Shown: one piece after another, positions 1 to 64,000 of the stretch | How the letters are laid out: each line of letters opens with the position of its first letter | Numbering within the stretch: position 1 is the first letter of the stretch | From: Planctomycetaceae bacterium | Lineage (GTDB): Bacteria > Planctomycetota > Planctomycetia > Planctomycetales > Planctomycetaceae | Assembly (NCBI GenBank): GCA_021732845.1 | Contig: JAKFUF010000013.1 | Span: 1 to 64,000, forward strand | Direction: 5' to 3' | DNA length: 64,000 bases | Notes under the pieces: generated by a model | The model's input: only the letters and a program-made list of their open reading frames with translations | The model's database searches: none | What the model was told of the DNA's origin: nothing | Position numbers and translations under genes: made by a program

Positions 1-12
1 AGCCCGCGCCAT

Positions 13-85
13 GCCTTTCGTGGTTATTCCTGCACGGAATGATGGTCGAGATTTCGTTCACCTGGTTCACTGAACCACGAAAGGC
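13..85. repeat. Short inverted repeat of the CACGAAAGG type
   Basis: A 13-base arm, GCCTTTCGTGGTT at 13-25, is the exact reverse complement of AACCACGAAAGGC at 73-85. Further CACGAA/CACGAAAGG words follow to about 116. It is non-coding and resembles the perfect inverted repeat at 30545-30666. The open frame across 39-323 only reads through repeats and is not called as a gene. Confidence 0.6.
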
Positions 86-250
86 ACGAAGCACACGAAA
101 GGTCGAACCACGAGTCACACAATCCTCCACGAATGAGAAACCGCCGAGTTCAGGTCAATGGCTCCCGGGTCGATTTCGCCGTGCGAGTCTTTCGCGCCGG
201 GGTAATAGCATGGTGAAATTGATTGGGATGGACGCTGATTGCGGGCAGAT

Positions 251-351
251 TCATCAGCCGGCACGCGTTAGCGTCCGGTTCGTGGCGCTGGCGTCTTCCG
301 ATTATCCTCCAACCGGGGGCTAAGGCCGGCTAAGGCCCTCCGGCTCATTGG
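251..351. repeat. Two-hairpin dispersed element, copy 1 (degenerate)
   Basis: This most diverged of five copies starts TCATCAGCCGG, carries the hairpin core CACGCGTTAGCGTCCGG, and after about 45 bases has AACCGGGGGCTAAGGCC..CCTCCGGCTCAT. The GGCTAAGG half looks internally duplicated. The other copies are near 11128, 14428, 57189 and 62299. The stretch 1-671 holds no convincing gene, only this and neighbouring repeats. Confidence 0.6.
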
Positions 352-430
352 CTGTACGGCTTGTCAAAAGTCGACAGTTATTCTTGCCGCGATCCTAAAC
401 GTAGCCCAAGTCGCTGAGTCGGAGCTTTAG

Positions 431-516
431 TAGCGGCACGGCGCGAGCCGTCGGGTCATTGATTTTCCATGATTCATGAGGACTGTCACCGGCCACCGGA
501 GGGCTTAAGCCGGCGC
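431..516. repeat. GGCACGGCGC-AGCC intergenic hairpin repeat, copy 1
   Basis: AGCGGCACGGCGCGAGCCGT is followed about 45 bases later by TCACCGG..CCGGAGGGCTTAAGCC. The same words in the same order occur at 3480-3616, where the arms are better preserved. It lies upstream of the RNase-like gene. Confidence 0.5.
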
Positions 517-671
517 CCTTCCGCCAACATCGGTCCGTATCCGCCGCCGAACTGTCAGTTCAAAAATCGACGCAACTATTCCGTGTCCCGGACGAGAATG
601 GCAGTGTCGCCCTCGGGCATGCTGAATTGCTGAAGCTCACTGGTAAGTTCTGCTCACTGGGGAGAAGCGTG

Positions 672-1010
672 ATGGCCACGACAGTCGGGTTTGGAAAGCT
701 GGAGCGGGAGATGCTGAGCAACAACCTGTTGCCCGGCGACGTGCGGATCGCGATCATCGACTTCAAGAATCAGGTCAAAACTGGCATGCGGCTGACCCCG
801 CATGAGAACCGCGAACAGCGGCTCCCGGAAGCTCCTGTGGGAACCGCCTACTACGAATTCCAGGTTGGCCAGGCGCATCCCGGCGATCCCGAACCGCGCG
901 GCAAAAGGCGGCTCGTCGCGCTGATCGATCCGCAGCGGCAGATCCAGAAGATGTTCTTCTCGGATCAGCACTACACCCAGGGGGTGTGGCGGCAGTTGCA
1001 GTATCCGTAG
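672..1010 (+). CDS. Small guanyl-specific-ribonuclease-like protein
   Basis: A 112-residue protein with no signal peptide. The ATG at 672 is chosen because GGAGAAG ends just upstream. The C-terminal half resembles the catalytic core of the barnase/RNase Sa fold: YYEF at residues 60-63 (candidate general base E62), RGKRR at 76-80 (candidate phosphate-binding arginines) and SDQHY at 97-101 (candidate general acid H100), in the order and rough spacing of the RNase Sa E/R/H triad. Family members cleave RNA 3' of guanosine and are usually secreted or paired with an inhibitor. Neither export signal nor a recognisable barstar-like neighbour is visible, so it could instead be an inactive or housekeeping variant. 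The match is by motif only. The upstream 670 bases hold only repeats, and the next gene is convergent. Confidence 0.55.
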   Translation: MATTVGFGKLEREMLSNNLLPGDVRIAIIDFKNQVKTGMRLTPHENREQRLPEAPVGTAYYEFQVGQAHPGDPEPRGKRRLVALIDPQRQIQKMFFSDQHYTQGVWRQLQYP

Positions 1011-1011
1011 C

Positions 1012-1027
1012 AGCGGATTGATCCGCT
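1012..1027. terminator. Hairpin between convergent genes
   Basis: AGCGGAT-TG-ATCCGCT is a perfect 7-base stem starting two bases after the stop codon of the RNase-like gene. No T-tract follows on either side, so a terminator role is plausible but weakly supported. Confidence 0.3.
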
Positions 1028-1068
1028 TCCACCGGCCAGCTCGGACCGGACCGGATGAATCAGCAAAT

Positions 1069-1902
1069 CTACGGTTTCAGCTCCAGCACGGTCACATTGC
1101 CGTCTTCGGCCAGGACGCCGTCTTCGGCCAGGACAAAGACGGCCTTGGCCTGGGGGTCGGAAACGTACAATTTGCCATTGTGACGGCAGATGCCGACCGG
1201 ACCGACAAACGGCGCACCCTGGGCGAACGGGGTGGCGGCTCCCGTCGGATCGATCTTGAAGACCGCTTTCGCGTAGTTGTCGCTGACGAAGGCGTTTCCG
1301 GCATCATCCAGCGCGATGGCATGCGGAAATTTGAACGGATGGCCGTTGAGGATGGTCTCGGTCTTTCCGTTGTCGAAACGCGTGAGCTTTTCACGGCCGA
1401 GAATCCACAGCCGGTCCTTCTTGTCGACGGCAATTCCACGGCATGCCTGACTTTCGGTGACCTTCACGGGTTCACCGCCGGCTTCGGGGATCTTCACGAC
1501 CTGATGAATCTCCAGGTCGGACACCAGAATTTCGCCCGCACTGTTGAAGGCGATGGCCATGGGAATCCCAATCCGTCCCTTGGCCAGCGGCTGTGGCTGC
1601 TTCTGCTCGTCAAAGCGAAAGACCTGACAGGTCGACGAATCGCCGGCCAGCACCCGGCCCTTCGCATCGACCGCCACGCACCGGATGGCGTTCAACGGTG
1701 TGCGAAACTTCTTCGACGCCTGAAAATAGACGGACAGCTTCCCCTCGGGTGTCACCTGCCACACACCCGGCAGATTGCGGTCCGCCAGATAGAGCGTTCC
1801 GTCGGCCGCCGCCGCGATCGACAGCGGATATTGCAGATCCGCCGCAGGTGCAGGAACCGCGCCGAACAAAACAAGGAGGAGTAGAAGGACAAGCCGGGAC
1901 AT
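1069..1902 (-). CDS. Secreted NHL-repeat beta-propeller protein
   Basis: A 277-residue protein starting at the Met before a clear Sec signal peptide (MSRLVLLLLLVLFGAVPAPAA), so it is predicted to be exported. The rest is built of about six NHL/SMP-30-like blades with recurring phrases such as GTLYLADRN, GRVLAGDSS, GEILVSDLE, GNAFVSDNY and GKLYVSDPQ, each ending a strand with an Asp. Such propellers bind ligands or act as lactonases or scaffolds; no catalytic residues can be assigned from sequence alone. Near the C-terminus a 15-base direct repeat (about 1105-1135) gives the in-frame duplication VLAEDGVLAEDG, probably a recent slippage event. It stands alone, convergent with the RNase-like gene. 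Confidence 0.85.
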   Translation of the reverse strand: MSRLVLLLLLVLFGAVPAPAADLQYPLSIAAAADGTLYLADRNLPGVWQVTPEGKLSVYFQASKKFRTPLNAIRCVAVDAKGRVLAGDSSTCQVFRFDEQKQPQPLAKGRIGIPMAIAFNSAGEILVSDLEIHQVVKIPEAGGEPVKVTESQACRGIAVDKKDRLWILGREKLTRFDNGKTETILNGHPFKFPHAIALDDAGNAFVSDNYAKAVFKIDPTGAATPFAQGAPFVGPVGICRHNGKLYVSDPQAKAVFVLAEDGVLAEDGNVTVLELKP

Positions 1903-1960
1903 GGACGCGAACTTTCTAAATTGGGAGTTCCGGACTGCCCTACGGTTTGGCGAGCGGTTT

Positions 1961-2070
1961 TTGGGACAGGATTGGAAAGGATGAGACAGGAAAAGAGAGG
2001 ATATAGTGGTTGGAGGCCGTTTCAAACAAATCCCTCCTCATCCTCTGTCATCCTTCTTGATCCTGTCCAA
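1961..2070. repeat. Imperfect inverted repeat upstream of the NHL gene
   Basis: TTGGGACAGGATTGG..AAGGATGAGACAGG at 1961-1990 pairs with TCCTCTGTCATCCTTC..GATCCTGTCCAA at 2041-2070, with a spacer of about 50 bases. It lies just upstream of the NHL-propeller gene. It could fold as a long imperfect hairpin or be the remains of a small mobile repeat. Confidence 0.5.
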
Positions 2071-2133
2071 ACTTCCCAATCCGGTTGTCAGACACGTCAA
2101 CGATAAGTTGTCGCGGCACAACCCCATCGAAAA

Positions 2134-3234
2134 TCACACCAGGCAGTGCAGCGGATTGGCGAGGTACAGCATGGCGTCGAGGTTGTTGGTGTCCTTGGCC
2201 ACCAGCGGTCCAGGGGTGATGATTTCCGTCGGCAGGTCTTCGACCTTTTCTTGATTGCGGACGATGAACTGGCCGATGACCAGCGCCATCTGGTGGATCA
2301 GGCAGACGGGATTCACCGTGGTCGCGGTTAGGCCACCCTCGCGAATTGACAGCAGGCCGTCTTTCTGGCCGTCGACGGCGGTGACCGCCATTTTTTCATG
2401 GATTGTTCCCTTGAGCGCCGGCAGGCAGGCCAGGGCCATGTCGTCGCTGTGAAAGAAGGCCCCGGCGATCGGTTCCTTTTCCTGGGCCAGCAGCGTTTCG
2501 AAGGTGTCGCGGGCCTTTTGTTTCTTCCAGTCGCACCAGCGAACGCCGCCACCCACCACCTTGACGTCGGGAAATTCCTTGAGAACCTTGTTGAACCCCG
2601 CTTCGCGGCCTTGCGCACCGCTGTGGGCGCTCAACCCGCCGATGTGAATCACCTTGCCTTTGCCGCCGATCGCCTTCATCAGGTAGCGGCTGCTGGTTTC
2701 GCCCATGAAGACCTGGTCGGGGGTGACTTCGAGCCACACACCGGTCTCCCGCATTTTGTCCATCGGGACCAGCAGGGTGTCCATCGAGATGACCGGGATG
2801 TTCCGCTTCTTCAGCTCTTTGACCGGGGCGGCGAGCGAGTCGATCTGCACGGCTTGGAACGCACAGAAGTCCCAGGGGTCACCGACGATGTTGTCGATCT
2901 TGTTGCGCTGCTTTTCGGGATCGAACTCCCCGTCGAACCAGACGACTTCGACATCGAGCAGGCCGCCCCACAAGTCGGCCGTCGTCTTCCCCAAGGCACA
3001 CCAGGTGCTTTGCAGGCCGGCATTCGAGAAGGCGGCCCGGAGCTTCTTGCGGCCGGTTCCCGCCGCGCCGTTTTCCGTGACCGCTGGCGCTCCAGGTTGA
3101 CAGCCGGCCAGAGCCACGGTGGCCGCGGTTCCCAGCGCCAGGCGTTCCAAAAATGTCCGGCGCGACGTTGGATTGAGAGCTGCGGGGGTGGGGGCGGGGA
3201 TTGAATCCGTGAGCGCGGAGGGACGTTCGTTCAT
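2134..3234 (-). CDS. Tat-exported sugar-binding lipoprotein (ABC transporter solute-binding protein)
   Basis: 366 residues. The N-terminus carries a twin-arginine signal (SRRTFLERLALG) followed by a lipobox, LAGC, so the mature protein should be a lipid-anchored periplasmic protein. The body reads as a type I periplasmic binding protein of the ribose/xylose (Peripla_BP_4) class: AFSNAGLQSTW near the start of lobe 1, IDNIVGDPWDFCAF (ligand-zone loop), IPVISMDTLL, GKGKVIHIGG, REAGFNKVL and GAFFHSDDMAL followed by AVDGQKDGL, which matches the usual hinge and ligand-contact order. No ABC ATPase or permease gene lies beside it, so it is an orphan component or works with a transporter elsewhere. 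Confidence 0.85.
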   Translation of the reverse strand: MNERPSALTDSIPAPTPAALNPTSRRTFLERLALGTAATVALAGCQPGAPAVTENGAAGTGRKKLRAAFSNAGLQSTWCALGKTTADLWGGLLDVEVVWFDGEFDPEKQRNKIDNIVGDPWDFCAFQAVQIDSLAAPVKELKKRNIPVISMDTLLVPMDKMRETGVWLEVTPDQVFMGETSSRYLMKAIGGKGKVIHIGGLSAHSGAQGREAGFNKVLKEFPDVKVVGGGVRWCDWKKQKARDTFETLLAQEKEPIAGAFFHSDDMALACLPALKGTIHEKMAVTAVDGQKDGLLSIREGGLTATTVNPVCLIHQMALVIGQFIVRNQEKVEDLPTEIITPGPLVAKDTNNLDAMLYLANPLHCLV

Positions 3235-3479
3235 GAAGGGCGTTCCATGTCAATGGGCGCGCCGCGCCCAACCATGCGGGGGATCTGAGATTGTCATCCT
3301 GACTTTCCCCGCGACGGAACGCAAGCACGAAGGACGGAACGCCCCACCGACGACCGTGTGCTGCTTGGACTGGTGGAAGTCGCGCTCGAAAGGGCGCGGA
3401 AGTCACCACGCGACGTGGCGGCGGGCTTCCGTTCCTGCTGAGCCACGGTGAACAGTCTGCGCTGACTCCCCCGCCACTT

Positions 3480-3616
3480 TAGCGGCACGGCGCAAGCCGT
3501 CCGGTGACTGATTGCTAACGCTTTGTACGGGTGCGGTCACCGGAGGGCTTGCGCCGGCACGAGCCCTCTGGTGAGCCACGCGGTCCTCGCTTACCGGACG
3601 GCTTGCGCCGTGCCAC
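3480..3616. repeat. GGCACGGCGCAAGCC intergenic repeat, copy 2, three-part
   Basis: AGCGGCACGGCGCAAGCC at 3480 has its inverted partner GGCTTGCGCCGTGCCACT near 3600-3617, and a third related segment, TCACCGGAGGGCTTGCGCCGGCAC, sits between them. This suggests nested or stacked hairpins. It occupies the gene-free stretch 3235-3646 between the sugar-binding lipoprotein and the pilin; nothing else is recognisable there. Confidence 0.6.
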
Positions 3617-3646
3617 TCACATGAAGATACTGGTTTCGTCGTAGTC

Positions 3647-3940
3647 TCAGCTCTCTGGCTGCGCAGCGGCCCCCGCGATGTCACTGCCGCCGCCCTGGCT
3701 GTCCTGATAGGCACTGGCGGGGACCGTCCCCTTGTTGCCGGACATGCTGCCATACCGGTAAGAGGTGTTGAGGCTGTTGAAGGCGTTGCCGAGGTCTCCC
3801 AGTTCGTTGTTGACGGCACTGGAGACTTCGGAGAGGCCGACGACCAGGCCGATCACGGTGATCGTGGAGATCAGGATCAGTTCGGCGGACAGGACGAACC
3901 CCGCCTCGTCGCGCAGCAACTGCAGAAACAGTTTGTACAT
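3647..3940 (-). CDS. Flp-family type IVb pilin-like protein
   Basis: 97 residues. A short charged leader (MYKLFLQLLRDEAG) precedes FVLSAELILISTITVIGLVV, the arrangement of a class III (prepilin-type) signal: cleavage after Gly14, a Glu at mature position 6 and one hydrophobic helix of about 20 residues. In Flp pilins this helix forms the filament core after processing by a TadV/CpaA-type peptidase in the inner membrane. The C-terminal part is polar and low-complexity (SMSGNKGTVP.., GGGSDIAGAAAQ). No tad/cpa assembly genes lie in the window. Planctomycete genomes often carry such isolated short pilin genes. Confidence 0.7.
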   Translation of the reverse strand: MYKLFLQLLRDEAGFVLSAELILISTITVIGLVVGLSEVSSAVNNELGDLGNAFNSLNTSYRYGSMSGNKGTVPASAYQDSQGGGSDIAGAAAQPES

Positions 3941-4042
3941 ATCAAATACTCGCAGAAGAGCATGCCATTGATTGAAAGGTGGTTGTGGCGAACGTGTGTT
4001 TTCGCATCCGCCTTCTCAACCCTAGCATGGAAATCCCGCCCC

Positions 4043-4147
4043 CGTAGCGTGGGTTTCAACCCACCTTGGCGATTTTCCTCGCCGGAGCTTCCTTGGTTTG
4101 CACCTGGGGGCAGACCGGTCCGCAGGTCGGCTGAAGCCGACGCTACG
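4043..4147. repeat. Inverted pair of covarying hairpins
   Basis: At 4043-4065 a CGTAGC prefix leads into the perfect hairpin GTGGGTT-TC-AACCCAC. At 4125-4147, in opposite orientation, is GTCGGCT-GA-AGCCGAC ending in GCTACG. Aligned in one orientation the copies differ only at paired positions (G:C versus C:G and T:A versus C:G), which is compensatory change. They lie in the gene-free stretch 3941-4310 between the pilin and the Gly/Ser-rich protein. Confidence 0.65.
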
Positions 4148-4310
4148 ACCGCGGCCGTTTCGCACGTCACAATCCGCAGATTTCGCAGGAAAAATCGCAT
4201 GGAATTCGGCGGAGGGCCGGCGCGGCGACAAACCACGTGCTAGCTTTGCCTCGAATGCGGAGGGGACTGCCTTTCGCAACGACTGAAGACGGCGTCAGCG
4301 GGGAGTGACC

Positions 4311-5186
4311 ATGCGAAAGCTCGCATTGACCGGAGCCTTGTTGTGCGGAATGATCTGCGCGACGACCAACATCTCTCAGGCCGGTTGGGGCAGCTCGGGG
4401 TCGAGTGGCGGGAGCTTCGGCTCGCGTGGCAGCTCCGGTTCCAGCGGTGGCTCAAGCGGGCTGCTGCGGGTGTTCGGCGGGTCGAGTGGTGGTTCCAGCG
4501 GCAGCTCCGGGGGGAGTTTCGGCGGATCTTCAGGGCTCTTCCGGGGCTGGGGCTCCAGCGGTTCCTCGGGCGGCTCGTTCGGCGGCTCGCGCGGAAGTTC
4601 TTTTGGCGGCTCTTCCAGCCGTGGTTCGGGTGGAAGCTTCGGTGGCTCATTCGGTGGCACCGTCGCCCTGGCCGAGTGGGGTGGAGCTGTCGCTGGTGGG
4701 CCAGTCGATAACGGCTGGGGGCCGGTGGCTCCGGGAGCCATCATCGGCCCCCATCCGTCGCAGCCGACTGCGCCGGTCACTCCTGAGAACGAGTTCCTGC
4801 TGCCAGGCGGACCACCTCAGCCACAGTTTGCCGTCGGCACGACCACACCAGTGCCCTTCTCGGCCGAGCCCGCCAACGCCTGGCGGATCCTGGTGGGCGA
4901 AGCCGACTACTTCGAGTACCTGCCCCATCCCGACCGCGAACATCATCCGCGGGCCACGATGCTGCGGGTCGAAGCTCCACTGGGTGCCCGCGTCTTCCTG
5001 GACGAATACGAGCTGCGGAAGAACCGCGATGATGTGTGGCGGTACATTCCCAAGGAGCCACTGGTCCTGCACCTGCCCAATGTTCACACCCTGCGGGTCG
5101 AAATGGTGCACGAGGGCCAGACGCTGAGCCGCACCGTGATCTTCCGCCTGCGGCCCGGCAAGCTGCTGAAGATGGGGTTTAAATGA
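4311..5186 (+). CDS. Exported Gly/Ser-rich protein with TIGR03000-like C-terminal domain
   Basis: 291 residues. The ATG at 4311 has GGGGAG six bases upstream; the in-frame GTG at 4305 is too close to that site. A Sec signal (residues about 1-24) is followed by about 90 residues made almost entirely of Gly and Ser with a few Phe and Arg, then a Pro-rich linker. The last 75 residues (MLRVEAPLGARVFLDEYEL .. LRPGKLLKMGF) match the pattern of the planctomycete TIGR03000 domain: a short beta domain with V-x-V-P-x-x-A-x-V-F-V-D near its start and a charged closing strand. The domain's function is unknown; low-complexity N-termini are typical of the group. A surface or envelope role is inferred from export only. 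Downstream comes an AT-rich inverted repeat and then pyrB. Confidence 0.75.
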   Translation: MRKLALTGALLCGMICATTNISQAGWGSSGSSGGSFGSRGSSGSSGGSSGLLRVFGGSSGGSSGSSGGSFGGSSGLFRGWGSSGSSGGSFGGSRGSSFGGSSSRGSGGSFGGSFGGTVALAEWGGAVAGGPVDNGWGPVAPGAIIGPHPSQPTAPVTPENEFLLPGGPPQPQFAVGTTTPVPFSAEPANAWRILVGEADYFEYLPHPDREHHPRATMLRVEAPLGARVFLDEYELRKNRDDVWRYIPKEPLVLHLPNVHTLRVEMVHEGQTLSRTVIFRLRPGKLLKMGFK

Positions 5187-5367
5187 TTTTCGATTTTCGA
5201 TTTGTGATTTTCGATTGCGGTGGAACAGCGTCCACCGCAATCGGGAAGCCGGTTATGACTGGTGAGTGACGTACATTCGTGAACCCGCGAAAAACGGATC
5301 GGCAGGACAGATTTTCGAATGTGACGGGGAGTCCCAATCGAAAATCGAAAATCGAAAATCGAAAATT
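5185..5367. repeat. Inverted AT-rich GATTTTC/GAAAATC repeats
   Basis: GATTTTC-type units run at 5185-5217, and the complementary CGAAAAT heptamer repeats four times at 5336-5367, giving two oppositely oriented blocks about 120 bases apart between the Gly/Ser-rich gene and pyrB. A degenerate block of similar type occurs near 41070-41106. Such islands stand out sharply from the GC-rich background. Confidence 0.6.
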
Positions 5368-5415
5368 CCCCTCCCCGTCGACTATGATGCGGCCACACCT
5401 GTACGGAGTGGCCCC

Positions 5416-6789
5416 ATGCCCCGCGATGTTGTGACGATTGACGACCTGTCTGAAGACGAGATCCAGCATATTTTTTCGCTGGCGGACGAGATTCTCGCGA
5501 CGCAGGGGACACCCGGGCTGCCACATCGCGTACGCGGCCGGCTGGCGCTGGCCAGTGAGCATGTCCTGGCCACCCTCTTCTACGAGGCCAGCACGCGGAC
5601 GCGGCTGTCGTTCGAATCGGCCATGCTTCGCCTGGGCGGGCAGTATCTCTCCTCGGCAGATCCCAAAACGACCTCCACGGCCAAGGGCGAGACGATCGCC
5701 GACACCGTGCGGGTGGTGGAGAACTATGCCGACGCCATCGTGATGCGGCACCCCTGTGAGGGCGCGGTACGGGTCGCCGCGGAATACGCCAGCATTCCGG
5801 TCATCAATGCCGGCGACGGCGGCCACGAACACCCCACGCAGACCCTGTGCGACCTGTACACCCTGCAGCGCGAAAAGGGGACGCTCAAGGATTTGAACGT
5901 CATGCTGTGGGGTGACCTGAAGCATGGCCGAACGGTGCATTCGCTGGTGTATGGACTGGCGCGGTTTGGGGCGCGGATCATTCCGGTGGCCGGCCAGGGG
6001 CTGGGCCTGCCCGAACATGTGGTGCGGCGGCTGCACCGCGACTACGACTGCACGGCTGTCCCGCCGGAAGAAATGGGTGCCGTCGAGCAGGGCGAAGTGC
6101 CGCTGGATGTGGTCTACCTGACGCCCGACAAGCCCCATCAACGGTCGCTGTTCACCGATCTGGATGGGCAGACGCCAACGCGGCTGCCCGCCAACGCCTT
6201 CTCCAGCATCGACGCCTGCTATGTGACGCGGCTGCAAAGAGAGCGGATCGTCGGCGGCGGCCAGCCCGGCGATTACACGGTCATCGACAAGCAGTTTCTC
6301 GAAGGGAAGCGGTATCGCGACAGCAAGGTGCTGCACCCGCTGCCGCGCGTGGGTGAACTCGGTTACGACATGGACAACGACGAGCGGGCCGTCTACTTCA
6401 AGCAGGCCTCCTACGGCGTGCCGGTCCGCATGGCGCTGATTGCCGCACTGCTGGAGCTGCGGCCCGGGCTGCTCAGCAAGTCGGCCCCGAAGAGAAGGCA
6501 CCTGGAATATCACCGGCAGACATTGAAGTGCGACAACCCGCTGTGCGTCACGATGCTGGAGACCGAGCAGCGGTACCTCAAACAGAAGTACCTGGTGATC
6601 AACGAGGAAGATCACCTCCTGGTCCGCTGTGTGTACTGCGAGCACGAGACCGCGCCAGCCTGTGTCGGCCATGAATCGACACGAAAATACGCCCCCAACG
6701 ACTCGCCGCTGGATCCCCATCCCGACCTGGTGTTCTTCAACAGCCCCGCTGAAGCCAAGGCGGCGGGCTACAGCCCGTCGCGCGAATGA
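5416..6789 (+). CDS. pyrB: Aspartate carbamoyltransferase with fused PyrI-type zinc-ribbon domain
   Basis: 457 residues. It condenses carbamoyl phosphate with aspartate in the committed step of pyrimidine synthesis. ATG 5416 follows GGAG at 7 bases. Catalytic-chain signatures are all present: YEASTRTRLSFESAM (carbamoyl-phosphate loop, residues 56-70), the KTTSTAKGET lysine loop (84-93), MRHPCEG, HPTQTLCDLYT (139-149), GDLKHGRTVHSL and VLHPLPRV, all as in E. coli PyrB. A normal PyrB ends near residue 310-320. This one has an insertion around residues 240-260 and a tail of about 90 residues containing C-x4-C (372, 377) and C-x2-C (405, 408), the zinc ligand pattern of the PyrI regulatory chain, without PyrI's nucleotide-binding domain. 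PyrB-PyrI fusions are known, for example in Thermotoga maritima. No other pyr gene is adjacent. Confidence 0.93.
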   Translation: MPRDVVTIDDLSEDEIQHIFSLADEILATQGTPGLPHRVRGRLALASEHVLATLFYEASTRTRLSFESAMLRLGGQYLSSADPKTTSTAKGETIADTVRVVENYADAIVMRHPCEGAVRVAAEYASIPVINAGDGGHEHPTQTLCDLYTLQREKGTLKDLNVMLWGDLKHGRTVHSLVYGLARFGARIIPVAGQGLGLPEHVVRRLHRDYDCTAVPPEEMGAVEQGEVPLDVVYLTPDKPHQRSLFTDLDGQTPTRLPANAFSSIDACYVTRLQRERIVGGGQPGDYTVIDKQFLEGKRYRDSKVLHPLPRVGELGYDMDNDERAVYFKQASYGVPVRMALIAALLELRPGLLSKSAPKRRHLEYHRQTLKCDNPLCVTMLETEQRYLKQKYLVINEEDHLLVRCVYCEHETAPACVGHESTRKYAPNDSPLDPHPDLVFFNSPAEAKAAGYSPSRE

Positions 6790-6844
6790 CCCAATGACCA
6801 ATGAAATAATGACCAACTTCGCGAACAAACCGCCGGAATCGAAA

Positions 6845-7681
6845 ATGAACTCCTTCATGATGCTGTCTTCCCGCTGGTTCGCTCTCCTGCTCGTCGCCAG
6901 CCTCGCCTGCGCTTCTCAGTCTCTCCGCGCCGAAGACCAGGGGAAGGTGCAAGTCCTGCTGCTGGGCGACAGCACGACCATTGGCAGCGTCTGCCGCCAG
7001 ACGGACAAGGCCGGCCCGCATCTGGAAGACGTGGTGCGGCTGCTGCTGGCCACCGACAAGGAGCTGCCGCCAACGAACGTCATCAACCAGGGCCGCGATG
7101 GTGAATTCATCCACGGCCTGCTGACCAACGGGCGGTACGAGAAGGACATCGCCAAACTGCCGGGGATCGACTACATCTTCATCCGCTACGGGCTGAACGA
7201 TCGGGGGAAACGTGAACAGTTCGCCGAGAACTTTCCTAAAGACTTCAAAACGCTGATCGCGAAGCTCAAACAGGATTTCCCCAAGGCCGAAATCTTCCCC
7301 ACGACCATCATCCCCTACCTCGCCCCCGAAGATGATGCCCGGATCAACTCGCTGATCGAGCAGGTGGCGAAGGATGAGAATCTGCCCTTGTTCGATGTCT
7401 ACACACGCTACAAGGCGGAGCTGGAAAACGGCAAGAACATGCTGAACTACCGCCGCTACGCACTGGACCGGATCCCCGAGATCCACCGTCCGTGGCTCAC
7501 CCAGTACGTCGTCAACGGCTCGGTCGTCGTCATGGACAACCGCCTCGACGCCCATTTCCGCGACCTGCCCGGCTGGTTCGGCGACCGCCACCCCAACCTC
7601 GCCGGCTACCACGTCATCGGCGATGAAACCGCCAAGTTCCTGGCACCACGGCTGCGCGAACGGGCGAAGGCGGTGAAGTGA
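6845..7681 (+). CDS. Secreted SGNH/GDSL-family hydrolase
   Basis: 278 residues. ATG 6845 is chosen because it directly precedes a signal peptide (residues 1-28, ending SLRA); in-frame upstream ATGs near 6794 would only add a polar extension. The SGNH blocks are in order: LLLGDSTTIG (nucleophile Ser), a Gly in NQGRDGEF, YGLNDRG (block III Asn) and DRHPNLAGY (block V Asp-x-x-His). The family covers esterases, lipases and carbohydrate acetylesterases, so the substrate cannot be named. It begins 55 bases after pyrB and is convergent with the restriction endonuclease gene. Confidence 0.85.
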   Translation: MNSFMMLSSRWFALLLVASLACASQSLRAEDQGKVQVLLLGDSTTIGSVCRQTDKAGPHLEDVVRLLLATDKELPPTNVINQGRDGEFIHGLLTNGRYEKDIAKLPGIDYIFIRYGLNDRGKREQFAENFPKDFKTLIAKLKQDFPKAEIFPTTIIPYLAPEDDARINSLIEQVAKDENLPLFDVYTRYKAELENGKNMLNYRRYALDRIPEIHRPWLTQYVVNGSVVVMDNRLDAHFRDLPGWFGDRHPNLAGYHVIGDETAKFLAPRLRERAKAVK

Positions 7682-7703
7682 CTTGCGAAGCACAGGGGGC
7701 GGT

Positions 7704-8450
7704 CTACACCGGAGGCAGCAACGTGATAAACCTCTCACCATTGAACGAGGCCTTCACAGTCGTGGCTTCGGTGTTTCGTCCCGAGATTCGGTAGTCTGAT
7801 CGTCGCAGGAATGCGATCCGCAAGTCTGTGACACTGAATGTGAGGTCGATTTCGTTGTAGACCAAGCAGAGGTGTAGGCCCGCGTGGGGATAATGGCAAT
7901 CTACTCTGACCGTCTTGCAGCACGTCTTAATTTCCAGGCCGTCCGGCACGCGAACGGGACGCTCGCTCTTCAAGGCTGCTCCGTACGGGATCTTCTCTTC
8001 GGCCGTAGAGCGGCGAAATGCATTGAGGCCAGAGTAATCGACATTGGAGAAATAAATATCTGGATAATCGCTTCGTCCGTTTGTCTGAAGAACCGGATTG
8101 TGGTCCAGCAGGAACTTGGTAATCACCTTGCTGATTAGTTCACCAGTGACCGATTCACGCAGGACATCATCAAGCATCAACTGTCGGTCAAATGACTCAA
8201 GCTGTTCCTTGGGCAGGTTGATCTGCGGACGGATGTCCGCCCACATCTTCCGGAGTTGAACGGGCGCGTTGAGCACCCCCTCGACGTATGACTTGATGGC
8301 GACCGCGTTCTCCTCAAGCCACGGGACCAATGCGGCGGCTGACTCTTTCACGCGTAATGGCCAGTTCATCTCCTGGGGGCAGTATTGCTTGAGCTCGGAA
8401 AATGCTTCATCAATTTGTCCGTTGATCAGGTTCAACACTGTGCTTGGCAT
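7704..8450 (-). CDS. Putative Type II restriction endonuclease (PD-(D/E)XK)
   Basis: 248 residues. I do not recognise the family by overall sequence. The call rests on position (co-transcribed behind a controller gene and divergent from a C5-methyltransferase) and on a plausible PD-(D/E)XK active site: SDYPDIYF (P130-D131) and GLEIKTC (E173-I174-K175), 42 residues apart. The stretch between (NVDYSGLNAFRRS) could form the core strand and hairpin. It would cut unmethylated DNA at the site protected by the partner methyltransferase; the recognition sequence cannot be read from the protein. Start ATG 8450 lies 15 bases after the controller stop. Base composition is markedly less GC-rich than the flanking genes, fitting horizontal gain of the cassette. 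Confidence 0.72.
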   Translation of the reverse strand: MPSTVLNLINGQIDEAFSELKQYCPQEMNWPLRVKESAAALVPWLEENAVAIKSYVEGVLNAPVQLRKMWADIRPQINLPKEQLESFDRQLMLDDVLRESVTGELISKVITKFLLDHNPVLQTNGRSDYPDIYFSNVDYSGLNAFRRSTAEEKIPYGAALKSERPVRVPDGLEIKTCCKTVRVDCHYPHAGLHLCLVYNEIDLTFSVTDLRIAFLRRSDYRISGRNTEATTVKASFNGERFITLLPPV

Positions 8451-8465
8451 GGTAATATCCGGTCC

Positions 8466-8699
8466 TCATGACTCGGCGAGTCTCCAATTCTCAAACAACT
8501 CTGAAGGGGGAACTTCCAAGGTCTCCGCAATCAAGCAAATATTCTCCAGGCTGATGTTTCGTTCGCCTCGTTCCACGCTGCCGACATAGCTTCTGTCCAT
8601 GTCAACGTGTAAAGCAAACTCCTCCTGACTCCAGCCGCGCGCCTTCCGCAGCTCACGGATGCGTCTGCCAAAGAGCACTTTCACATCGGACTTGTCCAT
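8466..8699 (-). CDS. Restriction-modification controller (C) protein, XRE-family HTH
   Basis: 77 residues, the normal C-protein length. It is a single lambda-repressor-like HTH: FGRRIRELRKARGWSQEEFA (helices 1-2), DRSYVGSVERGERNISLENI (recognition helix and the GERN(I/V)SLxNI signature typical of C proteins) and LEVPPSELFE at the end. C proteins dimerise on tandem C-boxes upstream of their own gene, first activating C and the endonuclease, then repressing at high dose, so that methylation precedes cutting in a new host. A matching operator lies 23 bases upstream of the start codon. The endonuclease gene follows in the same orientation. Confidence 0.9.
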   Translation of the reverse strand: MDKSDVKVLFGRRIRELRKARGWSQEEFALHVDMDRSYVGSVERGERNISLENICLIAETLEVPPSELFENWRLAES

Positions 8700-8721
8700 T
8701 CCAGAGAATTTCAGCTATAGA

Positions 8722-8749
8722 GGACTTTGAGTCCACGGGTTTTGAGTCC
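8722..8749. promoter_or_regulatory. Tandem C-box operator of the restriction-modification cassette
   Basis: Two half-sites, GACTTTGAGTC (8723-8733) and GGTTTTGAGTC (8738-8748), are separated by CACG. Known C-protein operators have the layout GACTnnnAGTC, a 4-base spacer, then a second weaker half-site, so repeat type and spacing match. It sits between the divergent C and methyltransferase genes, close enough to control both. Confidence 0.75.
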
Positions 8750-8821
8750 CGGAAAATCACGGGGCGTGTGGCGAGGCCGGAAAAAATACTAAAGGCGTGA
8801 ATTCCGCGATAAGGGGTCGCA

Positions 8822-10051
8822 GTGAACAAGGCATTCTGTGAGTTTTTTGCCGGAATCGGCTTGGTCAGGGAGGGTCTTGTCGCCTCTGGTTGGTCGTGCA
8901 TCTATGCGAACGACATCAACCCAAAAAAGCAGGAGCTTTACGAAAAGCGGTTTGGGTCAGAGGGGCATTTTCACCTCGACGACGTATGGAACTCAGCCGG
9001 GGTGCTTTCCCGCGTTCCGGAGCCACCATTTCTGGCAACCGCTTCATTTCCCTGCATCGATCTTTCCTTGGCCGGGCACTGGAGGGGATTTGAAGGCGAT
9101 CACTCGTCAACTTTCTTTGGATTCACGAAGGTTCTCGACGGAATGGGAGGGGGGCGGCCAAAGGTTGTCATGCTGGAGAATGTGACAGGGTTCATCACGT
9201 CCAAAGGTGGGAAAGACTTTGAATCAGCGGCACTGTCGCTGGCAGAATTGGGCTACTGGGTGGATGCGTTCGTTCTCGATGCGAAATACTTTGTTCCTCA
9301 AAGCCGCCCACGGGTCTTTGTCATCGGCGTCCACGAATCCTTCCAGACTCCGTTGATGGTACGGCGAACCGAGAACGAGTGGTTTAGCGGTGGCTGGACG
9401 CGCAATATAGAGCGAGGAAAAAAACTGCGTCCGCCAAACCTTCGGGAGTTGATGGAGAGGGTTGAACTCCCCACGGGTTGGGCGGCGGTGAACATTCAGC
9501 CGCCAATTGCTGAAGCCGTGAACGTAGCTGAACTCATCGACCTTGATGATGACCAAGCGTGGTGGGACGAAGCGGCGGTTACGAAGCATCATGACATGAT
9601 GAGCGACCGTCATCGGAAAGTCGTTGACGAAATGCTGGCCTCAAAGAAGCAGTTCACGGGTACGATTTACCGACGGAAGCGGGAGGGTAAGACCCGCGCC
9701 GAAGTTCGGTTCGATGGACTGGCTGGCTGCCTGCGAACGCCGAAGGGCGGCAGCGCACGTCAGATTGTCATTGCAATCGACGAAGGGCATCTACGCATCC
9801 GCTGGATGTCGCCACGTGAGTACGCGCGGTTGCAAGGTGCGGACGACTTTCCTCTCGTCGACAATACCATTCAAAATCTTCACGGCTTCGGTGATGCCGT
9901 GTGCGTGCCGGTCATCCGCTGGATCGACGAGAATGTGCTCACGCCACTTTTCAATTCCTACTCAAAATTGAATGGCCATGCCGGACAACCCGGTGCCGGG
10001 GTAGCCACGACGAACGATTCAGGCTGCGAAACACCGGAACACGCGGCTTGA
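8822..10051 (+). CDS. DNA (cytosine-5)-methyltransferase of a Type II RM system
   Basis: 409 residues. It transfers methyl from SAM to C5 of cytosine in the recognition site. GTG start at 8822 with AAGGGG just upstream. Conserved blocks in order: I FFAGIGLVREG (8-18, SAM site), IV ASFPCIDLS with the catalytic Cys78, VI MLENVTG (117-123), VIII PQSRPRVFVIG (159-169), a target-recognition region of about 120 residues, IX LAGCLRTPKGGS, and X HGFGDAVCVPV. The protein appears complete and active. It is divergent from the controller gene, from which it is separated by the C-box operator. Nothing between it and the DUF1445 gene suggests a second methylase or a nicking enzyme. Confidence 0.95.
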   Translation: MNKAFCEFFAGIGLVREGLVASGWSCIYANDINPKKQELYEKRFGSEGHFHLDDVWNSAGVLSRVPEPPFLATASFPCIDLSLAGHWRGFEGDHSSTFFGFTKVLDGMGGGRPKVVMLENVTGFITSKGGKDFESAALSLAELGYWVDAFVLDAKYFVPQSRPRVFVIGVHESFQTPLMVRRTENEWFSGGWTRNIERGKKLRPPNLRELMERVELPTGWAAVNIQPPIAEAVNVAELIDLDDDQAWWDEAAVTKHHDMMSDRHRKVVDEMLASKKQFTGTIYRRKREGKTRAEVRFDGLAGCLRTPKGGSARQIVIAIDEGHLRIRWMSPREYARLQGADDFPLVDNTIQNLHGFGDAVCVPVIRWIDENVLTPLFNSYSKLNGHAGQPGAGVATTNDSGCETPEHAA

Positions 10052-10115
10052 ACGGATGACGTTCGGCGATGGAAAAAACCGAGCTTCCTGGCGGATCAGT
10101 GGAGCTGTCAATCGC

Positions 10116-10907
10116 TCACCCCACCGCCAGTTCCTCATCCCGCAGGTCGGTCACGAACATACATCCGGGGCTGTGGGTGATCACCAACGGCGGGCGGGCG
10201 GCCATGATGGCGGCCTGCGGGGTCACTCCGCAGGCCCAGAAGACGGGCAGTTCGCCGTCGTGGAAGGGCACGGATTCGCCGAAGTCAGGGCGGGCGAGGT
10301 CGGCAATGCCGAGTTGGTCGGGCATCCCCAGATGGACCGGGGCTCCATGCACGGACGGATAGCGTGAGGTGACCTGCACGGCTCGGATCGCATCGGCGGG
10401 TTTCATGGGGCGCATCGAAACCACCAGCGGACCATGGAAGCGGCCGGCGGGCGCACAGGGGATGTTGGTCTGATACATCGGCACGTTGCGTCCCAGTTCG
10501 ATGTGCCGGACAGGCACTCCCGAACGGAGCAAGGCCGCTTCGAACGTGAATGAACAGCCGATGACGAAGCTGACGAAATCGTCCTGCCAGAACGCCAAAA
10601 TGTCGGTCGGCTCGCTGACAAGTTCGCCGTGCTTCCAGACGCGGTAGCGGGGCAGATCCGTCCGCAGATCGCCCGTGGGGGCGGCACGAGTGGGTGCCAC
10701 CTGCCCCGGTTCGGTCACATCCAGCAAGGGGCAGGGCTTGGGATTGCGCTGGCAAAACAGCAGGAAGTCTTGAGCCCAGTCGGCGGGCAGCACGACCAGG
10801 TTCGCCTGGGCGAAACCCGGTGCCAGTCCGGAGGTTTGTCCGGTCAACAGACCCGCGCGGCAGGCCTCCCGCACGTGTGTTCCCGTCGTCAGCGTCGCAC
10901 CAGACAT
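10116..10907 (-). CDS. DUF1445 (YcsI-family) putative hydro-lyase
   Basis: 263 residues from the ATG at 10907; in-frame ATGs at 10922 and 10925 would add only a polar hexapeptide. Family features: [22 protein letters not shown] at the N-terminus, [37 protein letters not shown] (conserved Cys), [18 protein letters not shown], and the C-terminal WACGVTPQ .. [10 protein letters not shown]. The family is annotated as putative hydro-lyase, and a mitochondrial relative (D-glutamate cyclase) forms 5-oxo-D-proline. The substrate here is unknown. It is a single gene downstream of, and convergent with, the methyltransferase. Confidence 0.85.
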
Positions 10908-11127
10908 TGAACTGCTCTTCATCAAACTGCTCTGGGTTGGCGGTCATAAAACAGCCGTGCTGTCACGCTGTCATTCTTGTCGACACTTGAGCCACGGACA
11001 AGTAGGCGGCAACCGAAGCCACCGAATCACCACGCATTGAGCCGACCAATCGAGAATCCTTCTTTGAAGATTGAAAATGACGCTGCCCCAGGGCTGGCCG
11101 GCTTTTTTTTAAGATGACGAAGACCCA

Positions 11128-11232
11128 ATCAGCCGGAGGCCGTTAGGCCCCGGTTCTGACTTCGCTAAAAAGCGGCGATCGCGCAAGCTTGGGAACCGGA
11201 CGCTAACGCGATAACGCGTTCCGGCTGATTTT
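11128..11232. repeat. Two-hairpin dispersed element, copy 2
   Basis: ATCAGCCGGAGGCCGTTAGG..CCCCGGTT opens the element; about 45 bases later GAACCGGACGCTAACGCG..TTCCGGCTGAT closes it, with a local duplication of AACGCG. The flanking GGGCTGGCC near 11091 belongs to the longer element. It fills the promoter-bearing gap 10908-11359 between divergent DUF1445 and trpB; no other feature is seen in that gap. Confidence 0.75.
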
Positions 11233-11359
11233 CTGAAAAAATGTCCAGACGTGGACGCCGCCCGTCGCCCAACGCCTGCTTGTGACCCCAACCAGCGCGG
11301 TCTACAATCGATCTCAACGTTCTTTTGCACAGATACTTCCGGACTCGCTCGGTTTTCCA

Positions 11360-12583
11360 ATGCCTGCTGCCACGACTCCTGCCCCCGCCAGTGCCAACGT
11401 TCCCGATGCGGAGGGGCGGTTCGGCGAGTTCGGCCGGCGGTTCGTTCCCGAAACGCTGATGCACGCCCTGGAAGAACTGACCGCGGAATATGAGCGGGCC
11501 AGCAAGGATCCGGGGTTTGGTGCGGAGTTGAACGACCTGCTCAAGAACTATGTGGGCCGGCCCAACCCGCTGTATTTCGCCAAACGGCTGACCGAACACT
11601 GCGGGGGAGCGCAGATCTACCTGAAACGGGAGGATTTAAACCACACCGGCGCCCACAAGATCAACAATGCCCTGGGCCAGGCGCTGCTGACGCTGCGGAT
11701 GGGCAAGAAGCGGGTGATCGCCGAGACCGGAGCCGGACAGCACGGCGTGGCCACAGCCACGGCGTGTGCCCACTTCGGCCTGCCCTGCGTCGTTTACATG
11801 GGCGAAGAGGACATCCGGCGCCAAAAGCTGAACGTGTTCATCATGCGGACGATGGGTGCGGAAGTTCGCCCCGTGACCAGTGGCTCGCGCACCCTCCGCG
11901 ACGCCATCAACGAGGCGATGCGCGACTGGATGGCCTCCGTCGCCGACACGCATTACATCATCGGCTCGGTCGTCGGCCCGCACCCGTTTCCACGCATCGT
12001 TCGCGATTTCCAGTCGGTCATCGGCCGTGAAGCCCGGCAGCAGTCGCTGGAGCATTTCGGCAAGCTGCCCGCCGAAGTCGTGGCCTGCGTCGGCGGTGGC
12101 TCAAACGCCGCCGGGATGTTCTATCCGTTTGTCGAAGACACTGGTGTCAAACTGACCGGAATTGAACCGGGCGGTCGCGGTGACAAGCCGGGTGAGCATG
12201 CCTGCACCCTGAGCTACGGCGTGAAGGGGGTGCTGCATGGCAGCTACAGCTATGTATTGCAGGACATCGACGGCCAGACGCAGGATGTGCATTCCGTCTC
12301 GGCCGGACTCGACTATCCCGGAGTCGGCCCCGAGCACAGCTACTGGAAGGACACCGGCAGGGTGCAGTACGTCCCCGTCCGCGACGAAGAAGCCCTCGCC
12401 GCCTATGGCATGCTGGCCCGCACCGAAGGCATTCTGCCGGCCCTCGAAAGCTCGCACGCGATCGCGCACGTGTTGAAGACGGCGGGACAACGCAAGCCCG
12501 ACGAACAGATTGTCGTCTGCCTCTCCGGACGCGGCGACAAGGATGTCTACGAGGTCGCCCGCGTGCTGGGGCAGGAGATTTGA
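11360..12583 (+). CDS. trpB: Tryptophan synthase beta chain
   Basis: 407 residues, normal TrpB1 length. It joins indole and L-serine to form tryptophan with PLP. ATG 11360 gives the usual short N-terminal tail before [19 protein letters not shown]. Diagnostic parts: [31 protein letters not shown] with the PLP lysine at K100, [52 protein letters not shown] (phosphate-binding glycine loop), PEHSYW and CLSGRGDKD. All catalytic positions are intact. trpA is not adjacent and no other trp gene is in the window, so the pathway genes are dispersed, as is common in planctomycetes. Confidence 0.97.
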
Positions 12584-12613
12584 GGCTCGGGAAAGTGGAG
12601 TTCTGATCCGACC

Positions 12614-12982
12614 CTAATCGTATGCAGCGGAATACATTGCTTGCGTAATTTTGCATTCATCGACCACGATGATTAGCTCTCCGTCTGAGCCACCGTCACC
12701 AATGCCTGGCACGTTGAAGATGTGCCAGGCATCGGTCGAGGTCGAACGCGAAAAGGTTCCATTGGCGAGCGACAGCAGTTCGTCATAATCGGAAACCGGT
12801 TTCCCGACAAGTTTTTCGCAGCCATAGGGCAGGTGGGCAGCCTTTAACAGCTCGACTTGACGAGTGGTTTGCGCTGGCGTCAAAACGTGCGTGCGGTGTT
12901 GATACGGTTCAACGGGTTCAACTCGTCCACTGCAACCACTGATTGCCGCGATGGTCAGGACAAGCACCAGAAACCGCAGCAT
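12614..12982 (-). CDS. Small putative lipoprotein, unknown function
   Basis: 122 residues. A hydrophobic leader ends in the lipobox ISGC (Cys17), so it should be lipid-anchored in the envelope. The mature part has YGCEKLVGKPVSDYDELLSLANG and a beta-rich end (DGELIIVVDECKI). It does not match a family I can name. It converges with trpB and lies downstream of the LptF/G-type permease on the same strand, with a gap of about 130 bases. Confidence 0.6.
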   Translation of the reverse strand: MLRFLVLVLTIAAISGCSGRVEPVEPYQHRTHVLTPAQTTRQVELLKAAHLPYGCEKLVGKPVSDYDELLSLANGTFSRSTSTDAWHIFNVPGIGDGGSDGELIIVVDECKITQAMYSAAYD

Positions 12983-13110
12983 GTCAGCGTCTCCGCGGGC
13001 GACTTACGGACGCAGTTGGCACAGACAAGAGGACGGTGGACGAATCACTGTCATCAAGCGATGCGTAGCCAATTCTACGTTCACCGGAAAACGCACGTCA
13101 AACCCGTTTG

Positions 13111-14292
13111 TCAGTGCTGCAGAACCTTTCTCAGCACCAGGGCCGAGATGATTCCCAGCACGCCATTGGCAACCCACATCCCCCAAGAAGGGTCAACGAG
13201 GCCGCTCTTGGCCAGGTTCATGGAGAGCAGCACGACCGGGTAATAGAACATCAAGATGGGCAGGAAGCAGAACAGAAAGTTCGTCAAGAACTGCTTCCGC
13301 CCCTGGAGGATGGCAAACGGGCTGCCGAAGGTGACGAAGAAGAAGCAACTGCAGGCCATCGCGATCCGGCTGTGGATTTCCGTGTTCAGCTTGGAATACC
13401 GGTCCCGGGCGTATTCCAAGTCCAGCACGGTGTTGCGCGCTTCATGGACGTTGAGGCGGTTGAAGTGACCTTCGCTCAGGGCGATGGCCGTGGTGATCAT
13501 CTGCTTTTCCTGCATCCAGGCCATCCGCTCCGACAATTCGTCCAGCTCGTGACGCAACTGCTGGATCGGAATGTTCCGCGGATGCTCCAACTCGTCGTGC
13601 ATGCTGAGCGGGAATGAGCGGGTGGTGTGTTGGACCCAAACCGTTGTTTCACCGGGGGTTTCGATGTTCCCGTGGAACAGTTCGAGCACCACCTGCCGGT
13701 TGGGGATGTCAAACTTCAGCGTGGCCTCCGCCGCCTGAATGGTCATCGTCTTCCCGCCGTTGGGCGGCGTGTACCGAAAGGTCGGGCTGACCAACCGCTT
13801 GCCATCGATCCGCAGGACAGTGATGCTGATCCCCTGGTCGGGGCTGCTCGCCTGGTTTTTTGTGGACAGTTGCTCCAGGAAGATGTCTTCCATGGCAAAG
13901 GTGACGATCCGCTCGATGTTCAAGCGGGCCCACGGAATGAACTGGTCGGTGAGGATCAGCGTTCCGAGGCTCAGGGCGGCTCCCAGAAAAAACGACGGCC
14001 AAAGCAACGTGAAGATGTTGATCCCCGCGGCTTTGGTGGCTGTGATCTCGTTGTCGCTGGCCATCCGCCCGTAGACGACGCAGACGGTCAAAAGCAGCGT
14101 GGCCGGAATGGTGAACGGCAACAGGCTGGGAATGATGTATGGGAGAATGTCCACGATCTGGTTGGGTCCCAAACCGTGCTTTGCCGCTTCTCCCACCACG
14201 CCAACAAACACCAGCATCAGCGTCAGGCCGCTGACGACCATGCCGAACACCCGCAATAGTTCTCCAAAGACCTGCCGATGCAGCAGAAACAT
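13111..14292 (-). CDS. LptF/LptG (YjgP/YjgQ) family permease
   Basis: 393 residues from the ATG at 14292, which has GAGGGG upstream; start codons further upstream lack this. Architecture is typical: three N-terminal membrane helices (about residues 13-35, 50-75, 95-115) with the short motif DNEITATKAAGIN, a large periplasmic beta-jellyroll region (about 120-290), and three C-terminal helices. In Gram-negative bacteria two such subunits and LptB extract lipopolysaccharide from the inner membrane. Only one is present here and no LptB/A/C gene is near. Planctomycetes often carry isolated copies. The central domain contains a charged helical insert near residues 250-280 (RHELDELSERMAWMQEK). Confidence 0.82.
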   Translation of the reverse strand: MFLLHRQVFGELLRVFGMVVSGLTLMLVFVGVVGEAAKHGLGPNQIVDILPYIIPSLLPFTIPATLLLTVCVVYGRMASDNEITATKAAGINIFTLLWPSFFLGAALSLGTLILTDQFIPWARLNIERIVTFAMEDIFLEQLSTKNQASSPDQGISITVLRIDGKRLVSPTFRYTPPNGGKTMTIQAAEATLKFDIPNRQVVLELFHGNIETPGETTVWVQHTTRSFPLSMHDELEHPRNIPIQQLRHELDELSERMAWMQEKQMITTAIALSEGHFNRLNVHEARNTVLDLEYARDRYSKLNTEIHSRIAMACSCFFFVTFGSPFAILQGRKQFLTNFLFCFLPILMFYYPVVLLSMNLAKSGLVDPSWGMWVANGVLGIISALVLRKVLQH

Positions 14293-14405
14293 GCAGCCCC
14301 TCTGTTCCATCAAAACGCACGCCAATCTCGGGGCGGCGTCATACGACAATCGAAGGCGGCAGGTCAATATGAGTTCGCGGGTGTGGACCGTGCGAACAGC
14401 CCCGC

Positions 14406-14558
14406 CGGGCTGGCCAGTTCTCGAAAAATCAGCCGGAACGCGTTAGCGTCCGGTTCCCGATCTTGCGCAATCACCACTATTTGGCACGTCCAGAACCGGG
14501 GCCTAATGGCCTCCACCGGATTCAGTTTTGGCCATTTTCAAAAACTGACTAGCCCTGG
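14406..14558. repeat. Two-hairpin dispersed element, copy 3 (with outer arms)
   Basis: The core (14428-14523) begins ATCAGCCGGAACGCGTTAGC and closes with GAACCGGGGCCTAATGGCCTCCACCGGATT. Outer arms GGGCTGGCCAGTTCTCGAAA and AAAAACTGACTAGCCC are inverted, giving a MITE-like layout of about 150 bases. It sits in the gene-free stretch 14293-14658 between divergent LptF-like and Dabb genes. Confidence 0.75.
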
Positions 14559-14658
14559 ACAGCCAACAGCCAACAACGCCTCATTCTCATTCCGCCGGCC
14601 AGCGGATATTCTCAGAGCCACGTTTGAATTCTGACTGATCGCGATCCCGGAGCCACCG

Positions 14659-14976
14659 ATGCCGAACATCGTTCACAACGTCTATTTCACCCTCAACGAA
14701 AGCACTCCCGCCACGAAGCAGGCCCTGGTCGCGTCGTGCGACAAGTACCTCAACGACCATCCCGGCGTGATCTACTACAGCGCGGGAACGCTGGTGGAAT
14801 CCCTCGCCCGTCCGGTCAACGACCGTGGCTTTGATGTTTCCCTGCACGTGGTCTTCAAATCCCTCGCCGACCACGACGCCTACCAGGTCCACCCCCGGCA
14901 CCTGCAGTTCATCGCCGAGAACAAGCCCACCTGGAAGCAGGTGCGGGTGTTTGATTCTGAAATCGCGGGAACGTGA
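14659..14976 (+). CDS. Dabb-family (stress-responsive A/B barrel) protein
   Basis: 105 residues. The sequence follows the dimeric alpha/beta-barrel pattern: IVHNVYFTL, then a helix (ATKQALVASCDKYL), GVIYYSAGT, the central FDVSLHVVFKSLADHDAYQVHP and a C-terminal strand. His in HNVYF and the ADHDAYQVHPRH segment are the usual conserved positions. Dabb proteins are ferredoxin-like barrels; some are monooxygenase- or cyclase-like and most are uncharacterised. GGAG precedes the ATG. It is a single gene and no ligand can be inferred. Confidence 0.87.
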   Translation: MPNIVHNVYFTLNESTPATKQALVASCDKYLNDHPGVIYYSAGTLVESLARPVNDRGFDVSLHVVFKSLADHDAYQVHPRHLQFIAENKPTWKQVRVFDSEIAGT

Positions 14977-15128
14977 GCGCATCGATTGAAGAGCGGCAAC
15001 CTCACGCAGTCGTCGCCCGTGTCCGTTGCCGCGGCTGCGTGGGGGCGTGCTGACAGCCTGTTTGCCACGGCCAATGGAACCAGGTGTCGGATTTCTCACC
15101 GAGACACACGCCAATTCGTGGAGGCAAC

Positions 15129-15878
15129 ATGGGGCGCGGGCTGCGATTTCAACGGATTTGCGTGCTGGGAATGATCGGCATTGCAGTCCTGATGGCGCTG
15201 CTGCGCGCTCAGATTGTCGTGGATTATCATCGAGTGACGGAATTGGAGGCCGAGCTTGAGTCGTTGACGGTGTCCCGCCCGGCGACACCAGGCGACCTTC
15301 CGCCTGGAACAATCCGCGTGGATGTCGGAGGACAAAGCACATTTGTCTCTGCGGTGCCGGGCTCGAAGGCACGAAGGCTGGAGATTCTCAGGGAGCAAAA
15401 CCCGCTCCTCGAAAGACAACATTTTGTTTATAATTTCGTATTTCAAGTCGCAATTTTTGTGCTTGGCATCTCGTATTTCCCACTGCTTGTCTCCGTGTTT
15501 TTGTCGACAGACGCTTCGGCGCGCGCCGCCCGGCTGCTGTCGTTGTGTGTGATGCCAATTGCGCTGCTGTTTGTGCCATTCGCATTGAATTTGGTCCCAG
15601 ATCACCTGAAGCCGTTGATTCTGCTGGGGCCGCTTATCGTTCTGGCATATCCCTGCCTGATCGTGGCGGTCATTTGGCTTGTTCTGCGCGCCAACGGCGT
15701 GCGTGACTTCGGATTGGCGCTGTGCCTGCTGGCGTTTGTTCCCATCCTGCTTCTTTGCGAGCCTTTTTTGCAGTATGGCCTGCCCGGAATCACTGTCGTC
15801 CAGTACGGGTTCTGGCTGCTTGAAATGATTCTCGTCGTTGGCTGCACATGGCCGTACCTGCGCGCCGACTTTTCATGA
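15129..15878 (+). CDS. Membrane protein of unknown function
   Basis: 249 residues from the ATG at 15129, which has GGAGGC immediately upstream. The layout is: an N-terminal membrane helix (about 10-30), a periplasmic or coiled segment (RVTELEAELESLTVS .. SKARRLEILREQNP), then four or five more membrane helices to the C-terminus (FVFQVAIFVLGISYFPLL and following). I do not recognise the family. Codon usage and GC content are somewhat less biased than in neighbouring enzymes, so recent acquisition or low expression is possible. It precedes the enolase-superfamily gene by 52 bases on the same strand. Confidence 0.6.
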   Translation: MGRGLRFQRICVLGMIGIAVLMALLRAQIVVDYHRVTELEAELESLTVSRPATPGDLPPGTIRVDVGGQSTFVSAVPGSKARRLEILREQNPLLERQHFVYNFVFQVAIFVLGISYFPLLVSVFLSTDASARAARLLSLCVMPIALLFVPFALNLVPDHLKPLILLGPLIVLAYPCLIVAVIWLVLRANGVRDFGLALCLLAFVPILLLCEPFLQYGLPGITVVQYGFWLLEMILVVGCTWPYLRADFS

Positions 15879-15930
15879 TGCCAACAGGGAGGAATCATGA
15901 GGATTTGAACGTCATGAAAGAACACCGCAT

Positions 15931-17091
15931 ATGAAAATCGAAGCCCTCGAAGTCTTTGTCATTGGCGATGGCCCGCAGATCGATCCCGACAAGGGGGGGA
16001 TTGAGCCACTGGCCTGCGTGCGGGTCCATACGGATGCCGGGCTGACGGGATTGGCAGAGGTCTTTCGTGTGCCGCCGGGCGTGGTGCAGGCGACGGTCGG
16101 CGGTCGGGAGACGCATTTCGGGCGGCAGTTGATCGGGCAGGAGGTCACCCATCCCGAGCGGCTGTGGCAGGTCATGTGGGATGCATTCATCCACACCAAC
16201 CGCAGGGGCTGGGAGATCATCATTCTGGGCGCGCTTGACGTGGCGATCTGGGACCTGTACGGCCAGAGCCTGGGGCAGCCTGTCTGGCAACTGCTGGGAG
16301 GCGTGCAGCGCGGCCCGTTCCAGACGCACGCGGACACGCCGCAGACGTACGTGACACCGTATTGCACGCTCGTTTCCGACACCTGGGGCGGCGACGCCAT
16401 GATCGCGCAGCAGGCGGCACGGGCCGAGCAGTTGGCGGCCCTGGGCTACCGGGCGTTCAAGGTCGAGCCGATGATGTCGACGCCGCGCGACGTGGTTGAG
16501 ATGGCCCGCACCGTGCGGAAGCTGCTGGGTCCCAAACTGACGCTGATGGTGGATGTAGGGTATCTCTTCAACGATGTTCCCACGGCCGTGCGCGTCTGCC
16601 GGGAACTGGAAGACCTCGACATTTTCTTTTTCGAGACGCCGTTCCCCGTCGACGCCCCCGGCCCCTATGCACAACTCGCCGCCAAGACTTCGATTCCGCT
16701 GGCGATGGGCGAACATGGTGTGACGCGTTGGGAGTTCCTCGACATGATGGAACGGGGCGGCGTGAGCGTGGTGCAGCCCTACATGACAACCTGCGGCGGC
16801 CTGACCGAGGCCAAGCGGATCGTGGAACTCGCGCAGGCGCGGGGCGCGCTGGTCTGTCCCGGCAACTGGTCCACGCAGATTCTCGGCTCCGCCTCGGTCC
16901 ACCTCGCCGCCTGGTCGCCGATCACCCCCTTCATCGAATTTGCCCCCGCCGAAGTGTTTGAGTCACCATTGCGGCAGGGGCTGCAGGACGCCGGCTTTCC
17001 GGTCCGCGATGGGCGGATCGCGCTGCCGACCAAACCGGGGATTGGATATGTCCTGCCGGAAGAGATCCTGCGGGACTTCCGGATGGAATGA
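15931..17091 (+). CDS. Mandelate racemase/muconate lactonizing enzyme family protein (enolase superfamily)
   Basis: 386 residues. The N-terminal capping domain (EALEVFVIGDG..) is followed by a TIM barrel. The catalytic set seems present: GYRAFKVEP (Lys at the end of strand 2), LMVDVGYLF (Asp, metal ligand), FFFETPFPVDA (Glu) and AMGEHGVTRWEFLD (Glu), then GNWSTQILGSAS. Superfamily members abstract a proton alpha to a carboxylate with Mg2+; sugar-acid dehydratases such as D-galactonate or mannonate dehydratase are the commonest relatives, but the substrate cannot be fixed. A hairpin at 17101-17120 follows the stop. Confidence 0.87.
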   Translation: MKIEALEVFVIGDGPQIDPDKGGIEPLACVRVHTDAGLTGLAEVFRVPPGVVQATVGGRETHFGRQLIGQEVTHPERLWQVMWDAFIHTNRRGWEIIILGALDVAIWDLYGQSLGQPVWQLLGGVQRGPFQTHADTPQTYVTPYCTLVSDTWGGDAMIAQQAARAEQLAALGYRAFKVEPMMSTPRDVVEMARTVRKLLGPKLTLMVDVGYLFNDVPTAVRVCRELEDLDIFFFETPFPVDAPGPYAQLAAKTSIPLAMGEHGVTRWEFLDMMERGGVSVVQPYMTTCGGLTEAKRIVELAQARGALVCPGNWSTQILGSASVHLAAWSPITPFIEFAPAEVFESPLRQGLQDAGFPVRDGRIALPTKPGIGYVLPEEILRDFRME

Positions 17092-17100
17092 GCTGGCACG

Positions 17101-17120
17101 GGCCTTTGGCTTGAAAGGCC
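17101..17120 (+). terminator. Probable terminator of the enolase-superfamily gene
   Basis: GGCCTTT-GGCTTG-AAAGGCC forms a perfect 7-base stem, followed by GTTTCTGTC, nine bases after the stop codon. Confidence 0.5.
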
Positions 17121-17212
17121 GTTTCTGTCAGCCGACGCCACCCGTGCCATCGGAGCGGGACCGTTCGACCGTTCGGCACCAGCCTTGGCGGTGCATTTCT
17201 CCCGGCGATATC

Positions 17213-17560
17213 ATGAACTCCGTGGGAACTCCCGAGGGATCGCTGGAATTGAGTGAGGCATTTCCGATGCTAATTGAAGACTCAGCCTTGAAGCGGCAAT
17301 TGCTGGAGGTCGCGAAGCAATATGCGAGGCTTGGCCCTGGTTATTCCCAGCAGAGGCCGGTACTCGACGAAGTTGCGAGCGCCAATGGTGGAAACATGAA
17401 GGTGAGGCTCGATCTTGGCCTCCAGCAGGCAATTCTGACCTGCTGGCAGGAGCTGTTTCGGGAAGGCCAGCTTTCGTGGGGATACGATCTCGACAATCCC
17501 GACCCGCCGTTCTTCCACATCCCCAGCGGGACCAGAACCCCAGAGACGCGTTCGCGATAA
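17213..17560 (+). CDS. Small conserved-looking protein upstream of a kinase
   Basis: 115 residues from the ATG at 17213. After a variable start comes a compact helical core: LIEDSALKRQLLEVAKQY, then RPVLDEVASA, LDLGLQQAILTCWQELFREG and LSWGYDLDNPDPPFFHIP. This reads like a winged-helix-sized module that I have an impression of seeing elsewhere, but I cannot name it. The protein ends abruptly after FFHIP with a low-complexity tail (SGTRTPETRSR), whereas the +1 frame stays open into the region before the kinase, so truncation or a frameshift near 17525 is possible. It lies 33 bases upstream of the kinase and is probably co-transcribed with it. Confidence 0.5.
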   Translation: MNSVGTPEGSLELSEAFPMLIEDSALKRQLLEVAKQYARLGPGYSQQRPVLDEVASANGGNMKVRLDLGLQQAILTCWQELFREGQLSWGYDLDNPDPPFFHIPSGTRTPETRSR

Positions 17561-17593
17561 TGTTGGGACCATGACGAACGGGGGCGTGGCAGG

Positions 17594-18568
17594 ATGGACG
17601 TGTTCGTCTCCTGGCGGGACATTACCTATGTGCCAATTCGCAGGGCCGGAGCCGGCGGCATCGGCAAGGTCGTTGTTGCACTCGCCACGAACGGCCCGAA
17701 CAAGGGAGTTTTGTTCGCGGTCAAGGTCTTCTCGCCACGCTCGTCCGAAAAGAGTGGGTGGAAACAGGCTTTCATGCGGGAAGTGCATGTCCTGCGGGAT
17801 TGTCACCACCCGGCAATCGTCAGGGTCTTTGACGAGGGCATTCTTGGCGACAGCCGTCCTTTTTTTGTGATGGAGTACCTGCCAGTCACGTTGTCTGAAG
17901 CCATGAAGGACGGCTCTCTGGACCATGTCGAGAGAATCAACATCGTCATGCAGTTGCTTTCCGCCTTGGACTACCTGTCCCGCCGTGACCCCTATATCGT
18001 CCACCGGGATATCAAGCCCACGAACATCTTTTGGAAGGCCGGTTCCTGCGTGCTTGGTGACTTTGGCCTTGTCTTCCAAGACTTGGGAGCAGTGGCAACC
18101 GACCAGCCCAAGGGTGGCATTCCAGCAATGGCCCAGAGATACCGTACTCCAGAGTTGGTTGAATTCCATGTCAACGGAAAGAAGCCGCCCCCCGCCAGCG
18201 ACGTGTTTCAACTCGGTCTGGTGGCCACCGAGCTGTTCACAGGGAAGAACCCACTCCCGCATGGCGGACCGACGAACGCCGTGACACTGGATTCACTTCC
18301 CGATCTGGCAACCCCGGACTGGCCAATAATCAAAGCACGGCTCAATGAGATGACTGTTGTGGAGACCGAGGCCCGACTCCCGGCGAGCCGACTATTGCCT
18401 CTCTGGCTTGATCTCTACCGCACCGCCGCCGCCCGGCGACAGAGCCCGCGGCAACGCGGTCCAGGCACGCATGCGCCCGCAGTCCATGCTGCGGCGGTAT
18501 CCTTGCGCCAAAGTCCCACGCAAGGACCAACATCAAACGAAGACTTTGGATCGGGAATTATGGATTGA
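17594..18568 (+). CDS. Hanks-type Ser/Thr protein kinase
   Basis: 324 residues. Kinase motifs are complete: glycine loop RRAGAGGIGKV (16-26), ATP lysine FAVKVF (K44), Glu in helix C (MREVHVL), catalytic loop VHRDIKPTN (D139), DFG at 156-158, and an activation-loop end resembling APE (RYRTPEL). The kinase domain accounts for about residues 10-270. The tail (after LPLWLDLYRTA) is Arg/Ala/Pro-rich and predicted disordered. There is no membrane helix, PASTA, WD40 or TPR domain, so it is a soluble kinase, unlike the large receptor-like kinases common in planctomycetes. The small protein immediately upstream is the obvious candidate partner or substrate. Confidence 0.87.
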   Translation: MDVFVSWRDITYVPIRRAGAGGIGKVVVALATNGPNKGVLFAVKVFSPRSSEKSGWKQAFMREVHVLRDCHHPAIVRVFDEGILGDSRPFFVMEYLPVTLSEAMKDGSLDHVERINIVMQLLSALDYLSRRDPYIVHRDIKPTNIFWKAGSCVLGDFGLVFQDLGAVATDQPKGGIPAMAQRYRTPELVEFHVNGKKPPPASDVFQLGLVATELFTGKNPLPHGGPTNAVTLDSLPDLATPDWPIIKARLNEMTVVETEARLPASRLLPLWLDLYRTAAARRQSPRQRGPGTHAPAVHAAAVSLRQSPTQGPTSNEDFGSGIMD

Positions 18569-18813
18569 TGCCAAAGGCCGAAGCCGCCAGCCATCAAGGG
18601 GCGCAATGGCGGAGCCTTGGCGGAAATCCGAAGTCCGCACACGCGTACCGTTCATCTCATTCGATATCAAACCGCCTCAGCCACTCGCGGAGTTCGTCGT
18701 GGAATGTGGCATGATATTCGGGCTGTCGGCGGCCAGTCCGCCCCTGTCCGCGACAACCATCCCGCGTTATGACCCGTTGATGACGAATTGTCTCACCCTG
18801 GATCATCTAGACT

Positions 18814-19551
18814 GTGATTGCATCTGTTTTCTGCCTGATTGTGCATGACATGACGCCCGTCTTTGCCGCGGAGATCGATCAGATACTCGCGGCGTTTGAG
18901 CCCCTGGTCGGCAGGAGCTTGAGTGGGGCGGTCGTTCCAAGCTGGCATGGCCGCCAGGCAGGTCGTGCGGACGCCAGGCAGTTTCAAGGTTGGAACGATC
19001 AGTTTGGCGAATTGTTGCTGCATGGCCGGACACATTTCCGCGAAACTCGGCCCGGCATCATCTCGTATGCCACGGGGAGGGCCGATGAGTTTGGGGGCGT
19101 CAAGCCGGACGAGGCGTCCCGCCGTTTGACCGTGGCGCAATCCGAGGTCGAGATCCTCGTGGGAAGAACGCTGCGTGGCTTTGTTCCGCCAGCGTGGCAG
19201 TTTCCCGTGAAGCTGGCGGACATCCGGTGTGCCGGAATCGAATACCTCCTCGGTTTCAACCGTTTGGAGGCATTTGGAATGGAGCCGGTCAAACTGGCGA
19301 CATGGTCCTGGGATTGGGGTTGGCTGTACGGTGCCAGCCCAACTGGCGCGTGGCTCGGAACGGCCCGCCATGCCCTGGTGCCCGGCGCAGTTCCCGTGAT
19401 CGCGCTGCATCCGCTGGATGTGCCACGCGGTTATCTGCCGAGAGCCGTGGCACTGGCCCGGCGGTTCCTGGAGGCGGGTCGCGTCCCGGTGTTGCCGTCG
19501 GAATTGGCCGCATCTCTTCAACCGGAGCCACAGGATGCGGCGGTGGCTTGA
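18814..19551 (+). CDS. DUF2334/NodB-like polysaccharide deacetylase-type protein
   Basis: 245 residues. The only workable start is GTG 18814, because an in-frame stop lies at 18808. The protein opens with CLIVHDMTPVF, the strand-1 motif with the catalytic Asp; then VVPSWHGR, LLLHGRTHFRE (the second metal motif with two His), and near the end VIALHPLDVPRGYL. This is the order of the NodB/DUF2334 fold, which removes acetyl groups from sugars or amino sugars with a divalent metal. It overlaps the next gene, opening a packed four-gene run. The 245 bases upstream (18569-18813) hold nothing I can support. Confidence 0.68.
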   Translation: MIASVFCLIVHDMTPVFAAEIDQILAAFEPLVGRSLSGAVVPSWHGRQAGRADARQFQGWNDQFGELLLHGRTHFRETRPGIISYATGRADEFGGVKPDEASRRLTVAQSEVEILVGRTLRGFVPPAWQFPVKLADIRCAGIEYLLGFNRLEAFGMEPVKLATWSWDWGWLYGASPTGAWLGTARHALVPGAVPVIALHPLDVPRGYLPRAVALARRFLEAGRVPVLPSELAASLQPEPQDAAVA

Positions 19552-20146
19552 TGACATCATGAACCGCCGGGCGCGTGGCTTGGCTGGCCGTCTGCAGCCG
19601 TGGCTCCCAGAGGGCAGCCGTGTCGCGGATATCGGCTCGGGGACGGGACACAATGCCGCAAACTGGCGGGAATTGCTCCATGTCTCGGTCGACGAATTCG
19701 ATGTCGCCGACCTGCACTGGGTGGGGGATGGACCGACCCTCTTTGATGGCCGGAATTTGTCCGTCGCCAATGCCACATACGACGTAGTGACGCTGTTGTT
19801 TGTGCTGCAGTACTCGCCGCATGTGCGGGAACTGCTGGCGGAGGCTCACAGGATCAGCCGGGGCCGGGTGCTGTTGATTCAGTCCACCTGCCAGGGCCGC
19901 TGGGGGCGCATGTGGCTTCGCCTGCGTGAGTTTTGCTGGGGTCCGCTGGCGTTCCACGTCGCGGGTTTTGTCGGCGCGATTCGAGGTCAACCGTGTCCCC
20001 TGAACGCTCGGAGACAGTTCTCGCTGGACGAACTGCGGACCCTGTTCCAGCAGTCGGGGTTCCGGATCTGTCATTGGCAGCCACGGCCCTGGCCCGGTCT
20101 CAGGGTGAGCCGCGACCTGTTCGTGCTGGAACCAATTCGACACTGA
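19535..20146 (+). CDS. Class I SAM-dependent methyltransferase
   Basis: 203 residues. It starts at an ATG overlapping the end of the deacetylase-like gene by 17 bases, implying translational coupling. SAM-binding motif VADIGSGTGHNA is at about residues 30-41; post-motif positions include DVADLHWV and ANATYDVVTLLFVLQYSPH. The remainder fits a Methyltransf_11-type fold. Substrate unknown; its neighbours suggest a sugar, lipid carrier or glycan. The glycosyltransferase begins a few bases after its stop codon. Confidence 0.77.
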   Translation: MRRWLDDIMNRRARGLAGRLQPWLPEGSRVADIGSGTGHNAANWRELLHVSVDEFDVADLHWVGDGPTLFDGRNLSVANATYDVVTLLFVLQYSPHVRELLAEAHRISRGRVLLIQSTCQGRWGRMWLRLREFCWGPLAFHVAGFVGAIRGQPCPLNARRQFSLDELRTLFQQSGFRICHWQPRPWPGLRVSRDLFVLEPIRH

Positions 20147-20151
20147 TCGAT

Positions 20152-20868
20152 GTGTCGGTCATCATCCCCGCCCGCAATGAAGTCCGCTGGTTGACAGCGA
20201 CCCTGGAGGCCACGCTCGCCGCGGCAGAGAACGCGGGGAAGCAGGAGATTTCGGCCGAGATCATTGTCGTCGACAACAGCAGCACCGATGGCACCTGGGA
20301 GTTGCTGGAGCAGTTTGCCCGGCAGCACGACGTGCACGCGGTTCGGCTGTCCGAACTGGGAGCAGCCCGCGCCCGGAATCGCGGTCGGTTCGAAGCCCGC
20401 GGGCGGGTGCTGGTGTTTGTCGATGCCGACACGCATCTCCCGGCGGACGGATTGACGCGCATTCTCGACTGGTGCGACGGTTGCGGGAAAGCGGCCGGCA
20501 TCACCCGTCTGGCGGGTCTGGACGGTGGCTGGCGGGCGGGGCTGTGGTGGAGGTTCTGGGAACAGGTGCGGCGGCTGCCACTGCGGTATGCCAAGGCGAT
20601 GCCAGCGGTCATGTTTTGCACGACAAAAGCGTTTGATGAGTTTGGTCCGTTCGATGAAGAAGTGGCCATCGGCGAGGAATGGCCGATTCTCGCCAGTGTT
20701 TATCATCATCGCCCGCGGCAGTTTGTGTATGACCGCTCGCTGACGGCACTCACCTCCAGCCGCCGCATGGAGCAACAATCCTTGGGTTACCTGCGAACCT
20801 TGTTGAAATATGCCTGGGCCATCGTCCACAAGTCGGGACGCATCCACTACACCGACCAGATTCGTTGA
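20152..20868 (+). CDS. Family 2 glycosyltransferase
   Basis: About 238 residues. The frame is open from 19933, but homology begins at VSVIIPARNE, so the GTG at 20152, five bases after the methyltransferase stop, is the likely start. GT-A features: SVIIPARNEVRWLTATLEA, IIVVDNSSTDGTWELLEQF, LGAARARNRG and LVFVDADTH (the DxD metal motif); further on, GEEWPILASVYHH supplies an acidic catalytic region. Family 2 enzymes invert the anomeric centre and transfer NDP-sugars to many acceptors. No membrane helix is present, so it is cytoplasmic or peripheral. Confidence 0.8.
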   Translation: MSVIIPARNEVRWLTATLEATLAAAENAGKQEISAEIIVVDNSSTDGTWELLEQFARQHDVHAVRLSELGAARARNRGRFEARGRVLVFVDADTHLPADGLTRILDWCDGCGKAAGITRLAGLDGGWRAGLWWRFWEQVRRLPLRYAKAMPAVMFCTTKAFDEFGPFDEEVAIGEEWPILASVYHHRPRQFVYDRSLTALTSSRRMEQQSLGYLRTLLKYAWAIVHKSGRIHYTDQIR

Positions 20869-21697
20869 AGCCTCGCTGGGGGCGCGAACTCTTCACCGGG
20901 CGCGGCTGGTTCTGGCGCGGCGTCTGGCGGCTCTCCGTCTGCACCGCCTGACGCCCCTTCCGCACGATGGTGAACGCTGGTTGTGCAAACGCCGCACGCG
21001 CTTCGCGGAACTGCTCGTGCGTCCGGGCAATCTTTATCTCCATGCTCAAGGGGCTCTCTCCGAAGTCCTGGTCCTGAAGGATTGGATCGCCTGGGAACTG
21101 CGGATTGCGGAATGCCTGCAACGAAATCTCCGCGTGTCAGCCGATCACCGCGGGATTGAGTTCCCGGTGATACCCGGCTGCTCACTGGAGGAGTTGCTCC
21201 GTTCCAGTCAGTCCCTGGGTGAAAAGTTGTGTGGCGTCACCTTGTGTGCCACAGCGTTGAGGATGCTGCATGAACGGACAATTTCCGCTGATGGGGACGC
21301 GGGCTGGTGCCTGAGCCATGGGGATGCGACGTGTCGCAATGTGGTCGTGGATCTCGCCACAAACACCGCGAACTGGATTGATTTCGACATGCGGCACCGG
21401 CCCGGCTTGAGCCAAGTCACGCGTCACGCCGACGACCTGCGGGCGCTGTTGTGGTCCAGCGCCGCGTGGCTCAACCCCGCCGGCTTTCCGGCCTGTATTG
21501 AGGCACTGGCCGCGGGCTACCCGGACAAGCTCGTATGGGTCGAGTTGCAGCGGATGATGAGCCACATGGCGTGTCCCTCGGTCTTTCAGTTGAGCCAGGC
21601 GGCGCTCTCCGTGGAGGGTCTTGCCGGTCTTCGCGCTGAGGTACGATATTCTCGGTGCTCCCGCCATTCATTGGCGGGGCGAAGTGGAGGGATATAG
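20810..21697 (+). CDS. Kinase-fold (APH/LPS-kinase-like) phosphotransferase
   Basis: 295 residues from the only in-frame ATG, which overlaps the glycosyltransferase by 59 bases; a later non-ATG start is possible. The C-terminal half carries LSHGDATCRNVVVD (Brenner-type catalytic loop: Asp acceptor-activating, Asn Mg-binding) and NWIDFDMRH (the DFG-equivalent DxD), as in aminoglycoside phosphotransferases and lipopolysaccharide (Kdo/heptose) kinases. LHAQGALSEVLVLKDWIAWE in the N-terminal lobe may supply the ATP lysine. With the deacetylase, methyltransferase and glycosyltransferase upstream it suggests phosphorylation of a sugar on an envelope glycan or lipid. This is motif-based; the acceptor is unknown. 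Confidence 0.62.
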   Translation: MPGPSSTSRDASTTPTRFVEASLGARTLHRARLVLARRLAALRLHRLTPLPHDGERWLCKRRTRFAELLVRPGNLYLHAQGALSEVLVLKDWIAWELRIAECLQRNLRVSADHRGIEFPVIPGCSLEELLRSSQSLGEKLCGVTLCATALRMLHERTISADGDAGWCLSHGDATCRNVVVDLATNTANWIDFDMRHRPGLSQVTRHADDLRALLWSSAAWLNPAGFPACIEALAAGYPDKLVWVELQRMMSHMACPSVFQLSQAALSVEGLAGLRAEVRYSRCSRHSLAGRSGGI

Positions 21698-21784
21698 AAT
21701 CCTGTGGCTGAAAAAATAAACCGCCGTGGGTTTCATGGGCGCCATGAACTCCCCTGCTGCTCGACGAGCTTGGTGGAACTGCAA

Positions 21785-24091
21785 ATGACCACTCGACCCC
21801 ATGGCATCTCCTTCCTGGCCGGGAGCGGCCTCGTTCTGCTGATAGTTTTCTCCGGCCAGGTGGCTGGCCAGTTGCCGACAGAAACCACCACTCCCCCCTC
21901 CTGCACGCTCCAGGACCGCTTCTTTGAAAATGAAGTGTGGGCCAAAGTTGGTGAGCGAACGTGCCTGCGGTGCCACAACGACAAGGGGGACGCGGCTGAG
22001 AGCGGCTTTCTGTTGACCGCCCGCGCACCGGGTCACGATTTGACGTGGCTGCGGCAAAACTGCCGGCAGTTCACGCTCATGGCCCAGGCGACGGAGGGTG
22101 AGCAGTCGCGCCTGCTGCTCAAGGTGACCGGCGGACTGGACCATGGCGGCGGCCAGGTTCTCAAACCCGATTCGACGGGCTACCGGATCCTGGAGCGGCT
22201 GGTCAGAGGACTCAGTTCGCCGGCCACGGACACCGCGCGTGTCAACACCGACGACGACACCGCCCGTCCCTTCTTCGAGGGTGTCGCGAAGATTTCGCGA
22301 CAGCGGCTGCTGCGGCGCGTCACGCTTTCGCTGGCCGGCCGCCTTCCGACGCCCGCCGAGCAGGCTGCCGTCGACCGTTCCGACGCCTTGGACGGAATTC
22401 TCGACAACATCATGAAGGAAGAGGCGTTTTTCCTCCGGCTGAAGGAGGGCTTCAACGACATCTTTCTGACAGTGGGCATTGAGGACAACGCAGAAACGCT
22501 GCTGTCCTATGACCACTTTGAGAAGACGCGGCTGTGGTACGAGCGGCACGATTTGAGCCACGTTCCAGAGGCGGAGCGCCAGCGGGCCCGCTGGAAGCTG
22601 GCGGATGTCTACCGCGATGCCCTCTTGCGTGAGCCACTGGAGCTGATCGCCCACATCGTCCGCAGCGAGCGTCCGTTCACTGAACTGGCGACGGCCGACT
22701 ACATCATGGTTTCGCCCTACACGGCGCGTGGCTACGGCATCTTTGAGGAGATGAAGGCACAGTTCAAAAACACCGACGACCCGTTTGAGTATGTCCCGGC
22801 CCGGCTGCATGCGCTGAAAAACCGCGAGGGAAAGGTGCAGGAGTCCGCCACCGGCCTGTATCCCCACGCCGGCTTTTTGAGCATGTTTCATTACCTGCGG
22901 CGCTATCCCTCAACGGAGACCAACCGGAACCGGCTGCGGGCGAGAATGTTCTACCAGCACTTTTTGGGTGTCGATGTCATGCAGCTCGCGCCGCGGTCGA
23001 CCGACGCCGCCGCAGTGGCGGCCAAGTACAAAATCCCCACGATGGAGGCCGCGGACTGCGTCGTCTGCCACAGGACGATTGACCCCGTCGCGGGTGTGTT
23101 TCAGGATTTCAACTTCGAAGGTGCCGTCGGCCCCCGCAAGGCCGGCTGGCACACGGACATGTTTGAAGCCGGCTTCGAGGGCGAGACGATGCCCGCCGCC
23201 GAGCGCTGGCGGGCACCGCAATGGCTGGCCGAACGCGCGGTCAGGGATCCGCGGTTTCCACCCGCCATGGTGGAGCACGTGTACTACATCCTTTTCGGCC
23301 GGAAGGTTTTGCAGCCCCCCGACGACATCGACGATCCGCTGTTCGGGCCGCGGCGGCGCGGATTTTTGGCCCAGCGGACACTGATCGAAGACGCCGCCCG
23401 CCACTTCACCGAGTCAAACTTCAATCTCAAGGTGGCCTTCAAGGCGCTCATCGGCTCGGACTTCTACCAGGCCGACGGCCTGGCAACGGTCGCTGCGCAG
23501 CCGGACCGGCAGGCGGAACTCGACGACGTGGGAATTGTCCGGCTGCTGACACCCGAGCAGCTCGAACGCAAGATCGAGGCGCTCTTCGGCTCGCGCTGGG
23601 GACGCCTGAACGACGCCTTCAAGGTGCTGTATGGGGGCATCGATTCGATCACCGTGACCGAGCGGAATTCCGATCCCAGCGGTGCGATGGGGGCCATCCA
23701 GCGGCTGCTCGCCAACGATGTTTCCTGCCAGCATGTCGCGCGGGATTTCCGGCTGGAGCCGGCAAAGCGCGTGCTGTTCCCCGACATCGAACCCAGCCTG
23801 GTGCCGGGCGATCCGGCCGCGGATCAAAAGCTCCGGCTGGCCATCGTTCACCTGCACCACCGGCTGCTGGGACACGAGCGCGCGCCGGACCATCCAGAAA
23901 TTGACCGCACCTTCAAACTCTTCACGGGGATCATCGCGGATGCCAGAGCCCAGGGCCGCTATGAGCCGCGCGAAACGTACTTCTGCGGCGGCCGCGAAGA
24001 GTTTCGCGCCGAGGATCCGCACTACACGCTGCGGGCCTGGCGCGGAGTGCTGACCTACCTGCTGCGGCAGCATGAATTCCTTTATGAATAG
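21785..24091 (+). CDS. Secreted planctomycete protein with CxxCH cytochrome-type motifs
   Basis: 768 residues from the ATG at 21785, which begins a signal peptide (residues 1-29). CLRCH at 60-64 and CVVCH near 425 are haem c attachment motifs. The first sits in a domain like the planctomycete cytochrome C (PSCyt1) module, with ESGFLLTARA and SRLLLKVTGGLDHGGG. The middle contains RLLRRVTLSLAGRLPTPAEQ, characteristic of the DUF1549/DUF1592-DUF1588 group, and CVVCHRTIDPVAGVFQDFNFEG. Such proteins are typically encoded with DUF1501 or DUF1552 partners and are thought to act in periplasmic redox or polymer breakdown, but no reaction is proven. The DUF1501 gene follows by 51 bases. Confidence 0.78.
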   Translation: MTTRPHGISFLAGSGLVLLIVFSGQVAGQLPTETTTPPSCTLQDRFFENEVWAKVGERTCLRCHNDKGDAAESGFLLTARAPGHDLTWLRQNCRQFTLMAQATEGEQSRLLLKVTGGLDHGGGQVLKPDSTGYRILERLVRGLSSPATDTARVNTDDDTARPFFEGVAKISRQRLLRRVTLSLAGRLPTPAEQAAVDRSDALDGILDNIMKEEAFFLRLKEGFNDIFLTVGIEDNAETLLSYDHFEKTRLWYERHDLSHVPEAERQRARWKLADVYRDALLREPLELIAHIVRSERPFTELATADYIMVSPYTARGYGIFEEMKAQFKNTDDPFEYVPARLHALKNREGKVQESATGLYPHAGFLSMFHYLRRYPSTETNRNRLRARMFYQHFLGVDVMQLAPRSTDAAAVAAKYKIPTMEAADCVVCHRTIDPVAGVFQDFNFEGAVGPRKAGWHTDMFEAGFEGETMPAAERWRAPQWLAERAVRDPRFPPAMVEHVYYILFGRKVLQPPDDIDDPLFGPRRRGFLAQRTLIEDAARHFTESNFNLKVAFKALIGSDFYQADGLATVAAQPDRQAELDDVGIVRLLTPEQLERKIEALFGSRWGRLNDAFKVLYGGIDSITVTERNSDPSGAMGAIQRLLANDVSCQHVARDFRLEPAKRVLFPDIEPSLVPGDPAADQKLRLAIVHLHHRLLGHERAPDHPEIDRTFKLFTGIIADARAQGRYEPRETYFCGGREEFRAEDPHYTLRAWRGVLTYLLRQHEFLYE

Positions 24092-24142
24092 CCGCCAGGA
24101 CGCCGGCGGCACGTGATGCAACTCTCAACAGGCAGGCCTCCC

Positions 24143-25432
24143 ATGGATCGCCGAAGTTTTCTGAAGCTGTGCAGTCTGGCGGGCCTCGGTTTTGCCGCGC
24201 CGATCGGGATCTCCTCGTTGGCGGGGGCGGAGCCCGCGGGCGAGCCGGACGGATATCCAGGGCCGTATTACCTGGTGTTCAACGCCTCCGGCGGCTGGGA
24301 CACGACGTACCTGATGGATCCGAAGGGAACTGAGGGCACGAACCGGCTCTACAAGACGGGCGACATCCTCACAGACGGACAGCACCGCTTCGCCCCGACC
24401 GCCGCATACATCGAAAAGGGGATGAGCAACGAGGACTTCTTCAAGAAATATGGCCGGGAACTGCGGGTCCTCAACGGGCTCGATTATTCCGTCAACAATC
24501 ATTCCCCGTGTGCCCGCTACATGGCAACGGGCAAGCTGGACAGCCTGGCCTACCCGACATTTCCCGCCCTCGTGGCGGCCTGCCACGGCGCGGCCGCCCC
24601 CCTGGCCTTTCTCACGTTCGGAAACTATTCGGCCACGGGAAATCTGGTTCCGATGTCGCGGGTTCCCTACCTTCAGTCCCTCAACGTGCTGGCGAAGGCG
24701 GACTCCGTGGAGGGCAACGAGCGGGCCCCGTACCACGATCCCTTTGTCTCCACGCGGATCGAGGAGGCCCTGGAACAGCAGTTTCAGGCCCGCGTGTCCG
24801 AGGCCCGGCTGCCACGCGTCGAGCGCAGCCAGAGCATGCTGTACTCCGCCCAGGTGAATTCCAGGGCGTTGCAGCGCGTCGTCCCGTTCATTCCCCGCGA
24901 GCCGGCGAAGGAACGGCTGGCCCAGCAGGCGGACATTGCCCTGGCGGCCTTCAAGGCCGGGGTCTGTGTTTCGGCCAACCTGTCGATCGGCCAGTTCGAC
25001 AGCCACAACAACAACGATGCCGACCAGATGAAACTGATCCCGGAATTCCTCGCCGGCATTGATGCCGTGCTGCGGAAGGCCGAAGAGTTGAAGCTGCGGG
25101 ACAGGCTGGTGCTCGTCATCCAGAGCGAGATGGGCCGGACGCCAACCTACAACAGCGGCAATGGCAAGGATCACTGGTCGATCGGCTCGGCCATGTTTCT
25201 GGGGCCGGGCATCGGCGGGAACCGTGTGATCGGGGCCACCGACGAACTTCAGCAACTCGTTCCGCTCAATCCGCGGACTCTGGCGCTCGACAAGGACCAG
25301 GGGATCCGCGTCCGGCCCGAACACATTCATGCCGCCCTGCGAAGCTTCGCTGGCATCCAGGACCACGCCTTCAGCAGGCAGTTCCCCCTCGAAATCGCGG
25401 CGGGTGAGACGCTGCAGGGCTTTTGGAGCTGA
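24143..25432 (+). CDS. Tat-exported DUF1501 family protein
   Basis: 429 residues. ATG 24143 begins a twin-arginine signal, MDRRSFLKLCSLAGLGFAAP. The body has the DUF1501 plan, related to alkaline phosphatase/sulfatase-type folds: FNASGGWDTTYLMDP, the NNHSPCARYMATG segment, SIGQFDSHNNND, VLVIQSEMGRTPTYN and KDHWSIGSAMFLGPGIGG, where Asp/His residues could bind metal. It pairs with the CxxCH protein upstream, as is usual in planctomycetes. Both are exported, so they probably act together outside the cytoplasm. Confidence 0.85.
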   Translation: MDRRSFLKLCSLAGLGFAAPIGISSLAGAEPAGEPDGYPGPYYLVFNASGGWDTTYLMDPKGTEGTNRLYKTGDILTDGQHRFAPTAAYIEKGMSNEDFFKKYGRELRVLNGLDYSVNNHSPCARYMATGKLDSLAYPTFPALVAACHGAAAPLAFLTFGNYSATGNLVPMSRVPYLQSLNVLAKADSVEGNERAPYHDPFVSTRIEEALEQQFQARVSEARLPRVERSQSMLYSAQVNSRALQRVVPFIPREPAKERLAQQADIALAAFKAGVCVSANLSIGQFDSHNNNDADQMKLIPEFLAGIDAVLRKAEELKLRDRLVLVIQSEMGRTPTYNSGNGKDHWSIGSAMFLGPGIGGNRVIGATDELQQLVPLNPRTLALDKDQGIRVRPEHIHAALRSFAGIQDHAFSRQFPLEIAAGETLQGFWS

Positions 25433-25433
25433 C

Positions 25434-25462
25434 GGCAATCGCCCTGCTTTGCGGCGATTGCC
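25434..25462. terminator. Bidirectional terminator hairpin
   Basis: GGCAATCGCC - 9-base loop CTGCTTTGC - GGCGATTGCC is a perfect 10-base stem filling the 30-base gap between the convergent DUF1501 and aminotransferase genes. Confidence 0.7.
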
Positions 25463-26797
25463 TCAAAGCCCGCAATCCACCATCGCCGCTTCCAGGATTT
25501 CGACCGCGGTTTCGGCTTCGGCGGGGGTGACCACCAGGGCCGGACACAGGCGGATGGAGTTCTCGCCGCATCCCAGCAGCACCAAACCACGGGCGAAGCA
25601 TTTTTGCAGGATGGCATCGCGTTCCGCGGGGGCCGGAGTTTTCAGCGTCCGGTCCTGGACCAGGTCGATGCCGATCATCAGCCCTTTGCCCCGCACATCG
25701 CCAATGAACGGGTGTCGCGACTGAAGGCTTCGCAACCGCTCCATCAACAGGCTGCCAACGGCAGCGGCATTCTCCATCAGCCCTTCTTCAACCAGGGCAA
25801 TCGTCTCCAGCGCGGCGACGCAGGCGACCGGGTTGCCGCCGAAGGTGCTGGCATGGGCTCCCGGGGGCCAGTCCATGATTTCGTCTTTGGCGATCATCGC
25901 GCCCAGCGGCAGACCGGAGGCAAGGCCCTTGGCGGTGCAGACGATGTCCGGTTCGACGCCCCAATGTTCGATGGCGAACATCTTTCCGGTGCGGCCAATG
26001 CCGCTTTGGACTTCGTCGGCAACAAACAGAATGCCGTGTTTTTCACACAGTGCCTTGAGCCGCGGATGATACTCGGGGGGAGGGACGACGTAGCCACCCT
26101 CGCCCTGGATCGGCTCGACGATGATCGCCGCCACCTCTTCCGGCGGCAGCGTCGTCCGAAACAGCTTCTCTTCAAACTGGCTGACACAACCGATGCCACA
26201 GGTGCCATAAGTCAGGTTGTAGGGGCAGCGGTAACAGTTGCCGTACCCCACGTGCGTGACCTCCGGCATCAGTGGCTCAAACCGCCGCCGCTGGTTGACC
26301 TTGCTGGCTGTCAACGACAAGGCTCCCATCGTCCGCCCATGAAACGCCCCATAGAAGGCGATGATATGCTGCCGCCTGGTGTGATACCGCGCCACCTTGA
26401 TGGCCGCCTCAATTGCCTCGGCACCGGAGTTGGTAAACAGCACTCGCTTGGCCGACGGCCCCGGAGCGATCTGCGCCAGCTTGCGGGCCAGATCCTTCAG
26501 CGGCGGATAGTAAAAATCGGCTCCGCAGATGTGCAGCAGTTCGGCCGCCTGCTTCTGTATCGCCGCGACCACCCGCGGATGGCAGTGACCCGTGGCACAC
26601 ACCGCGATCCCCGCGGTGAAGTCCAAATAGACATTGCCATCGACATCCTCCAGCGCCAGCCCCTCACCGCGTTTGACCGCCAGTGGATAGAACCGGGTGT
26701 AGGAGGGCGAGACATACTGCTCGTCGACTTCGATCAGCTCCCGCGCCTGAGGTCCGGGCGCAACCGTGTGAAGATCCGGGACGCGTGCGTAAGCCAT
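25463..26797 (-). CDS. Class III PLP aminotransferase (acetylornithine/GABA aminotransferase family)
   Basis: 444 residues. Fold-type I markers: LDFTAGIAVCATGHCHP, FTNSGAEAIEAAIK (phosphate loop), FYGAFHGRTMGALSLT, IVEPIQGEGGYVVPP, ILFVADEVQSGIGRTGKMFA (PLP Asp) and CTAKGLASGLPLGA with the Schiff-base lysine. It also carries the Cys-rich insert YRCPYNLTYGTCGIGC, typical of a subgroup of this family found in archaea and bacteria, some of whose members act as broad-specificity amino acid racemases or omega-aminotransferases. The natural substrate is therefore uncertain; GABA, ornithine derivatives or D-amino acids are possible. It is monocistronic. Confidence 0.9.
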   Translation of the reverse strand: MAYARVPDLHTVAPGPQARELIEVDEQYVSPSYTRFYPLAVKRGEGLALEDVDGNVYLDFTAGIAVCATGHCHPRVVAAIQKQAAELLHICGADFYYPPLKDLARKLAQIAPGPSAKRVLFTNSGAEAIEAAIKVARYHTRRQHIIAFYGAFHGRTMGALSLTASKVNQRRRFEPLMPEVTHVGYGNCYRCPYNLTYGTCGIGCVSQFEEKLFRTTLPPEEVAAIIVEPIQGEGGYVVPPPEYHPRLKALCEKHGILFVADEVQSGIGRTGKMFAIEHWGVEPDIVCTAKGLASGLPLGAMIAKDEIMDWPPGAHASTFGGNPVACVAALETIALVEEGLMENAAAVGSLLMERLRSLQSRHPFIGDVRGKGLMIGIDLVQDRTLKTPAPAERDAILQKCFARGLVLLGCGENSIRLCPALVVTPAEAETAVEILEAAMVDCGL

Positions 26798-26932
26798 GAC
26801 CGTATCCTGCGGCTGAGGCGATAGAACGACCGGCGGGCGTGCCTGCCCGTCACTGTCTGAACTATTCTACGCACGCAGTGTGATTACAGGCAGGCCGGTT
26901 TTGGACTGGCCTCAGGACATCGGCAAGCCAGC

Positions 26933-28177
26933 TCAATGCGAGATGCTCGCTTCGGTGGGGGCCGTGGTCGAATACGGCAGATATTCGACCATTTCGACGT
27001 TCCAGCGGCTGCGGATACGGTAGGTGATCCCTCGCCAGCGGACGGTGTTGGAGGTCATCGCCGACACCAGGGCGGCGGCAAACATCAGATTCGCCCCCAG
27101 CGTGGCATGCAACACGCGCGTGCCCATTTTCCAGTTGCTGTCGTAGGTTTGTCCCATGAGCTGGCAGACAAACCGTGAATTGTGCGACCAGAGCAGGTCC
27201 AGAGAGATCGAATGCAACACCGCTGTCGCCAGACAGACCCAGCCAACAAGGTCACCCACGATGAGGTAACCCAGGCCGATGAGGGCACAGAGGAACGGCA
27301 TGATCGCCGAGAACAGGCTGAAACTCGCCACGAGCGGCCAGTTGGCCTGGTAGAACCGGGCATGGACCATCTGCCGAGCCACCCACGGCAGGCAGCTCGC
27401 CAGCGTGACCTCTTCGCGGTTGACCATGATCAGCGTGGGGACGAACTGCATCCGCAGACCCATCTCGCGGATCAAGTCGCCCACGATGATGTCATCGTTG
27501 AATGACCGGCTCCAGCGCTCCATCAACGGCGACGCTTCGAGCGTCTTGCGGCGCAGGGCCAGCGTGCCGCCCCACGTGATCTTGAACGTGTACATGCTGA
27601 TCATCGCCGCCGCGTTCCAGGCGGAGCGGACGGCAGAGCCCCAGTTGTTCTTGCCCGGCAGGTACCAGCGGTTTCCAGTCGTGCAGCCGATGGCCGGGTC
27701 GGTGAGGGGTGAGACGAGTTCCCGCAGCCACGTGGGGTGCGGAATCACATCAGCATCCATGAATGCCACGACTTCACAGGCGGGGTCGAGGTCGTTGACG
27801 GCTTGAATCAACGAACTGCACTTCAGGCTGCAGGTCGACCGGCGGGTGCGAAGTTCGCCGAGATTGACATTGTCGACCCCAAGTTCCTCGACGACCCGTT
27901 GTGCCGTCTTCCATGCGGGATCCTCTTTGGAATCAACGACGATCTGTACGAAATAGTCGGGGTGGTCCTGACGCAGAAGTCCGTGCAGCGCTTCGGTGAG
28001 GTACGCGTCTGAGCCACGCAGTGAGAGGATGACACCGGTCCGGGGCAGGACTGTCGGAGCAGCGACTTTTTTCCGTAACTTGATTGCCCACCAAAATCTT
28101 GCTGAAAAGACAGCTTGGATGGCGATCAGCGTGAGGAGCGCGTAGGAGGCCAGCAGACCGGGATGGGTGGACAACAT
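26933..28177 (-). CDS. Membrane glycosyltransferase (family 2/21, ceramide-glucosyltransferase-like)
   Basis: 414 residues. One N-terminal membrane helix (about 8-30) leads to a cytoplasmic GT-A domain: GVILSLRGSDAYLTEALHGLL, FVQIVVDSKEDP, STCSLKCSSLIQAVN, EVVAFMDADVIPHP (D-x-D), TTGNRWYLPG and a QxxRW-like region replaced by LPWVARQMVHARF. Three or four C-terminal membrane helices follow (ASFSLFSAIMPFLCALIGLGYL and onwards). Membrane-anchored enzymes of this class glycosylate lipids such as ceramide, diacylglycerol or hopanoids. It is divergent from rfbA across a 373-base gap (28178-28550) in which I see only presumed promoters. Confidence 0.85.
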   Translation of the reverse strand: MLSTHPGLLASYALLTLIAIQAVFSARFWWAIKLRKKVAAPTVLPRTGVILSLRGSDAYLTEALHGLLRQDHPDYFVQIVVDSKEDPAWKTAQRVVEELGVDNVNLGELRTRRSTCSLKCSSLIQAVNDLDPACEVVAFMDADVIPHPTWLRELVSPLTDPAIGCTTGNRWYLPGKNNWGSAVRSAWNAAAMISMYTFKITWGGTLALRRKTLEASPLMERWSRSFNDDIIVGDLIREMGLRMQFVPTLIMVNREEVTLASCLPWVARQMVHARFYQANWPLVASFSLFSAIMPFLCALIGLGYLIVGDLVGWVCLATAVLHSISLDLLWSHNSRFVCQLMGQTYDSNWKMGTRVLHATLGANLMFAAALVSAMTSNTVRWRGITYRIRSRWNVEMVEYLPYSTTAPTEASISH

Positions 28178-28550
28178 TCTCCTCCGCGAATCGACGGATT
28201 ACGCGGTAACCCGCCGCACGGGATGATGGGGCAGGGTCAACTGCCGTCAACTCGATACCCCAACAAAATCCCACGGTAGAACAATTCCACAACCAATACC
28301 AGTTCAGCCGCGACCGTCAAGCGCGAATTATCCCCATTTTGCTCCAGTGGAGCGCATACGAATCGCAACCCGCCCGCCCCGCTCCAACCGCAGAGTGATC
28401 CCGCTGTCACTTCCGAACTTGCCGGTTGCACCGTGAGACTGCAAGTTTCTGACACGTTCGGGCCGGTCTGCAGGCGAAGTTGCCCAACAATGCGTAGTAA
28501 ACTGAAGGTGAGTCATACGTTCCGCCACAGCATGCTTGAACGGCCGCGCC

Positions 28551-29453
28551 ATGTCCGAGAACACGTTTCAAAAAGGCATCATTCTCGCCGGGGGCAGCGG
28601 AACACGGCTGTATCCGCTGACGCGGGTGGTGAGCAAGCAGTTGCTGCCGGTGTACGACAAGCCGATGGTCTACTACCCGCTTTCCACGCTGATGCTGGCG
28701 GGCATTCGACATGTGCTGATCATCTCCACGCCACATGACATCGACGGCTACAAACGCCTGCTGGGCGGTGGCCACACACTGGGGATGCGGTTCGAATATG
28801 CCGTTCAACCTGAGCCACGTGGCTTGGCACAGGCCTTTCTGATTGGCCGGGAGTTTGTCGGCAATGAGCCGGTCGCCCTGGTGCTGGGCGACAACCTGTT
28901 TTATGGACAGGGGTTTCAGCAGATGCTGCAGCGTGCCGCGACGCGGCCCGCCGGAGCCACCATTTTCGGCTACCCCGTCAAAGATCCGGAACGTTATGGC
29001 GTGGTGGAATTGGATGCGTCGGGACGCCCGCTGAACATCGAAGAAAAGCCGGCGAAACCACGCTCGAAACTGGCCGTGCCAGGATTGTATTTCTACGACA
29101 GCGAAGTTGTGGAGATTGCCGCCGCCCTCCAGCCGTCGCCCCGCGGTGAACTGGAAATCACCGATGTCAACCGCGAATACCTCCGTCGTGGTTCACTCCA
29201 TGTCGAATGCTTCACCCGTGGCTTCGCGTGGCTCGACACCGGCACCCACGAAGCCCTGATGCAGGCCTCCAACTACGTGCAGACCATTGAGCAGCGACAG
29301 GGCCTGAAAATCGCCTGTCTGGAGGAAATCGCCTACCGCAAGGGGTTTATCACCGTCGCCCAACTTGAGGCTCTCGGCCGCGCCACACCCAATGAGTACG
29401 GGCGGTATCTGCTCGACATTGTCGGCGAAGGGGATGGACCGCGGATGGTTTGA
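28551..29453 (+). CDS. rfbA: Glucose-1-phosphate thymidylyltransferase
   Basis: 300 residues, full RmlA length. It makes dTDP-glucose from glucose-1-phosphate and dTTP, the first step of dTDP-rhamnose synthesis. Motifs: [81 protein letters not shown] and ENVTAR-like ITDVNREYL, and [18 protein letters not shown]. Allosteric and active-site residues appear intact. ATG 28551 is chosen over an in-frame start five codons upstream by homology. rmlB, C and D are not adjacent. The gene probably supplies rhamnose for envelope glycans made by the nearby glycosyltransferases. Confidence 0.95.
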
Positions 29454-29543
29454 GCGGAGTTGGGCTAAACCGTGCGGTTGCAATTGACGGCCGTTCAAGG
29501 TTTGATGGCACCAATCGCCATTTCTTGAACTCGGGAGCATCAC

Positions 29544-30470
29544 ATGCCTGTCCACACCGGATCCTTGTCGCGCCGCGATTTTCTGACTCAGGGAACTTTG
29601 GCAGTGGGTGGTTTGGCGGTCGTCTCCACGCTGGGCTGGGCTTACGGCGAAGATGCCGCCACGAACCCGAACCTGCTGGCGTTGCTGTCGGACACTCATA
29701 TCCCCAATGCACCAGAGGTGATCGCCCGCGATACCAACATGACGTCCAACCTCCGGCAGGTGGTGCGGGAGGTCACGGCACTCAAGACCAGGCCGGCAGG
29801 CGTGGTCATCAACGGCGACTGTGCGTACCTCAAGGGGTTGTCCGAGGATTATGCCAACCTGGCGAAATGCCTCGTTCCCCTGCAAGAAGCCGGCCTGCCG
29901 CTGCATCTGACGATGGGAAACCACGACCATCGCGGGCATCTGTTCGCTGAACTGCAGGCGCAGCGGCCCAAGCAGCCGGTGCTGGAATCCAAACATGTCA
30001 CCATCCTGGAAACACCGCATGCCAACTGGTTTCTGCTCGATTCGCTGACGGAAACCGATGTCGTCACGGGCGAAATCGGGGCCGAGCAGCGAGATTGGCT
30101 GGCCAAGGCGATCGCCGCCCGTCCGGACAAGCCGGCCCTCGTCATGGCGCATCACACCCCGCAGTTTGAGCCCCCGGCTGAGGGCCAGGCTTGGGGAGGA
30201 ATCAAGGACACGGCCGAATTCCTGGAACTGCTGACCAGCTTCAAGCAGGTCAAGGCGTTCCTCTTTGGACATTCCCACAACTGGTCGGTCACCAAACGCG
30301 ACAAGCTGCAACTGATCAACCTCCCGCCCGTGGCTTACGTCTTTGCAGCCGGCAAACCCAACGGCTGGGTGCTGGCCGAAACGCGTGCGGATGGTCTGTC
30401 ACTGGAACTACGGACGATTGACCCCGCCCACAAGCAGAGCGGCGAGAAGTTCGATCTCGTCTGGGGATGA
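29544..30470 (+). CDS. Tat-exported calcineurin-like metallophosphoesterase
   Basis: 308 residues with GGGAG before the ATG. The Tat signal SRRDFLTQGTLAVGG lies at residues 9-23. Metal-binding motifs follow the calcineurin plan: LLSDTHIPN (Asp, His), VVINGDCAYLKG (GD), MGNHDHRGH (GNHD), VMAHHTPQF and FGHSHNWS (GHxH). Two metals and periplasmic phosphoester cleavage are expected, with the substrate unknown. It lies 90 bases downstream of rfbA on the same strand but has its own spacing, so co-transcription is uncertain. Confidence 0.87.
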   Translation: MPVHTGSLSRRDFLTQGTLAVGGLAVVSTLGWAYGEDAATNPNLLALLSDTHIPNAPEVIARDTNMTSNLRQVVREVTALKTRPAGVVINGDCAYLKGLSEDYANLAKCLVPLQEAGLPLHLTMGNHDHRGHLFAELQAQRPKQPVLESKHVTILETPHANWFLLDSLTETDVVTGEIGAEQRDWLAKAIAARPDKPALVMAHHTPQFEPPAEGQAWGGIKDTAEFLELLTSFKQVKAFLFGHSHNWSVTKRDKLQLINLPPVAYVFAAGKPNGWVLAETRADGLSLELRTIDPAHKQSGEKFDLVWG

Positions 30471-30544
30471 CTCGGGATTTGCAAGCCATCACAGTGGGGC
30501 TTCAAGGTGCCACTCGAAAGCCGTTTGTAGATAACGAAGAGGGG

Positions 30545-30666
30545 AACCACGAATTTTCACGAATAAGGCGAATGACACGAATAGCAACGAGGTAAGCCGC
30601 ATCACCCGCGGGACGCAGCCGGTTGATGATTCGTGAAATTCGTAGGATTCGTGAAAATTCGTGGTT
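30545..30666. repeat. 20-base perfect inverted repeat of the CACGAATTTTC type
   Basis: AACCACGAATTTTCACGAAT at 30545-30564 is exactly inverted at 30647-30666, with further CACGAA words between. It lies between the convergent phosphoesterase and glycosidase-like genes and is related in style to the repeat at 13-85. Confidence 0.7.
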
Positions 30667-30752
30667 AAATGTATGACCGTTCGATCAAGGAAGCGCATTG
30701 ACGGACTGGCAGACGTCGCAGACAGTTTCATTCGTTGTTGTTTGCGCGATTC

Positions 30753-32330
30753 TCAGTGAGTACCCTCGGCTCGCACCTGAAACGCATACAGCCTGGCTTT
30801 CTCCAATGAGAATTTAAGCCGCACGGTCTTCCCCTTCAGGCTGGCGAGGTTTTCGTGACCTTTCCAGCGTGGCTGCAACCGCAAACCGTCTGTGTCCTTC
30901 AGCGGTTCGAACTCTTTGGCAGAAAAGCCCGGCAACGGGCGGCCCGCTTCGTCCAGGATTTCGACCGTGATCTGTCCCGCCGCGGCGTCGGCGTTCAGTT
31001 CGAGCTGGCTGCCTTCGACCACGAACGGCTTGGTGATGAGCCATCCCGGCTCAACCGGCTTCCACGGTTCCAGATAGACGAACCGGTCGAGCGGGAGTGT
31101 TGCCAGGCCAATCGCGGGCAGGTAGGGGTGACGCATGTGGCCGTTGGGCCAGCCGGTGTAGTAGATCCAATGCTGATCGTTCCAGGTGAGGACGGTGGAG
31201 GCATGGTGGATCAGGTCCTTGTCGAAGCTTCCATCCGGGCCGCGCGGGATCAGCGGTTTCTCGGCATAGATCCAACTCAAATCCCACGGTGCGGCATGGC
31301 CGCCGCGGCGCGTGGCCAGATAGCAGTTCCAAACATCGCGTTCGTGCCGCCGGGTGTCGTCTCCGACTGGAACCTGTGGGATGTTGAAGGCGGGCCATTC
31401 CATCACGATCATCAGTCCAAAGTCGATCCCCTCGTGCTGCCAGAAATTGACGGTGTGAATCTGCCGCCGCCGGACTTCCGCAGGACCTTCGCGGTCAAAG
31501 ATCCACTCCCCGACCGTGGTCCAGTTCTTGGGATCGGCTTTGATGTCGGGATTGATCATCTCCCGCGCGCCGCGGACCTCCAGCGGCCCGCCGCTCGCGC
31601 CAAAATCGGTGCGTGTGAACAACCGGTAGACCTGCGCCCGCTCGTCCCAGACGAGTTGGTTCAAAGTGTCGGCGGCCCGGCCCGTCACCGGCTCGCCGTT
31701 GTTGTAACTCTGCCAATGCAGCCCGTCCGCGGAGTAGCCCACGCAGGCCGCATGCGGCAGTGTCGTTGACTCCAGCGGACGAAATGCCGCCTTGAAGCGG
31801 TGGGCCGGGTCGGTCTCATGCGGGTCTGGAAAGAAGCCGAACCCCTGATGGTCCAGCAGATTATTGACTTTGTTGTCGCCAAACTCTCGCAGATTGAGGG
31901 CCGGCTTGGTCCAATGCACCCCATCCTTCGATTCCGCGCGGCAGCAGTAATCGACCGGCCCGGTGTATCCATAATGCATGACGAACTTGTCGCCCTGCCG
32001 CCAGACCGCGCCCACCTGGAACAGGTTCGCCTGTTCCCAGGGCTTGTCCCGCGTGAGAACTGGCTTCCCGCCGTTCGCCTTGTTGGCCTGATTGAGGTCG
32101 CGGTGGATGTTGTGCCGGTGTGAAATGATGTCGTCGTCCACCAGCAATTGCTTGTTCAGGCCGATCGCCCGCGGAGTCTCGTCCCACAGATCCGCGATTG
32201 ACGGAACGGGCACCTCCAGCCGTGGCTTCAACGGAGCTTCTTGAGCCACGCCACGGGTCGGGAACAGCCATTGGCAGACGGCCAGACCTATCAGCAGCAG
32301 AATGCGAGAGCTTGTCGAAGCACGCACCAT
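30753..32330 (-). CDS. Secreted glycosidase-like propeller protein
   Basis: 525 residues from the ATG at 32330 (GGGAG upstream), which starts a signal peptide (residues 1-30). The sequence resembles five-bladed GH32/43/62-type proteins often annotated as hypothetical glycosyl hydrolases in planctomycetes: LNKQLLVDDDIISHRHNI near the start, AVWRQGDKFVMHYGYTG, RAESKDGVHWTKPALN, VGYSADGLHWQSYNNG, STVLTWNDQHWIYYTG, and a C-terminal jelly-roll-like strand set (ITVEILDEAGRPLPGF .. VRLKFSLEKARLYAFQV). Acidic catalytic residues cannot be assigned reliably. A role in degrading external polysaccharide is inferred from export and architecture. Confidence 0.72.
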   Translation of the reverse strand: MVRASTSSRILLLIGLAVCQWLFPTRGVAQEAPLKPRLEVPVPSIADLWDETPRAIGLNKQLLVDDDIISHRHNIHRDLNQANKANGGKPVLTRDKPWEQANLFQVGAVWRQGDKFVMHYGYTGPVDYCCRAESKDGVHWTKPALNLREFGDNKVNNLLDHQGFGFFPDPHETDPAHRFKAAFRPLESTTLPHAACVGYSADGLHWQSYNNGEPVTGRAADTLNQLVWDERAQVYRLFTRTDFGASGGPLEVRGAREMINPDIKADPKNWTTVGEWIFDREGPAEVRRRQIHTVNFWQHEGIDFGLMIVMEWPAFNIPQVPVGDDTRRHERDVWNCYLATRRGGHAAPWDLSWIYAEKPLIPRGPDGSFDKDLIHHASTVLTWNDQHWIYYTGWPNGHMRHPYLPAIGLATLPLDRFVYLEPWKPVEPGWLITKPFVVEGSQLELNADAAAGQITVEILDEAGRPLPGFSAKEFEPLKDTDGLRLQPRWKGHENLASLKGKTVRLKFSLEKARLYAFQVRAEGTH

Positions 32331-32498
32331 GTGACTCCCGGACTGTAACGGCGAATCTGGCGGTTGAAATCCTTCGCCAGCATAGCAGCCGGGTGCTTCA
32401 GCCACAGGCGTTGTCGGCCCAAGCGGTCAATCGCTGCGCGACGGACCGGAGGGCATGCGCCGGCTCGCGCCCTTCCGCGTCCAGTTTGGCGGCACGCG

Positions 32499-33743
32499 TC
32501 AGAACTTCAGCCCAGCGACATGCCGTTCCCCCGCGGCCTGCCGGGCGACGTTCTTGCTGGTGGCGGGGGGCCGGGACGACTTCTGCGGTGCTGTCGATTG
32601 CTGGAAAATCCGGGCGGACAGCGGCCGGGCCATCCACAGCACGCCCACGAAGAGCAGCAGCACCACGACCTGGGTGGCACGCAGCCACAGCCGTGGCTTG
32701 ACTGCCGCCTGGGCAACAGCGGGTTGCGTCTGTTCGAGGATGCTGGTCACTTCCCGCAGCACTTCCGCCATCGACTGTTGCCGTCGGGCAGGCAGTTTGC
32801 GGACCATTTTCTGAAACATGGCGTCGACACGGGCGGGAACGTCCGGTCGGAAGTCGCGAATCGAGGGGATCGGCGCTTCGCGATGGGCGATCAGTTGTTC
32901 CACAACCGTCGGTGCGTTGAACACCATGCGGCCTGTCAGCAGGAAGAACAGGGTGCAGCCGAGGCTGTACACGTCACTGCGGGCATCGGCAATGCGGGCG
33001 TCGCGCGACTGCTCGGGCGGCATGTACTCGACCGTGCCGACCATCATCCCCGCCTGAGTCAGGCCATCAGCTTGCCGCTCCCAGGGGGCATCCAGCCGGG
33101 CGATCCCCAGGTCCAGAATCTTGACGATTTGTCCGCGGTCCAGCATGACGTTGGCAGGCTTGATGTCGCGATGCACGACCCCTTGTTCGTGGGCGTAGGC
33201 GATGCCTGTGGCGATCTGCCGGACAAATTCCAAGGCGTAACGCACCTGCAGCGGCCCCTGGGTGGCGACGAGCGACTGCAGGCTCGGCCCCTCGACATAG
33301 TCCATGACCAGGAAATGTGAGCCACGGATTTCGTCGGCGTCGTGGACGGTGACAATCTGCGGGTGGGAGAGGCGGGCGGCGGCCTGATACTCGCGTTCAA
33401 ACCGGGTGACCGGGGCGGCGCTTTTTTGTGGGGGCAGCACCTTCAGCGCGACGATCCGCTGGAGCCGGCGGTGAACCGCCTTGTACACCCGCGCCATCCC
33501 GCCTTCGCCGATCTGGTCCAGCAGGACGTAATTTCCCATGAACAATGCCGGCCCTTGCCCGGCGTAGACGACCTGCGCCTGAAACCGTGTCAGCCGCCTC
33601 TGATTGATCAGTTCCGTCGCCAGGTCTTCGACCCGCGCTGGTGGCTGCCGGTTGGGAGTCTCAAACAACTCCCGCAGGACCGCTTCGGAGACCAACCCCA
33701 ACTGCATCAATGTGCGAGCAAATTGGGTGACGGTCATGGACAT
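32499..33743 (-). CDS. Membrane-anchored Ser/Thr protein kinase
   Basis: 414 residues. ATG 33743 is chosen with GGGAG nearby; the upstream extension is Cys-rich and unlikely. Residues 1-65 are a helical leader (QFARTLMQLGLVSEAVLRELF .. QRRLTRFQAQVV), often seen before planctomycete kinases. The kinase domain has LLDQIGEGGMARVYKA, K101 in VALKVL, HRDIKPANVM with D193, DLG at 211-213 in place of DFG, GTVEYMPPEQ and DVYSLGCTLFFLLTGRM. A single membrane helix (about 343-365, VVVLLLFVGVLWMA) is followed by a short basic tail of about 45 residues, so any sensory part would be small. It is divergent from the universal stress protein gene. Confidence 0.93.
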   Translation of the reverse strand: MSMTVTQFARTLMQLGLVSEAVLRELFETPNRQPPARVEDLATELINQRRLTRFQAQVVYAGQGPALFMGNYVLLDQIGEGGMARVYKAVHRRLQRIVALKVLPPQKSAAPVTRFEREYQAAARLSHPQIVTVHDADEIRGSHFLVMDYVEGPSLQSLVATQGPLQVRYALEFVRQIATGIAYAHEQGVVHRDIKPANVMLDRGQIVKILDLGIARLDAPWERQADGLTQAGMMVGTVEYMPPEQSRDARIADARSDVYSLGCTLFFLLTGRMVFNAPTVVEQLIAHREAPIPSIRDFRPDVPARVDAMFQKMVRKLPARRQQSMAEVLREVTSILEQTQPAVAQAAVKPRLWLRATQVVVLLLFVGVLWMARPLSARIFQQSTAPQKSSRPPATSKNVARQAAGERHVAGLKF

Positions 33744-34004
33744 GGAAGCAACTCCCGGCAAGGCAGACGGCAAAACACCTGCGACACCCTGTGAATGCGC
33801 ATTCCTGCACCCAGCCTGCCGGAAATTCCCAAGAAAATTGTGCCAGCGGACAAATTTCACGCAACAACTGGAATTCGTCGGTTCGACGGACCCTGCTTGA
33901 GCCTGCCACCTTCCAACCTTCGATCGCTGTCTGTTGCCGGCGCAAACGGTACAATCTGCCACGTTGTTCAACGTTCAATTCATCAGGCCAATTCACTTCT
34001 GAAG

Positions 34005-34850
34005 ATGGGCACCCACATCACCATGCGCAGCCTCATGATCGGCCTCGACAATTCGGAATTCAGCGCGGCTGCGGTGGAACTCGGGCTGAAGTGGGCCAAG
34101 GCCAACAATTTAATGGTCATTGGTTTGGGCGTGGTCGATGAGACCTTTCTCCGCAAGGGGGAGGCTGTGCCTCTGGGCGGGATGGCCTACAAGTCGCAGC
34201 GCGACGACGACCTGACCATTGACGCCCGCAAGGCGGTGGAACAACTGCTGGCGGACTTCTCCCGCAAGTGCTCCGAGGCCGGCGTGGCCTCCAAGGTGCT
34301 GGAAGACGAGGGAGACCCGGTGGCTCAGATCGTCCGCGAGGCCCAGCGGGTCGACGTGGTTCTGCTCGGGCAAAAAACCAACTTCGACCTGTCGGGGCCG
34401 GCCCACATCGACGAAGTGCTGCCCAGCGTGATCCGGCAGTCTCCCCGCCCGGTCGTGGCGGTTCCCAAAGTCCTGCCCACCGGCGACGCGGTGGTCGTCG
34501 CCTACGACGGCAGCGTTCAGTCGGCGCGGACGCTGCAAAGTTTCCAAACCAGCGGGCTGGCCAGCGGCCGCCCGGTCCATATCGTCGCCATCAATCCGGA
34601 CAAGGTGGCTGCGGCCCGGCACGCTGACATCGCCGCCGAGTTTTTGGCAATGCATGACATCAAGGCGGCTGCACACCCGATCGCCGGCCACAATCCCGCC
34701 CAGGAAATCCTGTCACAGTTGACCAAACTCAATGCGGGACTGCTGGTGGCTGGAGCCTATGGGCAACCCAGCCTGCGGGAATTCTTCTTCGGGTCGGTTA
34801 CCCGCACCATCCTCACGCAGTCGACCGCGCCAGTCTTTCTGTATTGCTGA
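34005..34850 (+). CDS. Universal stress protein with two tandem Usp domains
   Basis: 281 residues. The start at 34005 or the in-frame ATG at 34023 are both possible. The first Usp domain begins RSLMIGLDNSEFSAAAVELGLKWA; the second opens VVVAYDGSVQSARTLQSF and ends with GLLVAGAYGQPSLREFFFGSVTRTILTQSTAPVFL, containing the G-x2-G-x9-G-(S/T) ATP-binding pattern. UspE-like double-domain proteins bind ATP or AMP and respond to starvation and redox stress. Here only the second half has the full nucleotide motif. Monocistronic. Confidence 0.87.
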   Translation: MGTHITMRSLMIGLDNSEFSAAAVELGLKWAKANNLMVIGLGVVDETFLRKGEAVPLGGMAYKSQRDDDLTIDARKAVEQLLADFSRKCSEAGVASKVLEDEGDPVAQIVREAQRVDVVLLGQKTNFDLSGPAHIDEVLPSVIRQSPRPVVAVPKVLPTGDAVVVAYDGSVQSARTLQSFQTSGLASGRPVHIVAINPDKVAAARHADIAAEFLAMHDIKAAAHPIAGHNPAQEILSQLTKLNAGLLVAGAYGQPSLREFFFGSVTRTILTQSTAPVFLYC

Positions 34851-34915
34851 CGTCCGACCGAGGAATTCGTGCCGCTTCCGGTGGCTGAACTGGCGTTCTC
34901 AGAGTGCAGGAATCC

Positions 34916-35401
34916 ATGTCCACAGAAACTGCAGGATTCAGGTTTCGCATTTCAATGTGGGTGCCGCTCGGCGCTCTGCTGGCGGGACTCGCCGTTGCCG
35001 CCGGGGCACTGGGTGCCCACGGCCTGGATGGCAAGTTTCAGGTGCAGTACCGCGGCCGCGTTTACTCCAAGAAACTGCCGGACCAGAGCCAGAGTGATCC
35101 CGTACCATTGGCGGCCAAACGGCTGGCGGACTTCCGCACGGGAACGGAGTACCACATGGCCCATGCCCTGGCACTGCTGGTGGTCGGCCTGTTGGCGAGC
35201 CACCGACCGGGACGGTTGGTGCATGCCGCCGGAGCCTGTTTTTTGGCGGGGATTGCGCTGTTTTCCGGCGGCCTCTACGGCCTCTCCGTTTTCGACCAGC
35301 CCCTGCTCGGCGCGTCGGTCGTTCCCGTCGGCGGAGTGCTGTTCATCGTCGGCTGGCTGTGCCTGATGATCGCCGCCGTCAGCCGGATGGAACCGGATTG
35401 A
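34916..35401 (+). CDS. DUF423 small membrane protein
   Basis: 161 residues with AGGA upstream of the ATG at 34916. Four membrane helices with the family signatures GALGAHGL after helix 1 and TEYHMAHALALLVVG at helix 2, then FLAGIALFSGGLY and GGVLFIVGWLCLM. The loop between the first two helices is about 20 residues longer than usual (GKFQVQYRGRVYSKKL and after), which is a planctomycete-type insertion or a local oddity. Function unknown. Found 65 bases after the universal stress protein gene. Confidence 0.83.
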   Translation: MSTETAGFRFRISMWVPLGALLAGLAVAAGALGAHGLDGKFQVQYRGRVYSKKLPDQSQSDPVPLAAKRLADFRTGTEYHMAHALALLVVGLLASHRPGRLVHAAGACFLAGIALFSGGLYGLSVFDQPLLGASVVPVGGVLFIVGWLCLMIAAVSRMEPD

Positions 35402-35467
35402 TCCGGCGAGCCAGGTTTGACTTCGACGCTGGTTTCGAAGCAGTCGTCCTGTCCCAGCCACTGGGTT

Positions 35468-35566
35468 GATTGGGCTCCGGACGGCCGGCACCTCGACATC
35501 CACAATGGCAACCACACGATTTACGTTGTGCGGCTCAAGGCACTGTTCCAGAAGCCGGTCAAGTGA
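35468..35566 (+). pseudogene. Remnant of a WD40-like repeat protein C-terminus
   Basis: Translating from 35468 gives DWAPDGRHLDIHNGNHTIYV followed by VRLKALFQKPVK and a stop. This matches the last strand pair of a WD40/TolB-like blade (W-x-P-D-G-R-x-L-x-x-x-x-x-x-x-T-I-Y-V). The frame has no start and is open only back to the DUF423 stop. It looks like the 3' end of a gene whose remainder is gone. The rest of 35402-35783 is featureless. Confidence 0.4.
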
Positions 35567-35783
35567 TTGATGTTGGTGTGAATTCATTGGAAAAAGTGAC
35601 GGCCACACCACTGGGGCTACCTGAAAAAGATCATCTCTTGGTCGGCGATGCTGAAAAAATTGTGTTGGCGTTTTTTAAATAACATTTGACGATCTTGGCG
35701 GCGTGTGACATGTGCATTCCGTATGTAATGCCGGCTGGTATGATGGGCGAGTCCCTCATCCCAACATCACCACAGGACTCCGC

Positions 35784-37073
35784 ATGCATTCCCGGTTCAC
35801 CCTTGCCTGCCTGTTCGGTCTCGTCATCGCTGGAGCCACGGTTTCGAGCCGGGCCGCCGAACCCTCGCGGAAAACGGCCGAGGCGATTCAAACTGGGCCG
35901 CGGGACTGGCCCTGGTGGCGCGGGCCGCAACGCAATGGCGTGGCTGCCGCCGACCAGGCTCCGCCCTTGGCCTGGAGTGCAACGGAGAATGTCTTGTGGA
36001 AGTGCCTGGTTCCCGGTCGCGGTCATGGTTCGCCCATTGTTGTGGGCGACCAGGTGTTCCTGGCGACGGCCGACCACGAGACTCAGGTGCAGGCGCTGCA
36101 GTGCGTCGACCGGCTCACAGGCAAGGAACTCTGGCGGACGGAGGTTCACCAGGGGCAGTTCGAAACCAAGGGCAACAGCAAAAGCTCGCTCGCCTCGTCC
36201 ACGCCCGCGTGCGATGGCCACCGGGTCTTCATCAACTTTCTCCACGCGGGTGCCATCTGGACCACAGCGCTGAACCTCAAGGGCGAGAAGCTCTGGCAAA
36301 AGAAAATCAGCGACTATGTGTTGCACCAGGGTTTTGGGTCTTCACCCGCGTTGTATCAGTCGCTGGTGATTATTTCGGCGGACAACAAGGGTGGCGGGCT
36401 GATCGCGGCGCTGGACCGGGTGACGGGCGAACTGGTGTGGACGCATGAACGTCCGAAATTTCCCAACTATGCCTCGCCGGTGATCCTGAATGCGGGCGGC
36501 CGCGAACAGTTGTTTTTGATCGGCTGCGATCTGGTGACGAGCCTCGATCCCTTGAGTGGCAAGACCAATTGGGAGATCCCCGGTTCCACCACGGAGTGCG
36601 TCACGAGCACCGTGACCGACGGTGACCTGATCTACACCAGCGGCGGGTATCCCAAGAACCACATCTCGGCGGTGCGGGCCGATGGTTCCGGAAAGATCGC
36701 CTGGGAGAATGGTGCCCGCGAGTATGTGCCCTCCATGCTCATCAAGGATGGGGCGTTGATCGGAGTCCTCGACGAGGGGATCGCCAAATGCTGGCGGGCC
36801 AATAGCGGCAAGGAACTGTGGACTGGCCGCCTTGGCGGCACTTTCAGTGCCTCGCCGGTGCTCGCTGGCGATCTCGTATTTGCCACGAACGAAGCCGGGA
36901 AGACGTATGTCTTCAAGGCCCAGGCGACAAAATTCGAGAAGGTGGCCGAGAACCAACTGGGCGACGAGGCCTACGCAACCCCCACTGTCTGCGGCGGGCG
37001 GATCTACTTCCGCGTGGCTCACATCCAGGATGGCAAGCGGCAGGAAATGCTGTACTGCGTGGGAAAAGAATAG
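35784..37073 (+). CDS. Secreted PQQ-like beta-propeller protein
   Basis: 429 residues. ATG 35784 begins a signal peptide (RFTLACLFGLVIAGATVSSRA). Repeated blades carry PQQ/BamB-type phrases: DWPWWRGPQRNGVAA, LWKCLVPGRGHGSPIVVGDQVFLAT, LQCVDRLTGKELWRTEV, LNLKGEKLWQKKI, LDRVTGELVWTHERP, LDPLSGKTNWEIPG and CWRANSGKELWTGRLGGTFSASPVLAG. The W-R-G-P opening is typical of the planctomycete PQQ-binding-like group. No PQQ ligands can be assigned, so a scaffold or binding role is as likely as a dehydrogenase. Convergent with the GT4 gene, three bases apart. Confidence 0.87.
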   Translation: MHSRFTLACLFGLVIAGATVSSRAAEPSRKTAEAIQTGPRDWPWWRGPQRNGVAAADQAPPLAWSATENVLWKCLVPGRGHGSPIVVGDQVFLATADHETQVQALQCVDRLTGKELWRTEVHQGQFETKGNSKSSLASSTPACDGHRVFINFLHAGAIWTTALNLKGEKLWQKKISDYVLHQGFGSSPALYQSLVIISADNKGGGLIAALDRVTGELVWTHERPKFPNYASPVILNAGGREQLFLIGCDLVTSLDPLSGKTNWEIPGSTTECVTSTVTDGDLIYTSGGYPKNHISAVRADGSGKIAWENGAREYVPSMLIKDGALIGVLDEGIAKCWRANSGKELWTGRLGGTFSASPVLAGDLVFATNEAGKTYVFKAQATKFEKVAENQLGDEAYATPTVCGGRIYFRVAHIQDGKRQEMLYCVGKE

Positions 37074-37075
37074 TC

Positions 37076-38272
37076 TCAACCGCGCTGGGGAAAACAGCGG
37101 ACGATCTGGCGGGCGGCCTGCTCAACGGCGAAGGTCGATTCGAGCAGCCGCCGTCCGTTGGCACCGAGCCTGCGCCGAAGTTCAGGGTCTCGGGCCAGTT
37201 GCAGGGTGTGGTTGCGCAACTGGGCATTGTCGCCATTCTGACTGGCCAGCCCGGCTTCGTGCGTCTGCAGCAGTGACTGCAGATCGTTGCCCGGGTTCAC
37301 GCTCGCCAGCATCGGAATCGAGTGGTACATGTAGCCCAGCATCTTGCCAGGCAGATTCTGGGTCCGCAGGTGCCGGTCCAACGAGATCAGGCCGACATCA
37401 AATTCGGCCAGCATCCCCAAATATTCCCGCTGCCCGACGGCCGGCCTGATCTGCACATTGGTCAGGCCGTCGCGGACAATCTGGGACTGCAGGGCGGCGA
37501 CTTCGCTGCCTTCCCCCACGAACAGAAAACGAATCTGTGGCTCAGCCTTCAACGAGGCGGCGAGCCGGAGAATGTTGCCCAAATCCTGGGCGACGCCGAT
37601 GTTGCCGCCGTAGAAGAACACGACCTTGTCCTTCAGGCCCCATTCCGCGCGGTAATTGGTTTTGGGAACCGCGCCCTCATCCAGCGTCGTCCAGTTGTAG
37701 AGGACGTCCAGCACCATCCCGCGCGTCTGTGGCAGGTCGCGGAAGTAGTCCAGGTTGGCCGGCGACTGCACGCCGATCACGTCGGCGGCACGGTATTGGG
37801 CGAACTCGACCTGGCGGAAATACCACCACGCGAGACCTCTGCGGAGTACTCCCGCATCCACCGCCCACTGTGGAAAAATATCCCGCAGGATGAGATAGGC
37901 AGGACAGTTCCACAAGCGCTTGAGCTTGGTGACAAGGCCGCCAAAGAAGATGGTTGGCGAATAGAAGACGATCAGATCATGCGGGTGCGACTGGAAAAAC
38001 TGCCTGCCACGTTTCCAAAAGGTGTGCGACAGGCGCGCCTCGTTCAAGCCGCGGAGCCAGCGGGTGGCTCCTTTGATCTGGCCGGTGCGAATGCGGAGAA
38101 CTGTCAGCGAGTCCGTCGCCTCCACGGTGCTGGGCACCGTCAGGCTGTCATCCGGACTGCCAATCGTGACCGCGTGTCCCTGCCGGAGGAACTCCAGCGC
38201 CAAGTCATGAACAAGTTTGGCGCTGGATTTTGTGCTGGGCAGGTAGCAGTCAACGAGGATCAGTATCCGCAT
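37076..38272 (-). CDS. Group 1 (GT4) glycosyltransferase
   Basis: 398 residues. The ATG at 38272 directly starts the Rossmann strand MRILILVDCYLPSTKSSAKLV. GT-B features: an N-terminal domain with YSPTIFFGGLVTKLKRL and YLILRDIFPQWAVDAG (as in WbuB-type enzymes acting on lipid-linked acceptors), a linker VVFFYGGNIGVAQDLGNIL, and a donor-binding C-terminal domain with FLFVGEGSEVAALQ and the E-x7-E-like segment around LPGKMLGYMYHSIPMLAS. Family relatives transfer N-acetylfucosamine or similar residues in O-antigen synthesis. A small gene lies five bases upstream on the same strand. Confidence 0.88.
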   Translation of the reverse strand: MRILILVDCYLPSTKSSAKLVHDLALEFLRQGHAVTIGSPDDSLTVPSTVEATDSLTVLRIRTGQIKGATRWLRGLNEARLSHTFWKRGRQFFQSHPHDLIVFYSPTIFFGGLVTKLKRLWNCPAYLILRDIFPQWAVDAGVLRRGLAWWYFRQVEFAQYRAADVIGVQSPANLDYFRDLPQTRGMVLDVLYNWTTLDEGAVPKTNYRAEWGLKDKVVFFYGGNIGVAQDLGNILRLAASLKAEPQIRFLFVGEGSEVAALQSQIVRDGLTNVQIRPAVGQREYLGMLAEFDVGLISLDRHLRTQNLPGKMLGYMYHSIPMLASVNPGNDLQSLLQTHEAGLASQNGDNAQLRNHTLQLARDPELRRRLGANGRRLLESTFAVEQAARQIVRCFPQRG

Positions 38273-38277
38273 GCACC

Positions 38278-38568
38278 TCAGTCCTTCCGGTATCCCAATT
38301 CGCACATCACGTCGAACAGTTCTTCAAAGGTGATGAACCGGCGACGATGGCGAAGCTTATACTGGTCAATCGCTTCCGCGAATTCCAGTACCTCGGGGCG
38401 AAAGGTCTGACGGGAATCGACAAATTGGCGGCGCTCGTGCTGGTCGCGGCGGCCACCGTGGGGAATGGCCCGACGGTCTTGAAACACGGCTGGCATCCGC
38501 TGTTCGAACTGCGCGTCAGGTGACTTTGTGGCAATGGGTTCGTGAAGTTGACCAAGGATCTCAGGCAT
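38278..38568 (-). CDS. Small protein of unknown function, upstream of GT4
   Basis: 96 residues. The N-terminal half is polar and basic; the C-terminal half is a compact helical block: RPEVLEFAEAIDQYKLRHRR, then RFITFEELFDVMCELGYRK. The evenly spaced Ile/Leu/Phe pattern and the tight linkage to the glycosyltransferase (5-base gap, same strand) argue that it is real. I do not recognise a named family. The 608 bases on its other side (38569-39176) contain no feature I can support. Confidence 0.62.
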   Translation of the reverse strand: MPEILGQLHEPIATKSPDAQFEQRMPAVFQDRRAIPHGGRRDQHERRQFVDSRQTFRPEVLEFAEAIDQYKLRHRRRFITFEELFDVMCELGYRKD

Positions 38569-39176
38569 TTGGAATGTCCTGCGCGAAGCTTAGGAATTGT
38601 CGGAAAGTACGAGGCCCGAGCGACTGGGTGCCGCTGGCGCAGCGGACGAGGTTGCCGCAACCACGGCCAGCATGCGATCCACCCAATCTTTCATAGGTCG
38701 CAAATCTCCGCGCGGCAAATGCATTCCCTGCAAATTATCCCATCGTTAAATCGGCACGACATGCGGCCCCGTTTTGGGTGAAACCGCCCGCAACTCTCGA
38801 TCGTCGCCACCTTCTGTCCGCCGTAGCAGGCATGCACGCAATTCCTCGCATGTGGCTCGTTCCCGATCGCCGGACGCACCTGCCAAATGACTTGCGCCGA
38901 TTGAGCCACATGGTTCGGCTTTACCGGTCGGAGTGCGGGCCGCTGGAATGCGGGGTGCCCGAGATTCCACAGCGTCGTGGCGGAACCCAAGTCCGGCGTG
39001 GCGACACGCAGCCTGCAGTTTCCGGTGCCTTGCAGTTCATTGATGGCCACGGTTCACAACCCTCGGATGGTCACTTGTCGATTGCCGTCGGGTCCATCAT
39101 TCAGCATTGGCTCCGGATTGTGTAGACTGTCACCCATCAAAAGGAACGTGACTGTTCGCACTTGCAGGACCGATTC

Positions 39177-40040
39177 ATGCTGATCTCGAAGGTGGAGTTT
39201 CGGAACGGGGGCAAGGCTCTGGCGTATACCTATGACGGTGCCCTAGGTTCGGCAATTCTGCGGCCCTCCAACCGCCACCAAACGCTGGCTGATATTTTGT
39301 TCGCCGACGATCCGGTCAAGCTCGTTGAGTCCCTGAGCGAGCCGATGGCGACGATGGTCTCGCTGGAGGACGCGCGGACTTTGGCACCCATTGATCAGCA
39401 GGAAGTCTGGGCGGCGGGTGTCACCTATAAGCGCAGCCAGGTGGCGCGGATGGAAGAGTCGGAGACTGGCGCTTCACACTACGACCGGGTGTATACCGCC
39501 GCCCGTCCCGAGATCTTTTTTAAGGCCACGCCACACCGCGTTGTCGGTCCCGGACAGCCGATCCGCATCCGCCGCGACACCAATTGGTCGGTGCCGGAAC
39601 CGGAGCTGGCTCTGGTGATCTCCCCCCGCGGCAAGCTCGTGGGCTACACCATCGGGAACGACATGAGCGCCCGCGACATCGAGGGCGAGAACCCGCTCTA
39701 TCTGCCACAGGCCAAGGTCTACAGTGGATGCTGTGGGCTGGGGCCGGCGGTGCTCCTGGCCACCGAGCCACTGGACCGGGCAGGCACCAAAATCTCGCTG
39801 GAGATCGTGCGCGCGGGAGGCACGGTGTTTACGGGAGCCACGGATGTTGACCAGATGGCCCGGACATTCGAGGACCTGATTGACTGGCTGTTCCGCGACA
39901 ACACGTTCCCCAATGGTGTCTTCCTGCTGACCGGCACGGGTGTGGTTCCGCCGAATGAATTTACCCTCGCGCACGGCGATGTGGTGAACATTTCGATCTC
40001 CGGAATCGGCACGCTCACCAACACCGTCATTCAGTCGTAA
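39177..40040 (+). CDS. Fumarylacetoacetate hydrolase (FAH) family protein
   Basis: 287 residues. The ATG at 39177 has AGGA eight bases upstream. The C-terminal FAH fold is clear: [46 protein letters not shown] (metal-binding Glu pair), [28 protein letters not shown], and the closing [17 protein letters not shown]. Relatives include 2-keto-3-deoxy-sugar-acid dehydratases and oxaloacetate decarboxylases; the KxF..R arrangement and [13 protein letters not shown] fit the sugar-acid (for example 2-keto-3-deoxy-D-arabinonate dehydratase) side. The last 14 bases overlap the convergent ATP-grasp gene. Confidence 0.88.
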
Positions 40041-41061
40041 CTTCACCAGCGGCCGTAAACCGCACCCGCAGTTCGGGCAGCCACGCCATCGGGGTGTGGC
40101 TCAGTCCCAGCACCTGTTCCGCCAGATTCGTGGCAGCCAGCCGGCGCAGGCCTAGATAACTGGTTGTCAGCCGTGGATTGATTTCAACGACGATGGGAGA
40201 CGGGTTCGCCCCCCGAGATTCATCCCGCACGATCATGTCGACCCCGATATAGCCCCGCAGGCCGGGTACACTGCGACAAGCGGCGATGGCCAGTTGCTGC
40301 ACCGCCTCGCTGACGCTTCTTTCAAGCCGAGCGGGAACCACTCCCCCGGCATATTCGAACCGGCCATCCGCACTCAATGTCTGTTCGCAGACGGGGCAGG
40401 CGTCGTACTGATCGGGGTCCGGGTTAATAAAAACCGCGACGGATACCGGCTGTCCGGCGAAGTACGGCTGCCAGATCGCATCCTGCAGTTCTCCCCGCTG
40501 CTCCCATTTCACCTGTCGTTCGCTGAGTTCCTCACGGCTGCCAATCAGATAGGTGCTTTGCGAACCCGCACCGTCTCGGGGTTTGACGACAATCGGAAAC
40601 GGCAGACTCTTCTCGCTGATCTTGAAATCAAAAACCTGCGTCGGAATGGTTGGAACACCGGCAGAGGCAAAGTGGGCCGCGAGCGCGAGTTTGTCGGCAC
40701 ACAAGCGAATGGCGGTCGGCGCTGATCCGGCTGATTGAGTGCCCAAGTGCCGAGAACGACTGGCCAAAATCTCATCAAATTCCGGAGCAATGACTAGTAC
40801 CCGGTCTGCGGATTGTTGTATCCGAGTGAACGTTTCCGCTTCCTCGTCTGGGCTGGATACTTCATGGACGATCACGCCCGGACCAAACGGTGCCGCACCG
40901 AGCCGCGCGTCCCATGTCGTGATGACACGAAGGTTTGGAATTCGCGCGGCATCGTTCACAATCGCCCGGAGCATCGCGGCCCCTTCGCGAATGAGCGAAG
41001 GGGGACGGTCCTTCTCGGCCCAACCACCGCCACAAACGAATTCAGAAATCAGGACCTGCAT
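40027..41061 (-). CDS. ATP-grasp ligase, possibly MfnD-like
   Basis: 344 residues from the ATG at 41061; the upstream extension is Cys-rich and implausible. It opens with [14 protein letters not shown]. The ATP-grasp lobe follows: [41 protein letters not shown] (ATP lysine and glycine loop), [25 protein letters not shown] and [19 protein letters not shown] (metal Glu and Asn). The N-terminal pattern and overall layout resemble tyramine-glutamate ligase (MfnD) and related amino-acid ligases; planctomycetes make methanofuran-like C1 carriers, so that is a reasonable but unproven guess. It overlaps the FAH gene tail to tail. Confidence 0.8.
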
Positions 41062-41179
41062 GGCCACACATTCAGTCGAAAATAAGCAAATCAAAAATCG
41101 AAATTGACGCAGGTTGCATTCCTTGACGCCGCATGGCATTGTGAGGACGCACTGCGTTTCCTGCCACGCTGGAACGATC

Positions 41180-42454
41180 ATGAGCCACCAAGATTTCCTC
41201 GCCCAGCACACCGCGTTGACCCGGCGGTACTTTCTTCAAGCCGGAGTTCTGGGACTGGCCACCGCTCCGCTCCTGGCCAGCGCTGTCGCCAATGCCGGCG
41301 AGGATCCCGCGGCTCCGCCCAAACATGTCAAACCGGACAAAGGTGGAGCGAAACTGGAACCCTACTTCACGCCCTCCGAGGACTTTCGCGATGTGTCGCG
41401 CGGCAAGCCCCAGCCACACTCCCTCCCCGACGAGAAGAAACGCGAAGTGGGGCTGACCCGCGAGACGTGGCAACTGGAGGTCTTCAGTGACCCGGACAAA
41501 CCGGCCAAACTCCTCAAGCCGATGACCAAGGCCAAGGGGACCGCGCTCGATTTCGCCAGCCTGCTGAAGTTGGGTGAAACGCATGCCGTGCGGTTTCCCA
41601 AGGTGATGACCTGCCTGAACCTCGGTTGTCCGCTCGGGATGGGAATCTGGGAGGGCGTGCCGCTGCGGGAGGTGATCTGGCTGACGCAGCCCAAAGACAA
41701 CCTGCGGCGGGTGTTTTACTACGGCTATCATAACGACGACCCGCAACAGATGTTTCGCAGTTCGCTGCCAATTGGCCGGGTGCTGGAAGACCCCGCCGAC
41801 CTGCCGCCGGTCATCCTGTGCTACAAGCTGAACGGCGAGTGGCTGGATTCCGAGCGTGGCGGACCCGTGCGACTGGTCGTGCCCGAGGCGTATGGCTTCA
41901 AGTCGATCAAGTGGCTGACCCATCTGGTGCTGACCAATCTGGCCCACGCCAACGATACCTATGCCGAGCAGAACAACGACGTCGACAGCCCGCTGAAGAC
42001 CTTTGCCGCCACGCTGGTGGCTCCCACGACAGCAAAAGCGAATGAGCCACTGGCCGTTTCGGGGTATGCCCAAGTCGGCATGGCGGGGCTGGCCAAGGTT
42101 CAAGTCTCGCTGGAATCGAACGCCACTCCCCGGCCCGAACAGGACCCGTGGTTCACCACCGCACCATGGGTCGACGCCGAATTGCTGCCCGTACCGAAGC
42201 AATGGCCGGTGCTGGGGAACGGCCAGGTTCCTCCCGCCACGCTCGGGTTTGATGCGGCGGGTGTGCCACAGTCATGGCCGATGCGGCTCACCAAGGCGCA
42301 CTGGGCGATTGTCCTGCCTGGCGTCGCAGCCGGCGAATACTCACTGCGCTGCCGGACGATTGATCTGCAGGGCCACGCACAGCCCCTGCCCCGCCCCTTC
42401 CAAAAATCGGGCCACGCGGCGATTGAGTCGATTGTGGTCAAAGTGACGGCCTGA
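41180..42454 (+). CDS. Sulfite-oxidase-like molybdopterin oxidoreductase
   Basis: 424 residues with a Tat signal, TRRYFLQAGVLGLATAP, at 14-30, as expected for a cofactor-loaded periplasmic enzyme. The molybdopterin domain includes LKLGETHAVRFPKVMTCLNL, GCPLGMGIWEGVPLREVIW and ERGGPVRLVVPEAYGFKSIKWL. The C-terminal Mo-co dimerisation domain (LAVSGYAQVGMAGLAKVQVS .. AHWAIVLPGVAAGEYSLRCR) is present. The Cys in VMTCLNLGCPLG is the candidate Mo ligand, offset from the usual C-x-G-N context, so activity as a true sulfite oxidase is uncertain. No cytochrome partner is adjacent. Confidence 0.85.
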   Translation: MSHQDFLAQHTALTRRYFLQAGVLGLATAPLLASAVANAGEDPAAPPKHVKPDKGGAKLEPYFTPSEDFRDVSRGKPQPHSLPDEKKREVGLTRETWQLEVFSDPDKPAKLLKPMTKAKGTALDFASLLKLGETHAVRFPKVMTCLNLGCPLGMGIWEGVPLREVIWLTQPKDNLRRVFYYGYHNDDPQQMFRSSLPIGRVLEDPADLPPVILCYKLNGEWLDSERGGPVRLVVPEAYGFKSIKWLTHLVLTNLAHANDTYAEQNNDVDSPLKTFAATLVAPTTAKANEPLAVSGYAQVGMAGLAKVQVSLESNATPRPEQDPWFTTAPWVDAELLPVPKQWPVLGNGQVPPATLGFDAAGVPQSWPMRLTKAHWAIVLPGVAAGEYSLRCRTIDLQGHAQPLPRPFQKSGHAAIESIVVKVTA

Positions 42455-42484
42455 ACCCGCATCCTCTGGATGAGAAGTATTCCA

Positions 42485-42640
42485 TGCCGCATGTTCCGCA
42501 GGGCGAGAGTTACGGTTCTGCGCTGTTGAGACGTCGCCGACCGTCTCAGCCGACAGTTCGATGTGGCTGCACGGACTGTGAAAATTGAGACTTGAAATTG
42601 GCTTTTATCGGAGACGTCACACTTTTGATTTCGCTGTGCG
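42485..42640. repeat. Dispersed intergenic repeat, copy at 42.5 kb
   Basis: GACAGTTCGATGTGGCTGCA..GGACTGTGAAAATTGAGACTTG and AATTGGCTTTTATCGGAGAC..GTCACACTTTTGATTT match, word for word with small changes, the block at 53365-53520. Upstream AGAGTTACGGTTCT matches AACAGTTACGTTCTC there. It lies between the sulfite-oxidase-like and ABC-2-like genes. Confidence 0.65.
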
Positions 42641-42703
42641 GAATTGGTCCATCAGGCCAGCCCGCTTTTGTTGATTGACACTGACGACCTTTGGATTCAG
42701 GTT

Positions 42704-43945
42704 ATGCCACCCGACCGCCGCACGCCCGCGCCGTGGCTGGATCGCTGGTCCGACCGTCTGCCGCCGGTGTTCGTGAAGGAGGTCCGGCAGTCACTCAAGG
42801 GGCGGTGGTTTCTGCTCACCTTCGGGATGATGCTATTCGCCGCGTGGCTCATCTGCCTGACCAGCGTGGCCCCCATGATCCGTGGCTCGGAATCCCTGAA
42901 TACGGGGCCGCGCGTGTTCGCTGCCATCTACATCATTCTCAACGTCGCGTTGCTCCTGCCGCTGCCGATGGCGGCCTTCTTTAGCTGGCATCTGGAACAC
43001 TCGTATGGGGCCATGGAGAGCCTGCAACTGACGCCGCTGACCTCCACCGCCATCGCCCGCGGAAAACTATCCAGCATGGCGCTGCAGATGGGCCTCTATC
43101 TGTCGGCCTTGCTGCCGTTCTTGTCGATGACCTACCTGCTGCAGGGCATCAGCATCGTGGACATCGTGGTCCTGGTCACAATGACCCTCTTCGCCAGCGC
43201 CTCGCTGTGTATCTGGGGATCAATGCTCGGGGCACGATCGCGGACACCCCTGTCCGCCTTCCTGTGCTGCCTGGTTCTCGTGGGATCACAAGTCGTGGCA
43301 ATTTGGATTTTTGCCGCCATCGGGCTGAGTTTTGTGGAGCCACGGGGCCGGGGCGGCATGATCCTGGTGTCGCCGGCGTTTGACACGCTCCTTCCTGTCT
43401 GCTGTATGTTCCTGCCATGCGCCGCTGTTGGGGGCGTGGGATACGCCCTGCTGATCGATGGGATTCGCCCCAAACCGGACTATGGCGGAGCGGGGCAGTA
43501 TTTTGACGTTCAGCGAATGCTGCTGACGGCGGACAAGTGCGAATTGCTGGTTCTGCACATTCGCCAAAAACTGGCGGCGCTGCCCGATGATTTCGCCCTG
43601 CGGATGAATGCTGGCGTCTTGTCGCCGATGAACGGACCAGACTTTGCGAGTGCCCGCGAACTGGTGGAACAAATTGAAGCTCTGCTGACGAGGCGAACCA
43701 TCCATACGATTGCCGCCGCCGTGCCGGCACTCCGCGAATTGCGTTGGGATTTTGACGACCTGATCGTCGCCTGCCGCTGGCAAATGTTGGTGAAGGGGGC
43801 GGTCACACCCAGTTCCGCGCTCCTGCTGACGTGGTCGGGTGATGTTGCGCCCGGTGCGCTCGACCAGGTGCTGATCCGCCTGGAAAACTCCAGTCGAAAG
43901 CTGAGAACAGCCGCCAACGAACATGTGCCCGGCCTGCGGTCTTGA
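42704..43945 (+). CDS. ABC-2-type permease-like membrane protein
   Basis: 413 residues. It opens with RLPPVFVKEVRQSLKGRWFLLTFGMMLFAAW, the start typical of planctomycete ABC-2 permease-related proteins (P-x-x-x-K-E-x-R-Q). Six or so membrane helices lie between residues 30 and 290 (AIYIILNVALLLPLPMAAFF, MGLYLSALLPFLSMTYLL, IVVLVTMTLFASASLCIW, FLCCLVLVGSQVVAIWIF and others). The last 130 residues are cytoplasmic and helical. No ABC ATPase lies alongside. It is followed after 220 bases by the ligase operon, which seems separate. Confidence 0.72.
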   Translation: MPPDRRTPAPWLDRWSDRLPPVFVKEVRQSLKGRWFLLTFGMMLFAAWLICLTSVAPMIRGSESLNTGPRVFAAIYIILNVALLLPLPMAAFFSWHLEHSYGAMESLQLTPLTSTAIARGKLSSMALQMGLYLSALLPFLSMTYLLQGISIVDIVVLVTMTLFASASLCIWGSMLGARSRTPLSAFLCCLVLVGSQVVAIWIFAAIGLSFVEPRGRGGMILVSPAFDTLLPVCCMFLPCAAVGGVGYALLIDGIRPKPDYGGAGQYFDVQRMLLTADKCELLVLHIRQKLAALPDDFALRMNAGVLSPMNGPDFASARELVEQIEALLTRRTIHTIAAAVPALRELRWDFDDLIVACRWQMLVKGAVTPSSALLLTWSGDVAPGALDQVLIRLENSSRKLRTAANEHVPGLRS

Positions 43946-44165
43946 GCAGGACGGCCGAACATCCTCTCCGGTACGCCAGCACGCGAAATGCAACCTCCGC
44001 CAGTTCGATCGACGCAATCGGAACGGCTGGCATAGAGGCGGCGTTCGGTCGCGAAAACGGCGGCAATCTCTTGGGTGGCGACTTGATTTATGTCGACTTC
44101 AGGGCATGTTATCCTGCACCATTCTCTCTCAGACCGCCGGTGCCAACTCGTCGTCCAGGTGCTTC

Positions 44166-44774
44166 ATGGCCAAGCCACTTGTCCTGCAGTGGGGCGATCG
44201 CGACCTCGCGTTCAGCATGAACAAGGTCGATCGCAGCAAGCTCTACGGCTACAAGGAGGTCGAGGCCATTGACGACAAGGGTCGTGGCTGCGAGCTGGCG
44301 ACGCTGGCCGCGGACGGGCATACCGTGGTCGGCCGCGGCGGGACGGCGCTCTGCCAGCTCTCGCCGGACGGCTCGTGGCGCGACAAGTCCCAACTGCGGC
44401 CGGTCGACATTGATGGCCACGAAATTCAAAGCGTGCCGTCGTCGTTCAGCGCTCCCATCAAGCTCCTGGACACGGTGACCTATGACGAATACCTGCGGCA
44501 CAACATCCGCTCGGTCTATCAGATGACGGTCGATGCGGATTTGACCGACCTCATCGCGGAGCTGAAGCGGGGGACGATTTTTTCCTTCCCCTACAGCTAC
44601 CGGGGCGGGCTGGAGGCAGACGCCGGCTTCCTGCTGCAGGGAGACGATGGAAATCTGTTCCTGGCTGTCGGGAACCCGACCAAGGTTGAGTTTATCGGCC
44701 TCCAGCAGGTGGCCGTGATCGAGGAGGAAGAGGAACTTGACGAGACGGAACTCATGGACTTCGACATGATTTAG
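44166..44774 (+). CDS. Unrecognised protein, first gene of the ligase operon
   Basis: 202 residues, start at ATG 44166. I do not recognise the family. It is beta-rich: LVLQWGDRDLAFSMNKVDR, a VEAIDDKGRGCELATLAADG segment, VVGRGGTALCQLSPDG, DKSQLRPVDIDG, then a more helical middle (TYDEYLRHNIRSVYQM) and LIAELKRGTIFSFPYSYRGG. The C-terminus is strikingly acidic, VIEEEEELDETELMDFDMI, as found in DNA mimics or in proteins that bind basic partners; the ligase downstream has a Lys/Arg-rich repeat tail that could be such a partner. The next gene starts 23 bases after it. Confidence 0.65.
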   Translation: MAKPLVLQWGDRDLAFSMNKVDRSKLYGYKEVEAIDDKGRGCELATLAADGHTVVGRGGTALCQLSPDGSWRDKSQLRPVDIDGHEIQSVPSSFSAPIKLLDTVTYDEYLRHNIRSVYQMTVDADLTDLIAELKRGTIFSFPYSYRGGLEADAGFLLQGDDGNLFLAVGNPTKVEFIGLQQVAVIEEEEELDETELMDFDMI

Positions 44775-44797
44775 CTCTGTCTTTGCAAGGCGCTTGA

Positions 44798-45544
44798 ATG
44801 CCGGAAATCAACATCGCCAACAGCACCGGACGGGACGCCGTTGTCGCGTTGGAAAGCGTCGGGTCTCCGTTCAAAGTCCGCTGGGTCGACGAGCAGGGCC
44901 GGCAAGTCGAGAGCGCGCGGCTTCTCAAGGGGCCGATCGACCGCGATCTCAGCGCGCTTGTGGCTCAATTCGGGGAGCTGCCCAATGTCGGCAAGGCACT
45001 GCTGGAGGGCGACCCCGAGATCGATCTCGAAAACTCGGGGCGGCTGCTGCGCGAAACCTCCCGCGTGTACGTCGACGCCAACCGGCAGATTGTCCACAGG
45101 GTGCAGTTCTGGGAGATTGTCCGCAACCCGGACGGCACACAGCGCGAGCGGCGTCCGCGCAAGCTGATCGACCCGAACCTGGCTGGCGACCAGCCGCTGC
45201 GCTGGACCGGCGTGTACATCAAGCGTGAACAGGCGTGCCGCAAGTTCGTCTTTTCCAGCAAGGTGCAACTGCACCATACCAACGGCCTGACCTACGACTT
45301 CCTGTACGGCATGGCCAAGGAGCTGGAGGCGAAGGACTGCCTGATGCTGCTGGGGGCCGGGCCAAAATCCAAAGAACCGCTCATCCTGCGTCGCGGCGGC
45401 TCCCCCTACCGCGGCTTCCTCGAAGGTCGGACGCAGGGCGACAAATACCTGCTCGTCCTGCATTTCTCCGATCTCGAATTGAAAGCGCCCGCCGTGGTCG
45501 AAGCCACTGCCCCATCAGCCAGTTCCGCGGAGGCCGCCCAATGA
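44798..45544 (+). CDS. Unrecognised protein, second gene of the ligase operon
   Basis: 248 residues. It overlaps the ligase gene by four bases (ATGA), so the two should be translated in a fixed ratio. No named domain: the N-terminal part has VRWVDEQGRQVESARLLKG; the centre RQIVHRVQFWEIVRNPDGTQ; then IKREQACRKFVFSSKVQLHH, DFLYGMAKELEAKDCLMLLG and the beta-type ILRRGGSPYRGFLEG. The tail is Ala/Ser-rich. Stop overlap and position imply a function tied to the ligase, for example as loading or specificity subunit; that is inference. Confidence 0.68.
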   Translation: MPEINIANSTGRDAVVALESVGSPFKVRWVDEQGRQVESARLLKGPIDRDLSALVAQFGELPNVGKALLEGDPEIDLENSGRLLRETSRVYVDANRQIVHRVQFWEIVRNPDGTQRERRPRKLIDPNLAGDQPLRWTGVYIKREQACRKFVFSSKVQLHHTNGLTYDFLYGMAKELEAKDCLMLLGAGPKSKEPLILRRGGSPYRGFLEGRTQGDKYLLVLHFSDLELKAPAVVEATAPSASSAEAAQ

Positions 45545-47571
45545 GCGCCCTGCTCGACAAGTCACGCGTTGAAATCAAGCTGGGGCAATACGGCGTGGCT
45601 TCGTCCACCGCCCTGTCCGACCCCTCCATTCTGGGACGCGTGCAGGACTACCGCCGCAAGGCGAGCGCGCGGATGCAGCCGCTTGACCGCGACGACGTTT
45701 CGAAGCGGATCCCGGCCGCGGAATACCATGTCAGCCGCAAGGTCGACGGGGAGTTCACCGTCCTGGTGTTTCGCGACGGCGAAGTGTTCGCGATCAACCC
45801 CGGCGGCACCGTGCGTGTCGGAATTCCCTGGCTGGAAGAGGCCGCCAAGCTGCTGGGCGCCGCGAACGTCAAAGAAGCCCAGATTGCCGGTGAACTGTAC
45901 GTGGCGCGCGACGACCGGCGGCCGCGTGTGCATGATGTCACCACTGTCGCGCGGCAGCCACAGTCGGCGGCCGAAGTCGGGCAGTTGCGGTTCGCGGCAT
46001 TCGACATTGTCTCCTTGAATGGCGATGCTTCACCGAAACCGTTCGTCGAGGTCTGGAAGACGATCGAAAAGCTGTTCGGGAAGGGACGCTTCGTTCATCC
46101 GGTCGAAGCCAAGTTTGTGCCCGACATCGAAGGCATCGCGAGACTGTTCGAGCAGTGGGTGGTCAAGGAAGACGCCGAGGGTCTGGTCGTCCGCAACGAC
46201 GCGGCGGGCACCTTCAAGATCAAGCCACGGCATACGCTGGATGCCGCGGTGATCGGGTTCACGGAATCGGAGGGTGACCGTCAGGGGATGATGCACGACC
46301 TGCTGCTGGCGGTCATGCGACCGGAGGGCACGCTGCAGGTGCTGAGCCGGGTGGGGGGTGGCTTCGCCGAGGAGCAGCGCCGCACGATGCTGTGCGACCT
46401 CAAGGACATGGTGGTTGACAGCGAATATGCCGAGGTCAACGGCGACCACGTGGCTTATCAGATGGTGCGGCCGGACTGGGTCGTGGAGATCAGTTGCCTC
46501 GACCTGATTTCCCAGACGACGCGCGGAGGAACCATCGACCGCATGGTGCTCGATTATCACGCCAATGGCTCGAACAGTTATAAGGTCGTCACCAGGCTGC
46601 CCCTGGCCACGGTCATTTCGCCACAGTTCATTCGTCGCCGGGAAGACAAGACCGCCACGCCGCAGCACATCCGCATTGCCCAGGTGACCGACATCGTCGA
46701 GGTCCCGGGCATGGACAAGGACTCCCGGCAGATGACGCTGCCTGTCAGCCAAATCCTGAAGCGCGAGGTCTTCACGAAAGACCTCAAAGGCCAGACGATG
46801 ATCCGCAAGTTTCTGCTGTGGAAGACAAACAAGGAAACCGCGAGCGACGAATTCCCCGCGTACGTCGCGCACTACACCGATTTCAGTCCCAACCGCAAGG
46901 ACGCCCTCGCCCGCGAGATCCGCGTCTCGAGTTCCAGCGAACAGATTGAAACGCTGTTTGAAGGGTTCAAAGAAGCCAACATCAAGGCGGGTTGGCAGCG
47001 GATCACGGTGGGTACGGCTTCGGCATCCACGGTGGCCCCCGTTGTGGCTGCCCCCTCAGCGGCTGCCCCCTCAGCGGCTGCCCCCGCAGTGGCTGCCGCT
47101 GCCGTGGCGGCACCAATTGTGAACACTCCTGTGGAAGCGGTTGTTCCTGCGGCACCAGCCAAGAAGAGCCGCGCCAAAAAGGCGGCTGCCGCCGTCGAAG
47201 CCGTCGCCCCCGTCGCTGCGGAGCCAGTTGCCGCTGTCGTGAACACTCCTGTGGAAGCGCTTGTCCCTGCCGCACCAGCCAAGAAGAGCCGCGCCAAGAA
47301 GGCGGCGGCGGCCGTCGAAGCCGTCGCCCCCGTCGCTGCGGAGCCAGTTGCCGCTGTCGTGAACACTCCTGTGGAAGCGCTTGTCCCTGCGGCACCAGCC
47401 AAGAAGAGCCGCGCCAAGAAGGCGGCGGCGGCCGTCGAAGCCGTCGCCCCTGTCGCTGCGGAGCCAGTTGCCGCCGTCGTCGCTGATGTCTCCAGCCTTC
47501 CCGTGGCAACCGATTCGACGATGGCCGCTTCGGAACGAAAGAAAAGAGCATCAAGGAAAAAGTCCGGCTGA
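45541..47571 (+). CDS. ATP-dependent polynucleotide ligase with extra C-terminal domain and repeat tail
   Basis: 676 residues. It would seal nicks in DNA (or possibly RNA) through a lysine-AMP intermediate. Nucleotidyltransferase motifs are in order: I SRKVDGEF (adenylated K67), III IAGELYVAR (E118), IIIa FAAFDIVSLNG, IV EGLVVRND (213-220), V FKIKPRHTLDAAVIGF (226-240). An OB-fold-like section follows, with the GxxR..FxxxRxDK pattern seen as SPQFIRRREDKTATP (360-374). Residues 390-490 form an additional domain (KFLLWKTNKETASDEFPAYV, HYTDFSPNRKDALAREIRVS) not normal for LigB/C/D ligases. The tail is Ala/Val/Lys-rich with three exact-length 40-residue repeats. No Ku gene or LigD polymerase or nuclease domains are present. 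Confidence 0.82.
   Translation: MSALLDKSRVEIKLGQYGVASSTALSDPSILGRVQDYRRKASARMQPLDRDDVSKRIPAAEYHVSRKVDGEFTVLVFRDGEVFAINPGGTVRVGIPWLEEAAKLLGAANVKEAQIAGELYVARDDRRPRVHDVTTVARQPQSAAEVGQLRFAAFDIVSLNGDASPKPFVEVWKTIEKLFGKGRFVHPVEAKFVPDIEGIARLFEQWVVKEDAEGLVVRNDAAGTFKIKPRHTLDAAVIGFTESEGDRQGMMHDLLLAVMRPEGTLQVLSRVGGGFAEEQRRTMLCDLKDMVVDSEYAEVNGDHVAYQMVRPDWVVEISCLDLISQTTRGGTIDRMVLDYHANGSNSYKVVTRLPLATVISPQFIRRREDKTATPQHIRIAQVTDIVEVPGMDKDSRQMTLPVSQILKREVFTKDLKGQTMIRKFLLWKTNKETASDEFPAYVAHYTDFSPNRKDALAREIRVSSSSEQIETLFEGFKEANIKAGWQRITVGTASASTVAPVVAAPSAAAPSAAAPAVAAAAVAAPIVNTPVEAVVPAAPAKKSRAKKAAAAVEAVAPVAAEPVAAVVNTPVEALVPAAPAKKSRAKKAAAAVEAVAPVAAEPVAAVVNTPVEALVPAAPAKKSRAKKAAAAVEAVAPVAAEPVAAVVADVSSLPVATDSTMAASERKKRASRKKSG
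47119..47478 (+). repeat. Three tandem 120-base repeats in the ligase tail
   Basis: Units at 47119-47238, 47239-47358 and 47359-47478 are nearly identical. Each encodes 40 residues containing KKSRAKKAAAAVEAV, alternating hydrophobic Ala/Pro stretches with basic clusters. Just before, at about 47040-47090, CCCTCAGCGGCTG-type 15-base repeats occur. The near identity indicates recent expansion or gene conversion. Confidence 0.9.
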
Positions 47572-47610
47572 CGATTGTCGCTCGACCAAGGATCGTGCCT
47601 CGGTCGGGTC

Positions 47611-48750
47611 ATGCCTGCCGCGTTTGAAAGTCAGGCCGTGAGCATCAGTCAGAACCCCGTTGGAGAGGCCAGGCCCTTGAAGGGGCAGCGCGTCTGCGTC
47701 ACGGGGACTTTGGCCGCGATGTCTCATTCCGAGTTTGGCACCCTCGTGGCGGAGTGCGGGGGGCGGTTCCGGCAGCACCCCGTCAAGCGGCAGTGCCTGT
47801 TGGTCATCGGGGCGAATGGCTGGCCCGCCCATCGGGATGGCTCGGCCTCGACGGTGTTTAAACGCGCGAGGAACCTTAAAGACAGCGGTTTTCCGATTGA
47901 GTTTCTGTCCGAGGAGGAGTTTTTTCGGCGGATTGGACTGGTCGACCGCGAGGAATCGCTCCGCGGGCGGTTTACCATTTCGGAACTGTCGCACTTGCTG
48001 GGGGTGACAGCGGCCAGCCTCAGACGCTGGACGCGTCTGGGACTGATCCAACCGGTGGAGACGATCCACCGGTTCTCGTACTTCACGTTCGCCGAAGTCG
48101 CCAGCGCCCGCCGGTTGTGCGAACTGGTGTCGGCCGGCGCCTCGCCCGCGCGCATCAGGCAGGGCCTGGAACAATTCCGGGCGTGGCTGCCGGCCGCCGA
48201 CGTCTCGTTCGCACAACTGTCTTTGGTGGAGCGCAGCGGCCAGATCCTGATGCGGCTGAGGGGCGCGCTCGTCGCGCCCAGCGGCCAACGGCACTTTGAT
48301 TTTGAGACGCTCGACGCCGACGAACCTGGACCGCTTGTGTTTCAGACGAGCGTGGACCCCGCGCTCGGTCCCTTTGACAGCCTGTTCGACCAGGCGCTGT
48401 CGCTGGAGGACCGCGGGCGGTTCACGGAAGCGGCCGACGCCTATCGGCAGGCGAGTCGCTTGTCGCCCAAAGATCCGGCGGTGCATTTCAACCTCGGAAA
48501 TGTGCTGTACCAAATGGGCAGACTGGTCGAATCGCTGGACAGTTATCGACAAGCCCTGCGGTTTGATCCGGAGTACGCGGAAGCCTGGAACAACCTTGGA
48601 AATGTCTTGTGGCAGACCGGTGTGCTGAGCGGTGCCCTGCAGGCTTTTGACAAGGCCCTGGCCCTGGTGCCGAACTACGCCGACGCCAGACACAATCTTG
48701 AAGTCCTGCGGGGCAAGCTCGCCGCCGCCCCCTTGGAAGTCGTCTCCTGA
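47611..48750 (+). CDS. BRCT-MerR-TPR fusion protein
   Basis: 379 residues with three recognisable parts. Residues about 22-105: a BRCT domain, LKGQRVCVTGTLAAM, FGTLVAECGGRF, CLLVIGANG, FPIEFLSEEEFF, the layout of the domain at the end of bacterial NAD+ ligases. Residues about 118-185: a MerR-type winged helix, FTISELSHLLGVTAASLRRW, TRLGLIQPVE, YFTFAEVASARRLCELVSAG. Residues about 260-370: three TPRs, ALSLEDRGRFTEAADAYRQA, NLGNVLYQMGRLVESLDSYR, NLGNVLWQTGVLSGALQAFD. A protein that can bind DNA or phosphopeptides and also recruit partners is implied. It starts 39 bases after the ligase stop. Confidence 0.83.
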   Translation: MPAAFESQAVSISQNPVGEARPLKGQRVCVTGTLAAMSHSEFGTLVAECGGRFRQHPVKRQCLLVIGANGWPAHRDGSASTVFKRARNLKDSGFPIEFLSEEEFFRRIGLVDREESLRGRFTISELSHLLGVTAASLRRWTRLGLIQPVETIHRFSYFTFAEVASARRLCELVSAGASPARIRQGLEQFRAWLPAADVSFAQLSLVERSGQILMRLRGALVAPSGQRHFDFETLDADEPGPLVFQTSVDPALGPFDSLFDQALSLEDRGRFTEAADAYRQASRLSPKDPAVHFNLGNVLYQMGRLVESLDSYRQALRFDPEYAEAWNNLGNVLWQTGVLSGALQAFDKALALVPNYADARHNLEVLRGKLAAAPLEVVS

Positions 48751-48766
48751 CACTCGGAACCCACTC

Positions 48767-49357
48767 ATGTACTACGAACGACTCTCCATCGAGCCGACGG
48801 ACGACGGCTGGATTCGCTTCAGTTGCCCCGACCGGCTGTGGGCTGGAGAGTCGGCCAACTCGCTGTTGCAACCAAAGCGTGGCTTCGACCTCGACTCGAT
48901 TCTGACTGCGGTTTTTGCGACGGGCTGGACCGAACTGCGCGACGGTCAGTGGAGAATCCTCAGTTCTCAAAACTGTCGAGATCTGGTCTGTTTGCTCGAT
49001 GAAATGCTGGAGTACTTCGACGGCCCTCAGCAACCTCATCCGGAGGTGTTGCAGATCCAGGAGCAGGTCGATGCGCTGCTTGCTGACGACCCGCACGCAG
49101 GTGCGGCGTTCAACCTGACGCTTTGGCACTATGCCAGACTGGACCTGCTGCTTCGTGAGAACCTGGCGGACGCCGCCCGTTCGCTGGATGGCATCTGGGT
49201 GCGGGAAGATCACTTGCTCGACGTTCGTGGCGTTCGCACCAGCACGATTCGCAAGTTTTGCCAGGATGCCCAACTGGCGGATGTCTTCACCCGACGCATG
49301 GCCCCCAGCGCCCGCACGCAAGCCATCGTCGCAGAGCGCGGGAAAAGCGCCGGGTAG
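48767..49357 (+). CDS. Unrecognised protein, last gene of the ligase operon
   Basis: 196 residues, beginning 16 bases after the BRCT-MerR-TPR gene and so probably co-transcribed with it. No family recognised. Features: ERLSIEPTDDGWIRFSCPDRLW, GFDLDSILTAVFATGW, a helical stretch CRDLVCLLDEMLEYFD and HPEVLQIQEQVDALLADDP, then LWHYARLDLLLRENLADAARS and a C-terminal basic end. The gap to the next, convergent gene (49358-49484) contains a degenerate CGCGAAT-type repeat. Confidence 0.63.
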   Translation: MYYERLSIEPTDDGWIRFSCPDRLWAGESANSLLQPKRGFDLDSILTAVFATGWTELRDGQWRILSSQNCRDLVCLLDEMLEYFDGPQQPHPEVLQIQEQVDALLADDPHAGAAFNLTLWHYARLDLLLRENLADAARSLDGIWVREDHLLDVRGVRTSTIRKFCQDAQLADVFTRRMAPSARTQAIVAERGKSAG

Positions 49358-49484
49358 CAACAAAAGCCATCCCCACGCGAAATCCGCCAAGGATCCTGGT
49401 GAGCCCGGGAGCCGCTGAGATGCTCATTCGCGTCAATTTGCGTACATTCGCGGTTCAAACCTTCAGTCTATCCCTGTTCGCTGG

Positions 49485-52400
49485 TCACGGTGTGGTTTCC
49501 CCCAACGCCGTATCTGCTTTCGCCGGCCGCGCCAGCACGCGCCAGAAATCCGCGGCGTTCTGTGTTCGCGTCTGATACTTCTTCAAATAAGCCCGGTGCT
49601 TTTCAGTGTTCGGGTACTGTTCATCAGCGCGGTACGGGTATCCGCTCATCGCCTGGAAAGGCAGAGGTTCCACATCCTGGCTGTGGACCACGTTCAAGTC
49701 GCAGTCCTTGTCCCAGCCGCTGTTGTAGAGGAGAAAATCGCGCTTCCAACCGGGGGGCGGTGGGACGGCGGGCGGTGCGAATTCCAGCGTCAATTCATCG
49801 CCGGCCCCAAAGATCACCAGGCAGTCGTCTTCGTCCTGCACCAATTCCGTGACATCCCCAAACCGGGTGAACATGCCGCGCATTGTCGGCCACTTCATTT
49901 CGGTGGTCACCTCGTCATAGGCATAACGGTGCGGGCCAAAGTTCTCGGGGTAGCGGATGGCGGAATACCCCCGGTAATGCAGGTCGGCCTTGGCAAGCGG
50001 CAGATGGGTGAGCTGCACCTCGGCTGGCTGCTCATCCACCGTGAAGTTCACGGCATCCCAATAAATCTCCATGTTGGTCATGATCCGCACGCGGTAGTCC
50101 TTCGCGGGGAACAGACCGGTCAGGTCCACGGCGATTGTCTTCGTCTTGCCACCAGGAAAACCCATGAACGGGCGGACCTCCTGCCAGTCGCCCCGCGCGT
50201 CGGGCACCCACAGGGATGGCGGTTTCATCACCGGAGCGTGGCTCTCCTGCGTCAGGTTGATGTTCAGTGAGGTGGGGATCGGAAACATCCAGCCAGTCAG
50301 GAACAGCGTGATCGCCTTGGGATCCTCCAAGTTGCCGAGATCCAGCTCGAGGAAGTGGTCTTCGACCACCCCCTGCCCTTCCCAACTCTTGAACCCCCGC
50401 AGGTAACGCTCGTCCTCATCGCGCAGAGTAGGAAGCACATCATTTCCGAACTTGTCGCGCGCGGCGACAGGAACGTGCGGGGTCTTGCGCGTATGGACCT
50501 TGAACGCCGCCAGTTCGCCTGAGCCCACCTTTTCATTGGACACAATATTGACGTCGGCGGGATGATCGACGGCAATCAACTCGGTGCGGTCGAGATAGGT
50601 CGCCTCCCACAGCTCCTCGGTCATCTGCATCGAATACCGGCCGTCTTTCAACGCCAGTTGCGAGCCCGGAATCAGCAGATACTCCCACGCCCGTGGCTTG
50701 GCAAAAATCCCGTCGGCAAACTGCAACCCGAGCGGCGCAGCCCAGCAGGCGTCGGTGCAGAATTCGTACTTTTCCCCAGTCCAGGTATACAGGTAAGGGC
50801 ACGAGCCCTTGGGGTCGTGAATGCGGCAGATGGTCTGGTTGCTGCCGGGCATCACCGCGGGCTGTGGGATGCCGTTCGTCCAGACAATGCGGGCAGCCTC
50901 GGCCTCACGCTCGCCCATGCCGAAGTGCGTGATCTGCCCGGTGACAAGCTGGGCCTGATACTTCACGCCGCTCTGAACTTCGATCAGGCTGCCGATCCCC
51001 AGATGATTGACATCGCCCCCCTGCTTGTCCTCGGTCTCGCCCTGGGCGCGGATGGCGAGCCACTTGTTTTCGTTGCCGCCCCGGTTCTGGGCACCGAACA
51101 AGCCTTTCGACGAACGGCCGATCAGGTCCAGATCGCCGTCGTTGTCGATGTCCGCCGCAGACACAGCCTGGAGGTTCTCCTGCGAATTCCAGAGCGATGG
51201 CAGAATCTCGAAGCGGTTTCCCGAGCGACCGCGCCAGATCGTTCCCACCCGCTTCTCGGTGGCCGGACCGACTTCGGACCAGGCAACAAAATCCAAGCGC
51301 CCATCGTTGTCGTAATCCCACAACCGTCCCTGCGAATACGGCGTGAACGTCACGACCGTCGACCTCAGTGGCTCAGGCGCGTTGGCCGGCACCGTGCGCG
51401 TCGTCACCAACCGTACCGCGTCCGGGCAAAAGCCCAAGAGATCCCATGACAGGTTGCCGTCCACATCCAGCAGTTGCAGACAGGTGGCGCTGTGCAGATC
51501 GTTCAACGGCCCAGTGAACGGAACCCAGCGCAGGCCGCCGTGCCGCAGGTTCTCCAGCCAACCAATCTGGCCGCCACCCACGGCCACGATGTCCAAGTCG
51601 ACATCGCGGTCCCAGTCGACCGCCAGCAGTGACACCGGTTTGAAGTCCTTCGGCGGCATCGCAGACCGGGCGCTGATGTCGACATATTGGGGTGCTGATC
51701 CGGTGGCGGTCTTGCCCACATCCGCCCAGACGGCCATTCCGTCCGCCGTCGACAACACCAGATCCAGATCGCCGTCGTGATCGACATCGGCGAGGACCGC
51801 TGTCTCTATTCCCCGCAAGGCCTTGAATGCGGGGCTCTGTTCCACCGGCTTCAGCGTCCGTTTGCCATCGGCAAGTTCATTCCAAAACACCTGCAGGCCA
51901 GAGTCGCCATACACCACGACATCCACATCCCCCACCTGGCAGTTGCCGGTCCGGACCTTGGTCACCTCCGGGCCGGCCGGCGCTGCGGCAGCGCCGGGAA
52001 CCTTGTTGTCACGATCGAGGTCCGCGACCAGCAGCCCGCGGGCACCGGGCAGAGTCCCGACCTCGCAGAGCTTCGACCATGTCCCCTTGCCGTCGATGGC
52101 CAGGGCGTGGACCACAAGCTGCGACTTGGAGACCGCAATCAGGTCTGGCGTGCCGTTCTGATCGAAGTCGGACAGGTTGAGAGCCACGACGGGCGCCTCT
52201 GCCGCTTCGGCCGGCCCAGGCCGGTCCGCAAAGGTGACTGGAATCGGTTGCGGCTCTGGCTGTCCGGCAAACAGATCCGCCGCGCAAGTGGCCGGCAGGA
52301 ACTCATGCACCACATAAGCCAGCGGATGCCGGCGCAACCGGCGCAGGTCGCTTTGCGCCCATTCCTGCGGCTTCGTCAAAAAGCCCACGCGGCTCACGGC

Positions 52401-53198
52401 CCCCAGCACACCCTGCCAGTCGCCAGCCTTCAACTTCACTTCCGCCTCGCCCAGATACTTTTCGACATCGTTGCCGCCGCGTTTGATGCTCTCCACCACC
52501 GGCTGCACCGTGGGCCGAAAGACCTTGATGGTCTCCGCCAACGCCGGCTCCTTCGCCTCGGCTTGAACCACCATCAATTCCAGCAGGACCGGCAGGCTCT
52601 TGGGATCCAGGGCATACAGCCGGTCGAGGGCAGCGCGGGCTTTGACGGCATATTCCGGTTCCGTCAGTGTGAAGGCGTTGTTCTTGAGCAGTTCATAAAT
52701 CGACCATTGAATGACCATGTCCTCGGGAGCGAGCTGAGCCGCCTGTTCCCAGGCCACCAGCGCCTCCTTCGGTTGATGCAGCAGTTCCTGGAAAAAATAG
52801 GCCGTGAGAAACGCCGTGCTTACCGCCTGTGGCTCAACCTTCTGCAACTCCTCCAGCGGCGGATACCAGGCCACTGGAAATGGGTCCGACGGTGCCCGCT
52901 CCGTCCCGTCGGGCAGTTTGACTCCAATCAGCATCCGCGAGATGACCAGGTTCCGCACGCCGACCGGGTCATTGGGCAGCAGTTTCGTCAGCTCCGCCAA
53001 GGGCTCTTCGGCTTGCACACTGTTTCCGTCCTCAAGGTAACCTACGCCGATATTCCGCAGGCTGGCGTACTTCTCGCACGCCACCCTTTGCTCGGACAGA
53101 TACTGCTCATGCTGCGTCGACCAGGCGATGTAACCGCCAATTGCCAGCAGCATGACGCCAAGAAGAACCCAGAGTGCGATGCGTTTTGGTGCGGGCAT
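49485..53198 (-). CDS. Large CRTAC1-like protein with TPR, FG-GAP and ASPIC/UnbV domains
   Basis: 1237 residues. The ATG at 53198 precedes a signal anchor (IALWVLLGVMLLAIGGYIAW). Residues about 35-270 are TPR-like helices (NIGVGYLEDGNSVQAEEPLA, EALVAWEQAAQLAPED). Next come FG-GAP/VCBS calcium-binding loops: DFDQNGTPDLIAVS, DVDHDGDLDLVL, DWDRDVDLDIVA, DYDNDGRLDFVA, DIDNDGDLDLIG. An ASPIC/UnbV module follows, with GSLIEVQSGVKYQAQLVTGQ and FGMGEREAEAARIVWTNG. The remaining 400 residues (from about PYLYTWTGEKYEFCTDACW) form a beta-rich region I cannot name. It is envelope-anchored, facing outward, and downstream of the FtsX permease on the same strand. Confidence 0.86.
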   Translation of the reverse strand: MPAPKRIALWVLLGVMLLAIGGYIAWSTQHEQYLSEQRVACEKYASLRNIGVGYLEDGNSVQAEEPLAELTKLLPNDPVGVRNLVISRMLIGVKLPDGTERAPSDPFPVAWYPPLEELQKVEPQAVSTAFLTAYFFQELLHQPKEALVAWEQAAQLAPEDMVIQWSIYELLKNNAFTLTEPEYAVKARAALDRLYALDPKSLPVLLELMVVQAEAKEPALAETIKVFRPTVQPVVESIKRGGNDVEKYLGEAEVKLKAGDWQGVLGAVSRVGFLTKPQEWAQSDLRRLRRHPLAYVVHEFLPATCAADLFAGQPEPQPIPVTFADRPGPAEAAEAPVVALNLSDFDQNGTPDLIAVSKSQLVVHALAIDGKGTWSKLCEVGTLPGARGLLVADLDRDNKVPGAAAAPAGPEVTKVRTGNCQVGDVDVVVYGDSGLQVFWNELADGKRTLKPVEQSPAFKALRGIETAVLADVDHDGDLDLVLSTADGMAVWADVGKTATGSAPQYVDISARSAMPPKDFKPVSLLAVDWDRDVDLDIVAVGGGQIGWLENLRHGGLRWVPFTGPLNDLHSATCLQLLDVDGNLSWDLLGFCPDAVRLVTTRTVPANAPEPLRSTVVTFTPYSQGRLWDYDNDGRLDFVAWSEVGPATEKRVGTIWRGRSGNRFEILPSLWNSQENLQAVSAADIDNDGDLDLIGRSSKGLFGAQNRGGNENKWLAIRAQGETEDKQGGDVNHLGIGSLIEVQSGVKYQAQLVTGQITHFGMGEREAEAARIVWTNGIPQPAVMPGSNQTICRIHDPKGSCPYLYTWTGEKYEFCTDACWAAPLGLQFADGIFAKPRAWEYLLIPGSQLALKDGRYSMQMTEELWEATYLDRTELIAVDHPADVNIVSNEKVGSGELAAFKVHTRKTPHVPVAARDKFGNDVLPTLRDEDERYLRGFKSWEGQGVVEDHFLELDLGNLEDPKAITLFLTGWMFPIPTSLNINLTQESHAPVMKPPSLWVPDARGDWQEVRPFMGFPGGKTKTIAVDLTGLFPAKDYRVRIMTNMEIYWDAVNFTVDEQPAEVQLTHLPLAKADLHYRGYSAIRYPENFGPHRYAYDEVTTEMKWPTMRGMFTRFGDVTELVQDEDDCLVIFGAGDELTLEFAPPAVPPPPGWKRDFLLYNSGWDKDCDLNVVHSQDVEPLPFQAMSGYPYRADEQYPNTEKHRAYLKKYQTRTQNAADFWRVLARPAKADTALGETTP

Positions 53199-53247
53199 GG
53201 GGAAGACTGCGGGCGCGTGGTCTTGGGGATGCGGATGAGTGGGGGAA

Positions 53248-53275
53248 TGACAAATGACAAATGACAAATGACAAA
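53248..53275. repeat. TGACAAA heptamer repeated four times
   Basis: Four perfect consecutive copies of TGACAAA lie about 50 bases upstream of the start codon of the CRTAC1-like gene. Copy-number slippage here could move or alter its promoter or leader. Confidence 0.85.
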
Positions 53276-53364
53276 TTGGCGTCTTTTTGAGCGGCGCAAA
53301 AATAGAAGCCGCTCTCGTAAAGCTAACGCAACATCAACAGTTTACTGTGAAATGCTTTTTCGCG

Positions 53365-53520
53365 GCATCCACACTGCGGGGCAACAGTTACGTTCTCACC
53401 CTTGAAGCTCAGTCGACAGTTCGGTGTGGCTGTACAGACTGTGAAATTTGAAATTTGAGATTTGAAATTGGCTTTTGTCGGACACGTCAAATTTGAAATT
53501 AATTCAACACAACGGCTCTC
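53365..53520. repeat. Dispersed intergenic repeat, copy at 53.4 kb
   Basis: GACAGTTCGGTGTGGCTGTA..CAGACTGTGAAATTTGAAATTT and AATTGGCTTTTGTCGGACAC..GTCAAATTTGAAATT align with the block at 42485-42640. The central AAATTTGA/TTTGAAATT words make a weak inverted repeat. It fills most of the gene-free stretch 53199-53531 between the two large envelope genes. Confidence 0.65.
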
Positions 53521-53531
53521 CCCGTCCTGCG

Positions 53532-56500
53532 TCACTCCGATCGTAGCGTCTTCAACACCGGTGTTCGCAGGGCTTCCAAAATCGCAAACAGGCTCGCACA
53601 CAGTCCGGTGGCCAGCACGGCCAGCAGAATCAGGCCCGTGTCCCGCCACGAAAAATCGGCCCCGGTGGTCAGCAGGTGCGGGGACATGGCGATGAGTGCC
53701 GAGAGCGTTCCAGTCGCCAGCCCCCAGACGAGCAGCAGGGCGTTTTCCGAAGCCACAAGGCTGATGAGGTCAACCCGCTTGAAGCCACAGGCGCGCATTA
53801 GGGCCAGTTCGGACCGGCGCTCGACGACGTTTCGGAGCATCACCGCCGCCAGGCCCAACGCACCGAGAATCAACCCCAGGCCGCCAAGTGTCTGGAAGGT
53901 CGACAGGTAGGTATTCTGCACGGCAAGGAAGTCGGCCAGCCGGGTGGCGACCGGTTCACAGTCGAAGCCGGCAATTCGCGATTCCAGCATTTCCGAGACT
54001 TTGCGCGTCTCGTCCTTCGATGGGTTCGATCCCAGGTCCAGCAGGAAGTATTGGTACCCACGCGATGGATAGAGCTGGCGGAAATGGCGCTCGGACATGA
54101 GCAGCACGCCTTGGAACACGCTGCCGTCGAACATCCCCACGACCTGCACCTTGACCGGCCGGTTCTGTTCATCGCGGATTTCGAAGATCGCGCCGGGGGC
54201 CTTGTGCAGGCTGTATTGCAGCGTGTTCATGTCGCCCAGGACCGGGACGACACCATCGGCGAGGGGGGCTTCGAGTCTGAGCCACGGTTCGGCCTCGCGG
54301 GCTTCGACGAATTCAAACCCGCCGCGCTTGTACATCGCCGGTGGTACCCCGAGGATCGTCGGCTGCGAGGTCTGATAGATGTTCAGGCAACTGGCGTTTT
54401 CACCGGGGTTCACCCGGAAGGCGACTGATTGCTTCAGCGGAGCCAGCGCCGCCATGGCTTCGTCATCGGTGAGGTTCAACGCGTCACGCCCCTTGGGCGT
54501 GTCCAGATCCTGCAAGACCGGCACAGGCGATTCGGCCACCAGCGTGAAGCCGCCGTTGCCAGAACGGATGTCGGGAGTTTCGACCGCCGGGTTGCGATGC
54601 CCGGCAGCGATGGCAGTAATCAGAAACGTGGCCGTGGCCATCAGCGCGGTAGTGGTCACACTGCGTGAGCGGTTGCGGCCGGCATTACGGATTCCCAGCC
54701 GAGCCATGCCAGAGAGTCCCCTGCCGCGGACCGCCACCGTGCGGTCGGAGGCGATCCAGATTCCGAGCCACGATACACCGGCAGTGAGCGCCGAGAGTCC
54801 GACGATAAAAAAGCAGCAGGTCGGCCAGGAAATTCCCATGAACGCTTCGCTGCGGGGAATGATGCCGACGATCACTCCGAGCGCCACCAACACGGCGACG
54901 GCACTTGTCGAAACGGCTGTCACATAGGTCCATCGGCCCCGCCGCAACTTTGTGGCGTCCGACGGCGGTGGCTCGACCACCCCCGAGAGCAGCGACCGCA
55001 CAGGGATTTTGCCGAGATCTCGCAGCCGCCACCAGACGGCGAACAGCGCGCTGCCTGCGGCGAGGACGAAACCCAAGATCACACTCAAGGGGGAGACGTA
55101 CAGGGCCAGGAACCGCGTGCCGATCGCGCCGATCCACCAGGTTCGCAGGCCGTGGAGCATTAGCGCGGCGTAGCCGACAGCCGCCGCTGCCCCCACGAGG
55201 CCGCCCACGATCACGACGAATGCCGCCTCCTGCAGCAGCAGCCCCCGCACGCGGCGCGGCGAAAAACCGCTGGCCAGCAGCAGCCCCAACTGCGGGGCGC
55301 GGCGCTCGACGCCGAGGCGGAACAGCAGCCCGATCAGGCCCAGCGCCGCGAGAATCAGGAAGAAACTGAATGCCAAAAACAGCACGGAGAAATCGGTCGT
55401 TCCAGCCGCCGCGGCGAGGCCCTCCGCTTTCACCGCGCGAAACACCAGACCAGTTTCTTCCGGCTTGAGGGTGCTCCGTAGTTCATTGCTGACCAGCTTT
55501 GCAAACGTCGGCAAACCGCCCTTGTCGTTCGCGGGCGGGGCGATTCGCAGGGAGGTCAAGTCGCCATAGCGGCTGTGCCACAGGTGCTGGGCCGACTTGA
55601 GCGTGATGAACGCCTTGGGCGTGGCTCGAAACTCCCCCCAGTAAATGTCGTCCCGCGGGGTGACCTTCTTCATCGGGAACGGCTGATCCCAGTCGTCGAA
55701 GGTTTCGACATCGGTGATCCCCGGCACTTCTGGAGTCAATCCGCGGTCGTCAGCCACCGTGCCGCGCAGTTCCACAATGCCACGGACCTTGAACTGCCGC
55801 GCCTCTTCCGGCAATTCGCCATGCGAGCCCACCACGTGGTAGGTCATCTTCACGACATCCCCCACCTTGGCCTTCAGGTCCTGCGCCAAAAAACTGTTCA
55901 GTACGATCTCGCCGACGCCGTCTTTCAGCAGGTCGCCTTCCCCCAATGGCGTCTCCAGCTTCGGGCCGACAAACGGCCATGGGCCAAACGGCGGCGATTG
56001 CTCGAACAGGCCCGGGTCGATACCGGCGACCACCGAGTAACGGCTGAGAGCGTCGGGGGCTGTACTGATCTCGTTGGCGAGATACACCATCACCGGCGAT
56101 GATTCGGCGCCCAGCTTCTTCGCCACCTTGCGGCCGGCGTCGGCGGTGAGCGAATCCAAGATCATCTGACCACTTTCCAGCGAGACATACCCTTTCTCGC
56201 TGGTGGTCATGCGGAGGTTGAGGTCGGCCAGTTGCCAGGTCTCGCCCAGCACCCGCGTCAACTCTTGAGCGGCTTTGCGCGCGGCGGCTTCACTTGTAGG
56301 CTGGTTGGCCTGCACAAACAATGCGTTGCAGCGGGCTTCGACAGGCAGCGGCGGGTCTCCCTTCGGCGCTCCCGCCGCCAGTCCCAGCCGTTCTTGCAGC
56401 AGTTTGAAGGGGACGTAGGCGAGAATCGGCAACTGCTGATCGGGCTGCAGGCCGAAGCGGCCCGCACCGCTGTTCTCCTCCAACACTGAATGCACAGTAA

Positions 56501-57068
56501 CAGGAATCTCTATTGCCGCGTCATCGCGCTTGCCCAGCAGCGAGTCACGGGGAATGGTGGGGGGCACTTCAACAACCAGCACCACCGCATCGCCGGGCTT
56601 TGCGCCCAACTGCTCGGCCGCACGATGCGACAGCAGTACCTGCTGCTCAACCGGAGCTGGCACGCCGCCAGAATTCGTCAGTTGCCAGAACCGATCGTCG
56701 ATGCCGTACAACTGGGCCTTGCCGGCCCGCGCCACAACACTGGCGGAGTTCGCCTCGCGGCGCTCGATGCTGGTTTGAACGACCAAGGCTGGTGCGAATT
56801 CATACTGGCCTCGTATTCCTGTCGACTTGGCCAGCTTGGCCGGCAGCTCCGTGGCCAGGGCTTCGCGGAAGAACCGCGGACCATGCAGCGCATGGTCCAC
56901 ACCGCCGAGTCGGACGAGCGTCATCGCCCGCAGGCTGCCCCGCACCGAGTCCCCGACGATCAACGCGCCGCCCATCACCGCCGTGCCGACAATCACCCCC
57001 AGCAGCACGGCGACATTGGTCCGCCAGTGATAGGCCAGCGTGCGGAGAAGCAGGGCGAAATGGGTCAT
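53532..57068 (-). CDS. Large FtsX-family (MacB-like) ABC transporter permease
   Basis: 1178 residues from the ATG at 57068. An N-terminal membrane helix (VAVLLGVIVGTAVMGGALIV) precedes a long periplasmic domain (about 45-560) with DDRFWQLTN and PFGPWPFVGPKL. Then come three FtsX helices (FLAFSFFLILAALGLIGLLF, EAAFVVIVGGLVGAAAAVGY, SVILGFVLAAGSALFAVWW), more helices near 745-800, a second periplasmic part, and a final FtsX block (QTLGGLGLILGALGLAAVML, RACGFKRVDLISLVASENAL, TGLCASLFAILEAL). This doubled arrangement is that of lipoprotein or macrolide exporters. No ATPase gene is adjacent. Confidence 0.88.
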   Translation of the reverse strand: MTHFALLLRTLAYHWRTNVAVLLGVIVGTAVMGGALIVGDSVRGSLRAMTLVRLGGVDHALHGPRFFREALATELPAKLAKSTGIRGQYEFAPALVVQTSIERREANSASVVARAGKAQLYGIDDRFWQLTNSGGVPAPVEQQVLLSHRAAEQLGAKPGDAVVLVVEVPPTIPRDSLLGKRDDAAIEIPVTVHSVLEENSGAGRFGLQPDQQLPILAYVPFKLLQERLGLAAGAPKGDPPLPVEARCNALFVQANQPTSEAAARKAAQELTRVLGETWQLADLNLRMTTSEKGYVSLESGQMILDSLTADAGRKVAKKLGAESSPVMVYLANEISTAPDALSRYSVVAGIDPGLFEQSPPFGPWPFVGPKLETPLGEGDLLKDGVGEIVLNSFLAQDLKAKVGDVVKMTYHVVGSHGELPEEARQFKVRGIVELRGTVADDRGLTPEVPGITDVETFDDWDQPFPMKKVTPRDDIYWGEFRATPKAFITLKSAQHLWHSRYGDLTSLRIAPPANDKGGLPTFAKLVSNELRSTLKPEETGLVFRAVKAEGLAAAAGTTDFSVLFLAFSFFLILAALGLIGLLFRLGVERRAPQLGLLLASGFSPRRVRGLLLQEAAFVVIVGGLVGAAAAVGYAALMLHGLRTWWIGAIGTRFLALYVSPLSVILGFVLAAGSALFAVWWRLRDLGKIPVRSLLSGVVEPPPSDATKLRRGRWTYVTAVSTSAVAVLVALGVIVGIIPRSEAFMGISWPTCCFFIVGLSALTAGVSWLGIWIASDRTVAVRGRGLSGMARLGIRNAGRNRSRSVTTTALMATATFLITAIAAGHRNPAVETPDIRSGNGGFTLVAESPVPVLQDLDTPKGRDALNLTDDEAMAALAPLKQSVAFRVNPGENASCLNIYQTSQPTILGVPPAMYKRGGFEFVEAREAEPWLRLEAPLADGVVPVLGDMNTLQYSLHKAPGAIFEIRDEQNRPVKVQVVGMFDGSVFQGVLLMSERHFRQLYPSRGYQYFLLDLGSNPSKDETRKVSEMLESRIAGFDCEPVATRLADFLAVQNTYLSTFQTLGGLGLILGALGLAAVMLRNVVERRSELALMRACGFKRVDLISLVASENALLLVWGLATGTLSALIAMSPHLLTTGADFSWRDTGLILLAVLATGLCASLFAILEALRTPVLKTLRSE

Positions 57069-57188
57069 GGATGGTCGTGTCGCGGACAAGTGGTGGATGG
57101 CGACATGTTAGCAGACGGGCAGAAAGGGCGGCACGGAGCACGAGAGATTGATGGGGGCTGTCCAGCTTTCCATGCTGGAGAATCTTGT

Positions 57189-57306
57189 ATCAGCCGGAGG
57201 CCGTTAGGCCCCGGTTCGGGGCGGCTGGAAACCAACGATGGCCGAAAAAGCTCTGAACCGGACGCTAAGGCGTTCCGGCTGATTTTCAAGAACTGGCCAG
57301 CCCTGA
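57189..57306. repeat. Two-hairpin dispersed element, copy 4
   Basis: ATCAGCCGGAGGCCGTTAGG..CCCCGGTT is followed by GAACCGGACGCTAAGGCG..TTCCGGCTGATTTTC and the outer arm AACTGGCCAGCCCTGAG. It lies downstream of the YhaN-like gene and upstream of the FtsX gene, both on the minus strand. Confidence 0.75.
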
Positions 57307-57323
57307 GACTTTCAAAAAGGCGT

Positions 57324-60300
57324 TCAACGCCAAAGTCGCTTTTGGTTCCCGGCTCCCTTTGGTGCTGGTGCCGTTGGCCGGGGGGGCATTGTTTTGCCCA
57401 GCTCAATGGGCCTTAAGCCCGGCACGATCTCACAGGCCAGCTTCACCATGTGCGGATGGCAGGTGAAGAACAAAACCTGAGCCGAGTAGGAAATCTCCGC
57501 CAGCACGGCGAGCGTCTGCCGGCTCCGCGCCTCATCGAAGTTGACCAGCACATCGTCAATGACAATCGGCAGCGGCTGGTTGTGGTCACAGTAGTGCAGC
57601 ACATAGGCGAGGCGGATGGCCAGATACAACTGCTCGCGCGTGCCGGTGCTCATCTGGTCCGGCGTCCGCTCGGCACCGTCGGAACGGCGGACGAGGATGC
57701 TTTGTTTGCCGCCGCTGCTGCGGTCGAACTCGACATACCGGCCCCCGGTCATCTCGCGGAGCAGGCGCGAGACCGTGGCGATCATTTCGGGCTGGTTCTC
57801 CTTTTCGAAGCGGCTGACGGCGGCCTTCAACAGGTGCTTCGCGTAAATCAGCGGCATGTACCGGTCGACCTCGGTCACCAACTGCGAGCGTTTGCTGGCT
57901 TGTTCCGCGCCCAGCTTCGCCGCCTCTTCAGATCCATCGAGCTGCCGGAGCGCAGCGCGGGCCAGCGCCTCATCGCCGTCGGCCTTCTTTCGCGCCGCTT
58001 CCGTCGCCTGCACGGCTGCATTCAGGTCGTGCTCCTGGCTTTGCAGCAATGAGAATTCACTGGTCGACAAGGAGTGTTCGAACTCCGCGGGATCGTCCCC
58101 CGCGCGAATCAGTTCCACCTCACGGCGAAGCTGGTCGATCTCCCGGTCCAGCCGCGCGGCCTGCTCTGCCGAGGCGACGACTTCCAGAAACTGCTCTTCC
58201 GTCGACGCTGCCGCCGATGCAAACAGGCGCTCCCGGTCCGCCTCGGCCTGCCGCAGGCGTGAGCCACGGGATTCGAGGGATTGATGCAAGTGAGCGAGCT
58301 TCTGGGACAGTTGCTCGTGCTTGCGCTGGGCTTCGGCGGCCCGCTCGACCTGCTCATCGACTTTCTTCACGGCCAATTCGGCGGGGTCGTCCAGCAGTTC
58401 CGGTGCGAGCGTTTCACAGAGTGCCCGCACGCGCCTGTCGAATTCTTCGACGCGGCCCTCCATCGCCCCGATCCGCTCATCTTCGACGGGAAGGCCATCC
58501 AGCCGGACACGGGTCGTCTTCAGTTTGTCGATCACGGTCCGGGCCACTTCGGCGTCCCATTCCGCCGGGAGGTTGAGCCGGCTGAGAACGGCATTCCATT
58601 CCGTGTCGGCGGCGGTTTCGAGGGACTGAAGTGCCCGCAGCTCGTCGTCATACTTCGCCAGTTGATTTTCGAGCCGGCGAATCTCCTTCTGCAATTCGAC
58701 CGTTCGCCGGCTGCCTTCGCGCTCGTGCTCCACCGCCTTCCGGGCCGCCACGAGCATGCCGGAGACATCTTCCGTGGCGAGGCCGTACGCCGCTCTCAAC
58801 CGTTGCTCAAATGTCTGGATGCGTTCCTGTAACGGGGTCAATTCGGCGGCTCGATCGCCACACTCACTGATTGTCACGCAGACCGTTGCGTGCTGTTCGA
58901 GCCACCCGCGCATCGCCTCGGGGGTCAGCGGGACAAATCCACACGGCTCCCAGAGCGAAACCCACTCAGCCTGCAGCGTGGCTTGCTTCCCCTCCACCGC
59001 CGCAATCATGGCCCGCTTCTCTTTGAGCCTCGCCGTGATTTCCTCCAGCCGGCGGCGGGACTCTTCACGAATCGCCACTTCGCTCGCCTGGTCGTAGATC
59101 TGGTCGGCCAGACCATCCGCCTGCCGGACCGCCTGCTCATATCCGTCGGGCAGGAGCACCGCACCGTTGTGTTTCAGCCAGGCGGCCGTCTCGGCGTCGA
59201 GCTGCCGTGCATCCGCAGTTTCCGGATTGATATAGCGGGACCGAATGAGAGTCCAAGCGACATTCCGATTGGCGCGCGCGGCATCGCGCTCCTCCAGACT
59301 GGGGACGGCACGTCCCCGCTGCGCGGCAGCCAGAGCCTCGTCGACCTTCTTCCGTTCGCCCTCATCTTTGGCGGCCGAGAGCTGTTCCACGCGCAGTTGT
59401 TCCGCCAGCCCGGCATGGCGTGTTTGAAATTCGACGACCGTCTGAACGCGAGGAACGCACAACGCCTCAGGCTCTGGTGTCTCGGCCGGGAGCGGAGGCG
59501 TGAGCGCGCGGACTTGCATGGTCAGTTTGCGCTGCAGTTTTGCGAGTTCGACGCGGCCTTTCTCCAGTTGTTGTCGGTCTGCCGCATAGGCGGCCTCGTC
59601 AGCGACGATGCCGGCAAGCGCGGTCACGTTCGTGGATGCGCCGATCGTCTCCAGTTCTTCCCGGGCTCGGTGCAAGTTGGCGGCGTCGCCATCGCGCCTC
59701 GCGCTCAGCTTCGTGAGATCAGACCGGCGCTCGTGGCGTTCCTTGATGACGCGGTCGATCTCCGCACGGGTCACGGCGTCCACGGTGAACTCCCGCAGAT
59801 CGACATGGGACCAGCCGGGACGCAGTTCCTGCAGTTCGCGGTCGATCTGCTGCTGCAGTTGCTCGCGTTGGCGGCGACGGTCGGGAAGCTGATCGCGGGC
59901 CTCAATGAACGACTGCCGCAGTTCGAGGCAGGACGCGATCTCCGCCCGAAAGGACACGGCCAGTGGGTCCAGCCGCAAAGCCGCCCGCTCGCGTTCAGAC
60001 AGTTCGATCTCTGTCGTTTCCTGCGCCCGCTCGGCCTCCAAGGTTTTGAGCGTCCTGCCGAGGTCCACGTACGCCTGTCGCGCATTGGCGGCCAGCGGCG
60101 GAAGAGATCCCAGCTCGGCCCGCTCGCGGTGCCGTTGCTGCAATTCCCACCATTTGGGCCAGGCCCGCACCCGCTTGCCGATTTGCGCATGCTCGCGACG
60201 CAAGGCGGCAAGCTGGTGGTGCAGGGTCTTCGCCTGTTCCGCGGCCTTGGTGGCGGCGTCCACCGCCTGCTGATAGTTGTCGGGACGCAGCGAGCGGTCC

Positions 60301-60887
60301 TTGAGATCCTTCGTCAGCCGCTTCAGGTCAATGAGAAGGGCATTGATGATCGGTTTTGAACCGCCGCGCTTGAACAGCTTTTCCGCCTCACCCTCAAGAT
60401 CGGCCACGACTTTGTCGGGACTGGTGGTCCCGCCCAGGCTCCCGCCAAACAGGGCCGACTGCATGCTCTCGTGTTTGAGGCTCGCTTCACCCTTGCTGAG
60501 CTGGTCCAGACCGAAGGCGAATACAGACTCGAACAACGTCCGGTCGGCATGATCCAGCATCTTCAGCCAGCCATCCTCGCCGAGTTCGGTCGCCGTCCCG
60601 TCGATCTTGATCGACACCTTGTCCTTGTTTCCCTTGCGGCGGCGCAGTTCCACCTCGCGGCCGTCCTGCAGCTCAAGCTGCGCGACGCCGGCCATCTCCC
60701 CGTGCCCGCCAAAGTCGTACGGGGTGCGGACGGGAAAATCAAACAGCAGGCCACGGAGAAACTCCAGCAGGGTCGTCTTGCCGGCCTCGTTGGGGCCGTA
60801 GATCACCTGCAGGCCGTCGCCGGGAAAGTCCAGGTCACATTCGTGGAAATGGCCAAACCGGTTGATGCGCAGACTGCGAATTTTCAT
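57324..60887 (-). CDS. YhaN/Rad50-like SMC-type ATPase (AAA family)
   Basis: 1187 residues. Its ATG overlaps the stop of the exonuclease gene by four bases, as in sbcD-sbcC and yhaO-yhaN pairs. Walker A is GPNEAGKTTLLEFLRG (32-47). The N-terminal lobe includes VEL(RRR)KG and FGLDQLSKGEASL; a long, mostly helical arm (about 200-1000, with heptad-rich Glu/Arg/Leu content) folds back; at the end come the ABC signature MSTGTREQLYLAIRLAYVLH, Walker B PIVIDDVLVNFD and the H-loop LFFTCHPHM. Such proteins use ATP to control a nuclease partner that resects DNA ends. No zinc-hook CxxC is obvious in the coiled coil, which favours YhaN over SbcC. Confidence 0.92.
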   Translation of the reverse strand: MKIRSLRINRFGHFHECDLDFPGDGLQVIYGPNEAGKTTLLEFLRGLLFDFPVRTPYDFGGHGEMAGVAQLELQDGREVELRRRKGNKDKVSIKIDGTATELGEDGWLKMLDHADRTLFESVFAFGLDQLSKGEASLKHESMQSALFGGSLGGTTSPDKVVADLEGEAEKLFKRGGSKPIINALLIDLKRLTKDLKDRSLRPDNYQQAVDAATKAAEQAKTLHHQLAALRREHAQIGKRVRAWPKWWELQQRHRERAELGSLPPLAANARQAYVDLGRTLKTLEAERAQETTEIELSERERAALRLDPLAVSFRAEIASCLELRQSFIEARDQLPDRRRQREQLQQQIDRELQELRPGWSHVDLREFTVDAVTRAEIDRVIKERHERRSDLTKLSARRDGDAANLHRAREELETIGASTNVTALAGIVADEAAYAADRQQLEKGRVELAKLQRKLTMQVRALTPPLPAETPEPEALCVPRVQTVVEFQTRHAGLAEQLRVEQLSAAKDEGERKKVDEALAAAQRGRAVPSLEERDAARANRNVAWTLIRSRYINPETADARQLDAETAAWLKHNGAVLLPDGYEQAVRQADGLADQIYDQASEVAIREESRRRLEEITARLKEKRAMIAAVEGKQATLQAEWVSLWEPCGFVPLTPEAMRGWLEQHATVCVTISECGDRAAELTPLQERIQTFEQRLRAAYGLATEDVSGMLVAARKAVEHEREGSRRTVELQKEIRRLENQLAKYDDELRALQSLETAADTEWNAVLSRLNLPAEWDAEVARTVIDKLKTTRVRLDGLPVEDERIGAMEGRVEEFDRRVRALCETLAPELLDDPAELAVKKVDEQVERAAEAQRKHEQLSQKLAHLHQSLESRGSRLRQAEADRERLFASAAASTEEQFLEVVASAEQAARLDREIDQLRREVELIRAGDDPAEFEHSLSTSEFSLLQSQEHDLNAAVQATEAARKKADGDEALARAALRQLDGSEEAAKLGAEQASKRSQLVTEVDRYMPLIYAKHLLKAAVSRFEKENQPEMIATVSRLLREMTGGRYVEFDRSSGGKQSILVRRSDGAERTPDQMSTGTREQLYLAIRLAYVLHYCDHNQPLPIVIDDVLVNFDEARSRQTLAVLAEISYSAQVLFFTCHPHMVKLACEIVPGLRPIELGKTMPPRPTAPAPKGAGNQKRLWR

Positions 60888-62182
60888 GCGGACTCGTCTC
60901 CTGCCGCAATCAGGTGGCTCAACAGGAGCGTCTCGGCGTCGCGCAGCCACGCGACTTGACGGTCGCGATCCTTCAAATAGTCTCCACCCGTGCCACTCGT
61001 CTCCTCGGCCTCGGTCTCCGACTGCAATTCGCCTCCCACCTTCGCCGCGAGATCCGCGGTGTCGGGCAGGCTCGACAGCACATTGGGATCCGCCACGAGT
61101 GCCGAGACATCGCGGAGCAGTTGTCCGAGCAGGTCCTGCCGCCCGCGCATGGCGTCCAGATCGAGGGGCGACTGCGTCCGAAAGTAGACTTTCTCAATCC
61201 AGACATCGTCGCCGAAGTCCGCGGCGAGACTGCGGATCTCAGCCGTGAACTGCTGCCGGGCGGCGTCTTTGGCGAGCAGGGCATGCACCGCGCAGCGCCC
61301 CGTGTACTCCAGCCGGGCCGCGACAAGTCGCCCGTCCGCCTCCTGAATCAGTTCCCGCAGACGGTCGCGCGTCGCGTCCAGCAGCGCATCCGCGTCGTCC
61401 GGCGGTTGCAGTGGGATGGTGACGCGCGACCAGCGGACGACATCGGTCTCCCGAAATTCCAAATTCTGAATCTCGCCCCCGTTGGTGTCGTTCACGGTCA
61501 CCAGCAGGCAGCCCTTGCGGCCGGTCTCCCGCACGTGCCGTCCCTGCGTGTTGCCGGGGTAAATCACATGCGGCAGCCGATGCAGCACCGCATGCTCATG
61601 CACGTGGCCCAGGGCCCAGTAGTGATACCCCTTCGCCACCAGCTCCTCGACCGGACACGGAGCGTACGGCGCATGCTGCGTGTTGCCGCCAGTGTTCGTA
61701 TGCAGCAGGCCAATGTTGAAGCAGCCCGCCACCGGGGCTGGATAGAGGGGGACGAGATTGTCGGTCACTTCACGCTTGGGATAACTCATCCCGTGCAGCG
61801 CGACTGGGAGCGTCGGATGTCGAACCGTCTCCGGCTGCCGGTGATCAAACAACGTTACATTCTTAGGCCAGGGCACATGACGGGTCGCTTCCTCGACGGA
61901 ATCGTGGTTGCCCAGGATGAGGTACACCGGAATTTCGGCCTGATCCAGCCGCCGCAACTGCGCGGCCGCCGCCAGGGCCGCCTGAAAGTCACGGACATCA
62001 GTGTCGAACAGGTCGCCAGCGATGATCAGGAAATCCACCCGCTCTTCCAGGCACAGGTTCACCACACGGTCAAACGCCTGCCGCGTGGCGATGCGGAGCC
62101 GTTCGACGGGCGCTCCAGGGTAGGCCTCCAAGCCACGGAGCGGGCTGTCGAGGTGAATGTCGGCCGTGTGAACGAAACGCAT
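60884..62182 (-). CDS. SbcD/YhaO-like DNA exonuclease subunit
   Basis: 432 residues. The ATG at 62182 directly precedes RFVHTADIHLDSPLRGLE (first metal motif). Further phosphodiesterase motifs: FLIIAGDLFDTD, YLILGNHDSVEEA, IGLLHTNTGG and WALGHVHEHAVL. It should be a Mn2+-dependent 3'-5' exo/endonuclease that works with the ATPase encoded immediately downstream; the two overlap. The C-terminal 150 residues are a helical capping region of YhaO type (RLRELIQEADGRLVAAR, LLGQLLRDVSALVADP). The pair is divergent from the protease-like gene across the 503-base gap 62183-62685. Confidence 0.93.
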   Translation of the reverse strand: MRFVHTADIHLDSPLRGLEAYPGAPVERLRIATRQAFDRVVNLCLEERVDFLIIAGDLFDTDVRDFQAALAAAAQLRRLDQAEIPVYLILGNHDSVEEATRHVPWPKNVTLFDHRQPETVRHPTLPVALHGMSYPKREVTDNLVPLYPAPVAGCFNIGLLHTNTGGNTQHAPYAPCPVEELVAKGYHYWALGHVHEHAVLHRLPHVIYPGNTQGRHVRETGRKGCLLVTVNDTNGGEIQNLEFRETDVVRWSRVTIPLQPPDDADALLDATRDRLRELIQEADGRLVAARLEYTGRCAVHALLAKDAARQQFTAEIRSLAADFGDDVWIEKVYFRTQSPLDLDAMRGRQDLLGQLLRDVSALVADPNVLSSLPDTADLAAKVGGELQSETEAEETSGTGGDYLKDRDRQVAWLRDAETLLLSHLIAAGDESA

Positions 62183-62298
62183 TGAGGGCAGCCTTGCGGT
62201 CTCTTGGGTACCAGTTCGCAATCCCGAATATTAACGCCTTGCCTGAACAAGTGAAAACTGACAGCACCTGAGATTCAGCGCTGCCCCGTTTTCAAAAG

Positions 62299-62425
62299 AT
62301 CAGCCGGAACGCGTTAGCGTCCGGTTCCCGAACTCGCGCGATCACCGCTTCTTGGCGAGGTCCGAACCGGGGCCTAACGGCCTCCGGCTGATTCGGCTTC
62401 GCCGATTTCAAAAGCTGGCCAGCTC
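62299..62425. repeat. Two-hairpin dispersed element, copy 5
   Basis: ATCAGCCGGAACGCGTTAGC..GTCCGGTT is followed by GAACCGGGGCCTAACGGCCT..CCGGCTGATT, then the arm TTTCAAAAGCTGGCCAGC. It is the best-preserved copy. It lies in the gap 62183-62685 between the divergent exonuclease and protease-like genes; the rest of that gap shows only two TGAGCCAC-type or similar short words. Confidence 0.8.
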
Positions 62426-62685
62426 AGAACCGAGAGCGATGGCGGCATTCGTGATCAGCGTCGCCAGCCAGCGTCTGTCCGGCAAACTTGAGTCAAAATC
62501 CGAAAATCATGGACTCACCCATCGGAAACTGGCAGTCAGTCCGGTCATTCGGCCTGTATCAGCGCGGGGCGTCGACTTGGATCGGCGATGCCCAAGTCGC
62601 CGAATAGACAGGTTGTGCCACGTCTTCCGGCGATGCGGATTGTGCTCCGCATGCCGCCCGTGGCTCACATCCGCAGGAGAAGTCG

Positions 62686-63903
62686 ATGCCGGACTCCTGT
62701 CCCCTGTCTGCCGCCCAACGCCTGCGGTGCCTCGCGCATGGATTACCCCACCCTGCCATTTTCCTCTCCCTGTGTCTGACGGCGGTGCTTGCCGCCGCGG
62801 CGCAGTGCGCGGAGCTGGCCAAGATCCGCTACAACCCGGATGCCGGAGTGCTGGCACCAGTGCAGATTGGCGAGGAACGGGTGATCGGGTGGCTCGACAC
62901 CGGCTGCTCGCAGACCGTCTTCGATTGGTCCCTGCGGCGGCAGATGGGCCAGAAGATGGGCGAAATCCGGGCCAATACGACCACGGCGGCTATTGCCGCC
63001 AATCAGTTTGCCGCACCCCGTGCCACCGTGGCCAAGCTGCCGATCGGCGACGACCCGGTGCTCTGCCTGGGGATTCCGGAAGTCAAAGCCGTGGCTGGCT
63101 GCGAACTGCAGGCGTTCATCGGCATGACGTTTCTCAAGCACAAGATCCTCCAACTCGATCCCGACCGCGGCGTCGTCCGACTGCTGGACGCTCTGCCGCC
63201 CGACCTGGGCGAGCCGTTTGCCCTGGGCGTGAGCCCGCAGGCGATCCCCACGATCACCATGCAACTCCCCGGCGGCGGCGAAGAGCAGTTCCTGATCGAC
63301 ACCGGGTTGTTGACCTACAACAGCGGCGACCTGAGCGAATCGGTCCTGCGGACGCTGCGCGCCCGCCGCCAGGTCATCGATCTTGGCCGTGGACTGCGAA
63401 CTGACGCGCACGGCACTTCGGTGCTGCAAAAGGTCGAAATCACGTCGCTCAAACTGGGACCGTTCCAGCATCGCCATCTGCATTTCAGCAGCAGCACCCG
63501 CAGCACGATCGGCCTGCGGTTCCTCTCCCGCTACGTGGCGACGTTCGATTTCCCCGGTCAAACCCTCTACTTGCGAAAGAGCCGGACTTTCGACGAAGAA
63601 GACCGCCTGGACCGCAGTGGAATGCACTTCCTCCGCCGCAATGGCGAGGTGGAGATCGTGCAGGTCGACGCCGAAAGCCCCGCTGAAAATCAGGGGCTGC
63701 AGCCCGGCGACATCATCACGCACATTGATGGCGAACCGGCCCCCATCGGTGCCCTGCATCCCCTCCGCATGCGGCTCACCCAGGTCGAACACGCCGTCGA
63801 CCTCTCCGTCCGCCGCGGCCAGCAGCAGCGGGCGATCCACCTCGATTTGAATTTTGTGCCACCCAGACCACCGCAGAACCCGACGAAATTCCTGCCTCAG
63901 TAA
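62686..63903 (+). CDS. Secreted DTG-motif aspartic-protease-like protein with PDZ domain
   Basis: 405 residues. The N-terminus has a hydrophobic signal (AIFLSLCLTAVLAAAAQC) after about 23 polar residues. A retropepsin-like domain contains VIGWLDTGCSQTVFD (D71) and, about 130 residues later, FLIDTGLLTYNSGD (D205), so two Asp-Thr-Gly elements occur within one chain, as in a two-lobed pepsin-like or a duplicated retropepsin domain. The second lacks the usual Ser/Thr/Ala after DTG. A PDZ domain closes the protein: NGEVEIVQVDAESPAENQGLQPGDIITHIDGEP (about 320-352, in two pieces). This domain order is common in planctomycete aspartyl-protease-like proteins. A periplasmic role is likely; catalysis is not certain. 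Confidence 0.82.
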   Translation: MPDSCPLSAAQRLRCLAHGLPHPAIFLSLCLTAVLAAAAQCAELAKIRYNPDAGVLAPVQIGEERVIGWLDTGCSQTVFDWSLRRQMGQKMGEIRANTTTAAIAANQFAAPRATVAKLPIGDDPVLCLGIPEVKAVAGCELQAFIGMTFLKHKILQLDPDRGVVRLLDALPPDLGEPFALGVSPQAIPTITMQLPGGGEEQFLIDTGLLTYNSGDLSESVLRTLRARRQVIDLGRGLRTDAHGTSVLQKVEITSLKLGPFQHRHLHFSSSTRSTIGLRFLSRYVATFDFPGQTLYLRKSRTFDEEDRLDRSGMHFLRRNGEVEIVQVDAESPAENQGLQPGDIITHIDGEPAPIGALHPLRMRLTQVEHAVDLSVRRGQQQRAIHLDLNFVPPRPPQNPTKFLPQ

Positions 63904-63923
63904 CGACGCCTGACTCGACAGGA

Positions 63924-63956
63924 GCCAAGAGCCGCCAGTTTTGGGCGGCTCTTGGC
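63924..63956 (+). terminator. Strong terminator-type hairpin
   Basis: GCCAAGAGCCGCC - AGTTTTG loop - GGCGGCTCTTGGC is a perfect 13-base stem 20 bases after the protease-like gene's stop. No clear T-tract follows (ATTGTTG). Confidence 0.65.
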
Positions 63957-64000
63957 ATTGTTGCAGAGAGCGACACAAAGTAGCCGAGTCACTCCGTGAC

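Follow-up and report, generated by a model that had tools for sequence, protein, structure and literature searches.

Three adjacent planctomycete genes resemble a DNA break-joining kit that has so far escaped notice

Non-homologous end joining has been described in two architectures, bacterial Ku-LigD and eukaryotic Ku70/80 with ligase IV. In the former, the clamp on the DNA end is a homodimer of one protein, co-encoded with an ATP-dependent ligase; in the latter, it consists of two distinct Ku-core subunits. Three adjacent genes of a Planctomycetaceae bacterium, which we call A, B and C, have the appearance of an end-joining kit not recognised before and share traits with each of these systems. 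As in Ku-LigD, C is an ATP-dependent ligase encoded beside its putative clamp, the candidate clamp proteins A and B have predicted Ku-core folds, a basic lysine/alanine-rich tail is present, and the distribution among bacteria is patchy. Unlike in Ku-LigD, there are two different candidate clamp proteins without a match to the Ku family (PF02735), the basic tail usually sits on the ligase, and C lies outside the LigD clade and has neither a polymerase nor a phosphoesterase domain. Two distinct subunits with Ku cores (here predicted) are also found in Ku70/80, but A and B are not fused to a vWA, SAP or Ku80 C-terminal domain, and the cassette has no counterpart of DNA-PKcs.

The genes lie in a window of 64,000 nucleotides (contig JAKFUF010000013.1, positions 1 to 64,000; Table 1). 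The original prediction described five codirectional genes, separated by gaps of 23, -4, 39 and 16 bases, as one operon around an unusual ligase, and all five reading frames are present as claimed: A and B are 23 bases apart, the stop of B and the start of C share a 4-base ATGA overlap, and gaps of 39 and 16 bases precede D and E. A, B and E have no Pfam, NCBIfam or PHROG family match. The reading of D as a BRCT-MerR-TPR fusion is borne out by Pfam for MerR and TPR and by NCBIfam only for BRCT; Pfam lists no BRCT in D, and the NCBIfam models that match its N-terminus are ones with a terminal BRCT (PRK06195, 2.3e-10, residues 19-107; LigA, 0.003).

Table 1. Features of the cassette and of the two genes that follow it, in window coordinates.
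Feature	Coordinates	Strand	Description
Gene A	44166..44774	+	202 aa; Ku-like subunit 1; residues 1-176 predicted to fold as a Ku core
Acidic disordered C-terminal tail of A	44697..44774	+	pLDDT <50 from residue 178
Gene B	44798..45544	+	248 aa; Ku-like subunit 2; residues 1-235 predicted to fold as a Ku core
Gene C	45541..47571	+	676 aa; stand-alone ATP-dependent DNA ligase
Nucleotidyltransferase domain of C	45541..46245	+	motifs I, III, IIIa, IV, V
OB-fold domain of C	46258..46656	+	PF04679 match, residues 247-370; motif VI-like end
Extra C-terminal domain of C	46663..47010	+	residues ~375-490; kept in 13/13 homologues
Basic lysine/alanine-rich tail of C	47011..47568	+	120-bp unit x3 at 47119-47480 (tandem repeat)
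Gene D, BRCT-MerR-TPR	47611..48750	+	neighbour, outside cassette
Gene E	48767..49357	+	neighbour, outside cassette; no family match

The cassette itself is real and conserved, and the conserved unit is A-B-C, not all five genes. A search of genome contigs with the single ligase sequence returned only one relative, a Planctomycetaceae genome (L002) that has A-B-C and, in place of D and E, a HEAT-repeat-like gene on the opposite strand. Larger searches found the cassette in 4 of 150 genomes of the order (queried with the ligase), 6 of 297 genomes of the class (queried with A) and 7 of 392 genomes of the phylum (queried with B), and it is patchy in the phylum, at about 2% of genomes. Among the planctomycete genomes examined, A, B and C co-occur in all 15 that have any of them, one of which (G093) lacks A owing to a contig end; in G656 and G657, B-C is present and A is on a separate contig. 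The order A-B-C is retained across 12 loci from six families (again with A lost at the contig end in G093), usually with the 4-base overlap between B and C. Over ten loci, the three proteins show correlated pairwise identities (0.94-0.97), as expected under co-inheritance.

By contrast, D and E are absent from all 12 cassette loci. Gene D is nearly universal in the family, with matches in 39 of 48 genomes, most of them without the cassette, and a second copy elsewhere in the source genome, whereas E occurs in 1 of 120 genomes, the source genome only. We therefore rejected the five-gene operon: the gene neighbourhood retains the ligase together with the two upstream genes but not D and E. Because D is common without the cassette and E was found in this genome only, the argument drawn from a BRCT domain encoded on a neighbouring protein falls as well, D being outside the conserved unit. 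The 11 regions upstream of A that we searched contained none of four LexA-/DdrO-type operator patterns.

Judged by its sequence, C is genuinely an ATP-dependent ligase, and none of the catalytic motifs is missing. It passes the Pfam cut-offs for DNA_ligase_A_M (PF01068; 34.6 bits, cut-off 26.2) and DNA_ligase_A_C (PF04679; 32.8 bits, cut-off 27.5), and its best PDB profile match is an archaeal DNA ligase (4.9e-20). Motifs I (K67-V-D-G), III (E118), IIIa (F154-D155), IV (E213-G214) and V (K226/K228) are conserved in every aligned homologue that retains the catalytic domain, being absent only in L036, and the OB domain ends in a motif VI-like SPQFIRRREDK (residues 360-370; FxRxRxDK) whose R367 and D369 are invariant. 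This combination of nucleotidyltransferase and OB domains with motifs I-VI is the architecture of archaeal LigB-type ligases, ligase I and the LigD ligase domain, but C has no N-terminal DNA-binding domain, places E after KxDG where x-R is usual, and carries a unique C-terminal domain of about 115 residues. The original prediction had noticed both this extra domain, put at about 100 residues, and the basic repeat tail behind it, and both are present. The domain has the hallmark REV-TK--KG----RK ... TDFSP-R--PL ... GW, and it is found in every one of the 13 homologues, including L036.

A maximum-likelihood tree was built from the 13 cassette ligases and 25 others, which came from these genomes and from controls. 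In this midpoint-rooted tree, the cassette ligases form a single clade (support 100/99) apart from LigD-type and other ligases, in line with the earlier view that C is not of the Ku/LigD type. The midpoint rooting gives the clade no fixed place among the ligase families. Membership of C in the LigD family was rejected on three grounds: the separate clade, a TIGR02779 score of 58.5 bits (cut-off 227.75), and the lack of the extra domains of LigD, Pfam finding no polymerase, phosphoesterase or nuclease domain in C. In G287, the C gene (L036) lacks the catalytic domain and begins directly after B. At least one variant is thus unable to ligate by itself, and this cassette may draw on a ligase acting in trans, or its role may be non-catalytic. 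The C of G288 (L033) carries a fused AAA+ ATPase domain (PF00004, 4.3e-40); type I restriction genes follow the fusion.

As the original prediction had proposed, structures of A and B were predicted singly, and both models matched the Ku core by Foldseek and by VIA. The AlphaFold models were built from shallow alignments of 14 homologues for A (m4a52638ba7f1; pLDDT 76, pTM 0.61) and 13 for B (m006e2bd38b0a; pLDDT 65, pTM 0.54). For each model, the best 50 Foldseek matches in the PDB were Ku or Ku-containing complexes (best E 7.6e-5 for A and 5.5e-5 for B, both with prob 1.00), and over 350,000 chains Ku ranked first for both. By VIA-align, A matched Mtb Ku with Z 10.8 (152 residues, aligned at 5.5 Å to positions 2-174 of the Mtb protein) and B matched human Ku80 (Z 12.8; 122 residues at 3.6 Å). 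When B was compared with viral predicted structures, the one significant match was the Ku of phage Dylan (1.5e-4; next match 0.35). These models suggest that A and B each probably have a Ku-core fold, a reading that we hold more firmly than the full mechanism set out below.

Membership of A and B in the Ku family is not established by sequence. PF02735 matched no A or B member, even at E up to 10; comparison of the A and B profiles with 14 planctomycete Ku proteins gave probabilities <1%; and Pfam, profile-profile and PDB profile searches returned no sequence proof of Ku homology. We therefore call A and B Ku-like, not Ku. The two proteins also have no detectable similarity to each other (0.2% in profile comparison). 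The earlier statement that the locus is not of the Ku/LigD type and has no Ku gene thus stands at the level of PF02735, and by the predicted folds of A and B it probably does not. In the literature that we searched, we found no planctomycete or two-subunit bacterial Ku. In the source genome (95.7% complete), no canonical Ku (PF02735) was detected, and canonical Ku occurs in 1 of 13 cassette genomes and in 13 of 46 controls; this trend falls short of significance (p 0.16).

With shallow alignments (14 and 13 sequences), pLDDT and pTM values in a moderate range, and nothing pointing to Ku at the sequence level, the Ku resemblance could be an accident of modelling, and A and B could be unrelated beta-rich adaptors of an unusual ligase. 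We consider this very improbable, since two mutually dissimilar proteins beside a ligase independently match Ku, the sole clamp known to act with ATP-dependent ligases, and since B matches Ku in two libraries, the next viral match having an E-value over three orders of magnitude higher.

Upon comparison with other folds, we noted that SPOC and INTS13/14 have the barrel in common with Ku. For A, they rank below Ku: SPOC reaches Z of at most 9.1, and 101 residues align to the 123-residue SPOC, against 152 to Mtb Ku. For B, SPOC and INTS reach Z up to 11.7, within about 1 of Ku. Both models have an insertion after the second barrel strand, at the position of the Ku bridge that encircles DNA (residues ~21-100 in A and ~21-130 in B), with pLDDT mostly 40-75. 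The closeness of SPOC and INTS to B, the poor prediction of the bridge region, and a ligase without polymerase or nuclease domain would suit an arrangement in which A and B, as Ku/SPOC-type barrels, have ceased to bind DNA ends and instead serve as a scaffold or sliding clamp, tethering C so that it can seal ordinary nicks during excision repair or recovery from stress. This arrangement is unlikely in our judgement: Ku comes first for both proteins over the whole set of chains, and A carries about 70 residues beyond the length of SPOC, placed where Ku has its bridge.

Rather, we propose that A-B-C is probably a heteromeric Ku-like clamp with its own ligase, that is, a divergent non-homologous end-joining system. 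A and B would assemble into a mixed ring or clamp at the ends of broken double-stranded DNA, and this clamp would recruit and position C, which would seal the break. C would probably dock on A and B through its extra C-terminal domain. A role in DNA end or nick repair for the ligase and its two upstream partners, as foreseen from the sequence of the locus, is probable, and the genes are conserved together.

The acidic tail noticed earlier on A is real and conserved: it is always on A, and the last 25 residues of the A homologues have a net charge of -5 to -14. It ends in a conserved peptide, [LFVM]-D-F-x-hydrophobic(-hydrophobic), of which D198 and F199 are invariant in 14 homologues, and this DFxM-type terminus is probably a docking site for a partner. 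The end of A, MDFDMI, resembles the tip of SSB and suggested that A might be a single-stranded-DNA-binding protein; this identification is unsupported, the fold search having given Ku. An acidic tail peptide with a hydrophobic end is common to A (EEEEELDETELMDFDMI) and human Ku80, whose terminus EEGGDVDDLLDMI is the DNA-PKcs contact (PMC8549938). At first sight the two peptides look strikingly alike, and the likeness is probably convergent.

The lysine-rich basic tail is on C in most lineages. In family f50 (L031, and L032 after a frameshift), it is on B instead, and C has none. This swapping of the basic tail between C and B argues that the two act in one complex, and the placement of the tails, acidic on A and basic on C or B, fits a complex shared by all three. 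Direct contact of the acidic-tailed protein with the basic-tailed ligase, as suggested in the original prediction, is a hypothesis. The 14 local planctomycete Ku proteins mostly have basic C-terminal tails as well, and the C-terminal extension of bacterial Ku is reported to bind DNA and LigD (PMC9638933). Like the basic tail of bacterial Ku, the lysine-rich tail of C, or of B in the one lineage, would bind DNA.

Beyond its own genes, the cassette is associated with a SWIM-DUF5691-MoxR-DUF5682-VWA operon. In G313 (L032) and G158 (L034), it adjoins, or forms an apparent operon with, the SWIM-DUF5691-MoxR-DUF5682-VWA_CoxE set or part of it; in G657 (L149), B-C is divergent from a set of this type; and in G414 (L035, L078), a single contig carries the cassette together with DUF5682, VWA and WGR-DUF4132 genes. 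These operons and WGR-DUF4132 (MolR-like) proteins are frequent genomic partners, adjacent in at least four genomes, but the operons also occur in genomes without the cassette. With phylogeny ignored, 10 of 13 cassette genomes have DUF5682; the figure is 5 of 46 for all controls (p 1e-5) and 4 of 21 when the controls are limited to genomes of 5 Mb or more (p 0.001). It is absent from three cassette genomes, and in the source genome the DUF5682 loci are elsewhere than the cassette. DUF4132 and WGR proteins are in the DdrO DNA-damage regulon of D. radiodurans (PMC8533742), which links the partner genes to DNA damage. A search of the paper on MoxR-vWA conflict systems returned no mention of SWIM, MolR or WGR.

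The operon-level linkage in L032 and L034, the shared contigs in L035 and L149, the co-occurrence with DUF5682 and the position of the L033 cassette beside type I restriction genes could also mean that the cassette is an accessory of the MoxR-DUF5682-VWA (SWIM, DUF5691, WGR-DUF4132) system, serving repair or self-protection against a DNA-directed conflict, with the ligase mending the damage that this system makes or senses. We regard this reading as quite unlikely, given the three cassette genomes without DUF5682, the lack of any PADLOC match for A, B or C, and the lack of matches for B in viral contigs and for B or C in plasmids. The same searches gave no support for a catalogued anti-phage defence system (A, B and C), or for spread by plasmids (B and C) or viruses (B). 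An accessory role of this kind is compatible with end joining.

For the proposed end-joining clamp, the partner genes suggest a possible way off the DNA. The AAA+ protein p97 extracts human Ku rings that stay trapped once the ends are ligated (PMC8073936); by analogy, remodelling or unloading of the clamp after joining may be the work of an AAA+ machine, either the MoxR-DUF5682-VWA set or, in one genome, the AAA+ domain that is part of C. The most extended form of this proposal, a bacterial heterodimeric Ku that is unrecognisable by sequence and has its own ligase and an AAA+ unloader, would be a third independent end-joining architecture beside Ku-LigD and Ku70/80-ligase IV. We consider this form a serious possibility and advance it tentatively.

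Surveys of bacterial end joining seek Ku and LigD by sequence (e.g. PMC7719229), so the cassette would be missed. If confirmed, it would mean that genomes scored as lacking end joining can have it, and that Ku clamps of two subunits evolved, or have survived, in bacteria. This small three-gene system could then shed light on the working of a mixed Ku ring and on the removal of Ku from DNA in a prokaryote.

In the relative G287, the ligase gene of the cassette (C) is missing its entire catalytic domain; only the OB-like and extra domains are present, and the gene adjoins intact copies of A and B, the genes for the predicted Ku-like proteins. The C of G288, another relative, is part of a longer fusion that also includes an intermediate region and an AAA+ ATPase, the latter resembling IetA (PADLOC, 1.4e-28); this fusion is followed by HsdR and then HsdM genes, and the HsdR carries an inserted carboxypeptidase-regulatory-like domain. 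We also observed that B of G313 has an apparent frameshift close to its C-terminus, which breaks the gene, while the other frame runs on into a basic tail; this reflects either a sequencing error or decay. Close to A in G657 lies a 1609-residue open frame without a Pfam match at 1e-4. The source genome's further ATP-dependent ligase-like gene (motif SEKLDGVRAYW) belongs to a separate clade.

Coordinates of features around the cassette and in related loci
Feature	Location	Strand
Molybdopterin oxidoreductase-like	window 41114-42454	+
D (BRCT-MerR-TPR)	window 47611-48750	+
FG-GAP repeat protein	window 49485-53267	-
AAA_27/SMC-like ATPase	window 57324-60950	-
Calcineurin-like phosphoesterase	window 60884-62221	-
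D family, second copy	G000:C34:33186-33860	
Further ligase-like gene	L134 = G000:C3:8763-9134	
B, apparent frameshift	L032:8872-9552 (G313)	-
C without catalytic domain	L036:8027-8740 (G287)	-
C-AAA+ fusion	L033:2404-5532 (G288)	+
1609-residue frame	L040:2-4828 (G657)	+

In the window, the flanking molybdopterin oxidoreductase-like and FG-GAP repeat genes appear unrelated to the cassette. About 8 kb from it, the ATPase and phosphoesterase genes overlap and constitute an SbcC/SbcD-like pair. The family of the neighboring gene D, present twice in the source genome, is almost universal across its planctomycete family.
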